From: Oscillospiraceae bacterium
GTDB taxonomy: Bacteria; Bacillota; Clostridia; Oscillospirales; Ruminococcaceae
Length of the DNA: 56,707 nucleotides
NCBI GenBank assembly: GCA_031253495.1
Contig: JAIRWC010000030.1
Coordinates: forward strand, 1 to 56,707
Reading direction: 5' to 3'
Below, piece by piece: positions 1 to 56,707 of this stretch (its first letter is position 1; every line of letters begins with the position of its first letter). Made by a program: the position numbers and the translations under genes. The notes beneath the pieces are model-generated. The model searched no databases. It saw only the letters and a program-made list of their open reading frames with translations, and was not told the origin of the DNA.

Positions 1-230
1 TTGAAATTGAACGGCAACCAGTTGCCGTGGTCGCTTAAATCGATATCCTTCGACAGATAAAACTTCTTCGTCGAGTCTTTCATCAGCAGCAAATCCGAAA
101 CTTTTGAAATCTTTACGTATCCGCTCCATTTGCTTGCCGCGCCCGCCTCGACCGCGAACGCCCCGCCGAACACCCCGAACATAAACGCCGTTGCCAAAAC
201 CGCCGATAAAATACGCTTTTTCATTGACAT
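1..230 (-). CDS. Secreted protein, N-terminal part only
   Basis: The minus strand is open from an ATG at 230 to the window edge, about 76 codons, so the gene continues off the left end. A second in-frame ATG lies at 224. The first 25 residues form a typical signal peptide: a Lys-Lys-Arg start, a hydrophobic core and a GGAFA-like cleavage region. The mature start carries a segment ending KDIDLSDHGNW. This resembles the 'yyLtnDIDLs...W.PIG' repeats of large clostridial surface proteins (GLUG-like modules). An AAAGG-type ribosome site lies just upstream. The signal peptide is seen directly; the surface-protein class is inferred from a short motif. Confidence 0.6.
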   Translation of the reverse strand, partial: MSMKKRILSAVLATAFMFGVFGGAFAVEAGAASKWSGYVKISKVSDLLLMKDSTKKFYLSKDIDLSDHGNWLPFNF

Positions 231-257
231 TATCCGCCTTTCACAAAATTTTTATAC

Positions 258-263
258 ATTATA
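258..263 (-). promoter_or_regulatory. Extended -10 promoter for the minus-strand secreted gene
   Basis: The minus strand reads TGTTATAAT, an extended -10 (TGnTATAAT), about 27 bases upstream of the ATG at 230. No good -35 is visible at 17 bp, which fits an extended -10 promoter. Confidence 0.5.
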
Positions 264-444
264 ACATTTTTTTAAAACAAATTCCATTCGTATAATATAC
301 ATAGTTTTGGCGCTTTTTTTTGTATATATTGCACAAAAGGCGCGGGGGGATTCCGAATACGGCCTTCGGCAAGAAATTTTCGCGAAAGTGTTGCCTATGT
401 CTTAACTTTTAACATAAAAAGACCGGGCAATAGTGAAAAACGTA

Positions 445-473
445 TTGCAAAAAATCGGGAAACATGGTAAAAT
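445..473 (+). promoter_or_regulatory. Promoter for tsaC/Sua5, nearly leaderless
   Basis: TTGCAA at 445-450 and TAAAAT at 468-473 are separated by exactly 17 bp. The expected transcription start is about 480, only 2-3 bases before the ATG at 483. No Shine-Dalgarno sequence can lie between them. The rest of 231-444 holds no gene that I can support. Confidence 0.6.
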
Positions 474-482
474 GAGCCGTGT

Positions 483-1448
483 ATGAAGATGTATGAAACG
501 CGAAATTACGACACGCTCATAAAACCCGCCGGCATCGACGGCACAGTCGAAGCGGCGCGGCTCCTCAAATCCGGCGAGGTCGTCGCCATCCCCACCGAAA
601 CGGTCTACGGTTTGGCGGGGAACGCGTTGGACCCGAAAGCAATCGCGAAAATCTTCGCCGCCAAGGGCAGACCGCGAGACAACCCGTTAATCGTTCACGC
701 GGCGGACATGGAGGCGGTTCGCGGGTTAGGGCTGGAGGTTTCGCCGCTCGCCGTCAGGTTGGCCGCGGATTTTTGGGCGGGTCCGCTCACAATGGTTATG
801 AAAAAGGTCGGCGACACCGTTCCGGGTGAAGTCAGTTGCGGGCTCGGCACCGTCGCCGTCCGCGTTCCGGGTTGCCCCGCCGCCTTGGATATAATAAAGG
901 CGTGCGGTTTCCCTTTGGCCGCCCCCTCCGCGAATGTTTCGGGCGCGCCCAGCCCCACGAAAGCCGAACACGTTTACGCGGACTTGAAAGGTCGGATTCC
1001 ATTGATAATCGACGGCGGGGAATGTGAGGTGGGGCTTGAAAGCACGGTTATCGCGCTCGAGGGGGATAAAGCCCGGATACTGCGCCCCGGCGCGGTTACG
1101 GCGGAGCGGCTCCGCGAATATTGCGAAGTCGTGATAGACGAGGTCGTTTACAAGGACTTCACCGGCGGGGGGAGCGCGCCGAGCCCCGGCGCGGCGCACA
1201 GGCACTATTCCCCGAAGGCGCGGGTAATCGCGGTTACGGCGGATTCGGACGAGGCGTTTAAGGCGGTCGCCGCCGGCGGTTGCGCCATCGCGGACCCCGA
1301 AGCGCGGACGCTGTTCGCGAAGCTGCGGGAGTTCGACGAACAAGGCGCGAAACGCGTTTATATCAAACTTCCCGAACCAAACGGCGCGGGCTTGGCGTTG
1401 TACAACAGGATTATACGCGCGGCCGGTTTTAACGTTGTAAAGGCATGA
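483..1448 (+). CDS. Threonylcarbamoyl-AMP synthase (TsaC/Sua5/YwlC)
   Basis: This 321-residue protein should make threonylcarbamoyl-AMP from threonine, bicarbonate and ATP, the first step of t6A37 modification of ANN-decoding tRNAs. The YrdC-type domain (about 20-205) contains PTETVYGLAGNALD, the basic KGRPRDNPL motif that binds nucleotide, and PSANVSG. A linker with SPGAAHRHYSPKA leads into the C-terminal Sua5 domain, so this is the long Sua5 form and not the short TsaC. Alternative starts are ATG 483 and ATG 489; neither has a visible ribosome site. The stop overlaps the coaE start (ATGA). The family call is firm; the start is uncertain. Confidence 0.93.
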   Translation: MKMYETRNYDTLIKPAGIDGTVEAARLLKSGEVVAIPTETVYGLAGNALDPKAIAKIFAAKGRPRDNPLIVHAADMEAVRGLGLEVSPLAVRLAADFWAGPLTMVMKKVGDTVPGEVSCGLGTVAVRVPGCPAALDIIKACGFPLAAPSANVSGAPSPTKAEHVYADLKGRIPLIIDGGECEVGLESTVIALEGDKARILRPGAVTAERLREYCEVVIDEVVYKDFTGGGSAPSPGAAHRHYSPKARVIAVTADSDEAFKAVAAGGCAIADPEARTLFAKLREFDEQGAKRVYIKLPEPNGAGLALYNRIIRAAGFNVVKA

Positions 1449-2086
1449 CGATGACAGATTTCGGCGATTTGAACATAATAGGCTTAACCGGGACGTCGGG
1501 CGCGGGGAAAACCGCGGCTTCGCGGGTTTTCGCGGAACGCGGGTTCATCGCGGTCGACTGCGACCGAACCGCGAGGCGCGTGATTTCCGGCTCCAAATGC
1601 GCCGAAGAGGTGAGGCGCGTATTCCCCGAGCTGTATGACGGCGAAAACGTTTTCGACAGGAAGAAAGCCGCGCTGACCTTGTTCTCCTCCCCCGAAAAAC
1701 TGTCGCTTTATGAAAAGACCGTGTTCCCTTATGTGATTTACGGCATAATACGGGTTATCGTCGAGTATTCAAAAAAAGGCGCGCGGGATTTCCTGCTGGA
1801 CGCGCCGACGCTGTATCAGAGCGGGGCGGATGATTTCTGCAAGGTTGTAATCGCCGTCGTTTCCGACAGGGATACGGCGATAAGGCGGATTGTCGAACGC
1901 GACAAAATCGACGCGGCTTCGGCGGCTTTGCGGCTGGGTGCCCAGCGCGACGCGGGCTTTTTCAAGGAAAGGGCCGGTTATGTCGTGGAAAACAACGGCG
2001 ATTTGGAACAATTTACGGAAAAAATAAACGAAATGATAAACGGGTTAAAGAATGGCGGCAATAAAAAAAGAGAAAAAACAGGATAA
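1445..2086 (+). CDS. coaE: Dephospho-CoA kinase
   Basis: CoaE phosphorylates the ribose 3'-OH of dephospho-CoA in the last step of coenzyme A synthesis. The Walker A loop GLTGTSGAGKT lies at residues 14-24, followed by the CoaE-typical VDCDRTAR and a lid-like IVERDKIDAASAALRLGAQ. The length, 213 residues, is normal for the family. The ATG overlaps the upstream stop by the ATGA arrangement; an ATG six bases later is an alternative. CoaD, which supplies its substrate, is encoded in this window as part of a fusion at 8942-9967. Confidence 0.92.
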   Translation: MTMTDFGDLNIIGLTGTSGAGKTAASRVFAERGFIAVDCDRTARRVISGSKCAEEVRRVFPELYDGENVFDRKKAALTLFSSPEKLSLYEKTVFPYVIYGIIRVIVEYSKKGARDFLLDAPTLYQSGADDFCKVVIAVVSDRDTAIRRIVERDKIDAASAALRLGAQRDAGFFKERAGYVVENNGDLEQFTEKINEMINGLKNGGNKKREKTG

Positions 2087-2678
2087 GCTGACCGTAATAT
2101 CGCGAACGCTGACCGTGATAATCATAGCCGCGCTTATACCCCTATCCGTAAGCGTCGCGGAATACGCCCGTTATGAATACCTGCTCGCCCGGCACCCGCT
2201 CGATTATTCCGAAACCGTGGAAAAATACGCCCGCGAAAACAATTTGGACAAATACTTGGTTTACGCGATAATCAAGATTGAAAGCGGATTTAACCCCAAA
2301 GCCGTTTCCGGCGCGGGCGCGCGGGGGCTTATGCAGATAATGCCGGACACTTTCGACTGGCTCAGAGAATATCGGCTCGGCGACGGGGAGCGCGATTACG
2401 GCGATATGTTCAACCCCGACGACAATATCCGTTACGGCTGTTACCTGATTGCCTATCATTTGGGTAATTACGGCAATATCGACTGCGCTTTGGCGGCGTA
2501 TCACGCGGGCGACAAACGGGTGGACGAATGGCTGAAAAACGCCCTGTATTCCTCCGACGGCAAAACGCTCGATAAAATCCCCGGACGGGATACCGCGCAT
2601 TATGTGGATAAGGTAAACCAAGCGTACAAAACATACTTAAAATTATACGAAAGGGCGGCGCGGGCGCAAAATGGCTAA
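2052..2678 (+). CDS. Membrane-anchored lytic transglycosylase (SLT domain)
   Basis: A 208-residue protein with one N-terminal membrane segment (about 16-33) followed by a soluble Slt70-type lytic transglycosylase domain. The catalytic Glu lies in IKIESGFNPKAVS, followed by GARGLMQIMP and later AYHAGD, the expected motif order for family 1 transglycosylases that cleave peptidoglycan to 1,6-anhydroMurNAc ends. It should act outside the membrane. The start overlaps the end of coaE by 35 bases, an unusually long overlap, and the end overlaps the next gene by 8 bases, so the genes are probably translated as one operon. Confidence 0.88.
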   Translation: MAAIKKEKKQDKLTVISRTLTVIIIAALIPLSVSVAEYARYEYLLARHPLDYSETVEKYARENNLDKYLVYAIIKIESGFNPKAVSGAGARGLMQIMPDTFDWLREYRLGDGERDYGDMFNPDDNIRYGCYLIAYHLGNYGNIDCALAAYHAGDKRVDEWLKNALYSSDGKTLDKIPGRDTAHYVDKVNQAYKTYLKLYERAARAQNG

Positions 2679-4089
2679 GGAAACGGAAAACAAAAAAATT
2701 AAAGAACTAAAGGAAAAACTTTTCTTTGAAAAGAAAAACGCCTGTAAAACCATGAGCGGCGCGGAAATCAAGAAAGCCGATACGTTCTGCGAGGGGTATA
2801 AGGCGTTCCTTGACGCCGGGAAAACCGAGCGCGAAGCCTGTTTCGAAACGGTGAAAATCGCGAAAAAAGCGGGGTTTTCCGAGTTTGTTCCGGGGGAAAA
2901 ATATTCCGCCGGCGCGAGGGTTTACGCCGATAACCGGGGTAAGGCGGTTATGTTGGCGGTAATCGGCAAAAACGGCGTTAAAAACGGCGCGAACATAATA
3001 GCCGCGCATATCGATTCCCCCCGCATGGACATGAAGCAAAACCCGCTTTACGAAGACGGCGGGCTCGCTTATCTCAAAACCCACTATTACGGCGGGATAA
3101 AAAAATATCAGTGGACCGCCGTGCCTTTGGCGCTCCACGGGGTAATAGCCAAGAGCGACGGCGGCGTAATCGCCGTAAAAATCGGCGAGGACGGCAAAGA
3201 ACCCGCGTTTTGCGTGACGGATTTGCTCCCCCACCTTGCCGACGCGCAGTACAAACGCCCGGCGAACCAGCTGATAAAAGGCGAGGAGCTGAATATCCTG
3301 ATAGGCTCGAGACCGTTTAAATCGGGCGGGGATTCGGACGGGGCGAAGTTGGGGATAATGAAAATCCTAAACGACAAATACGGCATAACCGAACGCGACT
3401 TCGTTTCGGCGGAGCTTGAAGCCGTCCCCGCTTTCAAGGCGCGCGACGTCGGCTTCGACCGTTCGCTTATCGGCTCTTACGGGCAAGACGACAGGGTGTG
3501 CGCCTATACCGCGCTCAAAGCGATAACGGAAATCGGCGGCGTCCCCGAAACGACCGCGGTTTGCGCGCTTGCCGACAAAGAGGAAATCGGCAGTTACGGC
3601 AACACGGGGCTGGGTTCGCGTATGCTCGAGTATTTTATGAACGATTTGGCGGATTTGGACAATATCCCTTTGCGCCGCGCCCTTTCGGCGTCCAAATGCC
3701 TTTCCGCCGACGTAAGCGCGGGGTTCGATCCGACCTTCCCCGACGTGTCGGAAAAGCAGAACGCCGCTTATATGAACTGCGGCGCGGTGCTGTCAAAGTT
3801 CTTCGGCTCTCGCGGCAAGGCGGGGACTAACGACGCTTCCGCCGAGTATACCGCCGAAATCAGGCGGATGCTGGAAGAAAACGGCGTTATATGGCAGACG
3901 GCCGAACTGGGAAAGGTTGACGCGGGCGGCGCGGGGACGGTCGCGCTGTTCATATCCGGGATAGGCGTGGATACCATCGATATGGGCGTTCCGGTGCTGT
4001 CGATGCACTCGCCTTTCGAGATTACGGCGAAAACCGATATTTATATGGCGTATAAGGCGTTCGCGGCGTTTTACGCCCGGAACGGTTAA
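2671..4089 (+). CDS. M18 family zinc aminopeptidase
   Basis: A cytosolic metallo-aminopeptidase of 472 residues, the normal length for M18 (aspartyl/vacuolar aminopeptidase I type). Metal and catalytic motifs are present in order: AHIDSPRMDM (His and Asp), DKEEIGSYG (paired Glu), LSADVSAGFDPTF (Asp) and MHSPFEI (His). The family removes N-terminal acidic or hydrophobic residues from peptides and usually forms a dodecamer. It is the last gene of the tsaC-coaE-slt-M18 string. I see no strong terminator behind it before the tRNA promoter. Confidence 0.9.
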   Translation: MAKETENKKIKELKEKLFFEKKNACKTMSGAEIKKADTFCEGYKAFLDAGKTEREACFETVKIAKKAGFSEFVPGEKYSAGARVYADNRGKAVMLAVIGKNGVKNGANIIAAHIDSPRMDMKQNPLYEDGGLAYLKTHYYGGIKKYQWTAVPLALHGVIAKSDGGVIAVKIGEDGKEPAFCVTDLLPHLADAQYKRPANQLIKGEELNILIGSRPFKSGGDSDGAKLGIMKILNDKYGITERDFVSAELEAVPAFKARDVGFDRSLIGSYGQDDRVCAYTALKAITEIGGVPETTAVCALADKEEIGSYGNTGLGSRMLEYFMNDLADLDNIPLRRALSASKCLSADVSAGFDPTFPDVSEKQNAAYMNCGAVLSKFFGSRGKAGTNDASAEYTAEIRRMLEENGVIWQTAELGKVDAGGAGTVALFISGIGVDTIDMGVPVLSMHSPFEITAKTDIYMAYKAFAAFYARNG

Positions 4090-4125
4090 GGCTTTTTTTC
4101 GGCGGGTGATTTCGCGAAGGGGAGG

Positions 4126-4168
4126 TTGACAGGGGAGGTTGACAGGGGGGCGGCGTTTGTGGTAGAAT
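4126..4168 (+). promoter_or_regulatory. tRNA-Leu promoter with duplicated -35 box
   Basis: TTGACA occurs at 4126-4131 and again at 4139-4144 inside a 13-bp tandem duplication. TAGAAT is at 4163-4168, 18 bp from the second TTGACA. The start would be near 4176, just before the tRNA. Only the second -35 is correctly spaced. Confidence 0.6.
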
Positions 4169-4183
4169 GTAAACGGCGTTTCA

Positions 4184-4266
4184 GCCGGTGTGTCGGAATG
4201 GCAGACGAGGCAGACTCAAAATCTGTTGCGGGCGACCGCGTGTGGGTTCAAGTCCCACCACCGGTA
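4184..4266 (+). tRNA. tRNA-Leu (anticodon CAA)
   Basis: An 83-nt type II tRNA. The acceptor arm GCCGGTG (4184-4190) pairs with CACCGGT (4259-4265), with a G-U at position 1-72 and A as discriminator. The anticodon stem GCAGA/TCTGT encloses CTCAAAA, giving anticodon CAA. A long variable arm is present, and the T arm GTGGG-TTCAAGT-CCCAC is at 4242-4258. The 3' CCA is not encoded. Confidence 0.93.
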
Positions 4267-4296
4267 GAAAAGGAACTTTGAAAGCGGGGTTGTGCC

Positions 4297-4890
4297 ATGC
4301 TGTTCATTTGCGTGCCCGTGATTGAAAGCGAAACCGACGTTGACAAATTCAACGGCGTATACGAAAGGTACAAAGGCATGATGTACCGCGTCGCGTTTTC
4401 GATTTTGAACAACGTCGAGGACGCGGAGGACGCGGTGCAGGAGGCTTTTTTTAAACTGGCGAAAAACATTTTTAAAATTGACGGCGTTTTTTGTAAGAAA
4501 ACCGAAACTTTCCTCGTTATATTGGTTAGGAACGTTTCAATTGACATATACAGGAAAAACCGCCGCGAAAAAGGCGCGACGACCGTTTTTGACGAAAACG
4601 GCGATACGGGCGGCGGCGCGGCGAACGTTACGCCGGACGTATTGGGCGACGTTATCTCGAAAGAGGGCTACGAAAGGCTTAAAAGCGCGGTGGAAGGGCT
4701 TGAAACCACATACAGGGACGTCATGCGCCTAAGGTTCGTTTACGAATGGACGAACGAGGAAATCGCGGATTTTTTGGGAATAACGAAAAACTCCGTCGGC
4801 GTCCGCGTAAATCGCGGCAGGGCGCTGGTTATGGAAGCGCTTGAAAAGGAGGGGCATCGTGTCGTCGGAAAATACGGACGTTCAAAATAA
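4297..4890 (+). CDS. ECF-type RNA polymerase sigma factor
   Basis: A 197-residue sigma-70 family protein with regions 2 and 4 only. Region 2 is visible as YERYKGMMYRVAFSILNN followed by the acidic EDAEDAVQEAFFKL. Region 4 is a helix-turn-helix, LRFVYEWTNEEIADFLGITKNSVG, near residues 150-185. It starts 30 bases after the tRNA and may be read from the tRNA promoter. The next gene encodes a membrane protein whose start is inside the end of this one, the usual layout of an ECF sigma factor and its regulator. The regulon is unknown. Confidence 0.88.
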   Translation: MLFICVPVIESETDVDKFNGVYERYKGMMYRVAFSILNNVEDAEDAVQEAFFKLAKNIFKIDGVFCKKTETFLVILVRNVSIDIYRKNRREKGATTVFDENGDTGGGAANVTPDVLGDVISKEGYERLKSAVEGLETTYRDVMRLRFVYEWTNEEIADFLGITKNSVGVRVNRGRALVMEALEKEGHRVVGKYGRSK

Positions 4891-5572
4891 AATATTCGAT
4901 TCCGTCCTTGCCGAAGCGTTAAGGGAGGACTGCGAGCGAGAGGTCGGGTCGTTCAAAGACGGCGGGGAAGAGCACGCGTTCGGCGAAAAGTTCGAGAAAA
5001 GCATAAAAGCCGTTCAAAAACAGTTAAGGCGAAAGCAAAACGCCGCGAAATTAAAAAAAGTCGCCCCGAAACTCGCGGCGTCGGCCGCCGCGGTCGCCTT
5101 GTGCGTGTCGCTCGCGGCGAATCCCGCGGTCGGCTCGTTTTTGAAAGGCGTCGCCGTAAAAATATCCGGCGGGGACGAAGACGACGAAGGGGGCGGCGGG
5201 CTTATTGACGGCGCGTTGATAACGGTCGGCGATTTCGACGGGGAGTTGCGCCCGTCGTATTTGCCGGAAGGATACCGGATAACGAGGGTTGATTACGGCT
5301 TTATTTCCGTCGTTATCGAATATTCCGATAACGACGGCAAGATTATCGAGATAAAATACGTTTCGGCGGCCGGCGCGGAGGCGTTGACCGACGGGGGTTC
5401 GCCGTCGCGGTCGGCGTCGGTCGGCGGGAAAGAGGCCGACTTTTACGAAGCCGCCGGCGACGGCGAACCCGGTCGCCTGATATGGTCGGACGGGGGGTAC
5501 GCGTTCGTGATTTCCGCGCAAATCGAGCCGGAAGAGTTTATCAAAATCGCCGAAAGCATAAAAATTCCGTAA
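4859..5572 (+). CDS. Probable anti-sigma membrane protein with DUF4367 domain
   Basis: I place the start at GTG 4859 because AAAAGGAGG at 4844-4852 is correctly spaced; an ATG six codons earlier would lie within that site. The 237-residue product has a charged N-terminal cytoplasmic part of about 60 residues, one membrane segment (LAASAAAVALCVSLAANPAVG) and an extracellular domain. The end, SDGGYAFVISAQIEPEEFIKIAESIK, is typical of DUF4367. It overlaps the sigma gene by 32 bases. By layout and topology it likely holds the sigma factor at the membrane; binding itself is inferred. Confidence 0.75.
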   Translation: MSSENTDVQNKIFDSVLAEALREDCEREVGSFKDGGEEHAFGEKFEKSIKAVQKQLRRKQNAAKLKKVAPKLAASAAAVALCVSLAANPAVGSFLKGVAVKISGGDEDDEGGGGLIDGALITVGDFDGELRPSYLPEGYRITRVDYGFISVVIEYSDNDGKIIEIKYVSAAGAEALTDGGSPSRSASVGGKEADFYEAAGDGEPGRLIWSDGGYAFVISAQIEPEEFIKIAESIKIP

Positions 5573-5646
5573 CCGCTCGGATTCTTGATAATTCTTACTA
5601 AAAAACGTCGCGGTCTTTGTGTAAATTGCTATTTTTCCTTTACGGC

Positions 5647-5675
5647 TTGAAAAATCGGCGCGTTTATTATATAAT
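5647..5675 (+). promoter_or_regulatory. Sigma-A-type promoter of the small membrane protein
   Basis: TTGAAA 5647-5652 and TATAAT 5670-5675 with a 17-bp spacer, about 40 bases before the next start codon. Confidence 0.65.
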
Positions 5676-5716
5676 GGGGTATATTATCGGAACGTTTTAA
5701 GGAAGGTAAAAGAGTT

Positions 5717-5950
5717 ATGAACAAAGGATTGGGGATTTTATTCGTCGGTATTTTGGCGTTGATAGGGGGCGCGGTCTTCGCCGCGATGTTCATTAAGAAA
5801 AAGCTGACGGGCAATGAGATAGATTTCGACGATTTTGACACCGCCGTCGACGACGAGGAATTTGAGAATTTTTTCGGCGAGGGCGAAGAGGGACGGGAAG
5901 GCGCGAAGAGCGGCGAAAGCGAGGAGGGCGAACCCGAGGAAAAGAAATGA
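5717..5950 (+). CDS. Small membrane protein with acidic tail
   Basis: A 77-residue protein with its own promoter and an AAGGAAGG ribosome site. One hydrophobic segment (about 5-26, GILFVGILALIGGAVFAAMFI) is followed by KKK and then a strongly acidic tail rich in Asp, Glu and Gly. No family recognised. The topology suggests an N-terminal anchor with the tail in the cytoplasm. Its stop codon is immediately followed by a tandem repeat array. Confidence 0.65.
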   Translation: MNKGLGILFVGILALIGGAVFAAMFIKKKLTGNEIDFDDFDTAVDDEEFENFFGEGEEGREGAKSGESEEGEPEEKK

Positions 5951-6064
5951 CGGGGCGCCGCGTGGGTTTCGGGGCGCCGCAGGGGCTTCGGGGTGCCGCG
6001 TGGATTTCGGGGCGCCGCGTGGGTTTCGGGGTGTCGCGTGGGTTTCGGGGTGCCGCAGGGGCTT
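5951..6064 (+). repeat. 19-bp minisatellite, six copies
   Basis: Six head-to-tail 19-bp units with the form CGGGGYGCCGCGTGGGTTT begin at the first base after the stop codon of the small membrane protein. Units 2 and 6 share the variant CAGGGGCTT ending. The unit is not a multiple of three, so the array is unlikely to be coding. It would be transcribed as a 3' untranslated region ahead of the terminator at 6112. Confidence 0.9.
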
Positions 6065-6111
6065 TTTCGCGGTCTCGTCGCGTGTAAGCGCGGATAAATA
6101 CAGCGTCAGTC

Positions 6112-6140
6112 AGCCCGCCGTGTAACGCGGCGGGCTTTTT
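6112..6140 (+). terminator. Rho-independent terminator
   Basis: AGCCCGCCG (6112-6120) pairs perfectly with CGGCGGGCT (6128-6136) around a 7-base loop and runs into five T. Confidence 0.88.
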
Positions 6141-6181
6141 GGCGTTTCGCGCCGCCGAAAGCGTATTATATTCCGTTTCGG

Positions 6182-6210
6182 TTGACAATTATCCCCTCTT
6201 GTGATAGAAT
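6182..6210 (+). promoter_or_regulatory. Promoter of degV-uvrC-rsmD/coaD operon
   Basis: TTGACA 6182-6187 and TAGAAT 6205-6210, spacer 17 bp, followed by a leader of about 30 bases and GGGAG before the ATG at 6246. Confidence 0.75.
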
Positions 6211-6245
6211 TAAACAAATATCTTTGAATTGCGGGAGTTTATGCC

Positions 6246-7118
6246 ATGTCTTTTGAAATCATCACCGATTCTTCCACGGGGTTTTCCTACAAATACGTTA
6301 TGAAGAACAATATCAGGATGATATCGTTCAAATACTACGCGGGGGAAGGGGAATACGACACTTTCACCGAATCGCACGGCGAAGAATGGCTCGCGGAGTT
6401 CTATGAAAGGCTGCGGAAAAAACAGTCCGCCACCACCTCGTGCATTAACGCGGACGTCTTCACCTCACGCTTCACGGGGATTCTGAACGAGGGCAAGGAT
6501 TTTATCTATCTCCCGCTGTCGTCGGGGTTAAGCGTTACTTATGAAATCGCCGCCGACGTCTGCGAAAAGCTCAAACCCCTCTACCCCGACCGGAAAATGT
6601 ACGTCTTCGACACGCGTTCCGCCGCGCAGGGGCAGGCGCTTACCGTCGATTTCGCGGTGAGGCAGCGGGACGAGGGCAAAACTATCGAAGAGGTTTATCA
6701 ATGGCAGGTTGACAACTCGATGAAAATCTGCCAGTGGTTCACCGTGGACGACCTGTTCTTTTTGAAAAGGGGCGGACGGGTTTCGACGACGACGGCCGTC
6801 GCGGGGACGGTTCTGGGGATTAAGCCGATTTTGCATATAGACGGGGACGGCAAGCTCATAAAAATGGCGACGGCGCGCGGCAGGAAAGCGTCGCTGGATT
6901 TCCTTGTCGATAAGTTCGGCGAAATGGCGGTCAGCCCCGAAAAACAAAAGGTTTTCATCGGGCACGGCGATTGCGCGGACGATTTGAAATACGTCCAAAA
7001 GTCCATTAAGGACAAATACGGCGTCAAAGAGTTTGAAACGGGGTTCATCAACCCGGTTATCGGGGTGCACAGCGGACCGGGAACCGTCGCGCTGTTCTTC
7101 TACGGCACGGGAAGATGA
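6246..7118 (+). CDS. DegV family fatty-acid-binding protein
   Basis: A 290-residue DegV/FakB-type protein. It opens with FEIITDSSTGF, the DegV signature, then has TTSCINADVF and SSGLSVTYE in the fatty-acid pocket region and VDDLFFLKRGGRVS followed by GIKPILHIDGDGKL. In Firmicutes, FakB proteins bind free fatty acids for phosphorylation by FakA; no FakA gene is seen here, so the role is inferred from the family. It overlaps uvrC by four bases and is the first gene of the operon. Confidence 0.88.
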   Translation: MSFEIITDSSTGFSYKYVMKNNIRMISFKYYAGEGEYDTFTESHGEEWLAEFYERLRKKQSATTSCINADVFTSRFTGILNEGKDFIYLPLSSGLSVTYEIAADVCEKLKPLYPDRKMYVFDTRSAAQGQALTVDFAVRQRDEGKTIEEVYQWQVDNSMKICQWFTVDDLFFLKRGGRVSTTTAVAGTVLGIKPILHIDGDGKLIKMATARGRKASLDFLVDKFGEMAVSPEKQKVFIGHGDCADDLKYVQKSIKDKYGVKEFETGFINPVIGVHSGPGTVALFFYGTGR

Positions 7119-8932
7119 ACGCCGCGCTGCCTCATTTGAGGGAAAAAGCGTCTAAACTGCCGCTCTCCCCCGGCGTTTACCTTATGAAAGACAAAGCGGG
7201 GGAAGTTATCTATATCGGAAAGGCGAAGCAGTTAAAGAACCGCGTGTCGTCTTATTTCGCCAACGCGGGCGCCCATACGGGCAAGACCGCGAAATTAGTT
7301 GAAAAGATACGCGATTTCGACTTTATCGTAACTTTTACCGAGCTTGACGCGCTGGTGCTGGAATCGAGCCTTATAAAACAGCGCCGCCCCAAGTATAACA
7401 TACTTTTGAAAGACGCGCGGGGTTATAACTACGTTAAGGTTTCGGGGGGGAAATACCCCCGCTTGACTTACGCCCACAACGCCGACGACAAAACCGCCGA
7501 ATACATAGGGCCTTACGCCAGCGGTTTTACCGTGAGGCAGTCCGTCGCCGACGCCAACAGGATTTTCATGCTGCCGTCGTGCTCGCGGAAGTTTCCCGAA
7601 GAGTTCAACAAATCGCGCCCGTGCCTGAATTATCAAATTAAGCGGTGCGCGGGCATATGTTTGGGGGGCGTTTCCGAGGGGGAGTACAGGCAAAGGGTCA
7701 AGTCGGCGGTTAATTACATCAAAGGCGGCAGCAAGGAGAGCGTAAGGCGCTTAACCGCCGAAATGTCCGAAGCCGCCGAAAACCTCGACTTTGAAAAGGC
7801 CGCGCGGCTGCGCGACCAGATTAACGCGATTAAACGCGTGGAATCGGTTCAAAGCGTGCAGTCTTCCAAAACTTCCGATTACGACGTCGTCGCGCTCGCG
7901 GGGAGCACAAACGCGGCGGCGACCGTCATAAAATACCGGAACGGCAGGCTGACGGACAAGGAAAGTTTTTATCTCGGCGGCGGATACGGCGAAGAGCAAA
8001 CGCGCGAGGAATTTCTTTTGGAATATTATTCCGGCGGCGGCATACCGCCGGAGATATACCTTGACGGCGAGATAGAGAACAAAGAGTTAATCGCCGAGTA
8101 TATGAGCGAAAAATCGGGGCGAAAGGTGAGCGTTACCGTTCCGAAAAGGGGCGGGGGGCTGACGTCGGTTATGCTGGCCAAGAGCAACGCGGCGGAATAT
8201 CTGTCGCTGAAGACCGGGCGCGCCGCGAAAGAGGCGGCGGCGCTTGAGGAATTGGCGAAGCTGCTCGGTTTGCCGGCGCCCCCGGAACATATAGAGTGCT
8301 ACGACATTTCCAACATCGGCGAAAGCGCGAAAACGGGCGGCATGGTCGTTTACCGCGGCGGCAAGCCTTACGGGAAGGGCTACCGCAAATTCACGGTCAA
8401 AGAAGTGGCGGGATTGGACGATTACGCCTGCATGAGGGAAGTGGTGGGGCGCCGGCTTAAACGCTACGTTGACGGCGACGAAGGGTTTAAGCCGCTTCCG
8501 GATTTGATTTTGCTTGACGGGGGGAAAGGGCACGTTTCGGCGGTGAAAGAGGTTTTGGACGGGTTTAAACTTGATATAAGCCTGTTCGGTTTGGTGAAGG
8601 ATTCAAAACATAAAACCAGGGCGATTGCCTCTTCCGGCGGAGAAATCCAAATCGGCGCCAATAAGGGCGCGTTTTCCCTGCTGTCCAAGATTCAAGAAGA
8701 GGTTCATCGGTTTTCGGTCGCGTTCACGCGGGAAAAGCATAAAAAAGGGGCGTTCGAGCTGACTTTAACCGCCGTTCCCGGAATCGGGGAGGCGAAAGCG
8801 GCGGCGCTGCTCAAACGGTTTAAGACCAAGGCCGCCTTGAAAGCCGCCGCCGTCGGCGAGTTGAGGGAAACCGCGAAAATCAGCGAGGAAAAAGCGCGGG
8901 AATTACACGATTTTATAAAGGAAAACATGTGA
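7115..8932 (+). CDS. uvrC: Excinuclease ABC subunit C
   Basis: UvrC makes both incisions around UvrAB-marked DNA lesions. The 605-residue protein has an N-terminal GIY-YIG nuclease (PGVYLMKDKAGEVIYIGKAKQLKNR), a Cys-rich CLNYQIKRCAGICLG segment, a UVR motif (ENLDFEKAARLRDQI), the RNase H-like endonuclease domain (ECYDISNIGE, LLDGGKGH) and C-terminal helix-hairpin-helix motifs (AVPGIGEAKAAALLKRF). All parts are present at normal spacing. Translation is coupled to degV (ATGA). Confidence 0.96.
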   Translation: MNAALPHLREKASKLPLSPGVYLMKDKAGEVIYIGKAKQLKNRVSSYFANAGAHTGKTAKLVEKIRDFDFIVTFTELDALVLESSLIKQRRPKYNILLKDARGYNYVKVSGGKYPRLTYAHNADDKTAEYIGPYASGFTVRQSVADANRIFMLPSCSRKFPEEFNKSRPCLNYQIKRCAGICLGGVSEGEYRQRVKSAVNYIKGGSKESVRRLTAEMSEAAENLDFEKAARLRDQINAIKRVESVQSVQSSKTSDYDVVALAGSTNAAATVIKYRNGRLTDKESFYLGGGYGEEQTREEFLLEYYSGGGIPPEIYLDGEIENKELIAEYMSEKSGRKVSVTVPKRGGGLTSVMLAKSNAAEYLSLKTGRAAKEAAALEELAKLLGLPAPPEHIECYDISNIGESAKTGGMVVYRGGKPYGKGYRKFTVKEVAGLDDYACMREVVGRRLKRYVDGDEGFKPLPDLILLDGGKGHVSAVKEVLDGFKLDISLFGLVKDSKHKTRAIASSGGEIQIGANKGAFSLLSKIQEEVHRFSVAFTREKHKKGAFELTLTAVPGIGEAKAAALLKRFKTKAALKAAAVGELRETAKISEEKARELHDFIKENM

Positions 8933-8941
8933 AGCGAAGCC

Positions 8942-9967
8942 ATGCGTATAATCACGGGAACCGCCAAGGGGAAGCGCCTTAAGGCGCCCTCCGGCTCGAA
9001 TACCCGCCCTACCGCCGCCGCTTTGAAAGAAGCCATGTTCAGCGCCGTTCAGTTCGACGTCGGCGAAGCGGCGGTTTTGGATTTGTTCGCCGGTTCGGGG
9101 CAGTTGGGGATAGAGGCGTTAAGCCGCGGCGCGAAGAAAGCGTATTTCGTCGACGCGTCGTCGGCGGCGGTTGCGGTCATACGCGAAAACCTGTCGGCCG
9201 CCGGTCTTTCGGGAAAAGCGCGGGTCTTGCGGTTGCCCGCCGACGCGTTTTTGCGCGTCGTCAAAGAGACTTTCGACATAGCGTTTCTCGACCCGCCTTA
9301 CGGGAAAAACGCCGTCGCCGAAATTTTGCCGTCGCTAATCCCGAAAATGAGCCTTAACGGCATTATCGTCTGCGAGCATGAAACGAAAGCCGCGTCGCCC
9401 GAAACCGCGGGCGGCTTTAAGGCGAGTAAGGTTTATACCTGCGGCGCGAAGAGCGTAACAATTTACAGAAAACGGGAGGAACGAATGGTAACCGCTATTT
9501 ATCCGGGGAGTTTCGACCCCGTAACCTTCGGGCATATCGACATCATAAAAAGGGCGGCGAAACTGTTCGATAAAATCGTCGTTTTGGTTTCAATCAACCC
9601 CGCCAAGCCCGCCGATTTTTCCATCGGGGAACGGGTCGATTTCCTTCGCAGATGCACGAAGAAGATAAAGAATATTGAAATTGACAGCGATTCGGGCTTG
9701 TTTATAGATTATTTTAAGAAAAAGGGCGCCGACGTTATCGTAAAAGGGATTCGCGCTATGTCGGATTTTGAGTACGAGTTCCAAATGGCTTTAATCAACA
9801 AGGACTTGTACCACCCGGCCGAAACCGTGTTCCTTTCCGCGGACGCGGCGAGTATGTTCCTTTCCTCCAGCGCCGTCAAGCAGATTGCCATGTTCGGCGG
9901 GGATATAAGCGCGTTTGTGCCGGACTGTATTCTTAAAGACATTTTAGAAAGGATGAGAATAAAATGA
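8942..9967 (+). CDS. RsmD-CoaD fusion: 16S rRNA methyltransferase and phosphopantetheine adenylyltransferase in one frame
   Basis: Residues 1-181 are RsmD, which methylates G966 of 16S rRNA: MRIITGTAKGKRL, the SAM loop LDLFAGSGQLGIEALSRGA and the catalytic FLDPPYG. Residues 182-341 are a full-length CoaD, which makes dephospho-CoA from phosphopantetheine and ATP: YPGSFDPVTFGHIDII, IVKGIRAMSDFEYEFQM and SSSAVKQIA. No stop codon separates them. The join is at ATG 9485, which still has GGGAGG at 9474-9479 in front of it. So the cell may make both a fusion and a free CoaD from the internal start. Both halves look catalytically complete. The two genes are often neighbours in Clostridia; loss of the rsmD stop would explain the fusion. 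Confidence 0.88.
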   Translation: MRIITGTAKGKRLKAPSGSNTRPTAAALKEAMFSAVQFDVGEAAVLDLFAGSGQLGIEALSRGAKKAYFVDASSAAVAVIRENLSAAGLSGKARVLRLPADAFLRVVKETFDIAFLDPPYGKNAVAEILPSLIPKMSLNGIIVCEHETKAASPETAGGFKASKVYTCGAKSVTIYRKREERMVTAIYPGSFDPVTFGHIDIIKRAAKLFDKIVVLVSINPAKPADFSIGERVDFLRRCTKKIKNIEIDSDSGLFIDYFKKKGADVIVKGIRAMSDFEYEFQMALINKDLYHPAETVFLSADAASMFLSSSAVKQIAMFGGDISAFVPDCILKDILERMRIK

Positions 9968-10416
9968 GCATCGAAGAAATTTTGGAAATGATGGACGAAA
10001 CGCTTGACAAAGCCGTCGCCGTGCCTTTTTCGGGGAAGAAAAGCCTGATTGACGTCGAGAAGATGCACGAGCTGGTTTATGAAATACGTTCCAATATGCC
10101 TAAGGAAATCGAGCAGGCGAGGAATTTGGTCGGCGAGCGCAAGATTATTATGAACGAGGCGCGGAGCGAAGCCGACGCGATTATAAAGAAAGCGGAAGAA
10201 CGGGCGAAGAGCCTCGTTTCCCATCAGGAAATCACGCGCCTGGCGCAATCGCGCGCCGAGGAAATCATGATAAACGCGCAGCAAAAATCGAAGGAACTGC
10301 GCCACACCACCAACGATTACGTCGACAATATGCTCGGCAAGGCGGAAGAACTGCTTTCGCGGAATTTGGCCGACATCAAAAAGGCGCGCATGGCGTTAAA
10401 AAGCACGGGGAAATAA
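9964..10416 (+). CDS. Coiled-coil protein downstream of coaD
   Basis: A 150-residue, almost entirely helical protein. A short N-terminal helix is followed by a long charged coiled coil (about 40-140) rich in Glu, Lys, Arg and Ala, without a signal peptide or membrane segment. Similar proteins directly after coaD in Clostridia are often labelled 'ATPase' although no P-loop is visible here. The coiled coil recalls DivIVA or the b-subunit stalk of ATP synthase only in general form. The start overlaps the coaD stop (ATGA), so it is in the same operon. Confidence 0.72.
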   Translation: MSIEEILEMMDETLDKAVAVPFSGKKSLIDVEKMHELVYEIRSNMPKEIEQARNLVGERKIIMNEARSEADAIIKKAEERAKSLVSHQEITRLAQSRAEEIMINAQQKSKELRHTTNDYVDNMLGKAEELLSRNLADIKKARMALKSTGK

Positions 10417-10468
10417 ACGCTTAAAAATTCTGTCGTATAAGAAAAGGCGCGGGAAAGGAGCGCGGGAA

Positions 10469-11704
10469 TTGAACGATATATTATCAAAGAAAATAGTGCC
10501 GTATTTTCAGCCGATTATCGCCGCGGACACCAACGACATATACGCTTATGAGGCGTTGGGCAGGTATATTGACGACGACGGCTCCGTGAAGTCTTTGGGG
10601 GCTTTTTTTTCCGACGGGTCCGTTTCCGCAAAGGACGCGCTTCAGGTTGACAGGATAGTGAGGAAGCAGGCTTTGAAAAAGTTCGCCGAGGAGAGGAAAG
10701 AGGAATACCTTTTCATCAATATGCGGCTTGAATGGATAGCCAAATACGAGAACAGACCGGACGAGGCGCCCACCGTTTCATGGGCGAAAGAGTTCGGCGT
10801 GGATTTGAGGAAACTCGTAATCGAAATCACGGAAGAAGAGTTTTTCGCCGACCGCGAACCCGTCGCCAATATTATCGCCTATTATAAAAGCATGGGATGC
10901 CGCATCGCCATCGACGACTACGGGAAGTGCGCGAGCGATATCGGCCGTCTCGCCTTGCTTTCCCCCGATATTCTCAAATTAGATATGAGCTGCGTGCATA
11001 AAAGCGAGAAATCCTACCACTATCGCGAATATATGAAAGCCATTTCGTCGTTCGCGGAACGAGTCGGGATTGAGGCGCTTTACGAGGGGATAGAAACGCA
11101 GGCCCAGCTTGATATCTGCATAGGTTCAAAGGGCAGATATTACCAGGGGTTTTTGCTCGCGGAACCGCAGCCGTCAATCTTAAGCCCGAGCGCCAGCCGC
11201 AGCGTTTTTTCGTCGTCGTCCCGACGGCTGATTAACCGTTTGCACGAAAAGGCGGACCGCGTGAACTCGCGCCGCAAATACTGGGATTCACGCGTGGAGG
11301 GATTTTTTTCAAAAAAGGCGTTCGACGCTTCCGGAGAGGACGACGTCAACGATTATTTTTCGCGGATGTTCGCCGAGCTGTCCCCGCATATAAGGCGGAT
11401 TTTCCTCTGCAACAAATGGGGCGACCAATTGTCGTACAACATAGAGGCGGAAAACGGGGAAGTCAAAGCGAACGATTACAGGCGCAGGAACTGGCTGTGG
11501 CGCGGGTATTTCCAAGAAGCGCTGACCATGCTCGGTTCCGGGATGAAAAGCCATCTTACCGACGCTTATCGGGACGTGACGACCAAGGAAAAAATATATA
11601 CCTATATTTTTTCGATTAACGAGGATTTGTACCTGTTCATTGATATTTTGCAGTCCAAAAACGCGGATTGCGAATTAAACGGGCGGGCTTTGCCGAAAAA
11701 TTAA
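10469..11704 (+). CDS. EAL-domain cyclic-di-GMP phosphodiesterase with YkuI-type sensor domain
   Basis: Start is TTG 10469 with AAAGGAG eight bases upstream. Residues 1-245 form an EAL domain with YEALGRY (the EAL motif), FINMRLEW, VIEITEEEF, IAIDDYGKCASDI, ILKLDMSC and EALYEGIET. The metal-binding and catalytic residues are thus largely kept, so it probably hydrolyses c-di-GMP. Residues 270-405 resemble the PAS/Cache-like C-terminal domain of Bacillus YkuI (HIRRIFLCNKWGDQLSYN, RNWLWRGYF). No GGDEF domain or membrane segment is seen. 411 residues is the expected length for YkuI-like proteins. Confidence 0.85.
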   Translation: MNDILSKKIVPYFQPIIAADTNDIYAYEALGRYIDDDGSVKSLGAFFSDGSVSAKDALQVDRIVRKQALKKFAEERKEEYLFINMRLEWIAKYENRPDEAPTVSWAKEFGVDLRKLVIEITEEEFFADREPVANIIAYYKSMGCRIAIDDYGKCASDIGRLALLSPDILKLDMSCVHKSEKSYHYREYMKAISSFAERVGIEALYEGIETQAQLDICIGSKGRYYQGFLLAEPQPSILSPSASRSVFSSSSRRLINRLHEKADRVNSRRKYWDSRVEGFFSKKAFDASGEDDVNDYFSRMFAELSPHIRRIFLCNKWGDQLSYNIEAENGEVKANDYRRRNWLWRGYFQEALTMLGSGMKSHLTDAYRDVTTKEKIYTYIFSINEDLYLFIDILQSKNADCELNGRALPKN

Positions 11705-11719
11705 TTTTGAAAATATATA

Positions 11720-11750
11720 TTGACATTGTGTGAATATTTATATACAATGT
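11720..11750 (+). promoter_or_regulatory. Toxin-antitoxin promoter with inverted-repeat operator
   Basis: TTGACA 11720-11725 and TACAAT 11743-11748 (17 bp apart) are overlapped by an inverted repeat, ACATTGT (11723-11729) and ACAATGT (11744-11750). The arm centres are 21 bp apart, two helical turns. This is a likely binding site for the ribbon-helix-helix antitoxin to repress its own operon. Confidence 0.6.
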
Positions 11751-11766
11751 TAATGAGGTGATGATT

Positions 11767-12018
11767 ATGGCTCAAACAACGTTGAATGTCCGCATGGATG
11801 CAGACTTAAAAAAATCTCTGGAAAAGTTTTGCGCGGATGTCGGCATAAATACTTCCGTAGCCGTCAATATGTTTGCCAGAATTGTGGTCAGAGATCAAAG
11901 ACTACCGTTTGAAGTGTCAGCAAAACCATACAGTTTGACTGAGGTTGAATTGTTGCGGCGCATTAACAATCTCGAAAGCGGTGGTGGGACGGAGCATGAA
12001 ATAATTGAGGCGGACTGA
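11767..12018 (+). CDS. RelB/DinJ-family antitoxin
   Basis: The start at ATG 11767 is chosen because GAGGTG (11755-11760) is six bases upstream; ATG 11761 and GTG 11758 are in frame but too close. The 83-residue product opens with TTLNVRMDADLKKSLEKFC, a ribbon-helix-helix DNA-binding fold of the RelB/DinJ type. The acidic C-terminal tail should bind the toxin. The stop overlaps the toxin start by one base. Sequence here is visibly AT-richer than its neighbours and uses codons such as AAA and ATA more freely, suggesting acquired DNA. Confidence 0.85.
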   Translation: MAQTTLNVRMDADLKKSLEKFCADVGINTSVAVNMFARIVVRDQRLPFEVSAKPYSLTEVELLRRINNLESGGGTEHEIIEAD

Positions 12019-12281
12019 TGAAGAAGCTGTGGGATGACAATGCATGGGAAGAATATGAGTATTGGCAAGGCCAAGACCGCAAAACTCTTAAAAAAATTAA
12101 TAGGCTTATAAAAAGCATCGAACGCAACGGCTATGAATGCGAAAGCAAACCTAAACCGCTCAAGCATGATTTGTCAGGTTATTGGAGTGTCAGGATAGAC
12201 AAAGAAAACCGTTTGATATTCAAAATTGATAATGACGTCTTGAAAATCGCAGCTTGTCGCGGGCATTACGACGACGATTAA
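12018..12281 (+). CDS. YoeB/Txe-family mRNA interferase toxin, catalytic Glu replaced
   Basis: 87 residues that align without gaps to E. coli YoeB as I recall its sequence: W5, W10, Y13, YWQ at 15-17, KKIN, KPLKHDLSG, WSVRI, Arg65 and the C-terminal CRGHY with His83-Tyr84. YoeB toxins cut mRNA in the ribosomal A site. Position 46, the catalytic Glu in E. coli (KPEPLKH), is Lys here (KPKPLKH). Arg65, His83 and Tyr84 are kept. The toxin may therefore be weak or inactive. The gene is AT-rich like its antitoxin. Confidence 0.88.
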   Translation: MKKLWDDNAWEEYEYWQGQDRKTLKKINRLIKSIERNGYECESKPKPLKHDLSGYWSVRIDKENRLIFKIDNDVLKIAACRGHYDDD

Positions 12282-12283
12282 AC

Positions 12284-12370
12284 CACATCCGCCATTCCGT
12301 TGAAGGCGGGCGCGATTTCAAGGTCCGGAAGAACGGGCTGTATTTCTTCGCGAAAAACATATTCGATTAA
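12284..12370 (+). pseudogene. Possible 3' remnant of an interrupted gene
   Basis: After the toxin stop an open stretch reads HSVEGGRDFKVRKNGLYFFA followed by KNIFD and a stop at 12368. It has no start codon of its own and returns to the GC-rich codon choice of the neighbours, unlike the toxin-antitoxin pair. It may be the tail of a gene displaced when that pair arrived. I cannot name the parent protein. Confidence 0.3.
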
Positions 12371-12410
12371 GGCGGGCGGTTCGCAATTTTTTGTTTCTTT
12401 ATAAAATCCC

Positions 12411-12439
12411 TTGACAAATCAAAAAACATCGTTTATAAT
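12411..12439 (+). promoter_or_regulatory. Promoter of infC-rpmI-rplT
   Basis: TTGACA 12411-12416 and TATAAT 12434-12439, spacer 17 bp, a near-consensus strong promoter. The start would be about 12446, leaving a leader of about 245 bases before infC. Confidence 0.8.
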
Positions 12440-12692
12440 TAACCGCAGTAGATAAACGTAAGCGGAGTTACCGCGCCCGCCGACCTTATGAGTTTGCCGG
12501 CTGTTTATGGAAGGCTTGTACGGCCGTTTGACGGAAGGCTTGCCGTTTACGGAAGGCTTGTACGGTCGTTTGACGGAAGGCTTGCCGTTTACGGAAGGCT
12601 TGTACGACCGTTTGACGGAAGGCTTGTACGGTCTTTCGTGGAGCGCGGGGTATCCTCGCGCTTTCGGCGTTTATGAAAGGGAGTGTACTTCT
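12440..12692 (+). promoter_or_regulatory. infC operon leader
   Basis: A long 5' leader in the place where Firmicutes carry the L20 autoregulatory leader. It has a small hairpin (GCGG 12462-12465 with CCGC 12471-12474) and then the 42-bp repeats. One reading frame, ATG 12488 to TGA 12676, is open across all repeats and ends at the infC ribosome site (AAAGGGAG, 12676-12683). It could be a coupled upstream peptide but has no convincing ribosome site. Regulation by L20 is inferred from position only. Confidence 0.45.
12504..12629 (+). repeat. 42-bp tandem repeat, three copies, in the infC leader
   Basis: Three units (12504-12545, 12546-12587, 12588-12629) differ at only a few positions. Each is built from two related halves around GGAAGGCTTG. 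The 42-bp length keeps reading frames open, but the infC start lies downstream, so the array is most likely untranslated or part of a leader peptide. Confidence 0.88.
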
Positions 12693-13268
12693 ATCAGCAC
12701 AAAAAATCTGCTCGTCAACGACGACATACGGTTGCCGGAGGTGCGCGTCGTCGGCGAAAAAGGCGAAGCGCTCGGCATAATGTCAGGGAGGGACGCGCAG
12801 GCGCTCGCGGACAAAGCCGACCTTGACCTCGTGTTAATCGCGCCTCAAGGGGTTCCGCCCGTCTGTCGCATAATGGATTACGGCAAATACCGCTTTGAAC
12901 AGTCCAAGCGGGAGAAAGACCAGCGCAAAAACCAACAGCAGACGCAACTGAAAGAAGTGAGGCTTTCCCTTAACATTGACACGAACGACTTTAACACGAA
13001 GGTGAACCACGCGATAAAGTTCCTTAAGGCGGGGGACAAGGTTAAGGTAACAATCAGGTTCAAAGGGCGGGAGGTTACGCACCTCAATTTAGGGAAAAAG
13101 CTGATGGAAAAGTTTAAAGAGGCGTGTTCCGAGGCGGGCGTGTCCGACGAAAAGCCGTCGAAGCTCGAAGGCAGGTTTTACGCCGCCGTCATTTTGCCCA
13201 AGACGGACAAAGCCCCCAAAAAACCTAAAAATACCGAAAAAAGCAAAGGAGAGCGGGATGAAAAATAA
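12693..13268 (+). CDS. infC: Translation initiation factor IF-3, apparent ATC start
   Basis: IF-3 binds the 30S subunit, prevents subunit joining and rejects wrong start codons. The protein begins STKNLLVNDDIRLPEVRVV, matching IF-3 N-termini, and has PPVCRIMDYGKYRFE and KEVRLSLNIDTNDFNTKVNH. No in-frame ATG, GTG or TTG lies at the right place. ATC 12693 is nine bases after AAAGGGAG and gives 191 residues. An ATG 62 codons upstream would add repeat-encoded sequence unlike IF-3. Rare AUU/AUC-type starts are known for infC, where they allow IF-3 to limit its own synthesis. Confidence 0.85.
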   Translation: MSTKNLLVNDDIRLPEVRVVGEKGEALGIMSGRDAQALADKADLDLVLIAPQGVPPVCRIMDYGKYRFEQSKREKDQRKNQQQTQLKEVRLSLNIDTNDFNTKVNHAIKFLKAGDKVKVTIRFKGREVTHLNLGKKLMEKFKEACSEAGVSDEKPSKLEGRFYAAVILPKTDKAPKKPKNTEKSKGERDEK

Positions 13269-13458
13269 AATCAAAACCCACAGCGGCGCGAAAAAACGGT
13301 TTAAGCTCACTAAAACCGGCAGGGTGAAATATCAGCAGGTAAACCGCCGGCACAGGCTCACCCAAAAGGATTCCAAACGGAAGAGAATCAATCGCGGCGC
13401 GGCGTATATCGACCAATCCGACGAAGCGCGGGTAAAGACGCTGATACCGTATAAATAA
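13258..13458 (+). CDS. rpmI: 50S ribosomal protein L35
   Basis: 66 basic residues with [19 protein letters not shown] and [14 protein letters not shown], the complete L35 signature and length. The start lies inside the last codons of infC, with AAAGGAGAG upstream, so it is translationally coupled. L35 is a late-assembling large-subunit protein. A GC hairpin (GGGCG/CGCCC, 13467-13479) separates it from rplT. Confidence 0.95.
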
Positions 13459-13510
13459 AACGCGCGGGGCGCCGCGCCCGTTTGACAACAAAACAGGAGG
13501 TACGGAGAAA

Positions 13511-13864
13511 ATGGCAAGAGTAAAAGGCGCGCTCGCGACCCGTAAAAGGAGGAACAAAACCTTAAAGCTGGCTAAAGGCTATTGGGGCGCGAAAAGCAAA
13601 CTTTTTAAAACCGCGAAAGAGGCGGTGTATAAATCGGGGCGGTACGCCTATATCAGCAGGCGGCTCAAGAAAAGGGATTTCAGGAAATTGTGGATTACGA
13701 GGATATCCGCCGCCTGCAAATCGAACGGCATGAATTATTCGACTTTTATCAACGGGCTGAAAAAGGCGAATATCGGGTTGAACCGCAAAATGCTTTCCGA
13801 GATAGCAATCAACGACGGGGCGGGGTTCGCGGTCCTTTGCGAAAAGGCGAAAGCGGCGGTATAA
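13511..13864 (+). CDS. rplT: 50S ribosomal protein L20
   Basis: 117 residues, standard L20 length. [29 protein letters not shown] and the C-terminal [18 protein letters not shown] are diagnostic in parts. AGGAGG lies 11 bases before the ATG. In Bacillus, L20 represses this operon by binding the infC leader; the long leader here would allow that, but no L20 site was identified. The operon ends at the terminator right behind it. Confidence 0.96.
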
Positions 13865-13872
13865 AAATACGA

Positions 13873-13909
13873 AAGCTGTATGGTTATCGAGACGACCGTA
13901 CAGCTTTTT
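13873..13909 (+). terminator. Terminator of the infC operon
   Basis: AAGCTGTATGG (13873-13883) pairs with CCGTACAGCTT (13896-13906) with one G-U pair, a 12-base loop and T5. Confidence 0.85.
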
Positions 13910-13913
13910 GAAG

Positions 13914-14699
13914 TCAGCTTTCAGGCGTTCGCGGGGTGAAGTATAAGGCGTAAAACGCCGCGCTCGCCGCCGAAGCGGTTATGGGCGACTTTAAAAGCAC
14001 GGACAAATCGACGCCGCGCGAATGGTTCGCGAAAGCGATTGACGGCAGCGAAAAAGCGGCGGCGAGTATGGTCGCCAGCGTTAGGCACGAGCAGACGATT
14101 ATCCCGCGTTTGTCTATCCCCTTCGCCAAGAATATAAAATTTGAAATCGTCATAACCGCGATTAACGCGCCGTTGAGCCAAGAGAAAATCATGTGGTTTA
14201 TCTGCGCCAGTATAATCGAGACAAAAAATCCCGCGAACGCCCCGATAACCGCGCCGAGCGCACCCAAAAGCGCCGGTTTCAAGGGGAGGCGGGGGGAACT
14301 TTGATCGGCGGGCGCGGCTTTCAAATCCGCGACGGCGGATTTTTCGGCGGGCGACGGTTCGCGCCCGCTTTCCGACAAGGCGTTAGTTATGACGTTCGCG
14401 GCTTCAAGCAGCAACGGAAGATTTTCCTGCGACGTCAGATACGCGGAAAACTTGGCGAACACGGCGGTTTTCCCGAAATTAAGGCTGTTTACCGCGTTTT
14501 TCGGCATCGTTTCGTATAACGCGTGAAAATCGCAGCCCGAACCCGCTTCGGCGAACACGGCGAGGATAAACTCCCCCGCGCGTTTGTCGTCCGCGATTAT
14601 CGCGTCATAACCGTTAATTTTCCCGGTAAGCGCGAGGTCGTCGGCGTTGAACGCCAAGCCCAGTTCGCCGTCTAATTTTGACAGTTCGGAATAAATCAT
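13914..14699 (-). CDS. Membrane protein of unknown function
   Basis: A 261-residue protein on the minus strand. Residues 1-130 are soluble and mixed in charge, followed by a low-complexity Ala/Pro/Ser linker. The C-terminal 120 residues hold four hydrophobic segments (for example LLGALGAVIGAFAGFFVSII). I recognise no family. It stands alone between two + strand operons with its own promoter 6 bases upstream of the ATG, so its mRNA is probably leaderless. No Shine-Dalgarno is visible. Confidence 0.7.
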   Translation of the reverse strand: MIYSELSKLDGELGLAFNADDLALTGKINGYDAIIADDKRAGEFILAVFAEAGSGCDFHALYETMPKNAVNSLNFGKTAVFAKFSAYLTSQENLPLLLEAANVITNALSESGREPSPAEKSAVADLKAAPADQSSPRLPLKPALLGALGAVIGAFAGFFVSIILAQINHMIFSWLNGALIAVMTISNFIFLAKGIDKRGIIVCSCLTLATILAAAFSLPSIAFANHSRGVDLSVLLKSPITASAASAAFYALYFTPRTPES

Positions 14700-14705
14700 G
14701 GGTAA

Positions 14706-14734
14706 ATAATAACACAGTAACGGCAGGTTGTCAA
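14706..14734 (-). promoter_or_regulatory. Promoter placing transcription start at the ATG
   Basis: On the minus strand TTGACA (14734-14729) and TATTAT (14711-14706) are 17 bp apart. Only six bases separate the -10 from the ATG at 14699, so the expected first base of the mRNA is the A of the start codon. Confidence 0.65.
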
Positions 14735-14739
14735 GATTT

Positions 14740-15477
14740 ATGGTTATAACGTCGAGGCAAAATCCGCTCGTAAAGCTGTTTCGCGTTCACGGCGGCGGCG
14801 TTTTCGCGGTCGAGGGCGCCAAATTGATTTCCGACGCGCTTGACGCGGGTTTCAAACCGCTCGGCGCCTTGTTCACCGCGAAAGCGGCGGAAAAATACCG
14901 AAAGCTCTCGGCGAGGATGAGCTTCTCGGTGATAAGCGAGGCCGTAAGCGGGTATATCTCCGGCACCGAAACCCCGCAAGGCGCGTTCGCGTTATTCGGA
15001 AAGAAAAACGACGCGTTTGAGTTCGCGGACGCCCGCCGGCTAATCCTGCTCGACGGGGTTCGCGACCCGGGGAACGCCGGCGCCGTTATACGCTCCTGCG
15101 AGGCTTTCGGGTTTGACGGGATAATATTTTCCGGGGACTGCGCGGATATTTATAACGGCAAGGTTATCCGCTCGTCGGCCGGTTCGGCGTTCAGAATACC
15201 GAATACGAGGGGGAAACTGCCCGAAATTATCCCACGTTTGAAAGACGCGGGGTTCGCCGTTTACGCGGCGGACTCGAAAAAGGGGGCCGTTCCGGTTCGA
15301 GGAGCCGCTTTCGCGGAAAAGGCCGCCGTGGTGATAGGGAGCGAGGGGCGGGGTGTTTCGGACGGGGTTCTCGCTTTGTCGGACGAAAGGATACGCATCC
15401 CCATAAAAGGCGCCGAATCGCTTAACGCGGCGGTGGCGGCGGGGATAATCTGTTATATACTGAAAACCGGAGGTTGA
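14740..15477 (+). CDS. TrmH/SpoU family RNA 2'-O-methyltransferase
   Basis: 245 residues from ATG 14740; an in-frame TTG at 14728 is possible and neither has a strong ribosome site. The N-terminal substrate-binding domain opens TSRQNPLVKLFRVH. The C-terminal knotted methyltransferase domain has the three SpoU motifs: DGVRDPGNAGAVIRSCEAFG, VIGSEGRGVS and IRIPIKGAESLNAAVAAGI. The layout near rplT resembles Bacillus ysgA. The target is probably rRNA, but the exact nucleotide is not known. It ends three bases before topA. Confidence 0.88.
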   Translation: MVITSRQNPLVKLFRVHGGGVFAVEGAKLISDALDAGFKPLGALFTAKAAEKYRKLSARMSFSVISEAVSGYISGTETPQGAFALFGKKNDAFEFADARRLILLDGVRDPGNAGAVIRSCEAFGFDGIIFSGDCADIYNGKVIRSSAGSAFRIPNTRGKLPEIIPRLKDAGFAVYAADSKKGAVPVRGAAFAEKAAVVIGSEGRGVSDGVLALSDERIRIPIKGAESLNAAVAAGIICYILKTGG

Positions 15478-15480
15478 GCT

Positions 15481-17562
15481 TTGTCAAAATTGGTAATAGT
15501 CGAATCGCCCGCCAAGGCGAAAACAATCGGGAAATATCTCGGCAAAGGGTTCAGCGTGGTGGCGTCCGTCGGGCATATCCGCGATTTGCCGAAATCGAAA
15601 TTCGGCGTGGACGTCGAACACGATTTCGCGCCGCTTTACGAGAACAAAAAAGAAAAAGCCGCCTTAATCAAAGAGCTTAAAAGCAAGGCGAAAGCGTCTG
15701 AAACCGTTTATCTCGCGACTGACCCCGACCGCGAGGGGGAGGCTATATCGTGGCATTTGGCCAATATCCTTAACCTTAACGTAGACAACCCCATTCGCGT
15801 AACCTTTTCGGAGATTACCCAAAGCGGGATAAACGCGGGGATGAGCCGCCCGCGCGGTCTTGACATGGATTTGGTGAACGCCCAACAGGCGCGGCGTATC
15901 CTTGACAGAATATTGGGTTATAAGCTGTCGCCGTTCTTATGGAAGAAAGTGCGCAGGGGGCTGTCGGCGGGGCGGGTGCAATCGGTGGCCGTCCGTTTGG
16001 TCGTCGACCGCGAAAAGGAGATAGAGGCGTTTAAGTCCAAGGAATACTGGAGCGTGGACGCGCGTCTGCTTTCAAACGGCGGGAAAAAGCCGTTCGACGC
16101 CAAACTGTCGGAAGCAAACGGAAAAAAAGCCGAATTGGCGGACAAGGCCGCCGCCGACAAAATCTTGGCGGATTTAAAAGACGCGGAATTTTTCGTGGAC
16201 AAGGTAAAAAAGTCCACGCGGAAAAAGCAACCCGCGCCGCCGTTCACCACCTCGACGCTTCAGCAGGAGGCGTCGGGCAAGTTCTCTTTTAACGCGAAAC
16301 GCGCGATGAAAACGGCGCAGGAGCTTTACGAGGGCGTGGACGTCGCCGACATGGGCATGGTGGGGTTAATCACTTATATGAGAACCGACAGCCTGCGGGT
16401 TTCAGACGAGGCGAAAGCGGCGGCGGCGGCTTTAATCGAGCGGCTTTACGGGAAAGAATACCTCCCCGATAAGCCGAGGGTATTTAAAACAAAAAACAAT
16501 TCCCAGGACGCGCACGAAGCCATTCGCCCGTCCATAATCGACATAACCCCCGAAAAAGCGAAGCCGTCCCTTACTTCCGACCAGTATAAGCTGTATAAGC
16601 TCATATGGGAGCGGTTCATCGCAAGCCAGATGTCGAACGCCTCTTTGAACACCGTTTCGGCCGATATAAAAGCGGGGAGCTGCCTTTTCAAAGCAAACGG
16701 CTTCACGGTGGCGTTCGACGGGTTTACAAGGCTGTATGCGGCGGAAAGCGCGGACGATTCCGAAAAGGAGGGGAACGCCGCCCTCCCGCCTTTAACCGCG
16801 GGGGAAAAACTCGGCGTCGAATCCGTTTCGGGGAATCAGCACTTCACCCAGCCGCCGCCGCGTTATACGGAGGCGAGCCTTATAAAGGCGCTGGAGGAGA
16901 ACGGCATAGGCAGACCGTCGACTTACGCGCCCACCATCTCGACGATTTTAAGCCGCCAGTATGTCGAAAGGCAGCAAAAACAGCTTAAACCCACGGTTTT
17001 GGGCGACGTAATCACCGGGTTGCTTAAAGAGCATTTCGATGAAATCGTCGACACAAAATTCACCGCGCAGATGGAAACCGACTTGGACAAAATAGAGGAC
17101 GGGAACGCCGAATGGGTGAACGTTCTGCGGTCGTTTTACGGCGATTTTGAGAAAACGCTTTCCAAAGCCGAGGTTGAAATGGAGGGCAAACGGGTGAAAG
17201 TCCCCGACGAACCCACCGATATTCCCTGCGAGCTATGCGGGAGGAACATGGTTGTCAAAATCGGGCCTTACGGGAAATTCCTCGGCTGTTCCGGTTTCCC
17301 GGAATGTAAGGGAACCGGGAAAATCGTGAACGAGGCGGACGGCAGATGCCCCGTCTGCGGGAAAAGGATGCTCGCCAAAAAATCAAAAAAAGGGAAGCCG
17401 TTTTTCGGATGCGAGGATTATGAAAACTGCAAGTTTATGACGTGGGACGCCCCCGTTTCGGAAACGTGCCCCAAATGCGGTTCCGCCATGTTCAAAAAGG
17501 CGGGGAAAGGCGGGGCGGTTTACTGCGCGAAAGAGGGCTGCGGAAACGGAAGTTCGGGTTAG
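15481..17562 (+). CDS. topA: DNA topoisomerase I
   Basis: Type IA topoisomerase that relaxes negative supercoils. TTG start with GGAGG upstream, 693 residues. The TOPRIM domain (LVIVESPAKAKTIGKYLG, ATDPDREGEAISWHL) comes first. The catalytic Tyr lies in GLITYMRTDS near residue 300. Three C-terminal Cys4 zinc ribbons follow, starting CELCGRNM, CPVCGKRM and CPKCGSAM. Length and order are standard for Firmicutes. trmFO follows without a gap, as in Bacillus. Confidence 0.97.
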   Translation: MSKLVIVESPAKAKTIGKYLGKGFSVVASVGHIRDLPKSKFGVDVEHDFAPLYENKKEKAALIKELKSKAKASETVYLATDPDREGEAISWHLANILNLNVDNPIRVTFSEITQSGINAGMSRPRGLDMDLVNAQQARRILDRILGYKLSPFLWKKVRRGLSAGRVQSVAVRLVVDREKEIEAFKSKEYWSVDARLLSNGGKKPFDAKLSEANGKKAELADKAAADKILADLKDAEFFVDKVKKSTRKKQPAPPFTTSTLQQEASGKFSFNAKRAMKTAQELYEGVDVADMGMVGLITYMRTDSLRVSDEAKAAAAALIERLYGKEYLPDKPRVFKTKNNSQDAHEAIRPSIIDITPEKAKPSLTSDQYKLYKLIWERFIASQMSNASLNTVSADIKAGSCLFKANGFTVAFDGFTRLYAAESADDSEKEGNAALPPLTAGEKLGVESVSGNQHFTQPPPRYTEASLIKALEENGIGRPSTYAPTISTILSRQYVERQQKQLKPTVLGDVITGLLKEHFDEIVDTKFTAQMETDLDKIEDGNAEWVNVLRSFYGDFEKTLSKAEVEMEGKRVKVPDEPTDIPCELCGRNMVVKIGPYGKFLGCSGFPECKGTGKIVNEADGRCPVCGKRMLAKKSKKGKPFFGCEDYENCKFMTWDAPVSETCPKCGSAMFKKAGKGGAVYCAKEGCGNGSSG

Positions 17563-18849
17563 ATGACGGTTACCGTTGCGGGCGCGGGATTGGCGGGGGT
17601 CGAAGCCGCTTACGCCCTGTCGAGGCGGGGTTTTGACGTAAAACTTTATGAAATGAAGCCGCTGAAATATTCCCCCGCGCATAAATACCCCGGTTTCGCC
17701 GAGCTTGTCTGTTCCAATTCCTTTAAAGCGGACGGGCTTTCAAGCGCGGCGGGTCTGTTGAAAGCGGAAATGCGCCTGCTGGGTTCGCTGACGCTTGAGG
17801 CGGCGGAGCTTACGAGGGTTATGGCGGGCGGCGCGCTCGCCGTGGACAGGGCCGCTTTTTCCGACGAGGTAACAAGGCGGGTTAAATCCGCGCCCAACAT
17901 AGAAATAATAGAGGGGGAAGTTACCGAATTTCCGCGAAAGAACGCCGTTATCGCCACCGGACCGCTTACAAGCGACGCCTTAGCGGAGGCAATCAGGGAA
18001 AAATGCGGCGGCCTTTTGAATTTTTACGACGCGGCGGCGCCCGTTATAACCGCCGAAAGCATTGATTTTGAAAAAACCTTCACCGCCTCCCGCTACGGAA
18101 AAGGCGGCGCGGATTATATCAACTGCCCCCTCGACGAAGGGGAGTACGAGGCGTTTCGCGACGCGCTGATTACCGCCGGAACCGCCCCGTTGCGCGAGTT
18201 TGACAAGCCTAATTATTACGAGGGCTGTATGCCCGTCGAAATTTTGGCGAAACGCGGGCGGGACGCGCTTCGCTTCGGGTGTATGAAGCCGGTCGGCTTA
18301 ACCGTTCCGAAGACGGGGCGGCGCCCTTTCGCGAACGCGCAGCTCCGCGCGGAAAACGCGGGCGGGAGTATGTATAATATCGTGGGCTTTCAGACCAATT
18401 TGAAATTCGGGGAACAAAAGCGGGTGTTCGGCATGATACCCGGTCTTGAAAACGCCGAATTTGTCCGTTACGGCGTGATGCACAGGAACACGTTCCTCGA
18501 CGGTCCGCGGCTGTTGGACGCGAACTTCGCCCTTCGCGGGGCGGAGAACGTCTTTTTCGCGGGGCAGATTACCGGGGTCGAAGGGTATATGGAAAGCGCG
18601 GCGAGCGGGATAATGGCGGGAATGGCTTTGGCGGCGCGGCTGCTGGGGAAAGAGCCCGTCGCGTTCCCCGAAACCGCATTGACAGGCGCGCTCGCGCGTT
18701 ATGTGAGCGACAAAAGCGTCGGCGTTTTTCAGCCTATGGGCGCGAACATGGGGTTGTTGCCGCCGCTCGGCTTCGCCGTGAAAGGCAAGCGGGAAAGGTA
18801 CGGGGAGTTGGCGAAGCGCGCTTTAAGGGACTTAAAGGGGGTATTATGA
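17563..18849 (+). CDS. trmFO: Methylenetetrahydrofolate-tRNA (uracil-54-C5) methyltransferase
   Basis: A folate- and FAD-dependent enzyme making m5U54 in tRNA. The dinucleotide-binding loop VAGAGLAGVEAAYALSRRG is at the N-terminus. CSNSFKADGLSSAAGLLK and YYEGCMPVEILAKRG carry the conserved cysteines, and GQITGVEGYMESAASG is near the C-terminus. 428 residues is the expected length. The ATG follows the topA stop directly and the end overlaps plsX by four bases. Confidence 0.96.
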   Translation: MTVTVAGAGLAGVEAAYALSRRGFDVKLYEMKPLKYSPAHKYPGFAELVCSNSFKADGLSSAAGLLKAEMRLLGSLTLEAAELTRVMAGGALAVDRAAFSDEVTRRVKSAPNIEIIEGEVTEFPRKNAVIATGPLTSDALAEAIREKCGGLLNFYDAAAPVITAESIDFEKTFTASRYGKGGADYINCPLDEGEYEAFRDALITAGTAPLREFDKPNYYEGCMPVEILAKRGRDALRFGCMKPVGLTVPKTGRRPFANAQLRAENAGGSMYNIVGFQTNLKFGEQKRVFGMIPGLENAEFVRYGVMHRNTFLDGPRLLDANFALRGAENVFFAGQITGVEGYMESAASGIMAGMALAARLLGKEPVAFPETALTGALARYVSDKSVGVFQPMGANMGLLPPLGFAVKGKRERYGELAKRALRDLKGVL

Positions 18850-19844
18850 AAATAGCGGTTGACGGGTTCGGCGGGGACAAAGCCCCCGACGAGGCGTTAA
18901 AGGGCTGCGTTTGGGCGGTCAAGGAATTCGGCGCAAAAATCGTTGTTACGGGCGACGAAAAAACGCTGAAATCCCGATTTTCAAAATTGGGTCTGTCTCG
19001 CGAAAACATTGAAATCGCCCACGCCGACGGCGTTATTGAAATAGGGGACGACCCGCTTGAAATCAGGACGGTCAAGGCGAACACCTCGATGGGCGTCGCG
19101 TTCGGTTTGGTAAGGAAAGGGGAAGCCGAAGCCTTCGTCAGCGCGGGCAGCACGGCGGCGCTGATGGTGGGCGGCAGTATGGTAATAGGGCGGATTAAAG
19201 GGGTTAAGCGCCCCGCGTTGGCGCCGATTATGCCGAGCGTAACGGGGAACTACATCCTTCTCGACGGCGGCGCGAACGTGGAGTGCCGCCCGGAAATGAT
19301 TTTGCAGTTCGGGATAATGGGCGGCGTTTACGCCGAAAAAATCATGGGGATAGAAAGACCGCGCGTAGGCTTGTTGAACGTCGGCGCGGAGGAGGAGAAA
19401 GGGCGGGAGCTGGAGCGCGGGGCTTACGCGCTTTTGAAGGCCTCTTCCCTCAACTTTATCGGCAACGCGGAAGCGCGGGACGTTCCCCTCGGCGTATGCG
19501 ACGTAATAGTGAGCGACGGCTTCACCGGGAACATATACCTGAAAACCGTCGAGGGCATGGGCGCGTTTATGAAAAAATCGCTTAAAGACCTGTTCGGGAA
19601 GAACGCGGCGACAAAGGCGGGCTATCTCCTCGCGAAAGGCGGCGTAAGGGATATGGCCGCGAAAACCGATTACCGCGAAATCGGCGGCTCCCCCCTGCTC
19701 GGAACCGTAAAACCGGTTATAAAGGCGCACGGCTCAAGCGACGCGAAGGCGTTTAAAAACGCGATTAAACAAGCGAAGGAATTTTCGGACGCCAGGGCGA
19801 TAAATCTTATGGAAAAAAGCCTTGGGGCAAAGGAACGGTCATGA
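18846..19844 (+). CDS. plsX: Phosphate acyltransferase PlsX
   Basis: PlsX converts acyl-ACP to acyl-phosphate, the acyl donor for PlsY in membrane lipid synthesis. The N-terminus MKIAVDGFGGDKAPDEAL, the SAGSTAALM motif and VSDGFTGNIYLKT identify it; 332 residues is standard. The usual neighbours fabD, fabG and acpP are missing: plsX runs straight into rnc (ATGA overlap). Confidence 0.95.
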   Translation: MKIAVDGFGGDKAPDEALKGCVWAVKEFGAKIVVTGDEKTLKSRFSKLGLSRENIEIAHADGVIEIGDDPLEIRTVKANTSMGVAFGLVRKGEAEAFVSAGSTAALMVGGSMVIGRIKGVKRPALAPIMPSVTGNYILLDGGANVECRPEMILQFGIMGGVYAEKIMGIERPRVGLLNVGAEEEKGRELERGAYALLKASSLNFIGNAEARDVPLGVCDVIVSDGFTGNIYLKTVEGMGAFMKKSLKDLFGKNAATKAGYLLAKGGVRDMAAKTDYREIGGSPLLGTVKPVIKAHGSSDAKAFKNAIKQAKEFSDARAINLMEKSLGAKERS

Positions 19845-20515
19845 GCGGGCTTGAAGAGAGAATAGGTTATTGTTTCAATAAAAAGAGCTTATTGAAAGAG
19901 GCGCTGACCCATTCGTCCCACACTTCGGGCAAGGACAGCAACGAGCGGCTGGAATTTTTGGGCGACAGCGTTTTGTCCGCGGTCGTTTCAAAGCATTTGT
20001 TTGAAATCCTTTCAACCCAAACGGAAGGGCATTTGACTAAATTGAGGGCTTCCCTCGTTTGTGAGTCCGCGCTTTACGGCTACGCGAAAAAAATCGGCTT
20101 GGGCGGGGAGATTATGCTCGGCAAAGGGGAGGAAAACACGGGCGGCCGCGACAGGAAATCAATTCTGGCGGACGCGTTCGAGGCGTTAATCGCGGCGATT
20201 TACCTTGACGGCGGGGCGGCGGCGGCGGCGGCGTTCATCATTCCCTTTTTGCCGGATGCCGAAACGCTTAAGAGCGGAAAGCTGACCGCGGGGGATTATA
20301 AAACCGTTTTGCAGGAAATCGTCCAGCGAAACCCCGACGACAAAATCAGCTACGAGTTAACGGGGGAGGAAGGGTTGGCGCATAATCGCGTCTTTACCGC
20401 GAACGTATTGCTCAACGGCAGGATATTGGGCACGGGGAGCGGCGGAAGCAAAAAGGAATCCGAACAGCGGGCGGCGAGGGAAGCGCTGGCTTCAATCGGT
20501 TATGAAACAGGTTAA
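19841..20515 (+). CDS. rnc: Ribonuclease III
   Basis: Cuts double-stranded RNA in rRNA maturation. The catalytic signature NERLEFLGDSVLS and the second acidic cluster DAFEALIAAIYLD are present, followed by a C-terminal double-stranded RNA-binding domain (TGSGGSKKESEQRAAREAL). 224 residues. It is coupled to plsX upstream and overlaps the radical SAM gene downstream by 14 bases. Confidence 0.95.
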   Translation: MSGLEERIGYCFNKKSLLKEALTHSSHTSGKDSNERLEFLGDSVLSAVVSKHLFEILSTQTEGHLTKLRASLVCESALYGYAKKIGLGGEIMLGKGEENTGGRDRKSILADAFEALIAAIYLDGGAAAAAAFIIPFLPDAETLKSGKLTAGDYKTVLQEIVQRNPDDKISYELTGEEGLAHNRVFTANVLLNGRILGTGSGGSKKESEQRAAREALASIGYETG

Positions 20516-21512
20516 ATCAACCAACGCGAGCGTTTTTATCCCGCATTTGGGCTGCCCGAACAAATGCTCCTTTTGCGACAAGAACGCCGTTTCCGAACGG
20601 GGGAAATCCGTTACGGCGGCGCAGGTCGGCGATATTTTGGAAGCTCACGCGGTTTCGCTTAAGCGGCGCGGGGCGACGGCGCAAATCGCTTTTTTCGGCG
20701 GGACGTTCACCGCGCTGGAAGAGGGTTATCGCGCTTCTTTGCTTGAGACCGCGAACGATTATATCAAAAAATACCCCCGCGTATTCACGGGGATACGCTG
20801 TTCCACGCGGCCCGATTGCGTTGACGCGGCGGTCTTGCGGCAACTGCGCGAATACGGCGTTACCGCGATAGAATTGGGCGCGCAGAGTATGGACGACGGG
20901 GTTCTGGCCGCGAACGGGCGGGGGCACACCGCCGACGACGTCCGGGAAAGCGCGGGGCTGGTTAGGCGGTTCGGTTTTGAACTCGGCCTGCAGATGATGA
21001 CGGGGCTGTATGCGGACACACTTCAAAAATCCTTGCGCACCGCCGACGAGCTGATTAAACTTAAACCCCGAACGGCGCGGATTTATCCCGTCGTAATCAT
21101 ACGGGGGACGCGGCTGGCGGAGATGGGTTATAAAACTTTCGGCTTCGACGAAACCGTCGGGCTGTGCGCGGAGATTTACGGCAGGTTTGTCGAAAACGGC
21201 GTCCGCGTGATACGCGTGGGTTTGAACTACGGCGGCGACAAGGGCGATATCGTCGGCGGGAACTATTCCCCCGTGATGGGCGAATTGTGCGCGGGTAGAT
21301 ATTATTTCAACAAAATGAAAGATTTTATGGAGAAAAGCGGCGGCGCGAAATTCAGGATATACGCCGACAAACGCGACTTCAGCAAGCTCATCGGGCATAA
21401 GGGCGAAAACAAAAGGCGTCTGCTCGAACTGGGCTATACCTACAAAATAAAGGAAAAACAAGGCGGGGAACCGGAAATCCGCGCGCTGCCGCAACGGCGC
21501 GACCTCGTTTAA
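20502..21512 (+). CDS. Elp3-like radical SAM protein without acetyltransferase domain
   Basis: 336 residues. The N-terminus has HLGCPNKCSFCDK, a CxxxCxxC motif for a 4Fe-4S cluster, then AFFGGTFTALE, and RCSTRPDCVD and ELGAQSMDDGVL, as in the Elp3/YhcC-type radical SAM group. The GNAT domain of true Elp3 is absent. A gene of this type lies between rnc and smc in many Clostridia. The substrate is unknown; a role in tRNA or lipid modification would be guesswork. Confidence 0.85.
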   Translation: MKQVKSTNASVFIPHLGCPNKCSFCDKNAVSERGKSVTAAQVGDILEAHAVSLKRRGATAQIAFFGGTFTALEEGYRASLLETANDYIKKYPRVFTGIRCSTRPDCVDAAVLRQLREYGVTAIELGAQSMDDGVLAANGRGHTADDVRESAGLVRRFGFELGLQMMTGLYADTLQKSLRTADELIKLKPRTARIYPVVIIRGTRLAEMGYKTFGFDETVGLCAEIYGRFVENGVRVIRVGLNYGGDKGDIVGGNYSPVMGELCAGRYYFNKMKDFMEKSGGAKFRIYADKRDFSKLIGHKGENKRRLLELGYTYKIKEKQGGEPEIRALPQRRDLV

Positions 21513-21534
21513 TTTTTAAAAAAGGAAATCCGCA

Positions 21535-24500
21535 ATGCGTTTCAAAACATTAGAAATCCAGGGGTTTAAATCGTTCCCCGATAAGACCGTTTTGTCGTTC
21601 GATTCCAAAATGACGGCGATTGTCGGGAGCAACGGCAACGGCAAAAGCAATATAAGCGACGCGCTTCGCTGGGTGATGGGCGAACAGGGCGCGAAGACGC
21701 TTCGCGGCGATAAAATGGAAGACGTGATTTTCCACGGCACGGAAAAGCGCAAGCCCATGGGCTTTGCGAAGGTGGCGCTTTCCGTCGACAATTCCGACAG
21801 GAAACTGCCGATTGACGACGATGAAGTCGTCGTCGCCAGAAAATTATACCGCTCCGGCGACAGCGAATACTTGATTAACGGCGAAAAATCCCGCCTTAAA
21901 GACGTTCACGAGCTGTTCATGGGGACGGGTTTGGGGCGGGACGGCTATTCCATAATAGGGCAAGGCAGGGTGGCGGAAGTCGTTAACGCCAAAACCACGC
22001 AACGGCGCGAAATTTTTGAAGAAGCGGCGGGCGTGTCGAAGTTTCTGCATCAAAAGGAACAGGCCGAGCGCGAGCTTTCCCGCGCGGAGGAAAACCTTTT
22101 GCGCCTCCTCGATATCGAAGCCGAGCTGCAGTCGCGCCTCGCCGTTCTTGAAAAGCAGGCGGAAAAAGCGAAGAAGGCGCGGGCTTTAAGCGAGGAGGAG
22201 AAGAGATTGGGCGTGTCCCTCAGTGTTCGCGAGCTTGAAAATATCGGTTCAAGCCTTTCCGAAGCGGAAAACGCCGTGTTGTTAAACCAAGGGGAATGTG
22301 AGCATTTCGAGCGGGAAATAAACGAACTTGAAGAAGAGGGGGAGGAGGTTTCGGAAGAGAAGCTGAAGCTGTTCTCCGAAATAGAAAGATTGCGCAAGCA
22401 AAGCGATTCCGCCAAAGACGAAATAGCCGGGGCGGATAAAGACGTCGCCGTCGCGGAGAACGAAATCACCCACAACAAAGGGCGGATATCGGCGATAAAG
22501 GAACAGATAGAAAATTCCGAAAAAAGCGGCAGGGAAATCGAAAAGAAAGCGGGGGAGCTGAAAAAACGGATAGGCGTTATCGAAAACGAAATAATTAAGC
22601 TTGACAAAAAAATCGAAAATGAAAATTCCGCCCTTGCCGGCATGGACAGGGAAAATTCTGAGTTGGACGTTCAATACCGCGACATAGACCGCGAAATCGG
22701 CGAGCTGTACGCGGCGGGCGCGGCGGCGAAAATCCATATTTCCCGCGCGGGGGAAAGCGTCGCGGATTTAAATTCGCAGCTTGACGAAGCGAGGGAAATC
22801 GTTTCGGGGCAGTCGGGGGAGCTGGAAAAACTCAAATCGAGGGAAGCCGCTTTAACCGCCGAATTGGGCGGTTTGACCGCCGAAAAGGAGGAAACGGCGA
22901 ATAAACTTTCGGGGTACGGCAGGCTTTATGAAACCAAAGCGTCGAAGTTAGACGCGGCGCGGGATGAGTTTGACCGCGTGAAGCAAGATTATCAGCAAAA
23001 GGAATCGAGGTTCGCCGCGCTTTCGGACGTGGAGCGCAACATGGTCGGTTACCAGTCCAGCGTAAAGGCGGTAATCGTCGCGGCCAAAGCGGGGAAATTA
23101 AGCGATATTCACGGTACGGTGGCGGATATAATCCGTGTGGAAAAAAAGTTTTCCGCAGCGGCGGAAATCGCCCTCGGTCCCGCCTTGCAGAATATCATAG
23201 TGGGAACGGAAGCCGTAGCCAAGCGATGTATCCGCTTTTTGAAGGAAAGCAACGGCGGGCGGGCCACATTCCTGCCGCTCACGTCGGTAAAGGGGCGCGC
23301 GCTGGAGCAGGCGGGGCTGGACGGGGAAGAGGGGTTTCTCGGTTTGGGGCACGAGATTGTCCTTTACGACGGGAAATACGACGGGATAATAAAATCGCTC
23401 CTCGGCAGGACGGCGTTCGCGGAGGATATAGACGCGGCCGTTTTAATCGCCAAAAAGCACGGATATAAATTCAAAATCGTAACCCTCGACGGTCAGGTGA
23501 TTAACGCGGGCGGTTCTTTCACGGGCGGCTCGATTAAAGAAAGCGCGGGAATTATCAGCCGCAAGCGCGAAATCGAAACGTTGGGCGCCGAGTTGAAAAG
23601 GCTTTCCGGCGAGCTTGACGGGGTAAAGTCGCGCCATTCCGTCTTGGCGGCGGAGACCGCCAAAATGAAACTTGAATGTGAGGGGATGAGGGAAGTCCTC
23701 GCTAAAATTTCCGGGGAGGAAATGCGCTTGACCGCGGAAATCGGCGGCGTTCACGATATGATAAGGCAATTCGAGGAGCAGCGCGGCAATTCCGAAATAA
23801 CGCTTAACCGTTGCGAAACCCGCTTGGCCGAGGAAAAAGCGGTTATAGAGAAAAACAACGCGGAATTAAAACGCGTCGCCGCCGAATTGGAAAAAAAAGA
23901 GGCGCTTGCCGCCGAAAAAAGCCGGCTGCTCGAGCGTTCCGCGAACAGACGCAAGGAAATCAGCGCCTCAATCACCGGCTTTAACATTGAAAAACTCGCG
24001 AAAACAAAGGACATAGAGGGGTTGAACGCGCAAATCGCCGCTTTAGACGCGAACCGCGAGGAAACGAAGGCCGGCGCGGGGAAGCTGCTCGATGAAATAG
24101 GTCTGTTAAACGAAAAGAATTTGTCGCTGCTTTCCGCGATTGAGGAAAAACGTTCCCTAATCGCCGAAATCAACCGCAAATTCGGAGAGAACAAAGAAGA
24201 AACCGCCCTGCTGATAAAAAAGAGCGAAGACCTTGAAAAACGGGCGGGCGAAATAAATTCCGGAATACGGGAAAAAACGGGGCATAAGGAAAAGTTTTCA
24301 AACGCGCTCGCCGCCGCGTTGGAGCGAAAGGCGGCGTATGAACGCACGGCGGAGGAAATCAGGGCTTCGCTTTGGGACGTCTATTCCCTCGCGCCGTCGG
24401 AAGCCGCGGCTTACGCCGCGCAGTCGGACCCGTTTGAAAGCGTCAAGGCGGCGCGTTCGCAATTGGCTGAAATCCGGCGGAAGTTAGCCGCGCTCGGCGA

Positions 24501-25104
24501 GGTGAATTACGCGGCGATTACCGAGTTCACGGAAACCAAAGAGCGTTACGGACACCTTTCGGAACAGCTTGCCGACGTTCGCGGGGGCAAGCGCGAATTG
24601 GAAAAGCTCATCGCCGATTTGACCGTCGATATAAGGGCGCGGTTCCTTGAGAGCTTCAACGAGATTAACCGTCATTTCGGGAAAATCTTCGCCGATATAT
24701 TCGGCGGGGGGAGCGCGCGGCTGGAGCTTACCGAGCCGGACGACGCGCTGGGTTCGGGGATTGAGATATACGCCGCCCCGCCGGGCAAGCTGATAAAGAA
24801 TTTAATCGCCCTTTCGGGCGGGGAACAGGCTATGGTGGCGATTACGATTTATTTCGCTATTTTGTTGCACCGACCCACGCCGTTTTGTATGCTGGACGAG
24901 GTGGACGCGGCGCTCGATGAGGTAAACGTCGCGAAGTACGTCAATTATCTGAAACGCTATTCGGATTCCACGCAACTGATGCTGATTACCCACAGGCGTT
25001 CCACGATTGAAGGGTGCGACGTGCTTTACGGCGTGTTCATGCAGGAAAAAGGCGTTTCGAGAATGATACGCAAAGAACTCGGCGGCGAGGAAGAGTGGAG
25101 TTAG
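21535..25104 (+). CDS. smc: Chromosome segregation ATPase SMC
   Basis: 1189 residues, full length for bacterial SMC. The Walker A loop GSNGNGKSNISDALRW is near residue 33. Two long coiled coils flank a hinge at about 515-670 (VADIIRVEKKFSAAAEIALG and GGSFTGGS). The C-terminal head has the ABC signature LSGGEQAMVAI and Walker B PFCMLDEVDAALDE. The signature differs slightly from the common LSGGEKAL. AAGGAAA precedes the ATG. ftsY, which often follows smc, is replaced here by a glycosidase gene. Confidence 0.97.
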   Translation: MRFKTLEIQGFKSFPDKTVLSFDSKMTAIVGSNGNGKSNISDALRWVMGEQGAKTLRGDKMEDVIFHGTEKRKPMGFAKVALSVDNSDRKLPIDDDEVVVARKLYRSGDSEYLINGEKSRLKDVHELFMGTGLGRDGYSIIGQGRVAEVVNAKTTQRREIFEEAAGVSKFLHQKEQAERELSRAEENLLRLLDIEAELQSRLAVLEKQAEKAKKARALSEEEKRLGVSLSVRELENIGSSLSEAENAVLLNQGECEHFEREINELEEEGEEVSEEKLKLFSEIERLRKQSDSAKDEIAGADKDVAVAENEITHNKGRISAIKEQIENSEKSGREIEKKAGELKKRIGVIENEIIKLDKKIENENSALAGMDRENSELDVQYRDIDREIGELYAAGAAAKIHISRAGESVADLNSQLDEAREIVSGQSGELEKLKSREAALTAELGGLTAEKEETANKLSGYGRLYETKASKLDAARDEFDRVKQDYQQKESRFAALSDVERNMVGYQSSVKAVIVAAKAGKLSDIHGTVADIIRVEKKFSAAAEIALGPALQNIIVGTEAVAKRCIRFLKESNGGRATFLPLTSVKGRALEQAGLDGEEGFLGLGHEIVLYDGKYDGIIKSLLGRTAFAEDIDAAVLIAKKHGYKFKIVTLDGQVINAGGSFTGGSIKESAGIISRKREIETLGAELKRLSGELDGVKSRHSVLAAETAKMKLECEGMREVLAKISGEEMRLTAEIGGVHDMIRQFEEQRGNSEITLNRCETRLAEEKAVIEKNNAELKRVAAELEKKEALAAEKSRLLERSANRRKEISASITGFNIEKLAKTKDIEGLNAQIAALDANREETKAGAGKLLDEIGLLNEKNLSLLSAIEEKRSLIAEINRKFGENKEETALLIKKSEDLEKRAGEINSGIREKTGHKEKFSNALAAALERKAAYERTAEEIRASLWDVYSLAPSEAAAYAAQSDPFESVKAARSQLAEIRRKLAALGEVNYAAITEFTETKERYGHLSEQLADVRGGKRELEKLIADLTVDIRARFLESFNEINRHFGKIFADIFGGGSARLELTEPDDALGSGIEIYAAPPGKLIKNLIALSGGEQAMVAITIYFAILLHRPTPFCMLDEVDAALDEVNVAKYVNYLKRYSDSTQLMLITHRRSTIEGCDVLYGVFMQEKGVSRMIRKELGGEEEWS

Positions 25105-25152
25105 CACCGTTTCTCGTTTTGAATGATTATAAAAAAAAGGGGGCGGTTCTTA

Positions 25153-27072
25153 ATGGACTTCAAGCAACGCGCAAAGGAGCTTGTCTCAAAAATGAGCGTC
25201 GCCGAAAAGATGTCGCAGCTGCGTTACGACGCGCCCGCCGTGGAACGTCTCGGCGTCCCCGCCTACAACTGGTGGAACGAGTGCCTCCACGGGGTCGCGC
25301 GTTCCGGCGCGGCGACGGTGTTCCCGCAGGCAATCGCCATGGCGGCGAGTTTTAACAAGCGGTTAATCGGGGAAATCGCCGCGGCCGTTTCCGACGAGGC
25401 GCGGGCGAAATACAACGAGTACAAAACGTTCGGGGATACGCAAATCTATCAAGGGTTAACCTATTGGTCGCCGAATATCAATATCTTTCGCGACCCGCGC
25501 TGGGGGAGAGGGCATGAAACCTACGGCGAGGACCCCTGCCTTACCGGGGTTATGGCGGCGGAGTTTATCAAAGGGCTTCAAGGGGAACTGGACAATCCCG
25601 GTTATAAATACCGCAAGCTCGACGCGACGGTTAAGCATTTCGCGGCGCACAGCGGGCCGGAAAAGCTGCGCCACGGCTTTAACGCCGCCGTGAGCGAAGA
25701 AGACATGCGCGACACTTATTTAAGGGCTTTCAAGTATTGCGTGGATAACGCCGCCCCAAGCGCCGTCATGGGGGCGTATAACCGCGTCAACGGCGAACCC
25801 TGCTGCGCTTCCGAAACCTTAATCCGCGATATCCTGCGGGGTGAATGGGGTTTTGAAGGGTACTTCGTTTCCGATTGCGGCGCGATTTGCGATATCAACA
25901 AACACCACCGCGTTACCGAAACCGAAGCGCAAAGCGCCGCGCTCGCGGTAAACGGCGGATGCGACTTGAACTGCGGTTCGGCGTACCGGGCGCTGCAAGC
26001 GGCTTACGCGGAAGGGCTGGTAAACGAGGAGGCGATTACCGTATGCTGCGAACGCCTTTTCGAGGCGCGATTCAGGCTCGGTATGTTCGACGACGACTGC
26101 GAATACGACAATATCCCTTACGACGCGGTCGAATGTGAAAAGCACGCCCGGTTAAACCTTGAAATGGCGCGGGAAAGCATTGTATTGCTTAAAAACGACG
26201 GTATTTTGCCGTTAAGGAAAGAAAACGGGCTGAAATTGGCGGTCATAGGGCCCAACGCCGACGATTTGACCGTTCTGCTCGGCAATTATCACGGCAGACC
26301 GTCAAAACACACCACCTTTCTCAAGGGTATCCAAGACGAGGCGGAAAAGCGCGGCGTCAAAGTCCGTTACGCTTACGGCTGCCACATAACGGACGACGTC
26401 GCCGGCGAATGGTCGGAGAACCCGGCGAGGGAAGCGGTTCTCGCCGCGAGGAGCGCCGACGCGGTTATTATGATAATGGGGTTGAACGCGTCGTACGAAG
26501 GGGAGGAATCCGACGCTTACAACGGGACGGACGGCGGCGACAGGATAGACATAGAACTGCCTAAGACACAAAAACGGCTGTACGGCGAAATCAAGAAAAC
26601 GGGAAAGCCCGTAATTTTCGTCAACGTAACGGGGAGCTGTATAAATCTCTCCGACCAAGACGAAAACTGCGCCGCCGTCGTCCAGTGCTTTTATCCCGGG
26701 GCGCAAGGCGGCAAGGCTTTGGCGGACGCGCTTTTCGGGAATATATCCCCGTCGGGGAAACTGCCCGTAACGTTCTATAAAAGCGCGGACGATTTGCCGC
26801 CCTTCGAGGATTACGGCATGGAAAACCGCACCTATCGCTATTTCAAGGGAACCCCGCTTTATAAATTCGGGCACGGGCTGTCGTATACGAAGTTCGAGGT
26901 CGAGGAAAAAGGGGGCGGCGCGTTTCGCGTGAGGAACACGGGCGATTACGACGGCGCAAAAGCGGTGATGAGTTACGACGAACGCGGCTGGTTGAAAGGC
27001 TTTGAAAAAGTGTTCCTGAAAAAAGGCGAGGAAAAAACGATAACTTTTTCTGAAATTGAAAAGCCGTTTTAA
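25153..27072 (+). CDS. Glycoside hydrolase family 3 (beta-glucosidase/xylosidase-like)
   Basis: Start ATG 25153 is preferred over an in-frame upstream ATG because of the nearby GGGGGCGG and because it opens in typical GH3 sequence. 639 residues, no signal peptide, so probably cytoplasmic. VPAYNWWNECLHGVARSG resembles xylosidase-type GH3 enzymes; the catalytic nucleophile Asp lies in GYFVSDCGAI, and the second domain includes IMGLNASYEGEESD. The C-terminal fibronectin-like domain is shorter than usual. The substrate (plant-derived xylo- or gluco-oligosaccharide) is inferred. Its location in a smc locus is unusual. Confidence 0.88.
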   Translation: MDFKQRAKELVSKMSVAEKMSQLRYDAPAVERLGVPAYNWWNECLHGVARSGAATVFPQAIAMAASFNKRLIGEIAAAVSDEARAKYNEYKTFGDTQIYQGLTYWSPNINIFRDPRWGRGHETYGEDPCLTGVMAAEFIKGLQGELDNPGYKYRKLDATVKHFAAHSGPEKLRHGFNAAVSEEDMRDTYLRAFKYCVDNAAPSAVMGAYNRVNGEPCCASETLIRDILRGEWGFEGYFVSDCGAICDINKHHRVTETEAQSAALAVNGGCDLNCGSAYRALQAAYAEGLVNEEAITVCCERLFEARFRLGMFDDDCEYDNIPYDAVECEKHARLNLEMARESIVLLKNDGILPLRKENGLKLAVIGPNADDLTVLLGNYHGRPSKHTTFLKGIQDEAEKRGVKVRYAYGCHITDDVAGEWSENPAREAVLAARSADAVIMIMGLNASYEGEESDAYNGTDGGDRIDIELPKTQKRLYGEIKKTGKPVIFVNVTGSCINLSDQDENCAAVVQCFYPGAQGGKALADALFGNISPSGKLPVTFYKSADDLPPFEDYGMENRTYRYFKGTPLYKFGHGLSYTKFEVEEKGGGAFRVRNTGDYDGAKAVMSYDERGWLKGFEKVFLKKGEEKTITFSEIEKPF

Positions 27073-27091
27073 CGAAAACGCGCAAAAAACA

Positions 27092-27120
27092 TTGACAAAG
27101 CGATTTTTTTATGTTATAAT
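27092..27120 (+). promoter_or_regulatory. metK promoter
   Basis: TTGACA 27092-27097 and TATAAT 27115-27120, 17 bp apart. The leader is about 60 bases, too short for a standard S-box (SAM-I) riboswitch, and no S-box conserved elements are seen. Confidence 0.75.
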
Positions 27121-27166
27121 CAGCCTGTCCCGCAGGTCGGGCTGATTTTTTCCGGGCTGATTTTTT
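27118..27166 (+). terminator. Terminator overlapping the metK -10, with duplicated 3' arm
   Basis: AATCAGCC (27118-27125) can pair with GGCTGATT at 27140-27147 (followed by a T run) or with the identical copy at 27155-27162 (followed by another T run). A 14-bp block is repeated at 27138-27151 and 27153-27166. The 5' arm lies in the metK -10, so only transcripts entering from the GH3 gene can form the full hairpin. Confidence 0.6.
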
Positions 27167-27187
27167 CGCGGAAAGGAAAGCGTATAA

Positions 27188-28345
27188 ATGGCTAAAATGT
27201 TATTCACGTCGGAAAGCGTTACCGAGGGGCATCCCGACAAAATCTGCGACCAAATTTCCGACGCGGTTCTCGACGCGATTTTAGAGGCGGAGCCGACGGC
27301 GCGCGTCGCCTGCGAAACCTGCACCACCACCGGAATGGTTATCGTCATGGGGGAAATAACCACCCGGCATTATGTCGACATACCCCGCCTTGTAAGGAGG
27401 GTTATAAAGGATATCGGCTACGACAACGCCACGTACGGTTTTGACTGCAATACCTGCGCCGTTTTGAGCTCCATCGACGAGCAGTCGGCGGATATAGCCA
27501 TGGGCGTGAACCATTCGTACGACGGCGACGATACGGGCGCGGGCGACCAAGGCATGATGTTCGGGTTCGCCTGCGACGAAACGCCGGAGCTTATGCCTAT
27601 GCCGATTTCATTGGCGCATAAGCTCGCCAAACGCCTTACCCAAGCCCGTAAAAGCGGGGAGCTGCCTTATCTCCTGCCAGACGGCAAATCGCAGGTTACG
27701 ATAGAATACCAAGACGGGAAGCCTGTCCGCGCCGAGGCGGTCGTAATTTCCTCCCAGCACAAGGCGGACGTTTCGCTTGAGCAAATCCGCTCCGACATAA
27801 CGGAAAAAATCATTAAAACCACCATACCCGCCGAACTCCTCGACGGGGATACCAAATACTACGTCAATCCGACGGGGCGGTTCGTAATCGGCGGTCCCCA
27901 AGGGGATTCCGGTTTGACGGGGCGCAAAATAATCGTGGACACCTACGGCGGGTATTCAAGGCACGGCGGCGGCGCGTTTTCGGGGAAAGACCCCACGAAA
28001 GTCGACAGGAGCGCGGCTTACGCGGCGCGATACGCCGCCAAGAACGTGGTGGCCGCGGGTCTCGCCGGAAAATGCGAAATTCAAATCGCTTACGCAATCG
28101 GGGTGGCGAAGCCCGTTTCAGTGCTTGCGGACACTTTCGGCACGGGGACGGTTCCCGACGAGAAAATCGCCGAAGCCGTAAAAAAGACGTTCGACTTGCG
28201 GCCCGCCGCGATAATAGAGGCGTTGGGGCTGCGCAGACCGATTTACAGGCAACTCGCGGCTTACGGGCATATGGGCAGGGAGGATTTGGGCGTTCCGTGG
28301 GAAAAAACGGACAAGGTCGAAGAGTTAAAAGCCGCCGTTACTTGA
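27188..28345 (+). CDS. metK: S-adenosylmethionine synthetase
   Basis: Makes SAM from methionine and ATP. 385 residues, normal length. [35 protein letters not shown] and [16 protein letters not shown] are the family signatures for ATP, metal and methionine binding. GAAAGGAAAG precedes the ATG. The last codons and the stop (28343-28345) lie inside a tandem repeat that also forms the 3' end of purL on the other strand. Confidence 0.97.
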
Positions 28346-28459
28346 AATAATTCACCCCCGCCGAACCGCCGTCAAATAACCCCGCCCCCGCCGAACCGCC
28401 GTCAAATAGCTCCGCCCCCGGCGAACCGCCGTTACTTGAAATAATTCACCCCCGCCGAA
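28332..28459 (+). repeat. Tandem repeat (34/30/30/34 bp) joining the 3' ends of metK and purL
   Basis: Four units at 28332-28365, 28366-28395, 28396-28425 and 28426-28459. The two outer 34-bp units are identical and contain the ends of two convergent genes: the first supplies the metK tail Ala-Val-Thr-stop, the last supplies the purL tail (NYFK-stop) on the opposite strand. The two inner 30-bp units are shortened variants. No ordinary terminator lies between the genes. Confidence 0.9.
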
Positions 28460-31400
28460 AACAGCTTTTGTTCCTTGACGCCGTCCGCGTTTATGAAACA
28501 CCCCTCGGACCATCTCTCGCTGTGCCCCATTTTTCCTATTACCCTGCCGTCGGGGGAAATTACGCTTTCAATCGCGTATGCCGAGCCGTTGGGGTTGAAC
28601 GCGTGTTCCATGCTGGGCGCGCCCGACAAGTCCGCGTATTGCGCCGCTATCTGCCCGTTGGCGATAAGCTCTTCAATCAGCGCTTCGTCGGCGGCGAACC
28701 TCCCCTCCCCGTGCGACACGGGGACGGCGTAAATCTCGCCTACCTTACATTCGGAAAGCCACGGCGACCTGTCCGTGCAAATCCGCGTATATACCATTTG
28801 CGAAACGTGCCGCCCTATTTCGTTGAACGTCAGCGCGGGCGAGTTTTCCGTCGCGTCGCGGATTTCGCCGTAAGGGAGCAAACCCAACTTCATCAGGGCT
28901 TGAAATCCGTTGCAAATGCCCGCTATCAGCCCGTCCCGCTTGCGTAAAAGCTCGCGGACGGCTTCTTTTATTCTTTGGTCGCGGAAAAACGCGGCGATGA
29001 ACTTACCGCTCCCTTCCGGCTCGTCGCCCGCCGAAAACCCGCCGGGCACGGCGATGATTTGGGATTTTGCGACGCGTTCCGCGAACGCGCTCAAGGATTC
29101 GAGAACCGCGCTTTGGGTTAAATTCCGCACGACGAATATATCCGCTTCCCCCCCCGCGCGTGTGAAAGCCGCCGCCATGTCGTATTCGCCGTTCGTCCCG
29201 GGGAATGCGGGAATTAACACGCGGGGCTTCGCGATTTTTACGGAAAGGGAGCGTTTCGGGGCGGCGCCCCCCGCGAACGACACGGCGCGCGGGGCGGGTT
29301 TTGCCGGCAAAGAGTTTTTGAACACGGGTTCCAGTCTCGCGCTCCACTTTTTCTCCAATTCGGAAACGTCGAGATTTTCGCCGCCGTGCGAAATTCTGTA
29401 ATCGCCGACGGTTACGCCGATTTTTTCCGCCTCGGGGATATCGTTCGCCGCTTCCGCTATAAATCCGCCGCGACGCCCCCCGAACAGCTTTTCGCGGGGT
29501 AAATCGACCAGCTTTGCGCCTATGCGGTTGCCCAAAGACATCTTAAACACGCCTTCGGCAATCCCCCCCAATGAAAGCGCCCACACGGCCAAGGCGTTTC
29601 CCGTTTCGATTTCGCGCTCCGCAACCGCGAACACGCGCTTGACGCTTTCAAAGTCGGGCAAGCCGTCCCCGTCGTATTCCGGCGCGATATAATAAAGCCC
29701 GTTCCCGCTCCGCTTAAACTCCGCCGAAATGATTTTTCCGGCTTCCCGCGCCGTTACCGCGAACGAGATAAGGGTGGGCGGCACGTCAAGCTCTTCAAAG
29801 CTGCCGGACATTGAATCCTTTCCGCCGATTGCCGCCAGCCCCAAGCCCGTTTGCGCCTTATACGCGCCGAGCAGCGCCGCGAACGGCTTCCCCCAGCGTT
29901 CGGGGACGTCGCGCAGCCGCTCGAAATATTCTTGGAAAGACAAATAACATTCCCCCGATTTGCCGCCCGCCGCGACGACTTTCGCCACCGATTCGATTAC
30001 CGCCAGCATCGCCCCGTGGAACGGCGACTTCTCCATAACCGCGGGGTCGCCCCCCCACGCCATAATCGACGCCGTTTCGGTTTCGCTCCCGACCGGAACG
30101 GGGAGTTTGGCCGCCATTGCCTGAACGGGGGTGTTTTGCGTTTTGCCGCTCCACGGCATAAGGACCGTCCCCCCCCCGACGGTGGAATCGAAACGCGCCG
30201 TCAAGCCCTTTTGCGAGCAGACGTTCAAGTCCGTTACCATTTCTTCCCAGTCGTTAAAACCGGCGGAAAAATCGATTTTCGGCGCGGGGACGAAAACGCG
30301 GGCGTGTTTCTCCGCGCCGTTGGAGTTTAAAAAATCACGCGACAAATCGCATATTACCTCGCCGTTTAACCGCATTTTCACGCGCTTTTCGGCGGTAACG
30401 CGGGCAATCGGCGTAGCTTGCGAATTTTCCGCGTCCGCCAAAGCCGTAAATTTTTCAACGTCGTTTTTGTCCACGACGACGGCCATACGCTCCTGCGATT
30501 CCGAAATGGCGAGTTCGGTGCCGTCAAGACCCTCGTATTTCTTGGGGATGGCGGACAGGTCGATTTCCAGACCGTCCGCCAATTCGCCGACGGCAATCGA
30601 AACGCCCCCCGCCCCGAAATCGTTGCAGCGTTTAATCAGCCCCGCCGCTTCCGGGTTGCGGAACAGCCTTTGCAGCTTGCGCTCTTCGGGCGCGTTGCCC
30701 TTTTGAACCTCCGCCCCGCGGGAAGCCAGGCTTTCGACCGCGTGCGCCATCGACGAGCCCGTCGCGCCGCCGCAACCGTCCCTGCCCGTCCGCCCGCCGA
30801 GCAGGATAACCGCGTCCCCTTCCTCGGGGCGTCCGCGAACGACGTTGCGGGCGGCCGTCGCCCCGATAACCGCGCCTAATTCCATCCGTTTCGCCATATA
30901 GCCGGGATGGTAGATTTCCGACACCATCCCCGTGGCCAGACCGATTTGATTCCCGTAGGACGAATAGCCCGCCGCCGCCGTCGTCGTGATTTTTCGGGGG
31001 GGGAGCTTGCCCTTTCTCGTTTGTTCCGCGGGTAAAAGCGGGTCGGACGCCCCCGTAACCCGCATCGCCTGATAAACGTAGGCGCGCCCGGACAGCGGGT
31101 CGCGGATTGCGCCGCCCAGACAGGTGGCCGCCCCCCCGAACGGTTCTATTTCCGTCGGGTGGTTGTGCGTTTCGTTTTTGAACATCAAAAGCCACGGTTC
31201 GGGTTTTTGGTTTACGACCGCGTTCACCTTGACCGAACAGGCGTTGATTTCCTCGCTTTCGTCAAGGTTTGGGAGCAAACCGTCGCTTTTGAGCTTCCTC
31301 ATTGCCGAGGTCGCTATGTCCATCAGCGTTACGGGCTTGCCCGAACGCCCCAAAGCCGCGCGGTCGCTCAAATAGTCCCCGTAAGCGCGCCTTATGTAAT

Positions 31401-32118
31401 CCGGCTTTATATCCGCTTCGTCTATAATCGTTCCGAAGGTGGTGTGGCGGCAGTGGTCGGACCAATAGGCGTCGATTACGCGAATTTCCGTAACCGTGGG
31501 GTTCCTTCCCTCGCTTTTGAAATAATCGCGGCAAAACTTAACGTCGCTCAAATCCATGGCGAGCCCGTGTTCTTTCAAAAACGCCCCCAAGCCGTTTTCG
31601 TCAAGCTCCGCGAACCCGCCGAGCGTCTTTACCCCATCGGGAAGAACGCGGGCGGTTTCAAGCGTTTCCGGTTTGTCGAAGCCGCATTCCCGCGCTTCGA
31701 CGGCGTTAATAACGTAGTTTTTTATCCGCGCCAAATCGGCTTTTGAAATATCGCCCTCCAATATATAAATCCGCGCGTAACGGACGACGGGGCGTTCGCA
31801 CCCGCACAGAATACTCACGCACTGAGCCGCGCTGTCCGCCCTCTGGTCGAACTGCCCCGGCAGAAATTCCGCCGCAAAAATCCGTTCGCCCCCTTTTAGC
31901 GGCGGCAATTCAAAAAAAACGTCGTCGGCGGGCGGTTCCGAAAACACCGCGGGGATTGATTTGTTAAAATGTTCTTCGGTTATGCCCTCGGCGTCGTATC
32001 GGTTAATTATCCTCACGCCGCTCACGCCGACGCGGAGCGCGGCGGTTAAATCGGCTTTCAGCGCCGCCCGCTCGATATCGAAGCCCCGCTTTTTTTCCGT
32101 GTATACGCGAAAAACCAT
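28432..32118 (-). CDS. purL: Phosphoribosylformylglycinamidine synthase, single-chain
   Basis: Fourth step of purine synthesis: FGAR plus glutamine and ATP to FGAM. The 1228-residue protein joins an N-terminal PurS-like region, the synthetase core (RVIDAYWSDHCRHTTFGT, FKNETHNHPTEIEPFGGAAT, GGRTGRDGCGGATGSS) and a C-terminal class I glutamine amidotransferase with the nucleophile in GICNGFQAL and the dyad partner in SHGEGRF. This long form is common in Clostridia. It is a lone minus-strand gene converging on metK. The ATG follows AGGGG. No other pur gene is in the window. Confidence 0.96.
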   Translation of the reverse strand: MVFRVYTEKKRGFDIERAALKADLTAALRVGVSGVRIINRYDAEGITEEHFNKSIPAVFSEPPADDVFFELPPLKGGERIFAAEFLPGQFDQRADSAAQCVSILCGCERPVVRYARIYILEGDISKADLARIKNYVINAVEARECGFDKPETLETARVLPDGVKTLGGFAELDENGLGAFLKEHGLAMDLSDVKFCRDYFKSEGRNPTVTEIRVIDAYWSDHCRHTTFGTIIDEADIKPDYIRRAYGDYLSDRAALGRSGKPVTLMDIATSAMRKLKSDGLLPNLDESEEINACSVKVNAVVNQKPEPWLLMFKNETHNHPTEIEPFGGAATCLGGAIRDPLSGRAYVYQAMRVTGASDPLLPAEQTRKGKLPPRKITTTAAAGYSSYGNQIGLATGMVSEIYHPGYMAKRMELGAVIGATAARNVVRGRPEEGDAVILLGGRTGRDGCGGATGSSMAHAVESLASRGAEVQKGNAPEERKLQRLFRNPEAAGLIKRCNDFGAGGVSIAVGELADGLEIDLSAIPKKYEGLDGTELAISESQERMAVVVDKNDVEKFTALADAENSQATPIARVTAEKRVKMRLNGEVICDLSRDFLNSNGAEKHARVFVPAPKIDFSAGFNDWEEMVTDLNVCSQKGLTARFDSTVGGGTVLMPWSGKTQNTPVQAMAAKLPVPVGSETETASIMAWGGDPAVMEKSPFHGAMLAVIESVAKVVAAGGKSGECYLSFQEYFERLRDVPERWGKPFAALLGAYKAQTGLGLAAIGGKDSMSGSFEELDVPPTLISFAVTAREAGKIISAEFKRSGNGLYYIAPEYDGDGLPDFESVKRVFAVAEREIETGNALAVWALSLGGIAEGVFKMSLGNRIGAKLVDLPREKLFGGRRGGFIAEAANDIPEAEKIGVTVGDYRISHGGENLDVSELEKKWSARLEPVFKNSLPAKPAPRAVSFAGGAAPKRSLSVKIAKPRVLIPAFPGTNGEYDMAAAFTRAGGEADIFVVRNLTQSAVLESLSAFAERVAKSQIIAVPGGFSAGDEPEGSGKFIAAFFRDQRIKEAVRELLRKRDGLIAGICNGFQALMKLGLLPYGEIRDATENSPALTFNEIGRHVSQMVYTRICTDRSPWLSECKVGEIYAVPVSHGEGRFAADEALIEELIANGQIAAQYADLSGAPSMEHAFNPNGSAYAIESVISPDGRVIGKMGHSERWSEGCFINADGVKEQKLFSAGVNYFK

Positions 32119-32151
32119 AAAAACACCCCTTACCGCGAGTCTATACGGTTA

Positions 32152-32182
32152 GCCGTCGCGACGGCGCCCCGCGTCCATTATA
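32152..32182 (-). promoter_or_regulatory. purL promoter and palindrome in its leader
   Basis: The minus strand has TGATATAAT (extended -10; TATAAT at 32182-32177) about 60 bases upstream of the ATG, with a poor -35. Between them lies GCCGTCGCGACGGC (32152-32165), a perfect 14-bp palindrome that could be an operator or leader hairpin. No purine riboswitch was recognised. Confidence 0.5.
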
Positions 32183-32266
32183 TCATATCTTCCCCCGTTA
32201 GTCCATAGCGTTTTCCCCCGAAATAACCGCGTTTTTCGCCGCGAAAGTAAAATTCACAAAAAAACC

Positions 32267-32295
32267 TTGCTTTTTTTGAATATTTATGCTATAAT
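32267..32295 (+). promoter_or_regulatory. rplS promoter
   Basis: TTGCTT 32267-32272 and TATAAT 32290-32295 with a 17-bp spacer, followed by a leader of about 45 bases. Confidence 0.7.
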
Positions 32296-32346
32296 ACCAC
32301 AGTGCGCGAGGAATTTTATAAAACCATCTGTTAAGGAGCCGTAAAT

Positions 32347-32688
32347 ATGGAAGCGTTGAGAATAATAGCGGAGAGCGGGTTGAAGCCCGAATTGCCCAAA
32401 TTCGCGATAGGCGACACGGTGAAGGTTCACGTCAGGATAGCCGAGGGCGACAAGTCCCGTATTCAGGTTTTCGAGGGGACCGTCATCGCCAAAAAGCACG
32501 GCGGGATAAGCGAAACGTTTACGGTTCGCAGGGTTTCCCACGGCGTCGGGGTCGAAAGGGTGTTCCCCGTCCACAGCCCGTCCGTTACGAAGGTCGAGGT
32601 CGTCAGAGAGGGCGTGGTTCGCCGCGCGAAGCTGTATTACCTGCGCGACAGGGTGGGCAAGGCGGCGAAGGTTAAGTCGAAATTTTAA
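32347..32688 (+). CDS. rplS: 50S ribosomal protein L19
   Basis: 113 residues with [39 protein letters not shown] and [12 protein letters not shown], the L19 pattern at normal length. AAGGAG precedes the ATG. In most Firmicutes rplS follows rimM and trmD; here it has its own promoter and is followed by a terminator and then lepB-rbgA-rnhB. Confidence 0.97.
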
Positions 32689-32698
32689 CCGCGAAATC

Positions 32699-32730
32699 GA
32701 AATAACGAACAAACGTTCGTTATTTCTTTT
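32699..32730 (+). terminator. Terminator after rplS
   Basis: GAAATAACGAAC (32699-32710) pairs perfectly with GTTCGTTATTTC (32715-32726) across a 4-base loop, then TTTT. Confidence 0.88.
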
Positions 32731-32779
32731 ATAGAGACCGCCCGCCGGCCTTTGCCTGAAACCGCCTAAGGAGAAACGT

Positions 32780-33454
32780 ATGGACCGCGCCGAGGAAAAG
32801 AAATTCGACCCCGCCACTGAAAAGAAAAGACGCAAAAACCGGCTGAAAGACGCGTATGAATGGGCGGAGAGCGTTATCGTCGCGATAATCGCCATTATAT
32901 TCATATTCACCTTTGTCGTAAGGGTAACCTCGGTCGACGGCGGTTCCATGAACCCCACGCTCCGCGATAAGGACAGGATGCTGGTTACGAACCTCTTTTA
33001 CTCGCCGAAGCACAACGACATAGTGGTCATATACGCCGGCGACTTATGGGACTATGAAAGCGGCGATATGGGGAAACCGATTATCAAACGCGTAATCGGC
33101 GTCGGGGGCGACGAAATACTCTTCGACACGAGGGCGGGTGAGATTTACCGCAACGGCGCCCTTCTTGAAATTTTCGAGGAGGACGGGTGGATTTACGAAG
33201 ACGGGCATTTGATAAACGAACGCACTTACAGCAGCGTCGATATTCCCGAAAATACAAGCGTCAGGGTTCCCGACGGGTGCGTCATGGTAATGGGCGACAA
33301 CAGGGGCTTTTCGGTGGACAGCCGCTATTGCGGGGAATGGCGTAAGGGCGAGTATGTCGGCAGGTTATACGTCGGCATGGTGAACGTGAACTATGTGGCG
33401 GGCAAAGCGTTTTTGCGCGTTTCGCCTTTCGGCGATTTCGGTTTCGTGAAATAA
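32780..33454 (+). CDS. lepB: Signal peptidase I
   Basis: Removes signal peptides from exported proteins. 224 residues with one N-terminal membrane segment (about 32-53, VIVAIIAIIFIFTFVVRV). The catalytic Ser is in GGSMNPTLRDKDRMLV and the catalytic Lys in IIKRVIGVGGD; VMVMGDNRGFSVDSR follows. AAGGAG precedes the ATG. It begins the lepB-rbgA-rnhB-yraN string, with one base between it and rbgA. Confidence 0.93.
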   Translation: MDRAEEKKFDPATEKKRRKNRLKDAYEWAESVIVAIIAIIFIFTFVVRVTSVDGGSMNPTLRDKDRMLVTNLFYSPKHNDIVVIYAGDLWDYESGDMGKPIIKRVIGVGGDEILFDTRAGEIYRNGALLEIFEEDGWIYEDGHLINERTYSSVDIPENTSVRVPDGCVMVMGDNRGFSVDSRYCGEWRKGEYVGRLYVGMVNVNYVAGKAFLRVSPFGDFGFVK

Positions 33455-33455
33455 A

Positions 33456-34292
33456 ATGGGCGGCGTTAACGAAAATTTCAATATCCACTGGTTTCCCGGG
33501 CATATGGCGAAGACCCGCCGTATAATCGAGGAAAATTTGAAGTCCGTCGACGTTTTGGCGGAAATTACCGACGCGCGGATTCCCGAATCGGGGAGGAACC
33601 CGCTTTTAAACGAAACGGCGGCGGGCAAGCCGCGCGTTTTGCTTTTGAACAAGCGCGATTACGCCGACGAAGCCGCGACGCGCCTTTGGCTGAAGTATTA
33701 CGCCGTCAACGGCGTACGCGCCGTTTCCTGCGATTGCAGGAGCGGGGCGGGCTTAACCGGTTTGGTTTCGCTTTTTAAAAAAGCCGCCCGCAAACGCGAC
33801 GGCGCGGTAAGGGTGATGGTGGCGGGCATACCGAACGCGGGGAAGTCCTCGCTGATTAACCGCTTGTCGGGCGGAAGGAAAGCCGCGGTGGGCGACCGTC
33901 CCGGCGTTACGCGGGGAAAACAGTGGATTAACGCGGGCAAAGGGTTGGAACTGCTCGACTTGCCCGGCATATTGCCGCCGAAGCTGGGCGACCGTGAGAC
34001 GGCTTTGAAATTAGCCTATACCGGGGCGGTAAAAGACGGGGTAATGGATTTGGAATCGCTGGCGGCGAGCCTTGCGGCTTATTTAACCGCGAAGCGACCG
34101 GAAAAGCTGATTGAGAGATACGGGTTGCAATCGCTTGACGGGGATGTTATCGAAAGCATAGCGAGGGCGAGGGGCATGGCGCTTCCCGGGGGGGTGCCCG
34201 ACGCCGGTCGCGCCGCCTTAACCTTGCTTGACGAATTCAGGAGCGGTAAAATTGGAAGAATCACGCTTGAAACGCCTGCCGCCCATTTTTGA
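33456..34292 (+). CDS. rbgA: Ribosome biogenesis GTPase A
   Basis: A circularly permuted GTPase needed for late 50S assembly. The G motifs come in the order G4 (LNKRDYAD), G5, G1 (GIPNAGKSSLINRL), G2 and G3 (DLPGI), and the N-terminus is IHWFPGHMAKTRR, the RbgA/YlqF signature. 278 residues. A C-terminal helical ANTAR-like domain is present. Its last 41 bases overlap the rnhB start. Confidence 0.94.
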   Translation: MGGVNENFNIHWFPGHMAKTRRIIEENLKSVDVLAEITDARIPESGRNPLLNETAAGKPRVLLLNKRDYADEAATRLWLKYYAVNGVRAVSCDCRSGAGLTGLVSLFKKAARKRDGAVRVMVAGIPNAGKSSLINRLSGGRKAAVGDRPGVTRGKQWINAGKGLELLDLPGILPPKLGDRETALKLAYTGAVKDGVMDLESLAASLAAYLTAKRPEKLIERYGLQSLDGDVIESIARARGMALPGGVPDAGRAALTLLDEFRSGKIGRITLETPAAHF

Positions 34293-34878
34293 TTTTGACG
34301 CGAAAAAGCGCGAAACGGCCGGGATAATCGCCGGAATAGACGAAGCGGGGCGCGGTTGCCTCGCGGGGGACGTTTTCGCCGCGGCGGTCGTGTTAAACGC
34401 CAAAGCCGTGATTGACGGCTTGGACGACAGCAAAAAATTAACCCCCAAAGCCCGCGACCGCCTTTACGGCGAAATCACGGCCAATTCAATCGCTTACGCG
34501 GTCGCGTCCGCCACTGCGGAGGAAATAGAGGAGCTGAACATTTTAGGCGCCGCGTTGTTGGCGATGGAACGCGCCTTCGACAAAATCAGCGAAAGCGTCG
34601 CCGTAAACCTCGCTTTAATCGACGGGAACAAGACCCCCGAATTGGGGGTCGCCGCCGAGGCCGTAATCGGCGGCGACGGGAAATCCGCCTCAATCGCGGC
34701 GGCTTCCGTCCTCGCTAAGGTCAGCCGCGACAGATACGCGCTGGAATTGGATAAAGCCTATCCCGCGTATCAGTTCGCCAAGCATAAGGGCTACGGCACA
34801 AAGCTGCATTATGAGATGATTGGGAAATACGGCGTCTGCCCCGCCCACCGTAAATCGTTCCTGAAGAAGATACCGTAG
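34252..34878 (+). CDS. rnhB: Ribonuclease HII
   Basis: Removes ribonucleotides from DNA. TTG 34252 is chosen as start because AGGAG (34239-34243) is eight bases upstream; an earlier in-frame TTG has no such site. 208 residues with GIDEAGRGCLAGDVFAAAVV, LDDSKKLTPKARD and KHKGYGT. The conserved acidic residues are present. It follows rbgA as in Bacillus. Confidence 0.93.
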   Translation: MEESRLKRLPPIFDFDAKKRETAGIIAGIDEAGRGCLAGDVFAAAVVLNAKAVIDGLDDSKKLTPKARDRLYGEITANSIAYAVASATAEEIEELNILGAALLAMERAFDKISESVAVNLALIDGNKTPELGVAAEAVIGGDGKSASIAAASVLAKVSRDRYALELDKAYPAYQFAKHKGYGTKLHYEMIGKYGVCPAHRKSFLKKIP

Positions 34879-34901
34879 CGCGCGCCGGAGAGAATATTAT
34901 T

Positions 34902-35291
34902 ATGGAAAGCAACGCGGGAAAGACGCGCGGGGATTTCGGCGAAAACGCCGTCTGCGACTATCTGTTCGAGCGCGGGTACGAGATAACGGCGCGCAATTAC
35001 CGCAAAAGATGCGGCGAAATCGATATAATCGCGGTTTTTGGAAACGAAATCGCTTTCGTCGAAATTAAAACGAGAAAGCGCGGCGGCTTAACGACGGGGT
35101 TTTCCGCCATAACCAAGGAAAAACAAAGGAGAATGGTCAAGACGGCTCAAGCGTTCCTTAAAGAAAACCCGCGCTGCGGCGGCAAGTCCGTCCGGTTCGA
35201 CGCGGCGGAGGTAACCGTAGGGCGCGGCGCTCCCCCCGAGTTAATCGGGATAGAGTATTACGAAAACGCGTTTGAACCGATGTTATTGTGA
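34902..35291 (+). CDS. YraN family (UPF0102) putative endonuclease
   Basis: 129 residues with a nuclease-like core: GENAVCDYLFERGYEITARNYR, CGEIDIIAV and FVEIKTRKR (the D...ExK pattern of the PD-(D/E)XK fold), which is the UPF0102 signature. Its biological role is unsettled. Position after rnhB is conserved in bacteria. GGAGAG lies upstream of the ATG. Confidence 0.9.
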   Translation: MESNAGKTRGDFGENAVCDYLFERGYEITARNYRKRCGEIDIIAVFGNEIAFVEIKTRKRGGLTTGFSAITKEKQRRMVKTAQAFLKENPRCGGKSVRFDAAEVTVGRGAPPELIGIEYYENAFEPMLL

Positions 35292-35298
35292 GGCGCTT

Positions 35299-36789
35299 AT
35301 GAAATACGCGAGCACGCGGGACCCGTCCGTCGGCATAACCGCCGCCGAGGCGATTGCGAAAGGCATATCGGCGGAGGGCGGCCTGTTCGTCCCCGAGGAA
35401 TTGCCGAGGCTGACGGAAAGCGACTTTTTATCCCTCGCGGAAAAGAGATACCCCGACCTTGCCTTCGAGGTGTTGAAACCGTTTTTGAGCGCGTTTACGG
35501 ACGATGAAATCCGCGGGTGGGTTTACGGGGCTTACGGCGGTAATTTCGGCGTCGAGGACGCGGTCGGGCTGGCGAAGCTCGGCGACGGCGAGTTTTTATT
35601 GGAATTGTGGCACGGACCCACCGCCGCGTTTAAGGATATGGCTTTGCAGATATTGCCGGGGATGCTGTCGGCTTCAATCAAAAAAACGGGATTTTCGGGG
35701 AGGACGCTTATACTTGCCGCCACGTCCGGCGATACGGGGAAAGCCGCGCTGGAGGGGTTCAAAGACGTTGACGGCGTGGAAATCGCCGTGTTTTACCCGC
35801 AAAACGGGGTAAGCGATATGCAGAAGCTGCAAATGGCGACGCAAGAGGGCGAAAACGTCCGCGTGTTCGCGGTCAAAGGGAATTTTGACGACTGCCAAAA
35901 CGGCGTAAAAGCCGTATTCGCCGATTCAAACGCGGTTAAATCAGCCGAATCGAGGGGGGTGGCGTTTTCCAGCGCCAATTCAATCAACTGGGGGCGGCTC
36001 TGCCCGCAAATCGCGTACTACGTTTTCGCTTACGCGCGGCTGGTTAAGCGCGGGGAAATCGTTTGCGGCGAGGAGATTAACGTAACGGTTCCGACCGGCA
36101 ATTTCGGGAACATACTCGCCGCCTATTACGCGAGGGAGATGGGAACGCCGATAAAGACGCTTATATGCGCCTCGAACGCGAACAACGTTCTCACGGATTT
36201 TATAAACACGGGGATTTACGACCGCAACCGCGAGTTCTTAACCACCGTGTCGCCGTCGATGGACATCCTCGTTTCAAGCAACCTTGAACGGCTTTTGTAC
36301 CATATTTCGGGAAATAACCCCGCTTTAATCAACGGCTGGTTTTCCTCGCTGAAAGAAACGGGCAGGTATGTGGTGGGCGCGAAGATAACGGCGAAGATGA
36401 AATCCGCGTTCTGCGGGGGCTGGTGCGGCGAAGACGATACTAAAGCGACGGTTAGGGAAGTTTTCGGCAAGTATAACTACCTCATGGACACGCACACGGC
36501 GGTGGGGTATAAGGTATACCGCGATTACGCGGCAAGAACGGGGGATAACGCCAAAACGGTTATCGCGTCCACGGCGAACCCGTATAAGTTCGGGGCGGCG
36601 GTTTACGAGGCGCTGTCCGGAAAGCCCCCCGCGAAGTCCGACAAAGGCTTCGGTATAATCAAAAAACTTGAAAAGCTCTCCGGCGTTCCCGCCCCGAAGG
36701 CGCTTACCGCGATTAAGGGCAAGAAAATCCGTTTTAAGGAAAGCGTGGGCAAAGACGGGATAAAAGAGGCCGTTTTGGGAATGTTATGA
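35299..36789 (+). CDS. thrC: Threonine synthase
   Basis: PLP enzyme converting O-phosphohomoserine to threonine. Start ATG 35299 is preferred (GAGGCG upstream, opens MKYASTRDPSVG as in ThrC) over an in-frame start nine codons earlier inside yraN. 496 residues, the longer ThrC type. The PLP lysine is in HGPTAAFKDMALQ; ATSGDTGKAALEGF and PTGNFGNILAAYYA bind phosphate. The end overlaps the phosphoesterase by four bases. Confidence 0.94.
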   Translation: MKYASTRDPSVGITAAEAIAKGISAEGGLFVPEELPRLTESDFLSLAEKRYPDLAFEVLKPFLSAFTDDEIRGWVYGAYGGNFGVEDAVGLAKLGDGEFLLELWHGPTAAFKDMALQILPGMLSASIKKTGFSGRTLILAATSGDTGKAALEGFKDVDGVEIAVFYPQNGVSDMQKLQMATQEGENVRVFAVKGNFDDCQNGVKAVFADSNAVKSAESRGVAFSSANSINWGRLCPQIAYYVFAYARLVKRGEIVCGEEINVTVPTGNFGNILAAYYAREMGTPIKTLICASNANNVLTDFINTGIYDRNREFLTTVSPSMDILVSSNLERLLYHISGNNPALINGWFSSLKETGRYVVGAKITAKMKSAFCGGWCGEDDTKATVREVFGKYNYLMDTHTAVGYKVYRDYAARTGDNAKTVIASTANPYKFGAAVYEALSGKPPAKSDKGFGIIKKLEKLSGVPAPKALTAIKGKKIRFKESVGKDGIKEAVLGML

Positions 36790-37478
36790 GTTTATACGCG
36801 ATTGCGGACCTACATTTGTCCCTTTCCGGGGAAAAGCCGATGAATATATTCGCCGGGTGGGAAAACCATATCGAAAAACTTGAAATCAACTGGAACAAAA
36901 CGGTCGGGGAGGGCGATGCCGTGGTGGTCGCCGGCGACATTTCGTGGGCGTCGGTCATCGGGCGGGCAAAAAAGGATTTCGCGTTCGTTCACGAACGCTT
37001 AAACGGCGTCAAAATCTTTATCAAAGGCAACCACGATTATTGGTGGACGACCCGCGCGAAAATGGACAGGTTCCTTGCCGACAACGGTTTCGACAGTATA
37101 AGGATTTTGCACAACGACGCTTATATCATAGGCGAAACCGCCGTTTGCGGTTCGCGCGGGTGGATTGGGGAAGACGGGGAGGAACCCGACAGAAAAATCC
37201 TTAAAAGGGAGGCGGGGCGTCTGGAAGCCTCAATTAAAAACGGTCTGTCAAAAACGGGGGAGGCGGTCGTGTTCCTCCATTACCCCCCCGTTTACGAAAA
37301 CGAGGAAAACGCGTACATTCTCGACGTTTTAAGGAAATACGCCGTGAAGCGCTGTTATTACGGGCATATACACGGCGGCGGCGCGAAAAACGCTTTCACG
37401 GGGGAAAAATACGGTATACGTTTCGGTATAATTACCGCCGATTCCGCGGGTTTCACGCCTGTTCTCATAAAAAAATAA
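36786..37478 (+). CDS. Calcineurin-like metallophosphoesterase
   Basis: 230 residues with the full metallophosphoesterase set: ADLHLS, VAGDISW, KGNHDYWW, LHYPP and GHIHGGG. These bind two metals. It belongs to the cytosolic group often seen next to biosynthetic genes in Clostridia; the substrate is unknown. ATGA overlap with thrC. Confidence 0.9.
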   Translation: MSLYAIADLHLSLSGEKPMNIFAGWENHIEKLEINWNKTVGEGDAVVVAGDISWASVIGRAKKDFAFVHERLNGVKIFIKGNHDYWWTTRAKMDRFLADNGFDSIRILHNDAYIIGETAVCGSRGWIGEDGEEPDRKILKREAGRLEASIKNGLSKTGEAVVFLHYPPVYENEENAYILDVLRKYAVKRCYYGHIHGGGAKNAFTGEKYGIRFGIITADSAGFTPVLIKK

Positions 37479-37515
37479 AATTCACAAAAAATCGCTGGAA
37501 ATTTTGAACCGTATG

Positions 37516-37524
37516 TGTTATAAT
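37516..37524 (+). promoter_or_regulatory. tig promoter with extended -10
   Basis: TGTTATAAT (TGnTATAAT) at 37516-37524. The hexamer 17 bp upstream is TGGAAA, matching the -35 consensus at four of six positions. Confidence 0.55.
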
Positions 37525-37546
37525 GTCTTCGCGCGAGGCGGGGCGA

Positions 37547-37592
37547 AAGGGCGAGAGGGAGCGAAAAATAAGGGCGAGAGGGAGCGAAAAAT
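37547..37592 (+). repeat. 23-bp tandem duplication containing the tig ribosome site and start
   Basis: Two identical 23-bp units, 37547-37569 and 37570-37592. Each contains GAGAGGGAGCGAAAAAT. The second ends at the AT of the tig ATG; the first runs into AAT-AAG and so has a ribosome site but no start codon. Confidence 0.85.
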
Positions 37593-38868
37593 GGAGATTA
37601 TCTCAAGCGGCAGGAAAGAAGCCAACGTCGTCGAAGTCGAGTTTAAAATAGACGCGGAGGAATTTGAAAAAGCCGTTCAGGCGGCGTTCTTGAAGCAGAG
37701 GAAAAACATAGCCGTGCCGGGGTTCCGCAAAGGGAAGGCGACAAGGCGGATGATTGAGGCGAAATACGGGGAGAACGTGTTTTACGAGGACGCGGTGAAC
37801 GGGGTTTATAAAACCGCCGTCCCCGACGTGGTCGACGAGTTGAAGCTGGATATCGTGGATTCGCCCGAGGTCGAGGTGAAATCGGTAAGCAGGGAGGAGG
37901 GTGTCTCGTTCAAGGCGCTGTTCACCGTGAAGCCCGAAGTGGGGATAAGCGGTTATATGGGGCTGGAGGCGCAAATCAGGAAAATCGAGGTTACCGAAGC
38001 CGATATCGACGGGCAAATCGAGAAAATGCGAAACGACAACGCGAGAATCATTGACGTTACCGAGCGCCCCGCCAAACGCGGCGATATCGTGAAACTTGAT
38101 TTTGAGGGCTTTTGCGGTAAAGAGGCGTTCGAGGGCGGCGCGGCGAGGGATTTCAGGCTTGAGATAGGCGGGGGGGCGTTTATCCCCGGGTTTGAAGAGC
38201 AGGTCGAGGGCAAAAGCATAGGCGAGGATTTTGAGGTGAACGTAACCTTTCCCGAGGATTATCATTCCGAAAATTTGGCGGGAAAAGAAACGGTGTTCAA
38301 ATGCAAGATACGCGAAATATCGGAAAAGGAGCTCGCGGAGCTTGACGACGAGTTCGCCAAGGACGTGAGCGAATTCGACACGCTCGAGGAGCTGCGCGGG
38401 GATATCCGCGGGAAACTTTCCGAAAACGGGGAAAAAATCCGCGATATGGAACTGGAGCGTGAAATCGCCGAGAAAATCGTGAAGTCTTTGGACGCGGACG
38501 TCCCCGCCGTAATGTTCGAGAACCGCGTGGACGAAATGGCGCGGGACTGGAGTTACAACAACCGCGTGCGGTTGGACGATTACGCCGCGCGAAACGGCAT
38601 GACCGTCGAGCAGTTTAAGGAAACCTTCCGCGAGACGGCGGAAAAACAGGTTAAATTCAGGCTGGCGCTTGAAAAAATCGCCGAACTCGAGGGGATTGAG
38701 GTTACCAAGGACGAGCTTGACGAAGAATACGAGAAAATGGCGAAGCGGTCGAAAATGACGGCGGAAAAGGTTCGCGGGCTTATATCGGAGGAAACCGTCG
38801 CGGACGACGTTAAAACCGAAAAGGCGTTGAAGCTGTTGAAAGACGGCGCGAAAATAACGTATAAATAA
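37591..38868 (+). CDS. tig: Trigger factor
   Basis: Ribosome-bound chaperone and prolyl isomerase. Start ATG 37591 gives the family N-terminus (MEIISSGRKEANVVEVEF); an in-frame ATG 29 codons upstream would add a repeat-derived tail. 425 residues. GFRKGKATRRM is the ribosome-docking loop, an FKBP-type domain covers about 155-245 (GDIVKLDFEGF) and the rest is the helical substrate-binding domain. It heads the tig-clpP-clpX group as in most bacteria. Confidence 0.95.
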   Translation: MEIISSGRKEANVVEVEFKIDAEEFEKAVQAAFLKQRKNIAVPGFRKGKATRRMIEAKYGENVFYEDAVNGVYKTAVPDVVDELKLDIVDSPEVEVKSVSREEGVSFKALFTVKPEVGISGYMGLEAQIRKIEVTEADIDGQIEKMRNDNARIIDVTERPAKRGDIVKLDFEGFCGKEAFEGGAARDFRLEIGGGAFIPGFEEQVEGKSIGEDFEVNVTFPEDYHSENLAGKETVFKCKIREISEKELAELDDEFAKDVSEFDTLEELRGDIRGKLSENGEKIRDMELEREIAEKIVKSLDADVPAVMFENRVDEMARDWSYNNRVRLDDYAARNGMTVEQFKETFRETAEKQVKFRLALEKIAELEGIEVTKDELDEEYEKMAKRSKMTAEKVRGLISEETVADDVKTEKALKLLKDGAKITYK

Positions 38869-38890
38869 AAAGCGCGGGCAAACGCAATAC

Positions 38891-38919
38891 GGCAATTTTG
38901 CGTGAAACGCCAAATTGCC
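38891..38919 (+). promoter_or_regulatory. Hairpin between tig and clpP
   Basis: GGCAATTTTGCG and CGCCAAATTGCC form a 12-bp stem with one mismatch and a 5-base loop, with no T run. It is not a CIRCE or CtsR box that I recognise. It may protect or process the mRNA ahead of clpP. Confidence 0.45.
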
Positions 38920-38934
38920 AATAAGGAGAACGAC

Positions 38935-39531
38935 ATGGATTATATGAGCCTTGTTCCGACCGTAATAGAACAAACCGGCAGGGGGGAACGCGCGTATGAC
39001 ATCTATTCGCGCCTGCTCAACGACAGGATAGTAATGCTTCACGAGGACGTGAACCATATAACATCGAGCCTTGTCGTGGCGCAGCTGCTGTTCCTCGAGG
39101 GGCAGGACCCGGATAAGGACGTCCACCTTTACATAAACAGCCCGGGCGGCTCAATCAGCGACGGCATGGCGATTTTCGACACCATGAACTATATCAAGTG
39201 CGACGTCGCCACGATTTGTTTGGGTATGGCGGCTTCAATGGGGGCTTTCATTCTCGCGGCGGGAGCCAAAGGTAAGCGTATGGCACTGCCGAACAGCGAG
39301 ATTATGATTCACCAGCCGCTTGTTCAGGGCGGTTTGTCGGGGCAGGCGAGCGACATAAAAATCCGTTCCGACCATATCATAAGGACCAAGGAAAAAATGA
39401 ACGCCCTGCTCGCGGGGATGACGGGGCAGCCCATAGAGGTTATCCAAAAGGATACGGACAGGGATAATTTTATGACGGCGCGGCAGGCTTTGGAATACGG
39501 GATAGTGGACAAGGTAATGGAAAAGCGTTAA
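38935..39531 (+). CDS. clpP: ATP-dependent Clp protease proteolytic subunit
   Basis: Serine protease that degrades proteins fed by ClpX. Start ATG 38935 has AAGGAG six bases upstream. 198 residues. The catalytic Ser is in [13 protein letters not shown], His in SEIMIHQPL and Asp in KDTDRDNFM. Length and motifs are complete. Upstream in-frame codons from 38902 are not needed. Confidence 0.96.
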
Positions 39532-39540
39532 AACACCCGT

Positions 39541-39569
39541 TTGGCGCGATTAAAAAAGAACGGTATAAT
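39541..39569 (+). promoter_or_regulatory. Own promoter of clpX
   Basis: TTGGCG 39541-39546 and TATAAT 39564-39569 with a 17-bp spacer, 17 bases before the ATG. Confidence 0.6.
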
Positions 39570-39586
39570 ACCGGGGGGGAGACGAA

Positions 39587-40915
39587 ATGCTCAGGTGCAA
39601 CTTTTGCGGCAAGCTGGAAAACCAAGTCGAGCGTATGCTTCAGGGCAAGAACGGGTTTATCTGCAACGACTGCGTTCTGACTTCCTACCATATGCTGTAC
39701 GACCGGGACTTGGACGGTTTCGAGGACGACGACGAATACGATTACGGCGGCGAATACGGCGATTATTCGCTCAAAGACATAAGGAGCGGCGAAATCATAA
39801 AGCCCGCCGAAATCAAGAAAATCCTCGACCAGTATATTATCGGGCAGGAAGAGGCGAAAAGGACTCTTTGCGTTTCCGTCTACAATCACTATAAGCGCAT
39901 ATACTTCAACGACAAGAACGAAGGCAGGGAAGACGGCGTCGAAATCCAAAAAAGCAACGTTTTGCTGATAGGGCCCACCGGCGTCGGGAAAACCATGCTC
40001 GTTCAGACTATGGCGAAAATACTGCAGGTTCCTTTCGCGATTGCGGACGCCACCACGCTCACGCAGGCGGGTTATGTGGGGGAAGACGTGGAAAACGTGC
40101 TTTTGCGGCTTATCCAGGCGGCTAACTTTAACGTCGACGACGCGGAGCGCGGAATAGTGTATATAGACGAGATGGACAAAATTTCCCGCCGAAGCGAAAA
40201 CACGTCGATTACCCGCGACGTAAGCGGCGAGGGCGTTCAGCAGGCGCTCCTCAAAATCATAGAGGGGACGGTTTCAAACGTGCCGCCCCAAGGCGGGAGG
40301 AAGCATCCGCATCAGGAATTCATCCAGATTAACACGAAGAATATTTTGTTTATATGCGGCGGTTCGTTCGACGGAATTGAAAAGATAATAACGTCGCGGA
40401 TAAATTCGACGTCGCTGGGTTTCGGCGCCGAGGTGAAAACCGCCAAGGAAAAGTCCGGCGACAAAACGCTCCACTCGATAATTCCGGAGGATTTGGTAAA
40501 GTACGGTCTGATTCCGGAAATCGTCGGGCGGCTCCCCGTGATTACGGTTCTCGACGCGCTTGACGAGGAGGCGCTCACGCAGATTCTCGTTAAGCCGAAA
40601 AACGCCATAATCAAGCAGTATAAATTCCTGTTCGAGCTGGATAAAATAGATTTTGAGATTGACGGCGACGCGCTTTCAAAAATCGCGAAGCTGGCGATTG
40701 AAAAAAAGACCGGCGCGCGCGGTCTGCGCTCGATTATGGAAAAGCTCCTTTCCGACGTGATGTTCGACGTTCCGGGCGACGAAAGCGTAGCCAAGGTTAT
40801 TATCACCGCCGACTGCGTGGAGGGCAAAAGCGAACCGCTCGTCGAACGCGGCGCCCCTTTGAAGAAAACGCCGCCCCCCGCCAAGAAAAACAAACGGGAC
40901 AAGCCGGCGGGTTAA
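39587..40915 (+). CDS. clpX: ATP-dependent Clp protease ATP-binding subunit ClpX
   Basis: AAA+ unfoldase partner of ClpP. The N-terminal zinc-binding domain has CNFCGK and CNDC pairs. Walker A is [12 protein letters not shown], Walker [11 protein letters not shown], and the sensor region includes [13 protein letters not shown]. 442 residues. The Gly-Phe pore loop (GYVGEDVE) is present. The C-terminal tail is Lys/Pro-rich. GGGGGGAG precedes the ATG. Confidence 0.95.
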
Positions 40916-40930
40916 AAGCCGGAGGTTTTT

Positions 40931-41746
40931 ATGTCTGTTATCGCCGCTTTCGCCGTGCCGCACCCGCCGATTGCCGTTCCCGAAATAGGGCGGGGCGAGG
41001 AAAAGAAAATAAAAAAAACTATCGGCGCGTTTTATAAATGCGCCGATATGATAGCGGAATTAAAACCGGAAACGGTTATCGTAACCTCGCCGCACTGCGT
41101 GATGTACGCCGATTATTTCCATATCTCGCCCGGAAACGGCGCGGCGGGGGATTTTTCCCGCTTCGGGGCGGGGGGCGTTCGGTTTGAGGCGGCGTATGAC
41201 GCCGAGCTTGTCTCCGAAACAAAACGGCTGGCGTTTGAGCGCGGCGTTCCGGCGGGAACAAGCGGGGAACGCGACCCTTCCCTCGACCACGGAACCCTCG
41301 TTCCGATGTATTTTATCGGCAAAAGATACGGCGGCTGTAAGCTGATGCGTGTCGGCTTATCGGGGTTGGGGTTGAAGGCGCATTTCGAGTTGGGGCGGAT
41401 AATAGCCGAAAGCGCGGAACGACTCGGGCGGCGCGCCGTTTTGGTGGCGAGCGGCGATTTGTCGCATAAGCTGAAAGAAAGCGGTCCTTACGGCTACGCG
41501 GAAGAGGGCGCGGTTTTCGACCGCGCTGTCGTCGAAGCCTTTGAAAGCGGCGATTTGTCCCGGCTTATGGATATTCCCTCGGATTTGGCCGACAAAGCGG
41601 CGGAATGTGGTTTGCGCTCGTTTGTGATAATGGCGGGCGCGCTGGACGGGGAAAGGTTTAAGTCCAAGCCGCTGTCTTACGAAGGGACGTTCGGGGTGGG
41701 ATATGCGGCGGCGGCGTTTACGCCGAACCCCGAAGGAACGGTATGA
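40931..41746 (+). CDS. LigB-like domain protein (AmmeMemoRadiSam type), AMMECR1 part absent
   Basis: 271 residues of the class III extradiol dioxygenase (LigB/MEMO) fold: VPHPPIAVPEIGRGEE, VTSPHCVMYADYF, PSLDHGTLVPMYF and ASGDLSHKLKESGPYGY hold the expected His and acidic residues. In clostridial AmmeMemoRadiSam protein A this domain is fused to a C-terminal AMMECR1 domain. Here the gene stops right after SYEGTFGVGYAAAAF, where AMMECR1 would begin, and overlaps queA by ATGA. The function of the system is not established. Confidence 0.8.
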   Translation: MSVIAAFAVPHPPIAVPEIGRGEEKKIKKTIGAFYKCADMIAELKPETVIVTSPHCVMYADYFHISPGNGAAGDFSRFGAGGVRFEAAYDAELVSETKRLAFERGVPAGTSGERDPSLDHGTLVPMYFIGKRYGGCKLMRVGLSGLGLKAHFELGRIIAESAERLGRRAVLVASGDLSHKLKESGPYGYAEEGAVFDRAVVEAFESGDLSRLMDIPSDLADKAAECGLRSFVIMAGALDGERFKSKPLSYEGTFGVGYAAAAFTPNPEGTV

Positions 41747-42765
41747 CCGATTTAAAAAGAACCGATTTTTATTACGAGTTACCCGAAAGGTTAATCGCGC
41801 AGACGCCGGCGGAACCGCGCGACGCTTCAAGGCTTATGGTCGTCGACCGCGCGGGCGGGGGTATAAGGCACGATTTTTTTTTCAACATAGCCGATTATGT
41901 AAATAAGGGCGATTTGCTTGTTTTGAACGATTCCAAGGTATTCCCGGCGAGGCTTCTCGGGGTTAGGCGAGGGGGGGAAGTCGGCGCGGAGTTGCTTTTG
42001 CTTGAGCAAAAAGGCGAAAATTTGTGGGAAGCGCTGGTAAAACCCGGGCGGCGGCTGAAAAAAGGCGCCGCCGTCGATTTCGGCGGGGATTTGTCGGCGG
42101 AAATTCTCGGTTCGCTCGAAGGCGGCACCCGTCTTGTAAGGTTTCACTTCGACGGCGATTTTTTTGAAATTCTCGATAAAATCGGGAATATGCCCACGCC
42201 GCCTTATATTACCGAAAAATTAAAGGATAATTCCCGCTACAATACGATTTTTGCGAGGGAAACGGGTTCGGCGGCGGCGCCGACGGCGGGCTTGCACTTC
42301 ACCGAACGGGTCTTTTCCCGCCTTGCGGCGAAGGGCGCCGAAATCGCTTACATAACGCTGCATGTGGGCTTGGGGACGTTCCGTCCCGTAAAAAGCCCGA
42401 ATATCTCCGGGCATAAAATGCACGCGGAACGCTTTCGCATGTCAGAAGAAACGGCGCGGAAAATCCGGGAAAGCAAGGCGCGCGGCAACCGCGTAATCGC
42501 CGTCGGGACGACCTCCTGCCGCGTTCTTGAAAGCGTTTCGCCGCGGTTCGCGCCGCGGTTCGCGACGACGGATATTTTTATAACGCCCGGATATGATTTT
42601 AAGGCGGTCGACGGGCTGATAACCAACTTTCACCTGCCGGAAAGCACGCTGTTAATGTTGGTAAGCGCGTTTATGGGGCGGGAAGAGGCGTTGCGCGCCT
42701 ATGCGGAGGCGATTAAGGAAGGGTACGGGTTTTTCAGTTTCGGCGACGCGATGATGATTATATAA
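41743..42765 (+). CDS. queA: S-adenosylmethionine:tRNA ribosyltransferase-isomerase
   Basis: Adds the epoxycyclopentane precursor of queuosine to tRNA. The N-terminus FYYELPERLIAQTPAEPRD, the motif LLVLNDSKVFPARLLG, the catalytic region AAPTAGLHFTERVF and NFHLPESTLLMLVSAF identify it. 340 residues, normal. No other queuosine gene is in the window. ATGA-coupled to the LigB-domain gene. Confidence 0.95.
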   Translation: MTDLKRTDFYYELPERLIAQTPAEPRDASRLMVVDRAGGGIRHDFFFNIADYVNKGDLLVLNDSKVFPARLLGVRRGGEVGAELLLLEQKGENLWEALVKPGRRLKKGAAVDFGGDLSAEILGSLEGGTRLVRFHFDGDFFEILDKIGNMPTPPYITEKLKDNSRYNTIFARETGSAAAPTAGLHFTERVFSRLAAKGAEIAYITLHVGLGTFRPVKSPNISGHKMHAERFRMSEETARKIRESKARGNRVIAVGTTSCRVLESVSPRFAPRFATTDIFITPGYDFKAVDGLITNFHLPESTLLMLVSAFMGREEALRAYAEAIKEGYGFFSFGDAMMII

Positions 42766-42815
42766 CACATTTTGTTTGGCACAAAACAACCCGGAAAAAC
42801 CTTATTCCGACTTAT

Positions 42816-42853
42816 CGACGTAACCCTAACTCGCCGACGTAACCCTAACTCGC
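42816..42853 (+). repeat. 19-bp direct tandem repeat, two copies
   Basis: Two identical 19-bp units beginning CGACGTAACCC lie at 42816-42834 and 42835-42853, between the convergent ends of queA and the YtxH-like gene. Confidence 0.85.
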
Positions 42854-42861
42854 CGCCCGCT

Positions 42862-43332
42862 TCATTCTCTCGGGGGAGAATCCTCGGAATCCGGGGATTT
42901 AAAAATTTCGTCCTCTTTCCCCCCGAAAACGCCGTCCCCCGATTCCTCGAACAGGTCTTCGGCGGAACTTCCGCCGCCGTCGTTAATCGAGGACACCATG
43001 TTCTTCAAGTCCTTGATGTCGTTTTTTATGTCGTTCTTGATGTTCGCGCCCGCCTCTTTCACCGCGCCCACGGTTTCTTCCCCTTTTTTCACCATGTCCT
43101 TGCTGCGTATGTCCTTGATTGTCTCAACCGCCTTGTCCGTTCCGGTTTTTATCGCGCCGACCGCGAACAGACCCGCTTTGCGGGCTTTATCCTTATAGCT
43201 TTCTTTGGCGTATACGGTAGGCTCTTCTTCCCCGGCGGGCTCGTCGCTTTTCTTCCCGAACATTTTCCTGCCGACCACATAACCCACGCCCACCAGCGTG
43301 GCGACCCCGAAAACTGCCGTAGTAAACTTCAT
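42862..43332 (-). CDS. YtxH-like small membrane or stress protein
   Basis: 156 residues. A short N-terminal hydrophobic segment (FTTAVFGVATLVGVGYVVGRKMFGKK) is followed by a long helical region with regularly spaced Lys, Glu and Asp (KDKARKAGLFAVGAIKTGTD, KNDIKNDIKDLKNM) and an acidic end. This matches the general form of YtxH/gas-vesicle-like proteins; the assignment is by pattern only. AGGAGG precedes the ATG and a good promoter lies upstream. It is a single-gene unit opposite ylxM-ffh. Confidence 0.65.
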   Translation of the reverse strand: MKFTTAVFGVATLVGVGYVVGRKMFGKKSDEPAGEEEPTVYAKESYKDKARKAGLFAVGAIKTGTDKAVETIKDIRSKDMVKKGEETVGAVKEAGANIKNDIKNDIKDLKNMVSSINDGGGSSAEDLFEESGDGVFGGKEDEIFKSPDSEDSPPRE

Positions 43333-43373
43333 TACAATATACCTCCTTTAAATTTTACGCTTTCGCTGTAAAT

Positions 43374-43402
43374 ATTATATACTTTTTCCCCCCCGTTGTA
43401 AA
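43374..43402 (-). promoter_or_regulatory. Promoter of the YtxH-like gene
   Basis: Minus strand TTTACA (43402-43397) and TATAAT (43379-43374), spacer 17 bp. Confidence 0.7.
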
Positions 43403-43440
43403 GCCTTTTTAAAAATTATTTGCCTTATTCGCAAAAACTA

Positions 43441-43469
43441 TTGACAACAGCCCCAAACACAGGTATAAT
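43441..43469 (+). promoter_or_regulatory. Promoter of ylxM-ffh
   Basis: TTGACA 43441-43446 and TATAAT 43464-43469, spacer 17 bp, close to consensus. The leader to GTG 43632 would be about 155 bases and consists mostly of the repeat array. A GGAGGG at 43474-43479 has no usable start codon at normal distance. Confidence 0.75.
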
Positions 43470-43507
43470 TAACCGGAGGGTGTAAACCTTGCCGCGTTGA
43501 CAAAGAC

Positions 43508-43631
43508 GGCAAAAAAAGAGCGCGGGGCGGTAAAAAAAGAGCGCGGGGCGGTAAAAAAAAGGCGCGGGGCGGCAAAAAAAGGCGCGGGGCGGCAAAAAAG
43601 GGCGCGGGGCGGCAAAAAGGGGGGCGCGGGC
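43508..43631 (+). repeat. 20/21-bp minisatellite, six copies, abutting the ylxM start
   Basis: Six units of the form GGYAAAAAAAGAGCGCGGGG plus C, with lengths 21, 21, 21, 20, 20 and 21. The array ends exactly at GTG 43632. Length changes of one base shift the reading frame from unit to unit, so the array is probably not coding, although a TTG at 43497 is open through it. The last unit supplies AAAGGGGGG, seven bases before the GTG. Confidence 0.88.
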
Positions 43632-43973
43632 GTGCGGAAAAACTTAGGGGTAAACATACTTTTAGACGTATACGGCGCGCTTTTAACCGACCGTCAGCGC
43701 GTAACGCTCGAGTTGTATTACGGAGAGGATTTGTCGCTCGGGGAAATTTCCGAAGCGACGGGGATAACGCGGCAGGGCGTTATGAACTGCATACACAAAG
43801 CGGAAAAAAAGCTGTTCGGGCTGGAAACCAAGTTAGGGCTGATTAGGAAATTCCGCGAGCTTTCAGACGACATAGACGTGTTGGAGGGTTTGATTTTCCG
43901 GTCGGAAATGGCGAACAAGGTTATGATGGCGCAAATAGACGAATTACTCGTTGAAATAAAGGGGAAGATTTAA
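43632..43973 (+). CDS. ylxM: YlxM-type helix-turn-helix protein
   Basis: Start GTG 43632 gives 113 residues, matching the roughly 110 of the family; a longer reading from TTG 43497 would add a Lys/Arg-rich tail made from the repeats. The protein resembles sigma region 4: LLDVYGALLTDRQRVTLELYY, LSLGEISEATGITRQGVMNC. YlxM is nearly always found before ffh and is thought to modulate the signal recognition particle. Stop and ffh start overlap by one base. Confidence 0.85.
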   Translation: MRKNLGVNILLDVYGALLTDRQRVTLELYYGEDLSLGEISEATGITRQGVMNCIHKAEKKLFGLETKLGLIRKFRELSDDIDVLEGLIFRSEMANKVMMAQIDELLVEIKGKI

Positions 43974-45310
43974 TGGCGTTCGAGGGGCTGTCCGAGAAAT
44001 TAGGCAGGGTTTTCAAGACCTTGCGGGGCAAAGGGAAATTAAGCGAAAAAGACGTGAGGGAAGCCATGCGGGAGGTTAAAACCGCCCTTCTCGAAGCGGA
44101 CGTGAATTTCAAAATAACCAAGGACTTCGTCGCCGCGGTAACGGAGCGCTCAATCGGCGCGCGGGTTATGGAAAGCCTTACGCCGGGTCAGCAGGTTATA
44201 GACATTGTCCGCGAGGAACTGGTTAAACTGCTCGGCGAAACGGATTCAAAAATCAACTTTCCGTCGAAGCCGCCCTGCGTTATAATGATGTGCGGTCTGC
44301 AGGGCGCGGGAAAGACGACCCACTGCGCGAAGCTGGCGAAATACCTCAAAGGGATGAACCGCCGCCCGCTCCTCGCGGCGTGCGACGTATACCGCCCCGC
44401 CGCGGTCGAACAGTTGAAAATCGCGGGGGAAAGGGCGGGGGCTAAGGTTTTCTCGCTGCCCGCGGTTTCGGACCCCGTGAAAATAGCGGGCGAGGGAATA
44501 CGGTTCGCCAAGGACAACGGCTACGACGTCGTGATTCTCGACACGGCGGGGCGGCTCCACATCGACGGCGAACTGATGGACGAGCTTGAAAGGATTAAAG
44601 AAACCGCCTTGCCGAACGAAATCCTCCTCGCGGTGGATTCGATGACGGGGCAGGACGCGGTGAACGCGGCGAAGGCGTTTAACGACAGGATAGAGCTTTC
44701 GGGGATAATACTGACCAAACTCGACGGCGACGCGCGCGGCGGCGCGGCTTTGTCGGTTCTCGGCGTTACCGGGAAGCGGATAAAATTCGCCGGCACGGGG
44801 GAAAAGGTCGACGACCTCGAGCCGTTTTATCCCGACAGGATGGCGTCGCGCATCCTTGGAATGGGCGACGTGTTAAGCCTTATCGAAAAGGCGAAGCGGA
44901 ACTTCGACGGGAAAGAGCAGGAAAAGTTAGCCGAAAAGATGCAAAAGAACAGGTTTGACTTCGACGACCTGTACGCCCAGTACAAACAAATTGAAAAAAT
45001 GGGCAGTATCAAATCCCTCCTCGGCATGATGCCGGGCATAAGCGGGAAAATCAAGGAAGAGGACGTTGACGAGCGCGTCTTAACGCGGGCGAAGGCGATT
45101 ATCGAATCCATGACGAAAGCGGAACGCGCCCGGCCGTCGCTTATCGACGGGAAGCGTAAGCGCAGGATAGCGGCAGGTTCGGGAACCCGCGTGGAAGACG
45201 TCAACACGCTTATGAAACAGTTGGAGCAGGCGCGGATTATGATGAAGCGGTTCAAAGGCGGCAAAATGAAATTCCCGAAAGCGGGAGCGGGCGGGTTAGG
45301 CGGGTTTTAA
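43973..45310 (+). CDS. ffh: Signal recognition particle protein Ffh
   Basis: GTPase that delivers nascent membrane proteins to FtsY. N domain, then G domain with GLQGAGKTTHCAKLA, DTAGRLHID and TKLDGDARGG, then the Met-rich M domain (KMGSIKSLLGMMPGISG, GSGTRVEDVNTLMKQ) that binds the SRP RNA. 445 residues. Neither ftsY nor the SRP RNA gene was found in this window. Confidence 0.97.
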   Translation: MAFEGLSEKLGRVFKTLRGKGKLSEKDVREAMREVKTALLEADVNFKITKDFVAAVTERSIGARVMESLTPGQQVIDIVREELVKLLGETDSKINFPSKPPCVIMMCGLQGAGKTTHCAKLAKYLKGMNRRPLLAACDVYRPAAVEQLKIAGERAGAKVFSLPAVSDPVKIAGEGIRFAKDNGYDVVILDTAGRLHIDGELMDELERIKETALPNEILLAVDSMTGQDAVNAAKAFNDRIELSGIILTKLDGDARGGAALSVLGVTGKRIKFAGTGEKVDDLEPFYPDRMASRILGMGDVLSLIEKAKRNFDGKEQEKLAEKMQKNRFDFDDLYAQYKQIEKMGSIKSLLGMMPGISGKIKEEDVDERVLTRAKAIIESMTKAERARPSLIDGKRKRRIAAGSGTRVEDVNTLMKQLEQARIMMKRFKGGKMKFPKAGAGGLGGF

Positions 45311-45363
45311 CGGTGCTTCGCGCCGGTTAAATACAATCAACACATCTTAATTAGGAGGAAAAA

Positions 45364-45606
45364 ATGGCGGTAAAAATCAGATTAAAGCGCATGGGGGCGA
45401 AAAAAGCGCCTTTTTACAGAATAGTCGTCGCCGATTCACGCTTTCCCCGCGACGGGCGTTTCATCGAGGAAATCGGGTATTACGACCCCGCGAAAAACCC
45501 GACCGTCGTCAGCGTTGACGGCGAAAAGGTTCAAAGGTGGCTGAAAAACGGGGCGCAGCCCACCGACACGGTTAAACGGCTGCTGAAAAACAAAGGAATT
45601 ATCTGA
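45364..45606 (+). CDS. rpsP: 30S ribosomal protein S16
   Basis: 80 residues, with [39 protein letters not shown] and [15 protein letters not shown], the full S16 pattern. AGGAGG lies seven bases before the ATG. It follows ffh after 53 bases, as in Bacillus. Confidence 0.97.
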
Positions 45607-45650
45607 TATAAGGGCGCCGCTCGGCGTCCGCCCGGAAAGGAACGGCGAGA

Positions 45651-45884
45651 ATGAAAGAGTTATTAACGGCAATCGTAGAAGGTCTTGTGGAAGACAAATC
45701 CGCGATAGAGGTAACCGTAGACAAACCCAATCCGGAAGGGTTTACGATTTATCATCTGCACGTCGCGCCCGACGACATGGGGCGGGTGATAGGGAAGCAG
45801 GGGCGCATAGCCAAGGCTATCCGGACGATTATGCGGGCGGGGGCGGTCAAGGCGAACGAAAAGGTTATGGTGGAGATAGATTAG
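45651..45884 (+). CDS. khpA: KH-domain RNA-binding protein KhpA
   Basis: 77 residues forming one KH domain with the GxxG loop in GRVIGKQGRIAKAIRTIMRA. KhpA binds many RNAs, with its partner KhpB, and affects cell division in Gram-positive bacteria. GAAAGGAACGG precedes the ATG. The usual next genes, rimM and trmD, are missing; the accessory insert begins instead. Confidence 0.92.
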   Translation: MKELLTAIVEGLVEDKSAIEVTVDKPNPEGFTIYHLHVAPDDMGRVIGKQGRIAKAIRTIMRAGAVKANEKVMVEID

Positions 45885-45902
45885 CCCCGCCCCGTTCGCT
45901 GT

Positions 45903-45932
45903 CGTTTAAATCCAAAACGCAAAGCGTTTTGG
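45903..45932 (+). repeat. Left copy of the element flanking the 46-47 kb insert
   Basis: CGTTTAAA (45903-45910) followed by a hairpin CCAAAACGC-AAA-GCGTTTTGG (45912-45932). ACGCAAAGCGTTTTGG (45917-45932) recurs at 47143-47158, also preceded by CGTTTAAA. No T run follows on this strand. Confidence 0.7.
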
Positions 45933-45967
45933 AAAGGAAGATTAAAGTTGAAAAACAAGAAAGGACT

Positions 45968-46020
45968 CCTCACCATGCCGCAATTTTCATTGAGTTTTGC
46001 GCAGGGTGAGGCGGCATGGT
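45968..46020 (+). promoter_or_regulatory. Start-region hairpin with two exclusive pairings
   Basis: CCTCACC (45968-45974) can pair with the ribosome site GGTGAGG (46005-46011), or ACCATGCCGC (45972-45981) can pair with GCGGCATGGT (46011-46020), which includes the ATG at 46016. The two pairings share bases and cannot both form fully. Either would hide the translation start. Confidence 0.5.
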
Positions 46021-46312
46021 CATAAAAATGAATTACATTTTGTCATGGACGACCGACGACAGGCGGTACGCGCAGCTCAGCGACGAACGCCAAAACGACC
46101 CTTATGAAAAGGGCAAGGACGATTTTTATTGCGACAAGCTGGTCAAAAACAAAAACGGTTCCGTCAGCGTCGAAGACGCCATACGGGGCGTGACCCTCTC
46201 CGCGTTGGAAATGTACGGGAAGGATACCGACGTTACATTCAAAGACCTCGCGCCTTTCGCGGAAGATTTGAAAAGCGGGAAAACAGTCGACTTATACGAT
46301 TGCATATCGTAG
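46016..46312 (+). CDS. Hypothetical protein
   Basis: 98 residues from ATG 46016 (or ATG 46028). No signal peptide or membrane segment. Polar and acidic, with YILSWTTDDRRYAQLSDERQ near the start and DVTFKDLAPFAEDLKSGKTV near the end. No family recognised. It lies within the insert between the two 16-bp repeat copies, together with the lipoprotein gene. Confidence 0.6.
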   Translation: MVIKMNYILSWTTDDRRYAQLSDERQNDPYEKGKDDFYCDKLVKNKNGSVSVEDAIRGVTLSALEMYGKDTDVTFKDLAPFAEDLKSGKTVDLYDCIS

Positions 46313-46344
46313 GCGGGGCGCAAACGGAACGATACGGCAGTTTC

Positions 46345-46373
46345 GCCGACGTTGAAATAAATTCAATGTCGGC
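46345..46373 (+). promoter_or_regulatory. Stable hairpin upstream of the lipoprotein gene
   Basis: GCCGACGTTGAA (46345-46356) pairs with TTCAATGTCGGC (46362-46373), 12 bp including one G-U, around ATAAA. No T run, so it is not a standard terminator; it may be a processing or stability element. Confidence 0.5.
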
Positions 46374-46432
46374 GGTCGCTGGGCATGCGAGCTTAAAAGG
46401 TTCGCTTATAAAGAAAAGGAGGACATGTAGCA

Positions 46433-47125
46433 ATGAAAAAGTGTATTCGATCCCTCGCGCCGATACTCGTATTAATCCTCACATTCACCGCGTGCGACGC
46501 GGTCAAGGACGCGGTCGGAGACGCCGTAGGCGGCGTCCTTGAAACATCGTCGGCAGGCTCGACGCTCGGCGACACAAATCCCGACGACACAAATCCTTCC
46601 GCCGCCGCAGTTAACGAAGGCGATGTTATTACCTTCGGCGGTGAAAAGTGGATTGTCCTCAAGGTTGAAAGCGGTAAAGCATTGATTGTCAGCGAAATAG
46701 TGCCCGACAACTATTTTTTCCATGATACGGATGAAGCGGTAACATGGGAAAGCTGTTCGCTCCGCGCGTTTCTTAACAACGACTTCTACGGAATGTTCAG
46801 CGCGGAGGACCAAGCGCGCATAGTCGAAACGACCCTCGCAAACTCCGACTATGAATTGAGCGACGGAACCAAAGTTCCCGGCGGCAACAGCACCGCCGAT
46901 AAAATTTTTCTTCTGAGCGCGGAAGAAGCCGAGGAATACTTTAAATATTCCTCCGACAGAAAAGCGAACGCCGCCGACGGCGGTGAAGCTTCTTGGTGGA
47001 CACGGTCAATCGGCGATGCCCCCAACCGCGCAAGATATGTCCAGACCGCGGGAATGATTGGCGGCGGTGTGGGCGTTACCGGTTTAGAGGGCATACGCCC
47101 CTCTATGTGGATAACAATAAATTAA
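46433..47125 (+). CDS. Lipoprotein with DUF6273 domain
   Basis: 230 residues, AAGGAGG ten bases before the ATG. The signal sequence ends LTFTACD, a weak lipobox, so the Cys near residue 21 may be lipidated. After a Thr/Asp/Asn/Pro linker the C-terminal 170 residues follow the DUF6273 pattern: GDVITFGGEKWIVL, ALIVSEIV, VTWESCSLRAFLNNDFY, IFLLSAEEAEEYF, ASWWTRS and a final GIRPSMWI. The function of this domain is unknown; it is common in gut Clostridia. Confidence 0.8.
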   Translation: MKKCIRSLAPILVLILTFTACDAVKDAVGDAVGGVLETSSAGSTLGDTNPDDTNPSAAAVNEGDVITFGGEKWIVLKVESGKALIVSEIVPDNYFFHDTDEAVTWESCSLRAFLNNDFYGMFSAEDQARIVETTLANSDYELSDGTKVPGGNSTADKIFLLSAEEAEEYFKYSSDRKANAADGGEASWWTRSIGDAPNRARYVQTAGMIGGGVGVTGLEGIRPSMWITIN

Positions 47126-47135
47126 CAGACACGGC

Positions 47136-47158
47136 CGTTTAAACGCAAAGCGTTTTGG
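47136..47158 (+). repeat. Right copy of the element flanking the insert
   Basis: CGTTTAAA (47136-47143) and ACGCAAAGCGTTTTGG (47143-47158), the same 16 bases as at 45917-45932, in the same orientation. It holds a smaller hairpin, AAACGC-AAA-GCGTTT. Confidence 0.7.
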
Positions 47159-47185
47159 GTTTAAGCGGGGAACGGTATGAAATTA

Positions 47186-47226
47186 CGGCGGTTTGAGGAA
47201 CGGCTTTATCGTTTTTCAAACCGCCG
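47186..47226. terminator. Convergent hairpin at the end of the corC gene
   Basis: CGGCGGTTTGA (47186-47196) pairs perfectly with TCAAACCGCCG (47216-47226). The right arm contains the minus-strand stop codon. The loop holds T and A runs, so it could slow transcription from either side, but it is not a classical T-tailed terminator. Confidence 0.5.
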
Positions 47227-48493
47227 CGGTTTGTTTTATCTCGAACCTTAAACGCCCTATCCTCTTTCCCTCCATGCTTAAAACCGTGATTTTAAAGCGC
47301 CCGTTCTCCGCGCGGTCCCCTTCGGCGGGGATTTTCCCGAACAGCTCGAAAGCCCAGCCGCCGACGGTATTGCTTTCGGAATCTATGGCTACGTCCATTC
47401 CCTTTTTCTCGAAAAAGCGGTTGAAATCGTTCAAGGCGAGTTTCCCCTCCGCCTCGAACGCGCCGTTGTTCATAAACTTGACGGGCAGCTTCTCCTCGTC
47501 GCCCTCGTCCCAAATTTCCCCCACCAATTCCTCGAGGATATCCTCCAACGTAACTATTCCCTCCGTGCCCCCGTACTGGTCTACCACGACGGCAAGGTGG
47601 GATTTTTCGTTTTGCATGAGTTTAAGCGCCTCGGACAGCTTCATTAAAGCGGGGATATGCAAAACGTCCTGCATCACCGCGCGCGTGTCGGGTTCCTCGC
47701 CGATTAACAGCCTCCCCGTAAAATCCTTGTTTTTGACGACCCCCACTATGTCGTCGGGCGTTTTGTCATAAACGGGCAGGCGGGAATACCCCTCTTCCAA
47801 AAACACGTCGCGGATTTTTTCAACGCTGTCCGCCAATGAAACGGCCACAATGCTCACCCTCGGCGTCAAAATCTCGCCCACCGTCGTTTCGTCAAATTCC
47901 AAAGCGGAACGGACGAGGTTGCTTTCCTGCTCTTCCAAAACCCCCTCGTCCTCGCTCACGTTGATTAGGGAGATAAGCTCGTCTTCCGTCATGAACGAAT
48001 TCGCCTTGTTGGGGTCCCCCCCGAGCAGCCGTATGGAAAACCTCGATATCAGGCTGAACACAAAAATAAAGGGCGTAAACACGACCATAAAAAACCTTAC
48101 GCTCCCCGCCACCGTCAAACTGATTTTTTCCGGGTGCTGCACGGCAATCATTTTAGGCACCATCTCGCAATAAATCAAAACCACCGACGTTATCAGCACG
48201 GTGGAAATCCCTATGGTCAGCGGGTTGTTCCCGCCGATTTTTATGGCTATCGAAGTGGCGACCACGGGCGCGACGATATTCGTGATATTGCTGCCCACCA
48301 AAATGGTCGAAAACAGCTTCCGGCTGTCTTTCGTTACCTGTTCGACTTTTTTCGCGCCCTTTACGTTGTTTTCCAGCATTACTTTCAGCTTGATTTTGTT
48401 TAACGCGGTCAGCGCGATTTCGCAAACGGAGAAGTAAGACGAAAACGCCAACAGAAAAAACAACAAAAAAAATTGCGGTAAAACGCCGTACAT
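47216..48493 (-). CDS. CorC/HlyC family transporter-associated protein
   Basis: 425 residues from the ATG at 48493, which has AGGGGAG upstream; an in-frame TTG at 48526 is less likely. The N-terminal CNNM/DUF21 membrane domain has four hydrophobic segments (LPQFFLLFFLLAFSSYFS onward). A CBS pair follows (TPRVSIVAVSLADSVEKIRD, DVLHIPALMKLSEALKLM) and a C-terminal CorC_HlyC domain ends the protein. The family is linked to Mg2+/Co2+ efflux and resistance. Third gene of a minus-strand operon. Confidence 0.92.
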   Translation of the reverse strand: MYGVLPQFFLLFFLLAFSSYFSVCEIALTALNKIKLKVMLENNVKGAKKVEQVTKDSRKLFSTILVGSNITNIVAPVVATSIAIKIGGNNPLTIGISTVLITSVVLIYCEMVPKMIAVQHPEKISLTVAGSVRFFMVVFTPFIFVFSLISRFSIRLLGGDPNKANSFMTEDELISLINVSEDEGVLEEQESNLVRSALEFDETTVGEILTPRVSIVAVSLADSVEKIRDVFLEEGYSRLPVYDKTPDDIVGVVKNKDFTGRLLIGEEPDTRAVMQDVLHIPALMKLSEALKLMQNEKSHLAVVVDQYGGTEGIVTLEDILEELVGEIWDEGDEEKLPVKFMNNGAFEAEGKLALNDFNRFFEKKGMDVAIDSESNTVGGWAFELFGKIPAEGDRAENGRFKITVLSMEGKRIGRLRFEIKQTAAV

Positions 48494-48500
48494 TATAAAA

Positions 48501-49292
48501 TCACTCCCCTTGTTTGTCTCGCGCAATCAGCGCCCTTATCGCGTTTACGGCGCACTTAACCGCCCTTTCGCCGCTTTCGCAAACCCTGTCGGGCAGCCCC
48601 GCCTTGGAACGCTCGACGTTCCATAAGGCCGTCAAGACCGCCCCGGCTCTCGCGCCCCTTGCCAAAGCGACCGCGAATATCGCCGCCGCCTCCATCTCGG
48701 AGGCGAGGCATCCGCATTTCACGAAAGCGTCCCAGCGGCTTGTCAAGAAATCCGCCACCGGCATTTTCCCCGGCTCGATTTCCCCGTAAAACGAATCCTT
48801 GCTTTGCGCCACGCCCACATGGAAAGAATCGCCCTCTCCCCCGGTTGACAGCTCCTTCGCCGCTTCAGCCAGCGCCGTTACCACGCCGAAGTCGGCGGCG
48901 GCGGGATAATCGGGGGGGAGGTATTCTTTGCTCGCCCCGTCGCCCCGGACGGCGGCGGAGACTATAACCAAATCGCCGCCGGTAACCTTCGCGTTTATGC
49001 CGCCGCAGGTCCCCACCCTTATGAACACGCGGCACCCGCAGCGAAACAGTTCCTCGACGGCAATCGCGGCCGACGGTCCGCCTATCCCCGTCGAAACCAC
49101 GCTGACGGGTTCGCCGTCAAGGCCCCCCGTATAAGTAACGTACTCGCGGTTGGACGCCATATGTTCGGGTTCGTCGAGATACGCGGCGATTTTCAAAACC
49201 CTGCCGGGGTCGCCGGGGAGAATGGCGTATTTCCCGACCTGCCCGGCGGTTACCCTTAAATGGAACTGTATGCTTTCATCCAATAACGCCAT
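48501..49292 (-). CDS. Uridine phosphorylase-like nucleoside phosphorylase
   Basis: 263 residues of the PNP/UDP family. YAILPGDPGRV binds phosphate, STGIGGPSAAIAVEEL and RVGTCGGI follow, and the nucleoside-binding segment is LASEMEAAAIFAVA. The order and length fit uridine phosphorylase better than purine nucleoside phosphorylase, but specificity is inferred. It salvages ribose-1-phosphate and bases. Placed between the membrane protein (no gap) and corC (7 bases). Confidence 0.85.
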   Translation of the reverse strand: MALLDESIQFHLRVTAGQVGKYAILPGDPGRVLKIAAYLDEPEHMASNREYVTYTGGLDGEPVSVVSTGIGGPSAAIAVEELFRCGCRVFIRVGTCGGINAKVTGGDLVIVSAAVRGDGASKEYLPPDYPAAADFGVVTALAEAAKELSTGGEGDSFHVGVAQSKDSFYGEIEPGKMPVADFLTSRWDAFVKCGCLASEMEAAAIFAVALARGARAGAVLTALWNVERSKAGLPDRVCESGERAVKCAVNAIRALIARDKQGE

Positions 49293-49814
49293 TTATTTTC
49301 CGCCCTTTCCCTTCCGCGAACCCGCGTTCCCGCGCTTGCCGTTCTGCCCGCCTTCGTATAACCCGTTCCCGAGTATGGACGGGGCGGGCGCGTTCTTTCT
49401 CTTCTCGCGCTCGGAACGCTTATCCGAAATTACGTCGATATTCCCCAAAACCGCGATAAGCGTAACCGAAATCGTTTCAAACACCAAAGGGAAATAAAGC
49501 GCGACGACGTCGCCTGAAACGCTGCCGCCTGAGGTTATCAGCGAGTGCATTATGAAAAGCGCGACGGTACCCCCCGCGCATAAAACGGCGGCGGTTTTAT
49601 AAAGTTTGAGCATAACCAAAAAGCAGGGGATTACAAACCCCGCGAGCGCGATTATCATCCACATCACATAATACCGCCCGGGCAGCCCGGCGGGAATTCC
49701 GTTTTCGGCGGGCATGGTGAGCATGGCGACGGGGGAGAGCGTTCCGAACAGGACGCCCCATATGGCCGTTATAAACAAAGTCAGCCCTTTAAAAACCGTA
49801 ATAATCTTTTTCAT
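49293..49814 (-). CDS. Four-helix membrane protein of unknown function
   Basis: 173 residues with four hydrophobic segments (about 8-30, 48-68, 74-96, 105-122) and a basic, Gly/Lys-rich cytoplasmic tail. No family recognised. It is the first gene of the operon with the nucleoside phosphorylase and CorC. Its promoter lies six bases before the ATG, so the mRNA appears leaderless. Confidence 0.7.
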   Translation of the reverse strand: MKKIITVFKGLTLFITAIWGVLFGTLSPVAMLTMPAENGIPAGLPGRYYVMWMIIALAGFVIPCFLVMLKLYKTAAVLCAGGTVALFIMHSLITSGGSVSGDVVALYFPLVFETISVTLIAVLGNIDVISDKRSEREKRKNAPAPSILGNGLYEGGQNGKRGNAGSRKGKGGK

Positions 49815-49820
49815 ACGGAA

Positions 49821-49849
49821 ATTATAGCACGTTTTTCAAAAAAACGCAA
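49821..49849 (-). promoter_or_regulatory. Promoter placing transcription start at the ATG
   Basis: Minus strand TTGCGT (49849-49844) and TATAAT (49826-49821), spacer 17 bp. Only ACGGAA (plus strand) separates the -10 from the ATG at 49814, so the expected first base is the A of the start codon. Confidence 0.65.
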
Positions 49850-49871
49850 GAAAAAATTAACGTAAATCCGC

Positions 49872-49919
49872 ACATTCCGCCATGTTGCTGTTGACATTCC
49901 GCCCCGTCTGCCTTATAAT
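49872..49919 (+). promoter_or_regulatory. Promoter of the 1238-residue protein, with direct repeats
   Basis: TTGACA 49891-49896 and TATAAT 49914-49919, spacer 17 bp. ACATTCCGCC occurs at 49872-49881 and 49894-49903, 22 bp apart, the second copy overlapping the -35. This looks like a possible regulator site. Confidence 0.65.
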
Positions 49920-49950
49920 ATATTTAAAAACGCCGCCGGAGGTATACCGT

Positions 49951-52900
49951 ATGAAACCCAACGGATTCAAAATAGCCGCGAAAAGCGCCGACAAGGGCGT
50001 TATGCTCAAATGGGACGAAGTGCCGGGCGCGGACGGTTATCGCGTTTATATGAAAAAAGACGGAGAATTTAAGGGTATACGCAACGTTAAGGAAACTTCA
50101 ATCAAACTGACGGGGCTGGAAAACGGCGAACTTTACACGTTTTTGATAAAAGCGACGAACGGCGGGGCGGCGGCGGCGGAATCCGAACCGGTTTCCTGCG
50201 CGCCCTTGGGCGCGCCCTCGGACTTAACCGCCGAAAGCGGGGACGAAACGGTCTTCCTTTCGTGGGGGGCGGCGGAGAACGCCTATTCGTACCGCGTTTA
50301 CATTTCGGACGGTTCCGAATCGGAGAAGGGCAAATTTTCGGCGTATATGTACTCCGGCGCGGAGAGCTGCGCCGTTCGCGGGCTGAAAAACAAAAAGAAT
50401 TATAAATTTAAGGTGCGCGCCTGCAAATTCGCCGAGGGGACGGAATATTACGGCGGCTTTTCCGGCGTCGTTTCCGCCGTCCCCGCCGAAGACGCGATGG
50501 CCGTAATCCCCGCCCACTTACATATCGAACCGGGGCAAAGGGGCGGCTTTATCTGCGCCGCGCCGGGCGCGTCATGGAAAAGCTCGGACGAAAACGTCGC
50601 GACGGTCGACGGTTTGGGTGCCGTCGTCGGGGTGGGCAACGGTTCCGCCCGCATAACCGTTACGGCGAAAAACGGGAAGACGTCCCACGCCGGCGTTACG
50701 GTCGGGCGCGAAAGCCCAAAATCCCGCGAACCGTTGCCGTTGCCGCGCTATTCCGGGAAAAACGGCGTCTTGTCCCCGCGAAACCACACGGCGAGGATAA
50801 TTATCGCGGGCGACGTCATGTGCCTTTCCGAACAGCAGGAAGCCAAGGGCGCGCGCGGCGACTATTCCGGTTGCTTCGACCCGTCGCGGGAAATTATCGC
50901 CGGGGCGGACTATTCGATAGGGACGCTTGTTTACGAATACTCGCCGAGGAAACCGTCGGCGCGCGACTGCCCGTTCGCGGGGGGCGCGAGGAACTATAAC
51001 GCGCCGCCCGCCTTTATTGAGGCGGTGAGGGGCGCGGGGTTCGACTGCGTCGCGTCGGTTCTGCCCGTTTCGGGGGAAACCGGGAGCGAGCTTATCCGTT
51101 GCGGCGTAAATTATACCGACATAAACGAAAAAGGGCGCGTTATCGCGGAAATCAACGGAATCAAAACGGCTTTCGTAACGTTTAGGTTCGACGGGGCGAC
51201 GGCTGTTTTAAACCCCGCCGACATAGTTTCGGTCAAAAACGAGGGGGCGGATTTTATAATCGCGCTTTGCCGTTGGGGCGTCGCGGATTCCCACATGGTT
51301 CGCGATAATCAGCGGGCGGTCGCGGAACGCCTCGCCGCTTTCGGGGCGGACTGCGTCGTGGGGGGCGGTCCCGGCGTTATTCAAGGGAACGCGGTTTTCA
51401 GCACCGAAGACGGCAGGGACGTTCCCGTGTTTTATTCGCTGGGGAATTTTATCACGTCGGTTTCGGAACTCCCCGCGAACCGCGATTCCTGCTTGCTTTC
51501 CCTAACTTTGCGAAAAGCCCGCCACGACGATTCCGACGCGAAAATCGCGGATATAAAGCTAATCCCCTGCACCGTCGCGGATAACTTCAAAGGCTGCGCT
51601 TATGCCGCCGTGCCGTTGGAGGGCGAAAACGCCCCGGCTTTTTTATCCGCCGTTAAGCGCGTGAACGCGGTTCTCGGCCCGGAATTCGCGTTGCCGCAGG
51701 AAGCCTCGGACGCCGGCGAAACGCTTTCGGCGCGCCCCGAGGGAGAAGAGCCCGAACCCGACGAATCCGACTATACCCCCGCCGCCCCGGAAGAAACGCG
51801 GGCGCGCCTCATCGGTTCCCGCGTGATTGAGGAAATCGTTTCCGAAATGGACGGCGTTACCGTAAGCTCGTCGCTCATCGGCGTATCCGCGCTTACCGTA
51901 ACGGAAATTCCCGAGGTCGGGGACGAATGGCTGATTGTCGATTTTTACGGTGCGGCGACAATCCCGGCGGGCGGCGTCAACCCGTCCGTTAAAGAATCGT
52001 TTTGGAAAGCGAGGATGGACAAATTCACGGAGGCGGTGAAAGCGGCGTATCCGCCCTACCGCGTTATTCTCATAAGCCACAGGCTTAACCGTTTTTACGC
52101 GGTTCAAAAGCAGGTGAGGCTGTTCGGGGAGGCGCCGGGCGACGGCGACCGCGCCACCAAACTTTCAAGGATTATCAAACGGCTGGAGGATTATTTCATT
52201 GAAAAAGTCAACCCCGTCGTTATAGACGTCGCCAAAGAATATTTCGCGGCGGGCGCCGACGCCCCTTGCTACGACTCTTTTTTTTCGGAACACGCGCGGC
52301 GCGTTTTGAACGGGATTTTCAACGGCGAAACCGAACCCGTCCTTTACGCGGACATATGGCTGAAAAGGTATCTGTATTATTATGACAGCCTCGTTTTGAG
52401 GAAACTCTCGCCGTTCGTGCTGAACGACAGGGAATGTGCCGCCGACATTATAGCGGAAAAATCCTCGAAGGAATTTATCCGGGAATATTCCGACGAGTTG
52501 ATTGAGATTAAACAAGCCGGTCTGTCGACGGAAAACGTCTTGGAATTGTCGGGCAGGTACGGCAGGGAGTTCATTAACGGCGTCAAGGCGATTAAAGCCG
52601 CGGCGCAGGGCGATTTTGACGAATCCGGCAAGGTGTTTTCCGTTATGTTCGACCGCTCGTTTGAAATCCTCGGCGAGTTAATCAAGCCCGTTTATAACGG
52701 GATACGCGAGTTTTTCCCCGATTTTGACGCGATAATAACGAAGCAGACGCTGCCGTTTTATTTTAAGCTTCTGCGCTTCGCGAGGAAGGCGAAAGCGGCG
52801 GGCGAGAGCCTTGTCGGCGCGGACGAGGCTTTGAGGGAATATTCGTTTTCTTCCTCTCCGCTCGAGGTGGACGTGTGGGGGACGGAGATATCGTATATTT

Positions 52901-53667
52901 CGGCCATGCTGTGCAATAAGACGGCGGTGAGGAATTATATAGAGAAGAACCCGTTTTGCTGGGCGTTCACCGAGCCCATCGCGCATACCGAAGAGATGTT
53001 CGAGCCCGTCGCGTCGTTCATGGGCAGCGAGGAATACCGCGACGCTTTCAAAAACAGCTTTGACAGAAAGGCGGGCGAAATTATCGCGAACAGCAACAGC
53101 CGCTGGCTTGTCGCGGATTTCTTTGATTTGGCTTATGAAATGGCGGCGTATAAAGGCGGTTTCTTTGAAATAGACGAGTTTACGAGGAGAACCGTGTTTT
53201 TCAACGACATAAAAAAAGAGTGCAAATTTTTCAGGTATTTCAAAAACTATGATAAAGAAACCGCGCAAAAAGCCTTGGACAAGATGATAGACGCCGTCGC
53301 CGGGAAATACGGCGGCAACATCATATTGAACCGCGTCAGCCCCGCGGAATATTACATCGACTTCGACGACGAGGTAAAGCCTTTGTCGGTGGATAAGGAT
53401 TACGTGGAGGGAACCGCCGCGGTTATCGCGGAATGTGAGCGGTATTTTATCGAAAAGACCGATTGCTACGTCATCGATATTTCCGGCTATTTCATGTCGG
53501 ACGAGCGTTATCCGCGCGGGGGCGCGAACATAGGGAATTATGAGGATATGTTCTATAAAAACACCGCGCTGTTCATGTCGAACATATTCAGGGGCAAGGA
53601 CGACGTCAAGGTGTACGACAGGATAAACCCCGTGTACCGGCTGATGAAGATGATTGAGCACGGATAA
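49951..53667 (+). CDS. Multidomain protein: FnIII-FnIII-BIG2, degenerate CapA-like fold, two DUF6270/SGNH-like regions
   Basis: ATG 49951 follows GGAGGT. 1238 residues without signal peptide or membrane segment. Residues 1-87 and 88-180 are fibronectin III domains (KWDEVPGADGYRVYMK; SWGAAENAYSYRVY). Residues 185-252 are BIG2-like (WKSSDENVATVDGLG). Residues 281-585 follow a CapA/PgsA metallophosphatase (GDVM, GADCVVGGGPGV, YSLGNF), but the usual NNH, HWG and GHHPH motifs read LPVSGETG, RWG and GGGPG. After an acidic linker, 617-790 and 970-1215 each resemble DUF6270-type SGNH-like domains, with GSR and GTE in place of GSC. It is probably non-enzymatic as a phosphatase. nspC starts one base after its stop. 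The domain calls after residue 600 are the least certain. Confidence 0.7.
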   Translation: MKPNGFKIAAKSADKGVMLKWDEVPGADGYRVYMKKDGEFKGIRNVKETSIKLTGLENGELYTFLIKATNGGAAAAESEPVSCAPLGAPSDLTAESGDETVFLSWGAAENAYSYRVYISDGSESEKGKFSAYMYSGAESCAVRGLKNKKNYKFKVRACKFAEGTEYYGGFSGVVSAVPAEDAMAVIPAHLHIEPGQRGGFICAAPGASWKSSDENVATVDGLGAVVGVGNGSARITVTAKNGKTSHAGVTVGRESPKSREPLPLPRYSGKNGVLSPRNHTARIIIAGDVMCLSEQQEAKGARGDYSGCFDPSREIIAGADYSIGTLVYEYSPRKPSARDCPFAGGARNYNAPPAFIEAVRGAGFDCVASVLPVSGETGSELIRCGVNYTDINEKGRVIAEINGIKTAFVTFRFDGATAVLNPADIVSVKNEGADFIIALCRWGVADSHMVRDNQRAVAERLAAFGADCVVGGGPGVIQGNAVFSTEDGRDVPVFYSLGNFITSVSELPANRDSCLLSLTLRKARHDDSDAKIADIKLIPCTVADNFKGCAYAAVPLEGENAPAFLSAVKRVNAVLGPEFALPQEASDAGETLSARPEGEEPEPDESDYTPAAPEETRARLIGSRVIEEIVSEMDGVTVSSSLIGVSALTVTEIPEVGDEWLIVDFYGAATIPAGGVNPSVKESFWKARMDKFTEAVKAAYPPYRVILISHRLNRFYAVQKQVRLFGEAPGDGDRATKLSRIIKRLEDYFIEKVNPVVIDVAKEYFAAGADAPCYDSFFSEHARRVLNGIFNGETEPVLYADIWLKRYLYYYDSLVLRKLSPFVLNDRECAADIIAEKSSKEFIREYSDELIEIKQAGLSTENVLELSGRYGREFINGVKAIKAAAQGDFDESGKVFSVMFDRSFEILGELIKPVYNGIREFFPDFDAIITKQTLPFYFKLLRFARKAKAAGESLVGADEALREYSFSSSPLEVDVWGTEISYISAMLCNKTAVRNYIEKNPFCWAFTEPIAHTEEMFEPVASFMGSEEYRDAFKNSFDRKAGEIIANSNSRWLVADFFDLAYEMAAYKGGFFEIDEFTRRTVFFNDIKKECKFFRYFKNYDKETAQKALDKMIDAVAGKYGGNIILNRVSPAEYYIDFDDEVKPLSVDKDYVEGTAAVIAECERYFIEKTDCYVIDISGYFMSDERYPRGGANIGNYEDMFYKNTALFMSNIFRGKDDVKVYDRINPVYRLMKMIEHG

Positions 53668-53668
53668 T

Positions 53669-54796
53669 ATGAATCTCGGAAGCGTATTGAAAAACGTTAA
53701 GACGCCCTGCTACGTTATCGACGAGGCGAGGCTTGTCCGCAACCTCGAAATCCTGCGGCGGCTTGAGGAACGGACGGGATGCCGCGTCCTTTTGGCGCAG
53801 AAAGCCTTCTCGATGTATTCGCTGTACCCGTTAATCAGGAAATACGTTTCCGGCACGGCGGCGAGCGGGTTGTATGAAGCGCGTTTGGGCAGGGAGGAAA
53901 TGGGGGGGGAAGTCCATGTTTTTTCCCCCGCCTACTCCGAAAGCGACTTCGCCGAGCTTGCGGGGATATGCGGGCATATCGTGTTTAACTCGTTCGGGCA
54001 GTGGGAAAAGTTCAAGGGCTCCGTCCCCGCCGGCGTAAGCGCGGGTTTACGCGTCAACCCCGAATATTCCACCCAAGACAAGGCGATTTACGACCCTTGC
54101 GCGCCGTTTTCGCGGTTGGGGGCGACGGCGGAAAGCGTAAGGGGCAAAGACCTTTCGGGAATAGAGGGGTTGCATTTCCACGCGCTGTGCGAACAAAACG
54201 CCGACGCGCTGGAGGCGACGTTTTCCGCCGTTACCGAAAAGTTCGGGTATTTGTTCCCTTATTTGAAATGGATAAACTTCGGCGGGGGGCACCACATTAC
54301 GAAAGAGGGCTACGACCTGCCTTTGTTGGAGAAGTGCGTTAAAAAAGCGCGGGGTTACGGCTTGGCGGTATACCTTGAGCCGGGGGAGGCGTTCGCGCTG
54401 GACGCGGGATATTTGGCGGCGGAAGTCCTCGACGTCGTTCATAACGGCATGGACATAGCCATACTCGACGCTTCCGCCGCCTGCCATATGCCCGACGTGA
54501 TTGAGGCGCCCTACCGCCCTGAAATCGCCGGGGCGGGGAAAGCGGGCGAAAAGGCTTATACCTGCCGTTTGGGCGGGAACACCTGCCTGGCGGGGGACAT
54601 AATAGGCGACTATTCGTTCGACGAAGCGCCGAAGCCGGGCGACCGGGTGATTTTCCTCGACATGGCGATATACACGATGGTGAAGAACAACACCTTCAAC
54701 GGGACGCCTTTGCCGGATATCGCCGTCTTGCGGGAAAACGGCGTCGTTGAAACCGTTAAGCGCTTCGGTTACGGGGATTTTAAAAACAGGCTTTGA
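53669..54796 (+). CDS. nspC: Carboxynorspermidine/carboxyspermidine decarboxylase
   Basis: PLP enzyme of the alanine-racemase-fold decarboxylases that makes norspermidine or spermidine from the carboxy form. 375 residues. The PLP lysine is in LLAQKAFSMYSL; HFHALCEQ, NFGGGHHITKEGYD, YLEPGEAF and GNTCLAGD are family motifs. ATG 53669 is one base after the preceding stop, with a weak ribosome site, so it depends on coupling. The usual partner, carboxyspermidine dehydrogenase, is not adjacent. Confidence 0.9.
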   Translation: MNLGSVLKNVKTPCYVIDEARLVRNLEILRRLEERTGCRVLLAQKAFSMYSLYPLIRKYVSGTAASGLYEARLGREEMGGEVHVFSPAYSESDFAELAGICGHIVFNSFGQWEKFKGSVPAGVSAGLRVNPEYSTQDKAIYDPCAPFSRLGATAESVRGKDLSGIEGLHFHALCEQNADALEATFSAVTEKFGYLFPYLKWINFGGGHHITKEGYDLPLLEKCVKKARGYGLAVYLEPGEAFALDAGYLAAEVLDVVHNGMDIAILDASAACHMPDVIEAPYRPEIAGAGKAGEKAYTCRLGGNTCLAGDIIGDYSFDEAPKPGDRVIFLDMAIYTMVKNNTFNGTPLPDIAVLRENGVVETVKRFGYGDFKNRL

Positions 54797-54819
54797 AAAT
54801 TTTTTTAAAAAACGCCAAT

Positions 54820-54846
54820 AAAACGGCGTTTTTTTTCGTCATGGCA
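54820..54846 (+). terminator. Terminator after nspC
   Basis: AAACGCC (54820-54826) pairs with GGCGTTT (54835-54841) and runs into a T stretch to 54846. Confidence 0.8.
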
Positions 54847-54888
54847 GACGGAAGGGTTTTATCCTTTCAGAAACGGAGGTCCGCCAAG

Positions 54889-55419
54889 GTGAACAACAAT
54901 GAAATTACGGCCGCGCTCGACGCCTTGCGCGGCGGCGACAAAAAAGCGTTTGAAGAACTTTACAACAACTTGCGCGTTCCGGCGTACACGATTATCTACC
55001 GGATTATGTGGGATAAATCGGCGGCGGAAGACATATTGCAGGAGTTTTTTATCAAACTGTATTTTTCGCCGCCCGAACCTTCGGTCAAAAACCCCCGCGC
55101 TTATATTTTCCGAACGGCGCGCAATCTCGCGACGGACGCGCTTCGGAAACGGCAGAAATGCCTTTCGCTCGACGAGATGGAGGACACGGTTCCCGATAAC
55201 GGCCTTTACGGCGCGAACGACTTGAAAATCGCCGTCAACGACGCTTTAAAAAGCCTGCCCGAGGACGAAAGCCAAATCGTTACCCTGCGCGCCATGGGGG
55301 AGCTGAAATTCCGCGAGATTTCCGAAATTATGAAAATCCCGCTCGGGACGGCGCTCTGGAAGTATCAAAAAGCGATAGGCAAACTGAAAAAAATACTCGA
55401 AGGAGAAGATGCGTTATGA
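54889..55419 (+). CDS. ECF-type RNA polymerase sigma factor (second)
   Basis: GTG 54889 has GGAGG (54875-54879) nine bases upstream; an in-frame ATG 32 codons earlier would start before the nspC terminator and is rejected. 176 residues. Region 2: LYNNLRVPAYTIIYRIMWDKSAAEDILQEFF in parts; region 4: LPEDESQIVTLRAMGELKFREISEIMKIPLGTALWK in parts. It is ATGA-coupled to a membrane protein, its likely regulator. No ECF promoter motif was identified. Confidence 0.87.
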   Translation: MNNNEITAALDALRGGDKKAFEELYNNLRVPAYTIIYRIMWDKSAAEDILQEFFIKLYFSPPEPSVKNPRAYIFRTARNLATDALRKRQKCLSLDEMEDTVPDNGLYGANDLKIAVNDALKSLPEDESQIVTLRAMGELKFREISEIMKIPLGTALWKYQKAIGKLKKILEGEDAL

Positions 55420-56513
55420 AAAAATTATCGTCATTATTTTTCGCGGCCGTTATGGGGTTAAGCCTGTCGGCGGGCGTTCACGCGGGGACGGAGGCTTCGG
55501 AAACCGATTATTTCGTCATACCCGCCGACCCCGCCGGAATCGCCGACCCCGCCGGAATCGCCGCGCCCGCCGGAATCACCACGCAAATCATAGACGTCGA
55601 AGACGTCGAACCCGTAAAAGACGAACCGTTCGCCGAGGACGGCGAATCCGAAGAAACCGCGCCGCCCGCTCCCCTTGAAGACGGCGACCCCTACGACGAC
55701 TGCGTTCAAGGACAGGGGACGGTTAAAAACCCCGAAGAATATTGGGATAAGAACGGTTACCCCGATTACGTCTCATGGGTTTGGGAGGTGTTTTTCATGA
55801 CATCTTCCGACGGAACGGCGCCGGGGACGAGCGGGAGTTACTGGGAAATAGGCGTCGTCGCTTCCGAATCCGACAGGGGCAAACAGGAAATAATCGAGTT
55901 GCTTTCGCCGGAATGTTATATGAAGTTTTTCGACGACGACTATTCTTACAACTATCGCGAGGAAGTCTATAAGGCGATTGCCCTCGATTGGGAAACCGAC
56001 CGGAATATTCTGGGCGTTTACGCGTCGAAGTTCGCCGCTACGATTACGGTCGTCTTGGCTGACGATTGCCCGTATGAGGAATACGCGGACCGATTTGGCG
56101 CGAAGTACGGTCCGTTCGTCTTGACGAAGGTGGAGGCGGAAGGCGGCGCCGACATGGGTTATGACGGAGGCGGGGCGCCGGGGGGAATTATCGTCGAGGG
56201 GGGCGACGGCCGCGAGATAGCGATAACCGGCGGCGGCGAGCAAATATTGTCGCCCGTTATCGGAGTAGACGCGCCCGCGAACCGCTCCGCGCTGTTATGG
56301 TCCGCGTTGGCCTGCGGCGTAATCCTTATCGGGACGGCTTTGACCGTTTTAATAAGGCAAAGACGGCGGGCGAAGCAAACAAACACGGGCGCCGTTATCG
56401 CGGCGGGAGAAAAAATGAGCGGCAAACAGGTGTTCGACGCGGTTAAAGAAAGCGCCGTAACCCCGTCGGACGAGCTGTTCGGCAAAATTATGGAACGGAT
56501 AGAGAAAAGATAA
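55416..56513 (+). CDS. Sigma-coupled membrane protein with outside N-domain and cytoplasmic tail
   Basis: 365 residues. A signal peptide (1-24, LFFAAVMGLSLSAGVHA) is followed by a Pro/Ala repeat (ADPAGIADPAGIAAPAGI), an acidic linker and an extracellular domain of about 200 residues, one membrane segment (about 290-312, ALLWSALACGVILIGTALTV) and a basic cytoplasmic tail of 50 residues ending SDELFGKIMERIEKR. No family recognised. The layout suggests an anti-sigma role, but the topology (N outside, C inside) is opposite to common anti-sigma factors. Confidence 0.7.
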   Translation: MKKLSSLFFAAVMGLSLSAGVHAGTEASETDYFVIPADPAGIADPAGIAAPAGITTQIIDVEDVEPVKDEPFAEDGESEETAPPAPLEDGDPYDDCVQGQGTVKNPEEYWDKNGYPDYVSWVWEVFFMTSSDGTAPGTSGSYWEIGVVASESDRGKQEIIELLSPECYMKFFDDDYSYNYREEVYKAIALDWETDRNILGVYASKFAATITVVLADDCPYEEYADRFGAKYGPFVLTKVEAEGGADMGYDGGGAPGGIIVEGGDGREIAITGGGEQILSPVIGVDAPANRSALLWSALACGVILIGTALTVLIRQRRRAKQTNTGAVIAAGEKMSGKQVFDAVKESAVTPSDELFGKIMERIEKR

Positions 56514-56531
56514 CCCCCGCTTTTGTTTAAA

Positions 56532-56567
56532 AAAATCCGATAAACCGCGGTTTATCGGATTTTTTTT
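56532..56567 (+). terminator. Terminator of the sigma operon
   Basis: AAAATCCGATAAACC and GGTTTATCGGATTTT form a perfect long stem around 56547, with the T-rich side running to 56567. It may work in both directions. Confidence 0.9.
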
Positions 56568-56590
56568 GCCGTTTTTCGCGTTGGTGTTCT

Positions 56591-56707
56591 TGTAACTGTC
56601 AAGTAGAATTGTACCATTTATGCCGAATAAAATTGTACCACGTTTTGTTTTAAAGGGGTATGCCCGCCCGGCAGGGGCTTTGCCCCTAAGAGGGCATGGT
56701 AAAATTC
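56591..56707. mobile_element. Probable end of an insertion sequence, continuing off the window
   Basis: From TGTAACTGTCAAG at 56591 the sequence turns AT-rich and carries AATTGTACCA at 56607-56616 and again at 56631-56640 (24 bp apart), then a GC hairpin (AGGGGC-TTT-GCCCCT). Repeated terminal boxes starting with TGT are typical of IS21-like ends. No transposase codons are inside the window, so the family is a guess. Confidence 0.4.

Follow-up and report, generated by a model that had tools for sequence, protein, structure and literature searches.

The protein described here, encoded in a 56,707-nucleotide stretch of DNA from a gut bacterium (the window, i.e. the whole stretch that was analysed), is well supported by sequence comparison as a pseudoenzyme in which two putative centres, the metal site of a CapA-type domain and the Cys/His site of a DUF6270-like repeat, have both been replaced. 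We regard as evenly balanced the fuller reading that this conserved, doubly inactivated protein is probably cytoplasmic and binds or scaffolds components in surface-polymer or pilus assembly. The intact state of its relatives would then be ancestral, activity would have been lost, and the protein would work by binding inside the cell, with a presumptive partner and ligand.

Results

The joining of a CapA fold to two FnIII domains, a BIG2 domain and two DUF6270-like regions had been recognised in the initial annotation, and family profiles and hhalign comparisons agree with it (Table 1); the limits of the second FnIII domain and the outer limits of BIG2 were set by our own reading. With 83.3 bits against a cut-off of 27 the protein lies over the threshold of the PGA_cap profile, and it has the calcineurin-like fold of PGA_cap/CapA. 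The annotation knew of no named protein with this architecture, and in the open-access PMC literature we likewise found no paper that brings PGA_cap together with fibronectin type III, nor any mention of DUF6270. The promoter and a GGAGG at 49938-49942 indicate ATG 49951 as the start; another in-frame ATG, at 49882, was ruled out because it precedes the promoter. The whole window holds four exact promoter sites (spacer 15-19), this one among them, and in both orthologs described below identical hexamers with a 17-base spacer stand 5' of the gene, i.e. the 12/12 promoter is found in three of three genes.

Table 1. Features of the gene and its surroundings, in window coordinates
Feature	Position	Strand	Evidence
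Consensus sigma-A-type promoter, TTGACA-17-TATAAT	49891..49919	+	12/12 match
Gene of the putative pseudoenzyme, order FnIII-FnIII-BIG2-CapA-DUF6270x2, 1238 aa	49951..53667	+	Reading frame, family profiles, alignments
Two FnIII domains, ~residues 2-175	49954..50475	+	Pfam fn3 E=2.1e-14, two stretches, best 2-82
BIG2 domain, ~residues 181-255	50491..50715	+	Pfam Big_2 E=2.7e-5, residues 209-244
CapA/PGA_cap calcineurin-like domain, ~residues 280-545	50788..51585	+	Pfam PGA_cap E=2.5e-23
LPVSGETG, residues 371-378, replacing NNHNCDTG	51061..51084	+	Alignment to intact homologs
RWG, residues 441-443, replacing HWG	51271..51279	+	Alignment to intact homologs
GGGPG, residues 471-475, replacing GSHPH	51361..51375	+	Alignment to intact homologs
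First DUF6270-like repeat, ~residues 613-800	51787..52350	+	Alignment; hhalign
Second DUF6270-like repeat, ~residues 961-1216	52831..53598	+	hhalign to intact homologs, prob 100
GTEIS, residues 977-981, replacing GSC(V/I)(S/T)	52879..52893	+	Alignment
GGANIGN, residues 1190-1196, replacing GGAHIVH	53518..53538	+	Alignment
nspC, carboxynorspermidine decarboxylase	53669..54796	+	NCBIfam nspC 467.9 bits, cut-off 409.05

Alignment to intact homologs bears out the earlier observation that the CapA framework is kept and that the ligands at the NNH, HWG and HPH positions are replaced: in NNH an Asn has become Pro and the His has become Val, the His of HWG is Arg, and both His of SHPH are Gly. The CapA metal and catalytic set (E, NNH, HWG, SHPH) is thus absent, and D288, the Asp of GD, is the sole conserved catalytic or metal residue that is left. 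The lasso-peptide epimerase MslH (8gq9, 8ith) is a solved member of PGA_cap (CapA/PgsA; PF09587). According to the part of the source text available, its Ca(II) is held by Glu44, Asn87, His259 and His261 and its catalytic residues are Asp11, His88, Asp91 and His295; activity is abolished by replacement of Asp11, Glu44, Asn87, His88, Asp91 or His295 and diminished by replacement of His259 or His261 (PMC10406935). For NNH and for the final His of SHPH an alignment to MslH residues was obtained, and by this mapping the window protein lacks equivalents of Asn87, His88 and His295; the remaining equivalences are presumptive, and those of Glu44, His259 and His261 are probably missing as well. To the MslH equivalog model NF038314 the protein scores 20.1 bits, below the cut-off of 700. 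It shares with the PGA_cap family the profile, the calcineurin-like fold and the GD and YSLGNF framework, but differs from it in having no visible membrane anchor and in its fusion to FnIII, BIG2 and DUF6270-like parts. Neither capB nor capC was recognised among the annotated gene neighbours. The label 'capsule synthesis protein' would mislead for such proteins.

The second repeat is also dead, which the initial annotation had overlooked. Intact homologs carry GSC(V/I)(S/T)R and GGAHIVHYE, whereas the window protein has GTEIS and GGANIGNYE, so that GSC has become GTE and GGAH has become GGAN. The window protein does not match the DUF6270 (PF19786) profile itself, and its own genome (98% complete) yielded no DUF6270 match, but both C-terminal repeats align to DUF6270-bearing homologs, and among aligned family members 20 of 26 match DUF6270 at E up to 0.01. 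Compared by hhalign with those of the intact homologs, the first and second repeats of the window's clade reach probabilities of 99.9 and 100 (second repeat, E=3.7e-65); repeat 1 against repeat 2 within the intact homologs gives 98.7 (E=2.7e-16), and the negative control, CapA against repeat 2, gives 0. By way of these intermediate sequences the protein is homologous to DUF6270. In the first repeat a Cys is absent from the GSC position in all 26 full-length members aligned. Structure prediction for the second repeat was unsuccessful (pLDDT 35.7). In the polysaccharide-biosynthesis protein WcbI, Cys14 and His201 hold acetyl-CoA, although, as the available part of the source has it, its authors could not show acetyltransferase activity (PMC4104973). 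We liken this pair, by analogy alone, to the GSC...GGAH pair of the intact homologs; the window protein has neither the Cys nor the His.

Two orthologs were found, G041 (75% identity) and G020 (57-60% identity), and a search with the three-row alignment returned these two only. The losses at the CapA site and in the second repeat are common to all three, so the histidine losses, whose recurrence in other genomes the annotation had proposed to check, do recur. Selection on the gene is purifying. By a Nei-Gojobori calculation (own script) against G041, dN/dS is 0.20 for the whole gene, 0.35 for FnIII, 0.22 for BIG2 and likewise for CapA, 0.30 for the first repeat and 0.42 for the linker; the most constrained parts are the middle part (0.09) and the dead second repeat (0.08). 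Against G020 the synonymous sites are at or close to saturation. None of the three species has an internal stop codon. Among 14 replaced positions, a set that leaves out the kept Asp, D288, 10 show no difference among the three orthologs (Y328, V373, E376, R441, G472, G473, G475, T978, S981, N1196) and four differ in one of them (P372, S374, E979, N1193). The non-catalytic role under selection that the annotation had proposed is therefore supported by shared losses, purifying selection, a conserved promoter and the absence of a visible export signal. It had also held that, if homologs shared the architecture but kept their metal ligands, this copy would be merely decayed; such homologs do exist, but they do not imply decay, because the losses recur in other species and the sequence remains under constraint.

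We refer to the window's type as Q (3 genomes), to the intact copy as A and to a second dead clade as B. Residues 262-1238, searched against 71 genomes of the genus, gave 18 matches at E up to 1e-45; counts for the genus, pooled from this and other searches (one of them over 60 genomes), are Q in 3 genomes, A in at least 12 and B in at least 15, with A and B together in at least 9 of the 71, the A and B counts being lower bounds, in part because not all genomes are complete. An intact homolog, used as query, matched 6 of 297 genomes from the family (E up to 1e-40, own genome included), falling in 2 of 126 genera, and in the sister genus g94 matches at E up to 1e-20 occur in 36 of 43 genomes. 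A class-level sample of 391 genomes gave 46 matches (E up to 1e-15, the own genome counted); those listed from other genomes, with at most two candidates scored per genome, cover the CapA part only. Among the genomes sampled, only this genus and one sister genus have homologs that combine this architecture with two intact sites.

Partly dead members of the family also exist. For 61 homologs, a table that leaves out three truncated rows (one of them L087) and two partial g94 genes, the CapA site, scored on six residues, and the Cys of the second repeat are both intact in 25 and both lost in 25, the Cys alone is lost in 10 and the CapA site alone in 1; in the second repeat Cys and His are lost together in 32, both kept in 25 and mixed in 4. 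L049, counted among the 12 intact copies, carries Arg in place of the GGAH His. There are also shorter proteins with two repeats, no CapA domain and mostly an FnIII-like start; in the 10 aligned, GSC and GGAH are kept in five and lost in five. The fewest changes on the tree are 5 for the CapA site, 7 for the Cys and 7 for the His. A linked loss of the two sites, striking by counts, was rejected, since on independent pairs it is not significant (median p 0.25 and 0.125). AU tests give p 0.649 with Q and B held together and 0.66 with B and A held together, Q and A already lying on one side of an unsupported branch. The trees fit one loss or two for Q and B, and in the larger unrooted tree long branches meet. 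At most of the columns replaced in the window protein, clade B has different replacements that moreover vary.

Export signals were judged by the highest 13-residue hydropathy within the first 70 residues. The maximum is 0.69 in the Q proteins (3), 1.68 in A (11) and 1.25 in B (12), and none of these proteins has a signal-like stretch, in line with the earlier statement that no export signal is visible. For ordinary CapA proteins, values within the first 120 residues are 2.82 to 3.11 in three of four and 1.05 in the fourth; the own genome also encodes such an ordinary CapA, L067, with intact ligands and a transmembrane-like segment. In the short proteins (n=10) the maximum in the first 70 residues is 2.34, i.e. 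at least one may have a signal, perhaps from a too-early start call, and we therefore claim the absence of a signal for Q, A and B only. Homologs of the neighbour found elsewhere (n=13) have a strong N-terminal stretch in 8 (2.18-3.23) and none in 5 (0.79-1.63), and the six neighbour homologs beside CapA-DUF6270 range from 1.02 to 2.32. Cysteine content was dropped as a marker of the cytoplasm, as the ranges overlap; neighbour homologs without a strong N-terminal stretch have 0.45% to 2.77% cysteine.

The ATG of nspC lies one base past the stop codon of the pseudoenzyme gene; the next gene downstream is nspC in G020 as well and a MetH-like gene in G041. No anti-phage defence protein was detected with PADLOC (2 proteins). 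The window's own neighbours carry no information on a polymer or glycan ligand, and such a ligand is suggested by the domain types and by the neighbours of relatives. Context was examined for 18 of the 36 gene-bearing g94 genomes: a transglutaminase-like lipoprotein accompanies the gene in 16 and PilC does so in 15, the loci that lack them lying on contigs of 4.3 to 6.1 kb, and PilT is present in all four loci with long flanks; dead copies in g94 keep their place in this pilus-like gene row. In the window's own genus, in the three of three genomes that have an intact copy and no B found (L049, L052 and L135), the gene occurs with a transglutaminase-like lipoprotein, PilC (T2SSF) and a PilT-like gene (T2SSE). 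No pilus-like genes were found in the available flanks of 9 A loci from genomes with A and B, of 15 B loci or of the two orthologs' loci, and the own genome has no operon-type PilC, only one distant PilC (22% identity). A protein of ~600 residues that weakly resembles D-glucuronyl C5-epimerase, its score falling slightly short of the cut-off, is often upstream in relatives and stands directly upstream of B copies in 15 of 15 cases. In five g94 loci with at least ~3 kb upstream (L139, L140, L166, L170, L172), which may be close kin, this protein is absent and the Cys is lost in all five.

Discussion

We propose that the ancestor had the same domain order and two working centres, i.e. a metal-dependent, calcineurin-like CapA site and, in the second DUF6270-like repeat, a Cys/His site that perhaps handled acyl-CoA, as may be the case for WcbI. 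Both would have been exchanged in the lineage of the window for residues from which such chemistry is not expected, with the scaffold staying under selection, most strongly in the middle and in the inactivated second repeat. The protein would then most likely function by binding, keeping hold of a precursor of surface polymer, a partner enzyme or a component of pilus assembly without modifying it. The link to surface-polymer or pilus assembly is suggested by the gene row of the sister-genus relatives, a context that may not carry over, as the own genome has neither an intact partner nor an operon-type PilC.

The main alternative, which we consider rather doubtful, is a repurposed enzyme whose old centres were rebuilt into new ones, e.g. 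with an anion bound by Arg441 and the glycine loop 471-475, or with Thr978/Glu979/Tyr982 and Asn1193 doing new chemistry. The predominant conservation of the replaced residues, most of them identical in three orthologs, and the strong constraint on the second repeat and the middle part are in its favour, but no metal-binding set remains in the CapA domain, conserved positions are not rare in a domain with a three-way identity of 146/299 residues, and the different and variable replacements of clade B speak against one new chemistry throughout the family. We hold it to be unlikely that the protein leaves the cell by a non-Sec route, perhaps via the type IV pilus-like machine, and binds glycan outside. 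FnIII, BIG2 and CapA domains are usually extracellular, the sister-genus gene adjoins PilC/PilT-like genes and a lipoprotein, and cysteine content cannot separate inside from outside here; however, Q, A and B proteins are without a signal-like stretch, in a relative a CapA domain is joined to LicD, a protein whose action is cytoplasmic, and the window's genome has no operon-type PilC.

A regulatory role in partnership with an active paralog would fit the co-occurrence of A and B in the genus, yet neither an intact copy nor a DUF6270 match was found in the three Q genomes (one 85% complete), and in G039, G065 and G067 a dead B copy occurs with neither found. We consider this reading very improbable, and an obligate pair of enzyme and pseudoenzyme was rejected for the window's lineage, in whose three genomes no intact copy was found. 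Decay of the gene is hardly credible: the genome is small (1.67 Mb), as might be expected of a reduced one, but the low dN/dS, the uninterrupted frame in three species, the shared losses and the perfect promoter all argue against it, and we rejected it on dN/dS and the shared losses.

Returning to the binding pseudoenzyme, a possible but tentative extension is that the chief and lasting job of the whole family is non-catalytic: a two-site surface-polymer enzyme may have been taken into a small assembly system of type IV pilus-like kind as a structural or binding component, whereupon its sites would have been dispensable and lost repeatedly, in the window's lineage altogether, leaving a pure scaffold there. 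Across two genera the family offers a natural series in which one large multidomain protein is found intact, partly dead and fully dead, and with a fully dead form under selection the non-catalytic work of CapA-type and DUF6270-type domains becomes testable. Metallophosphatase folds acting as scaffold or anchor have eukaryotic examples in an unrelated context, for which no sequence similarity is claimed, namely GAP50, whose inactivity is not stated in the part of the source text available, and VPS29, described in the accessible text as a metallophosphoesterase fold that serves as a scaffold (PMC9636581).

Gene neighbourhoods of related proteins

In seven loci (L138-L141 and the same-genus loci L135, L049 and L052, which carry an intact copy) we observed a compact type IV pilus-like gene row. 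It often opens with an epimerase-like gene; the CapA-DUF6270 gene is followed by those for a transglutaminase lipoprotein and PilC (T2SSF), next by some four genes for small proteins termed pilin-like, and last by that for a PilT-like ATPase (T2SSE). The label 'pilin-like' is based solely on position and N-termini, and a Pfam search gave no clear match for these small proteins. The epimerase-like protein has a paralog in the own genome, the N-terminal stretch of which is strongly hydrophobic (highest 13-residue hydropathy 2.90). Moreover, two types of fusion were found, i.e. an epimerase-like domain with a GT4 glycosyltransferase, adjoined by pilus-like genes, and a CapA domain with LicD.

Shorter DUF6270x2 proteins, which lack CapA, suggest a link to zinc uptake, as a ZnuA/ABC-3/ABC/FUR cluster adjoins their genes in nine of ten loci (L031, L032, L035, L039, L048, L055, L058, L062, L064; the Pfam identification covers L031 only, and the other loci are placed through shared gene clusters).

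Within the window, an ECF-type sigma factor gene is followed by a gene for a protein with short DPAGI-like repeats, which had no match in a Pfam search and is possibly a regulator of this sigma factor. A lipoprotein-like protein contains a DUF6273 domain.

Coordinates of the features
Feature	Location
ECF-type sigma factor and DPAGI-like-repeat genes	window 54793-56513
DUF6273 lipoprotein-like protein	window 46433-47125
Epimerase-like paralog (L126)	G000:C32:44703-46394
Epimerase-like-GT4 and CapA-LicD fusions, jointly	L128:1030-4407, L131:4390-7725, L130:7783-10254
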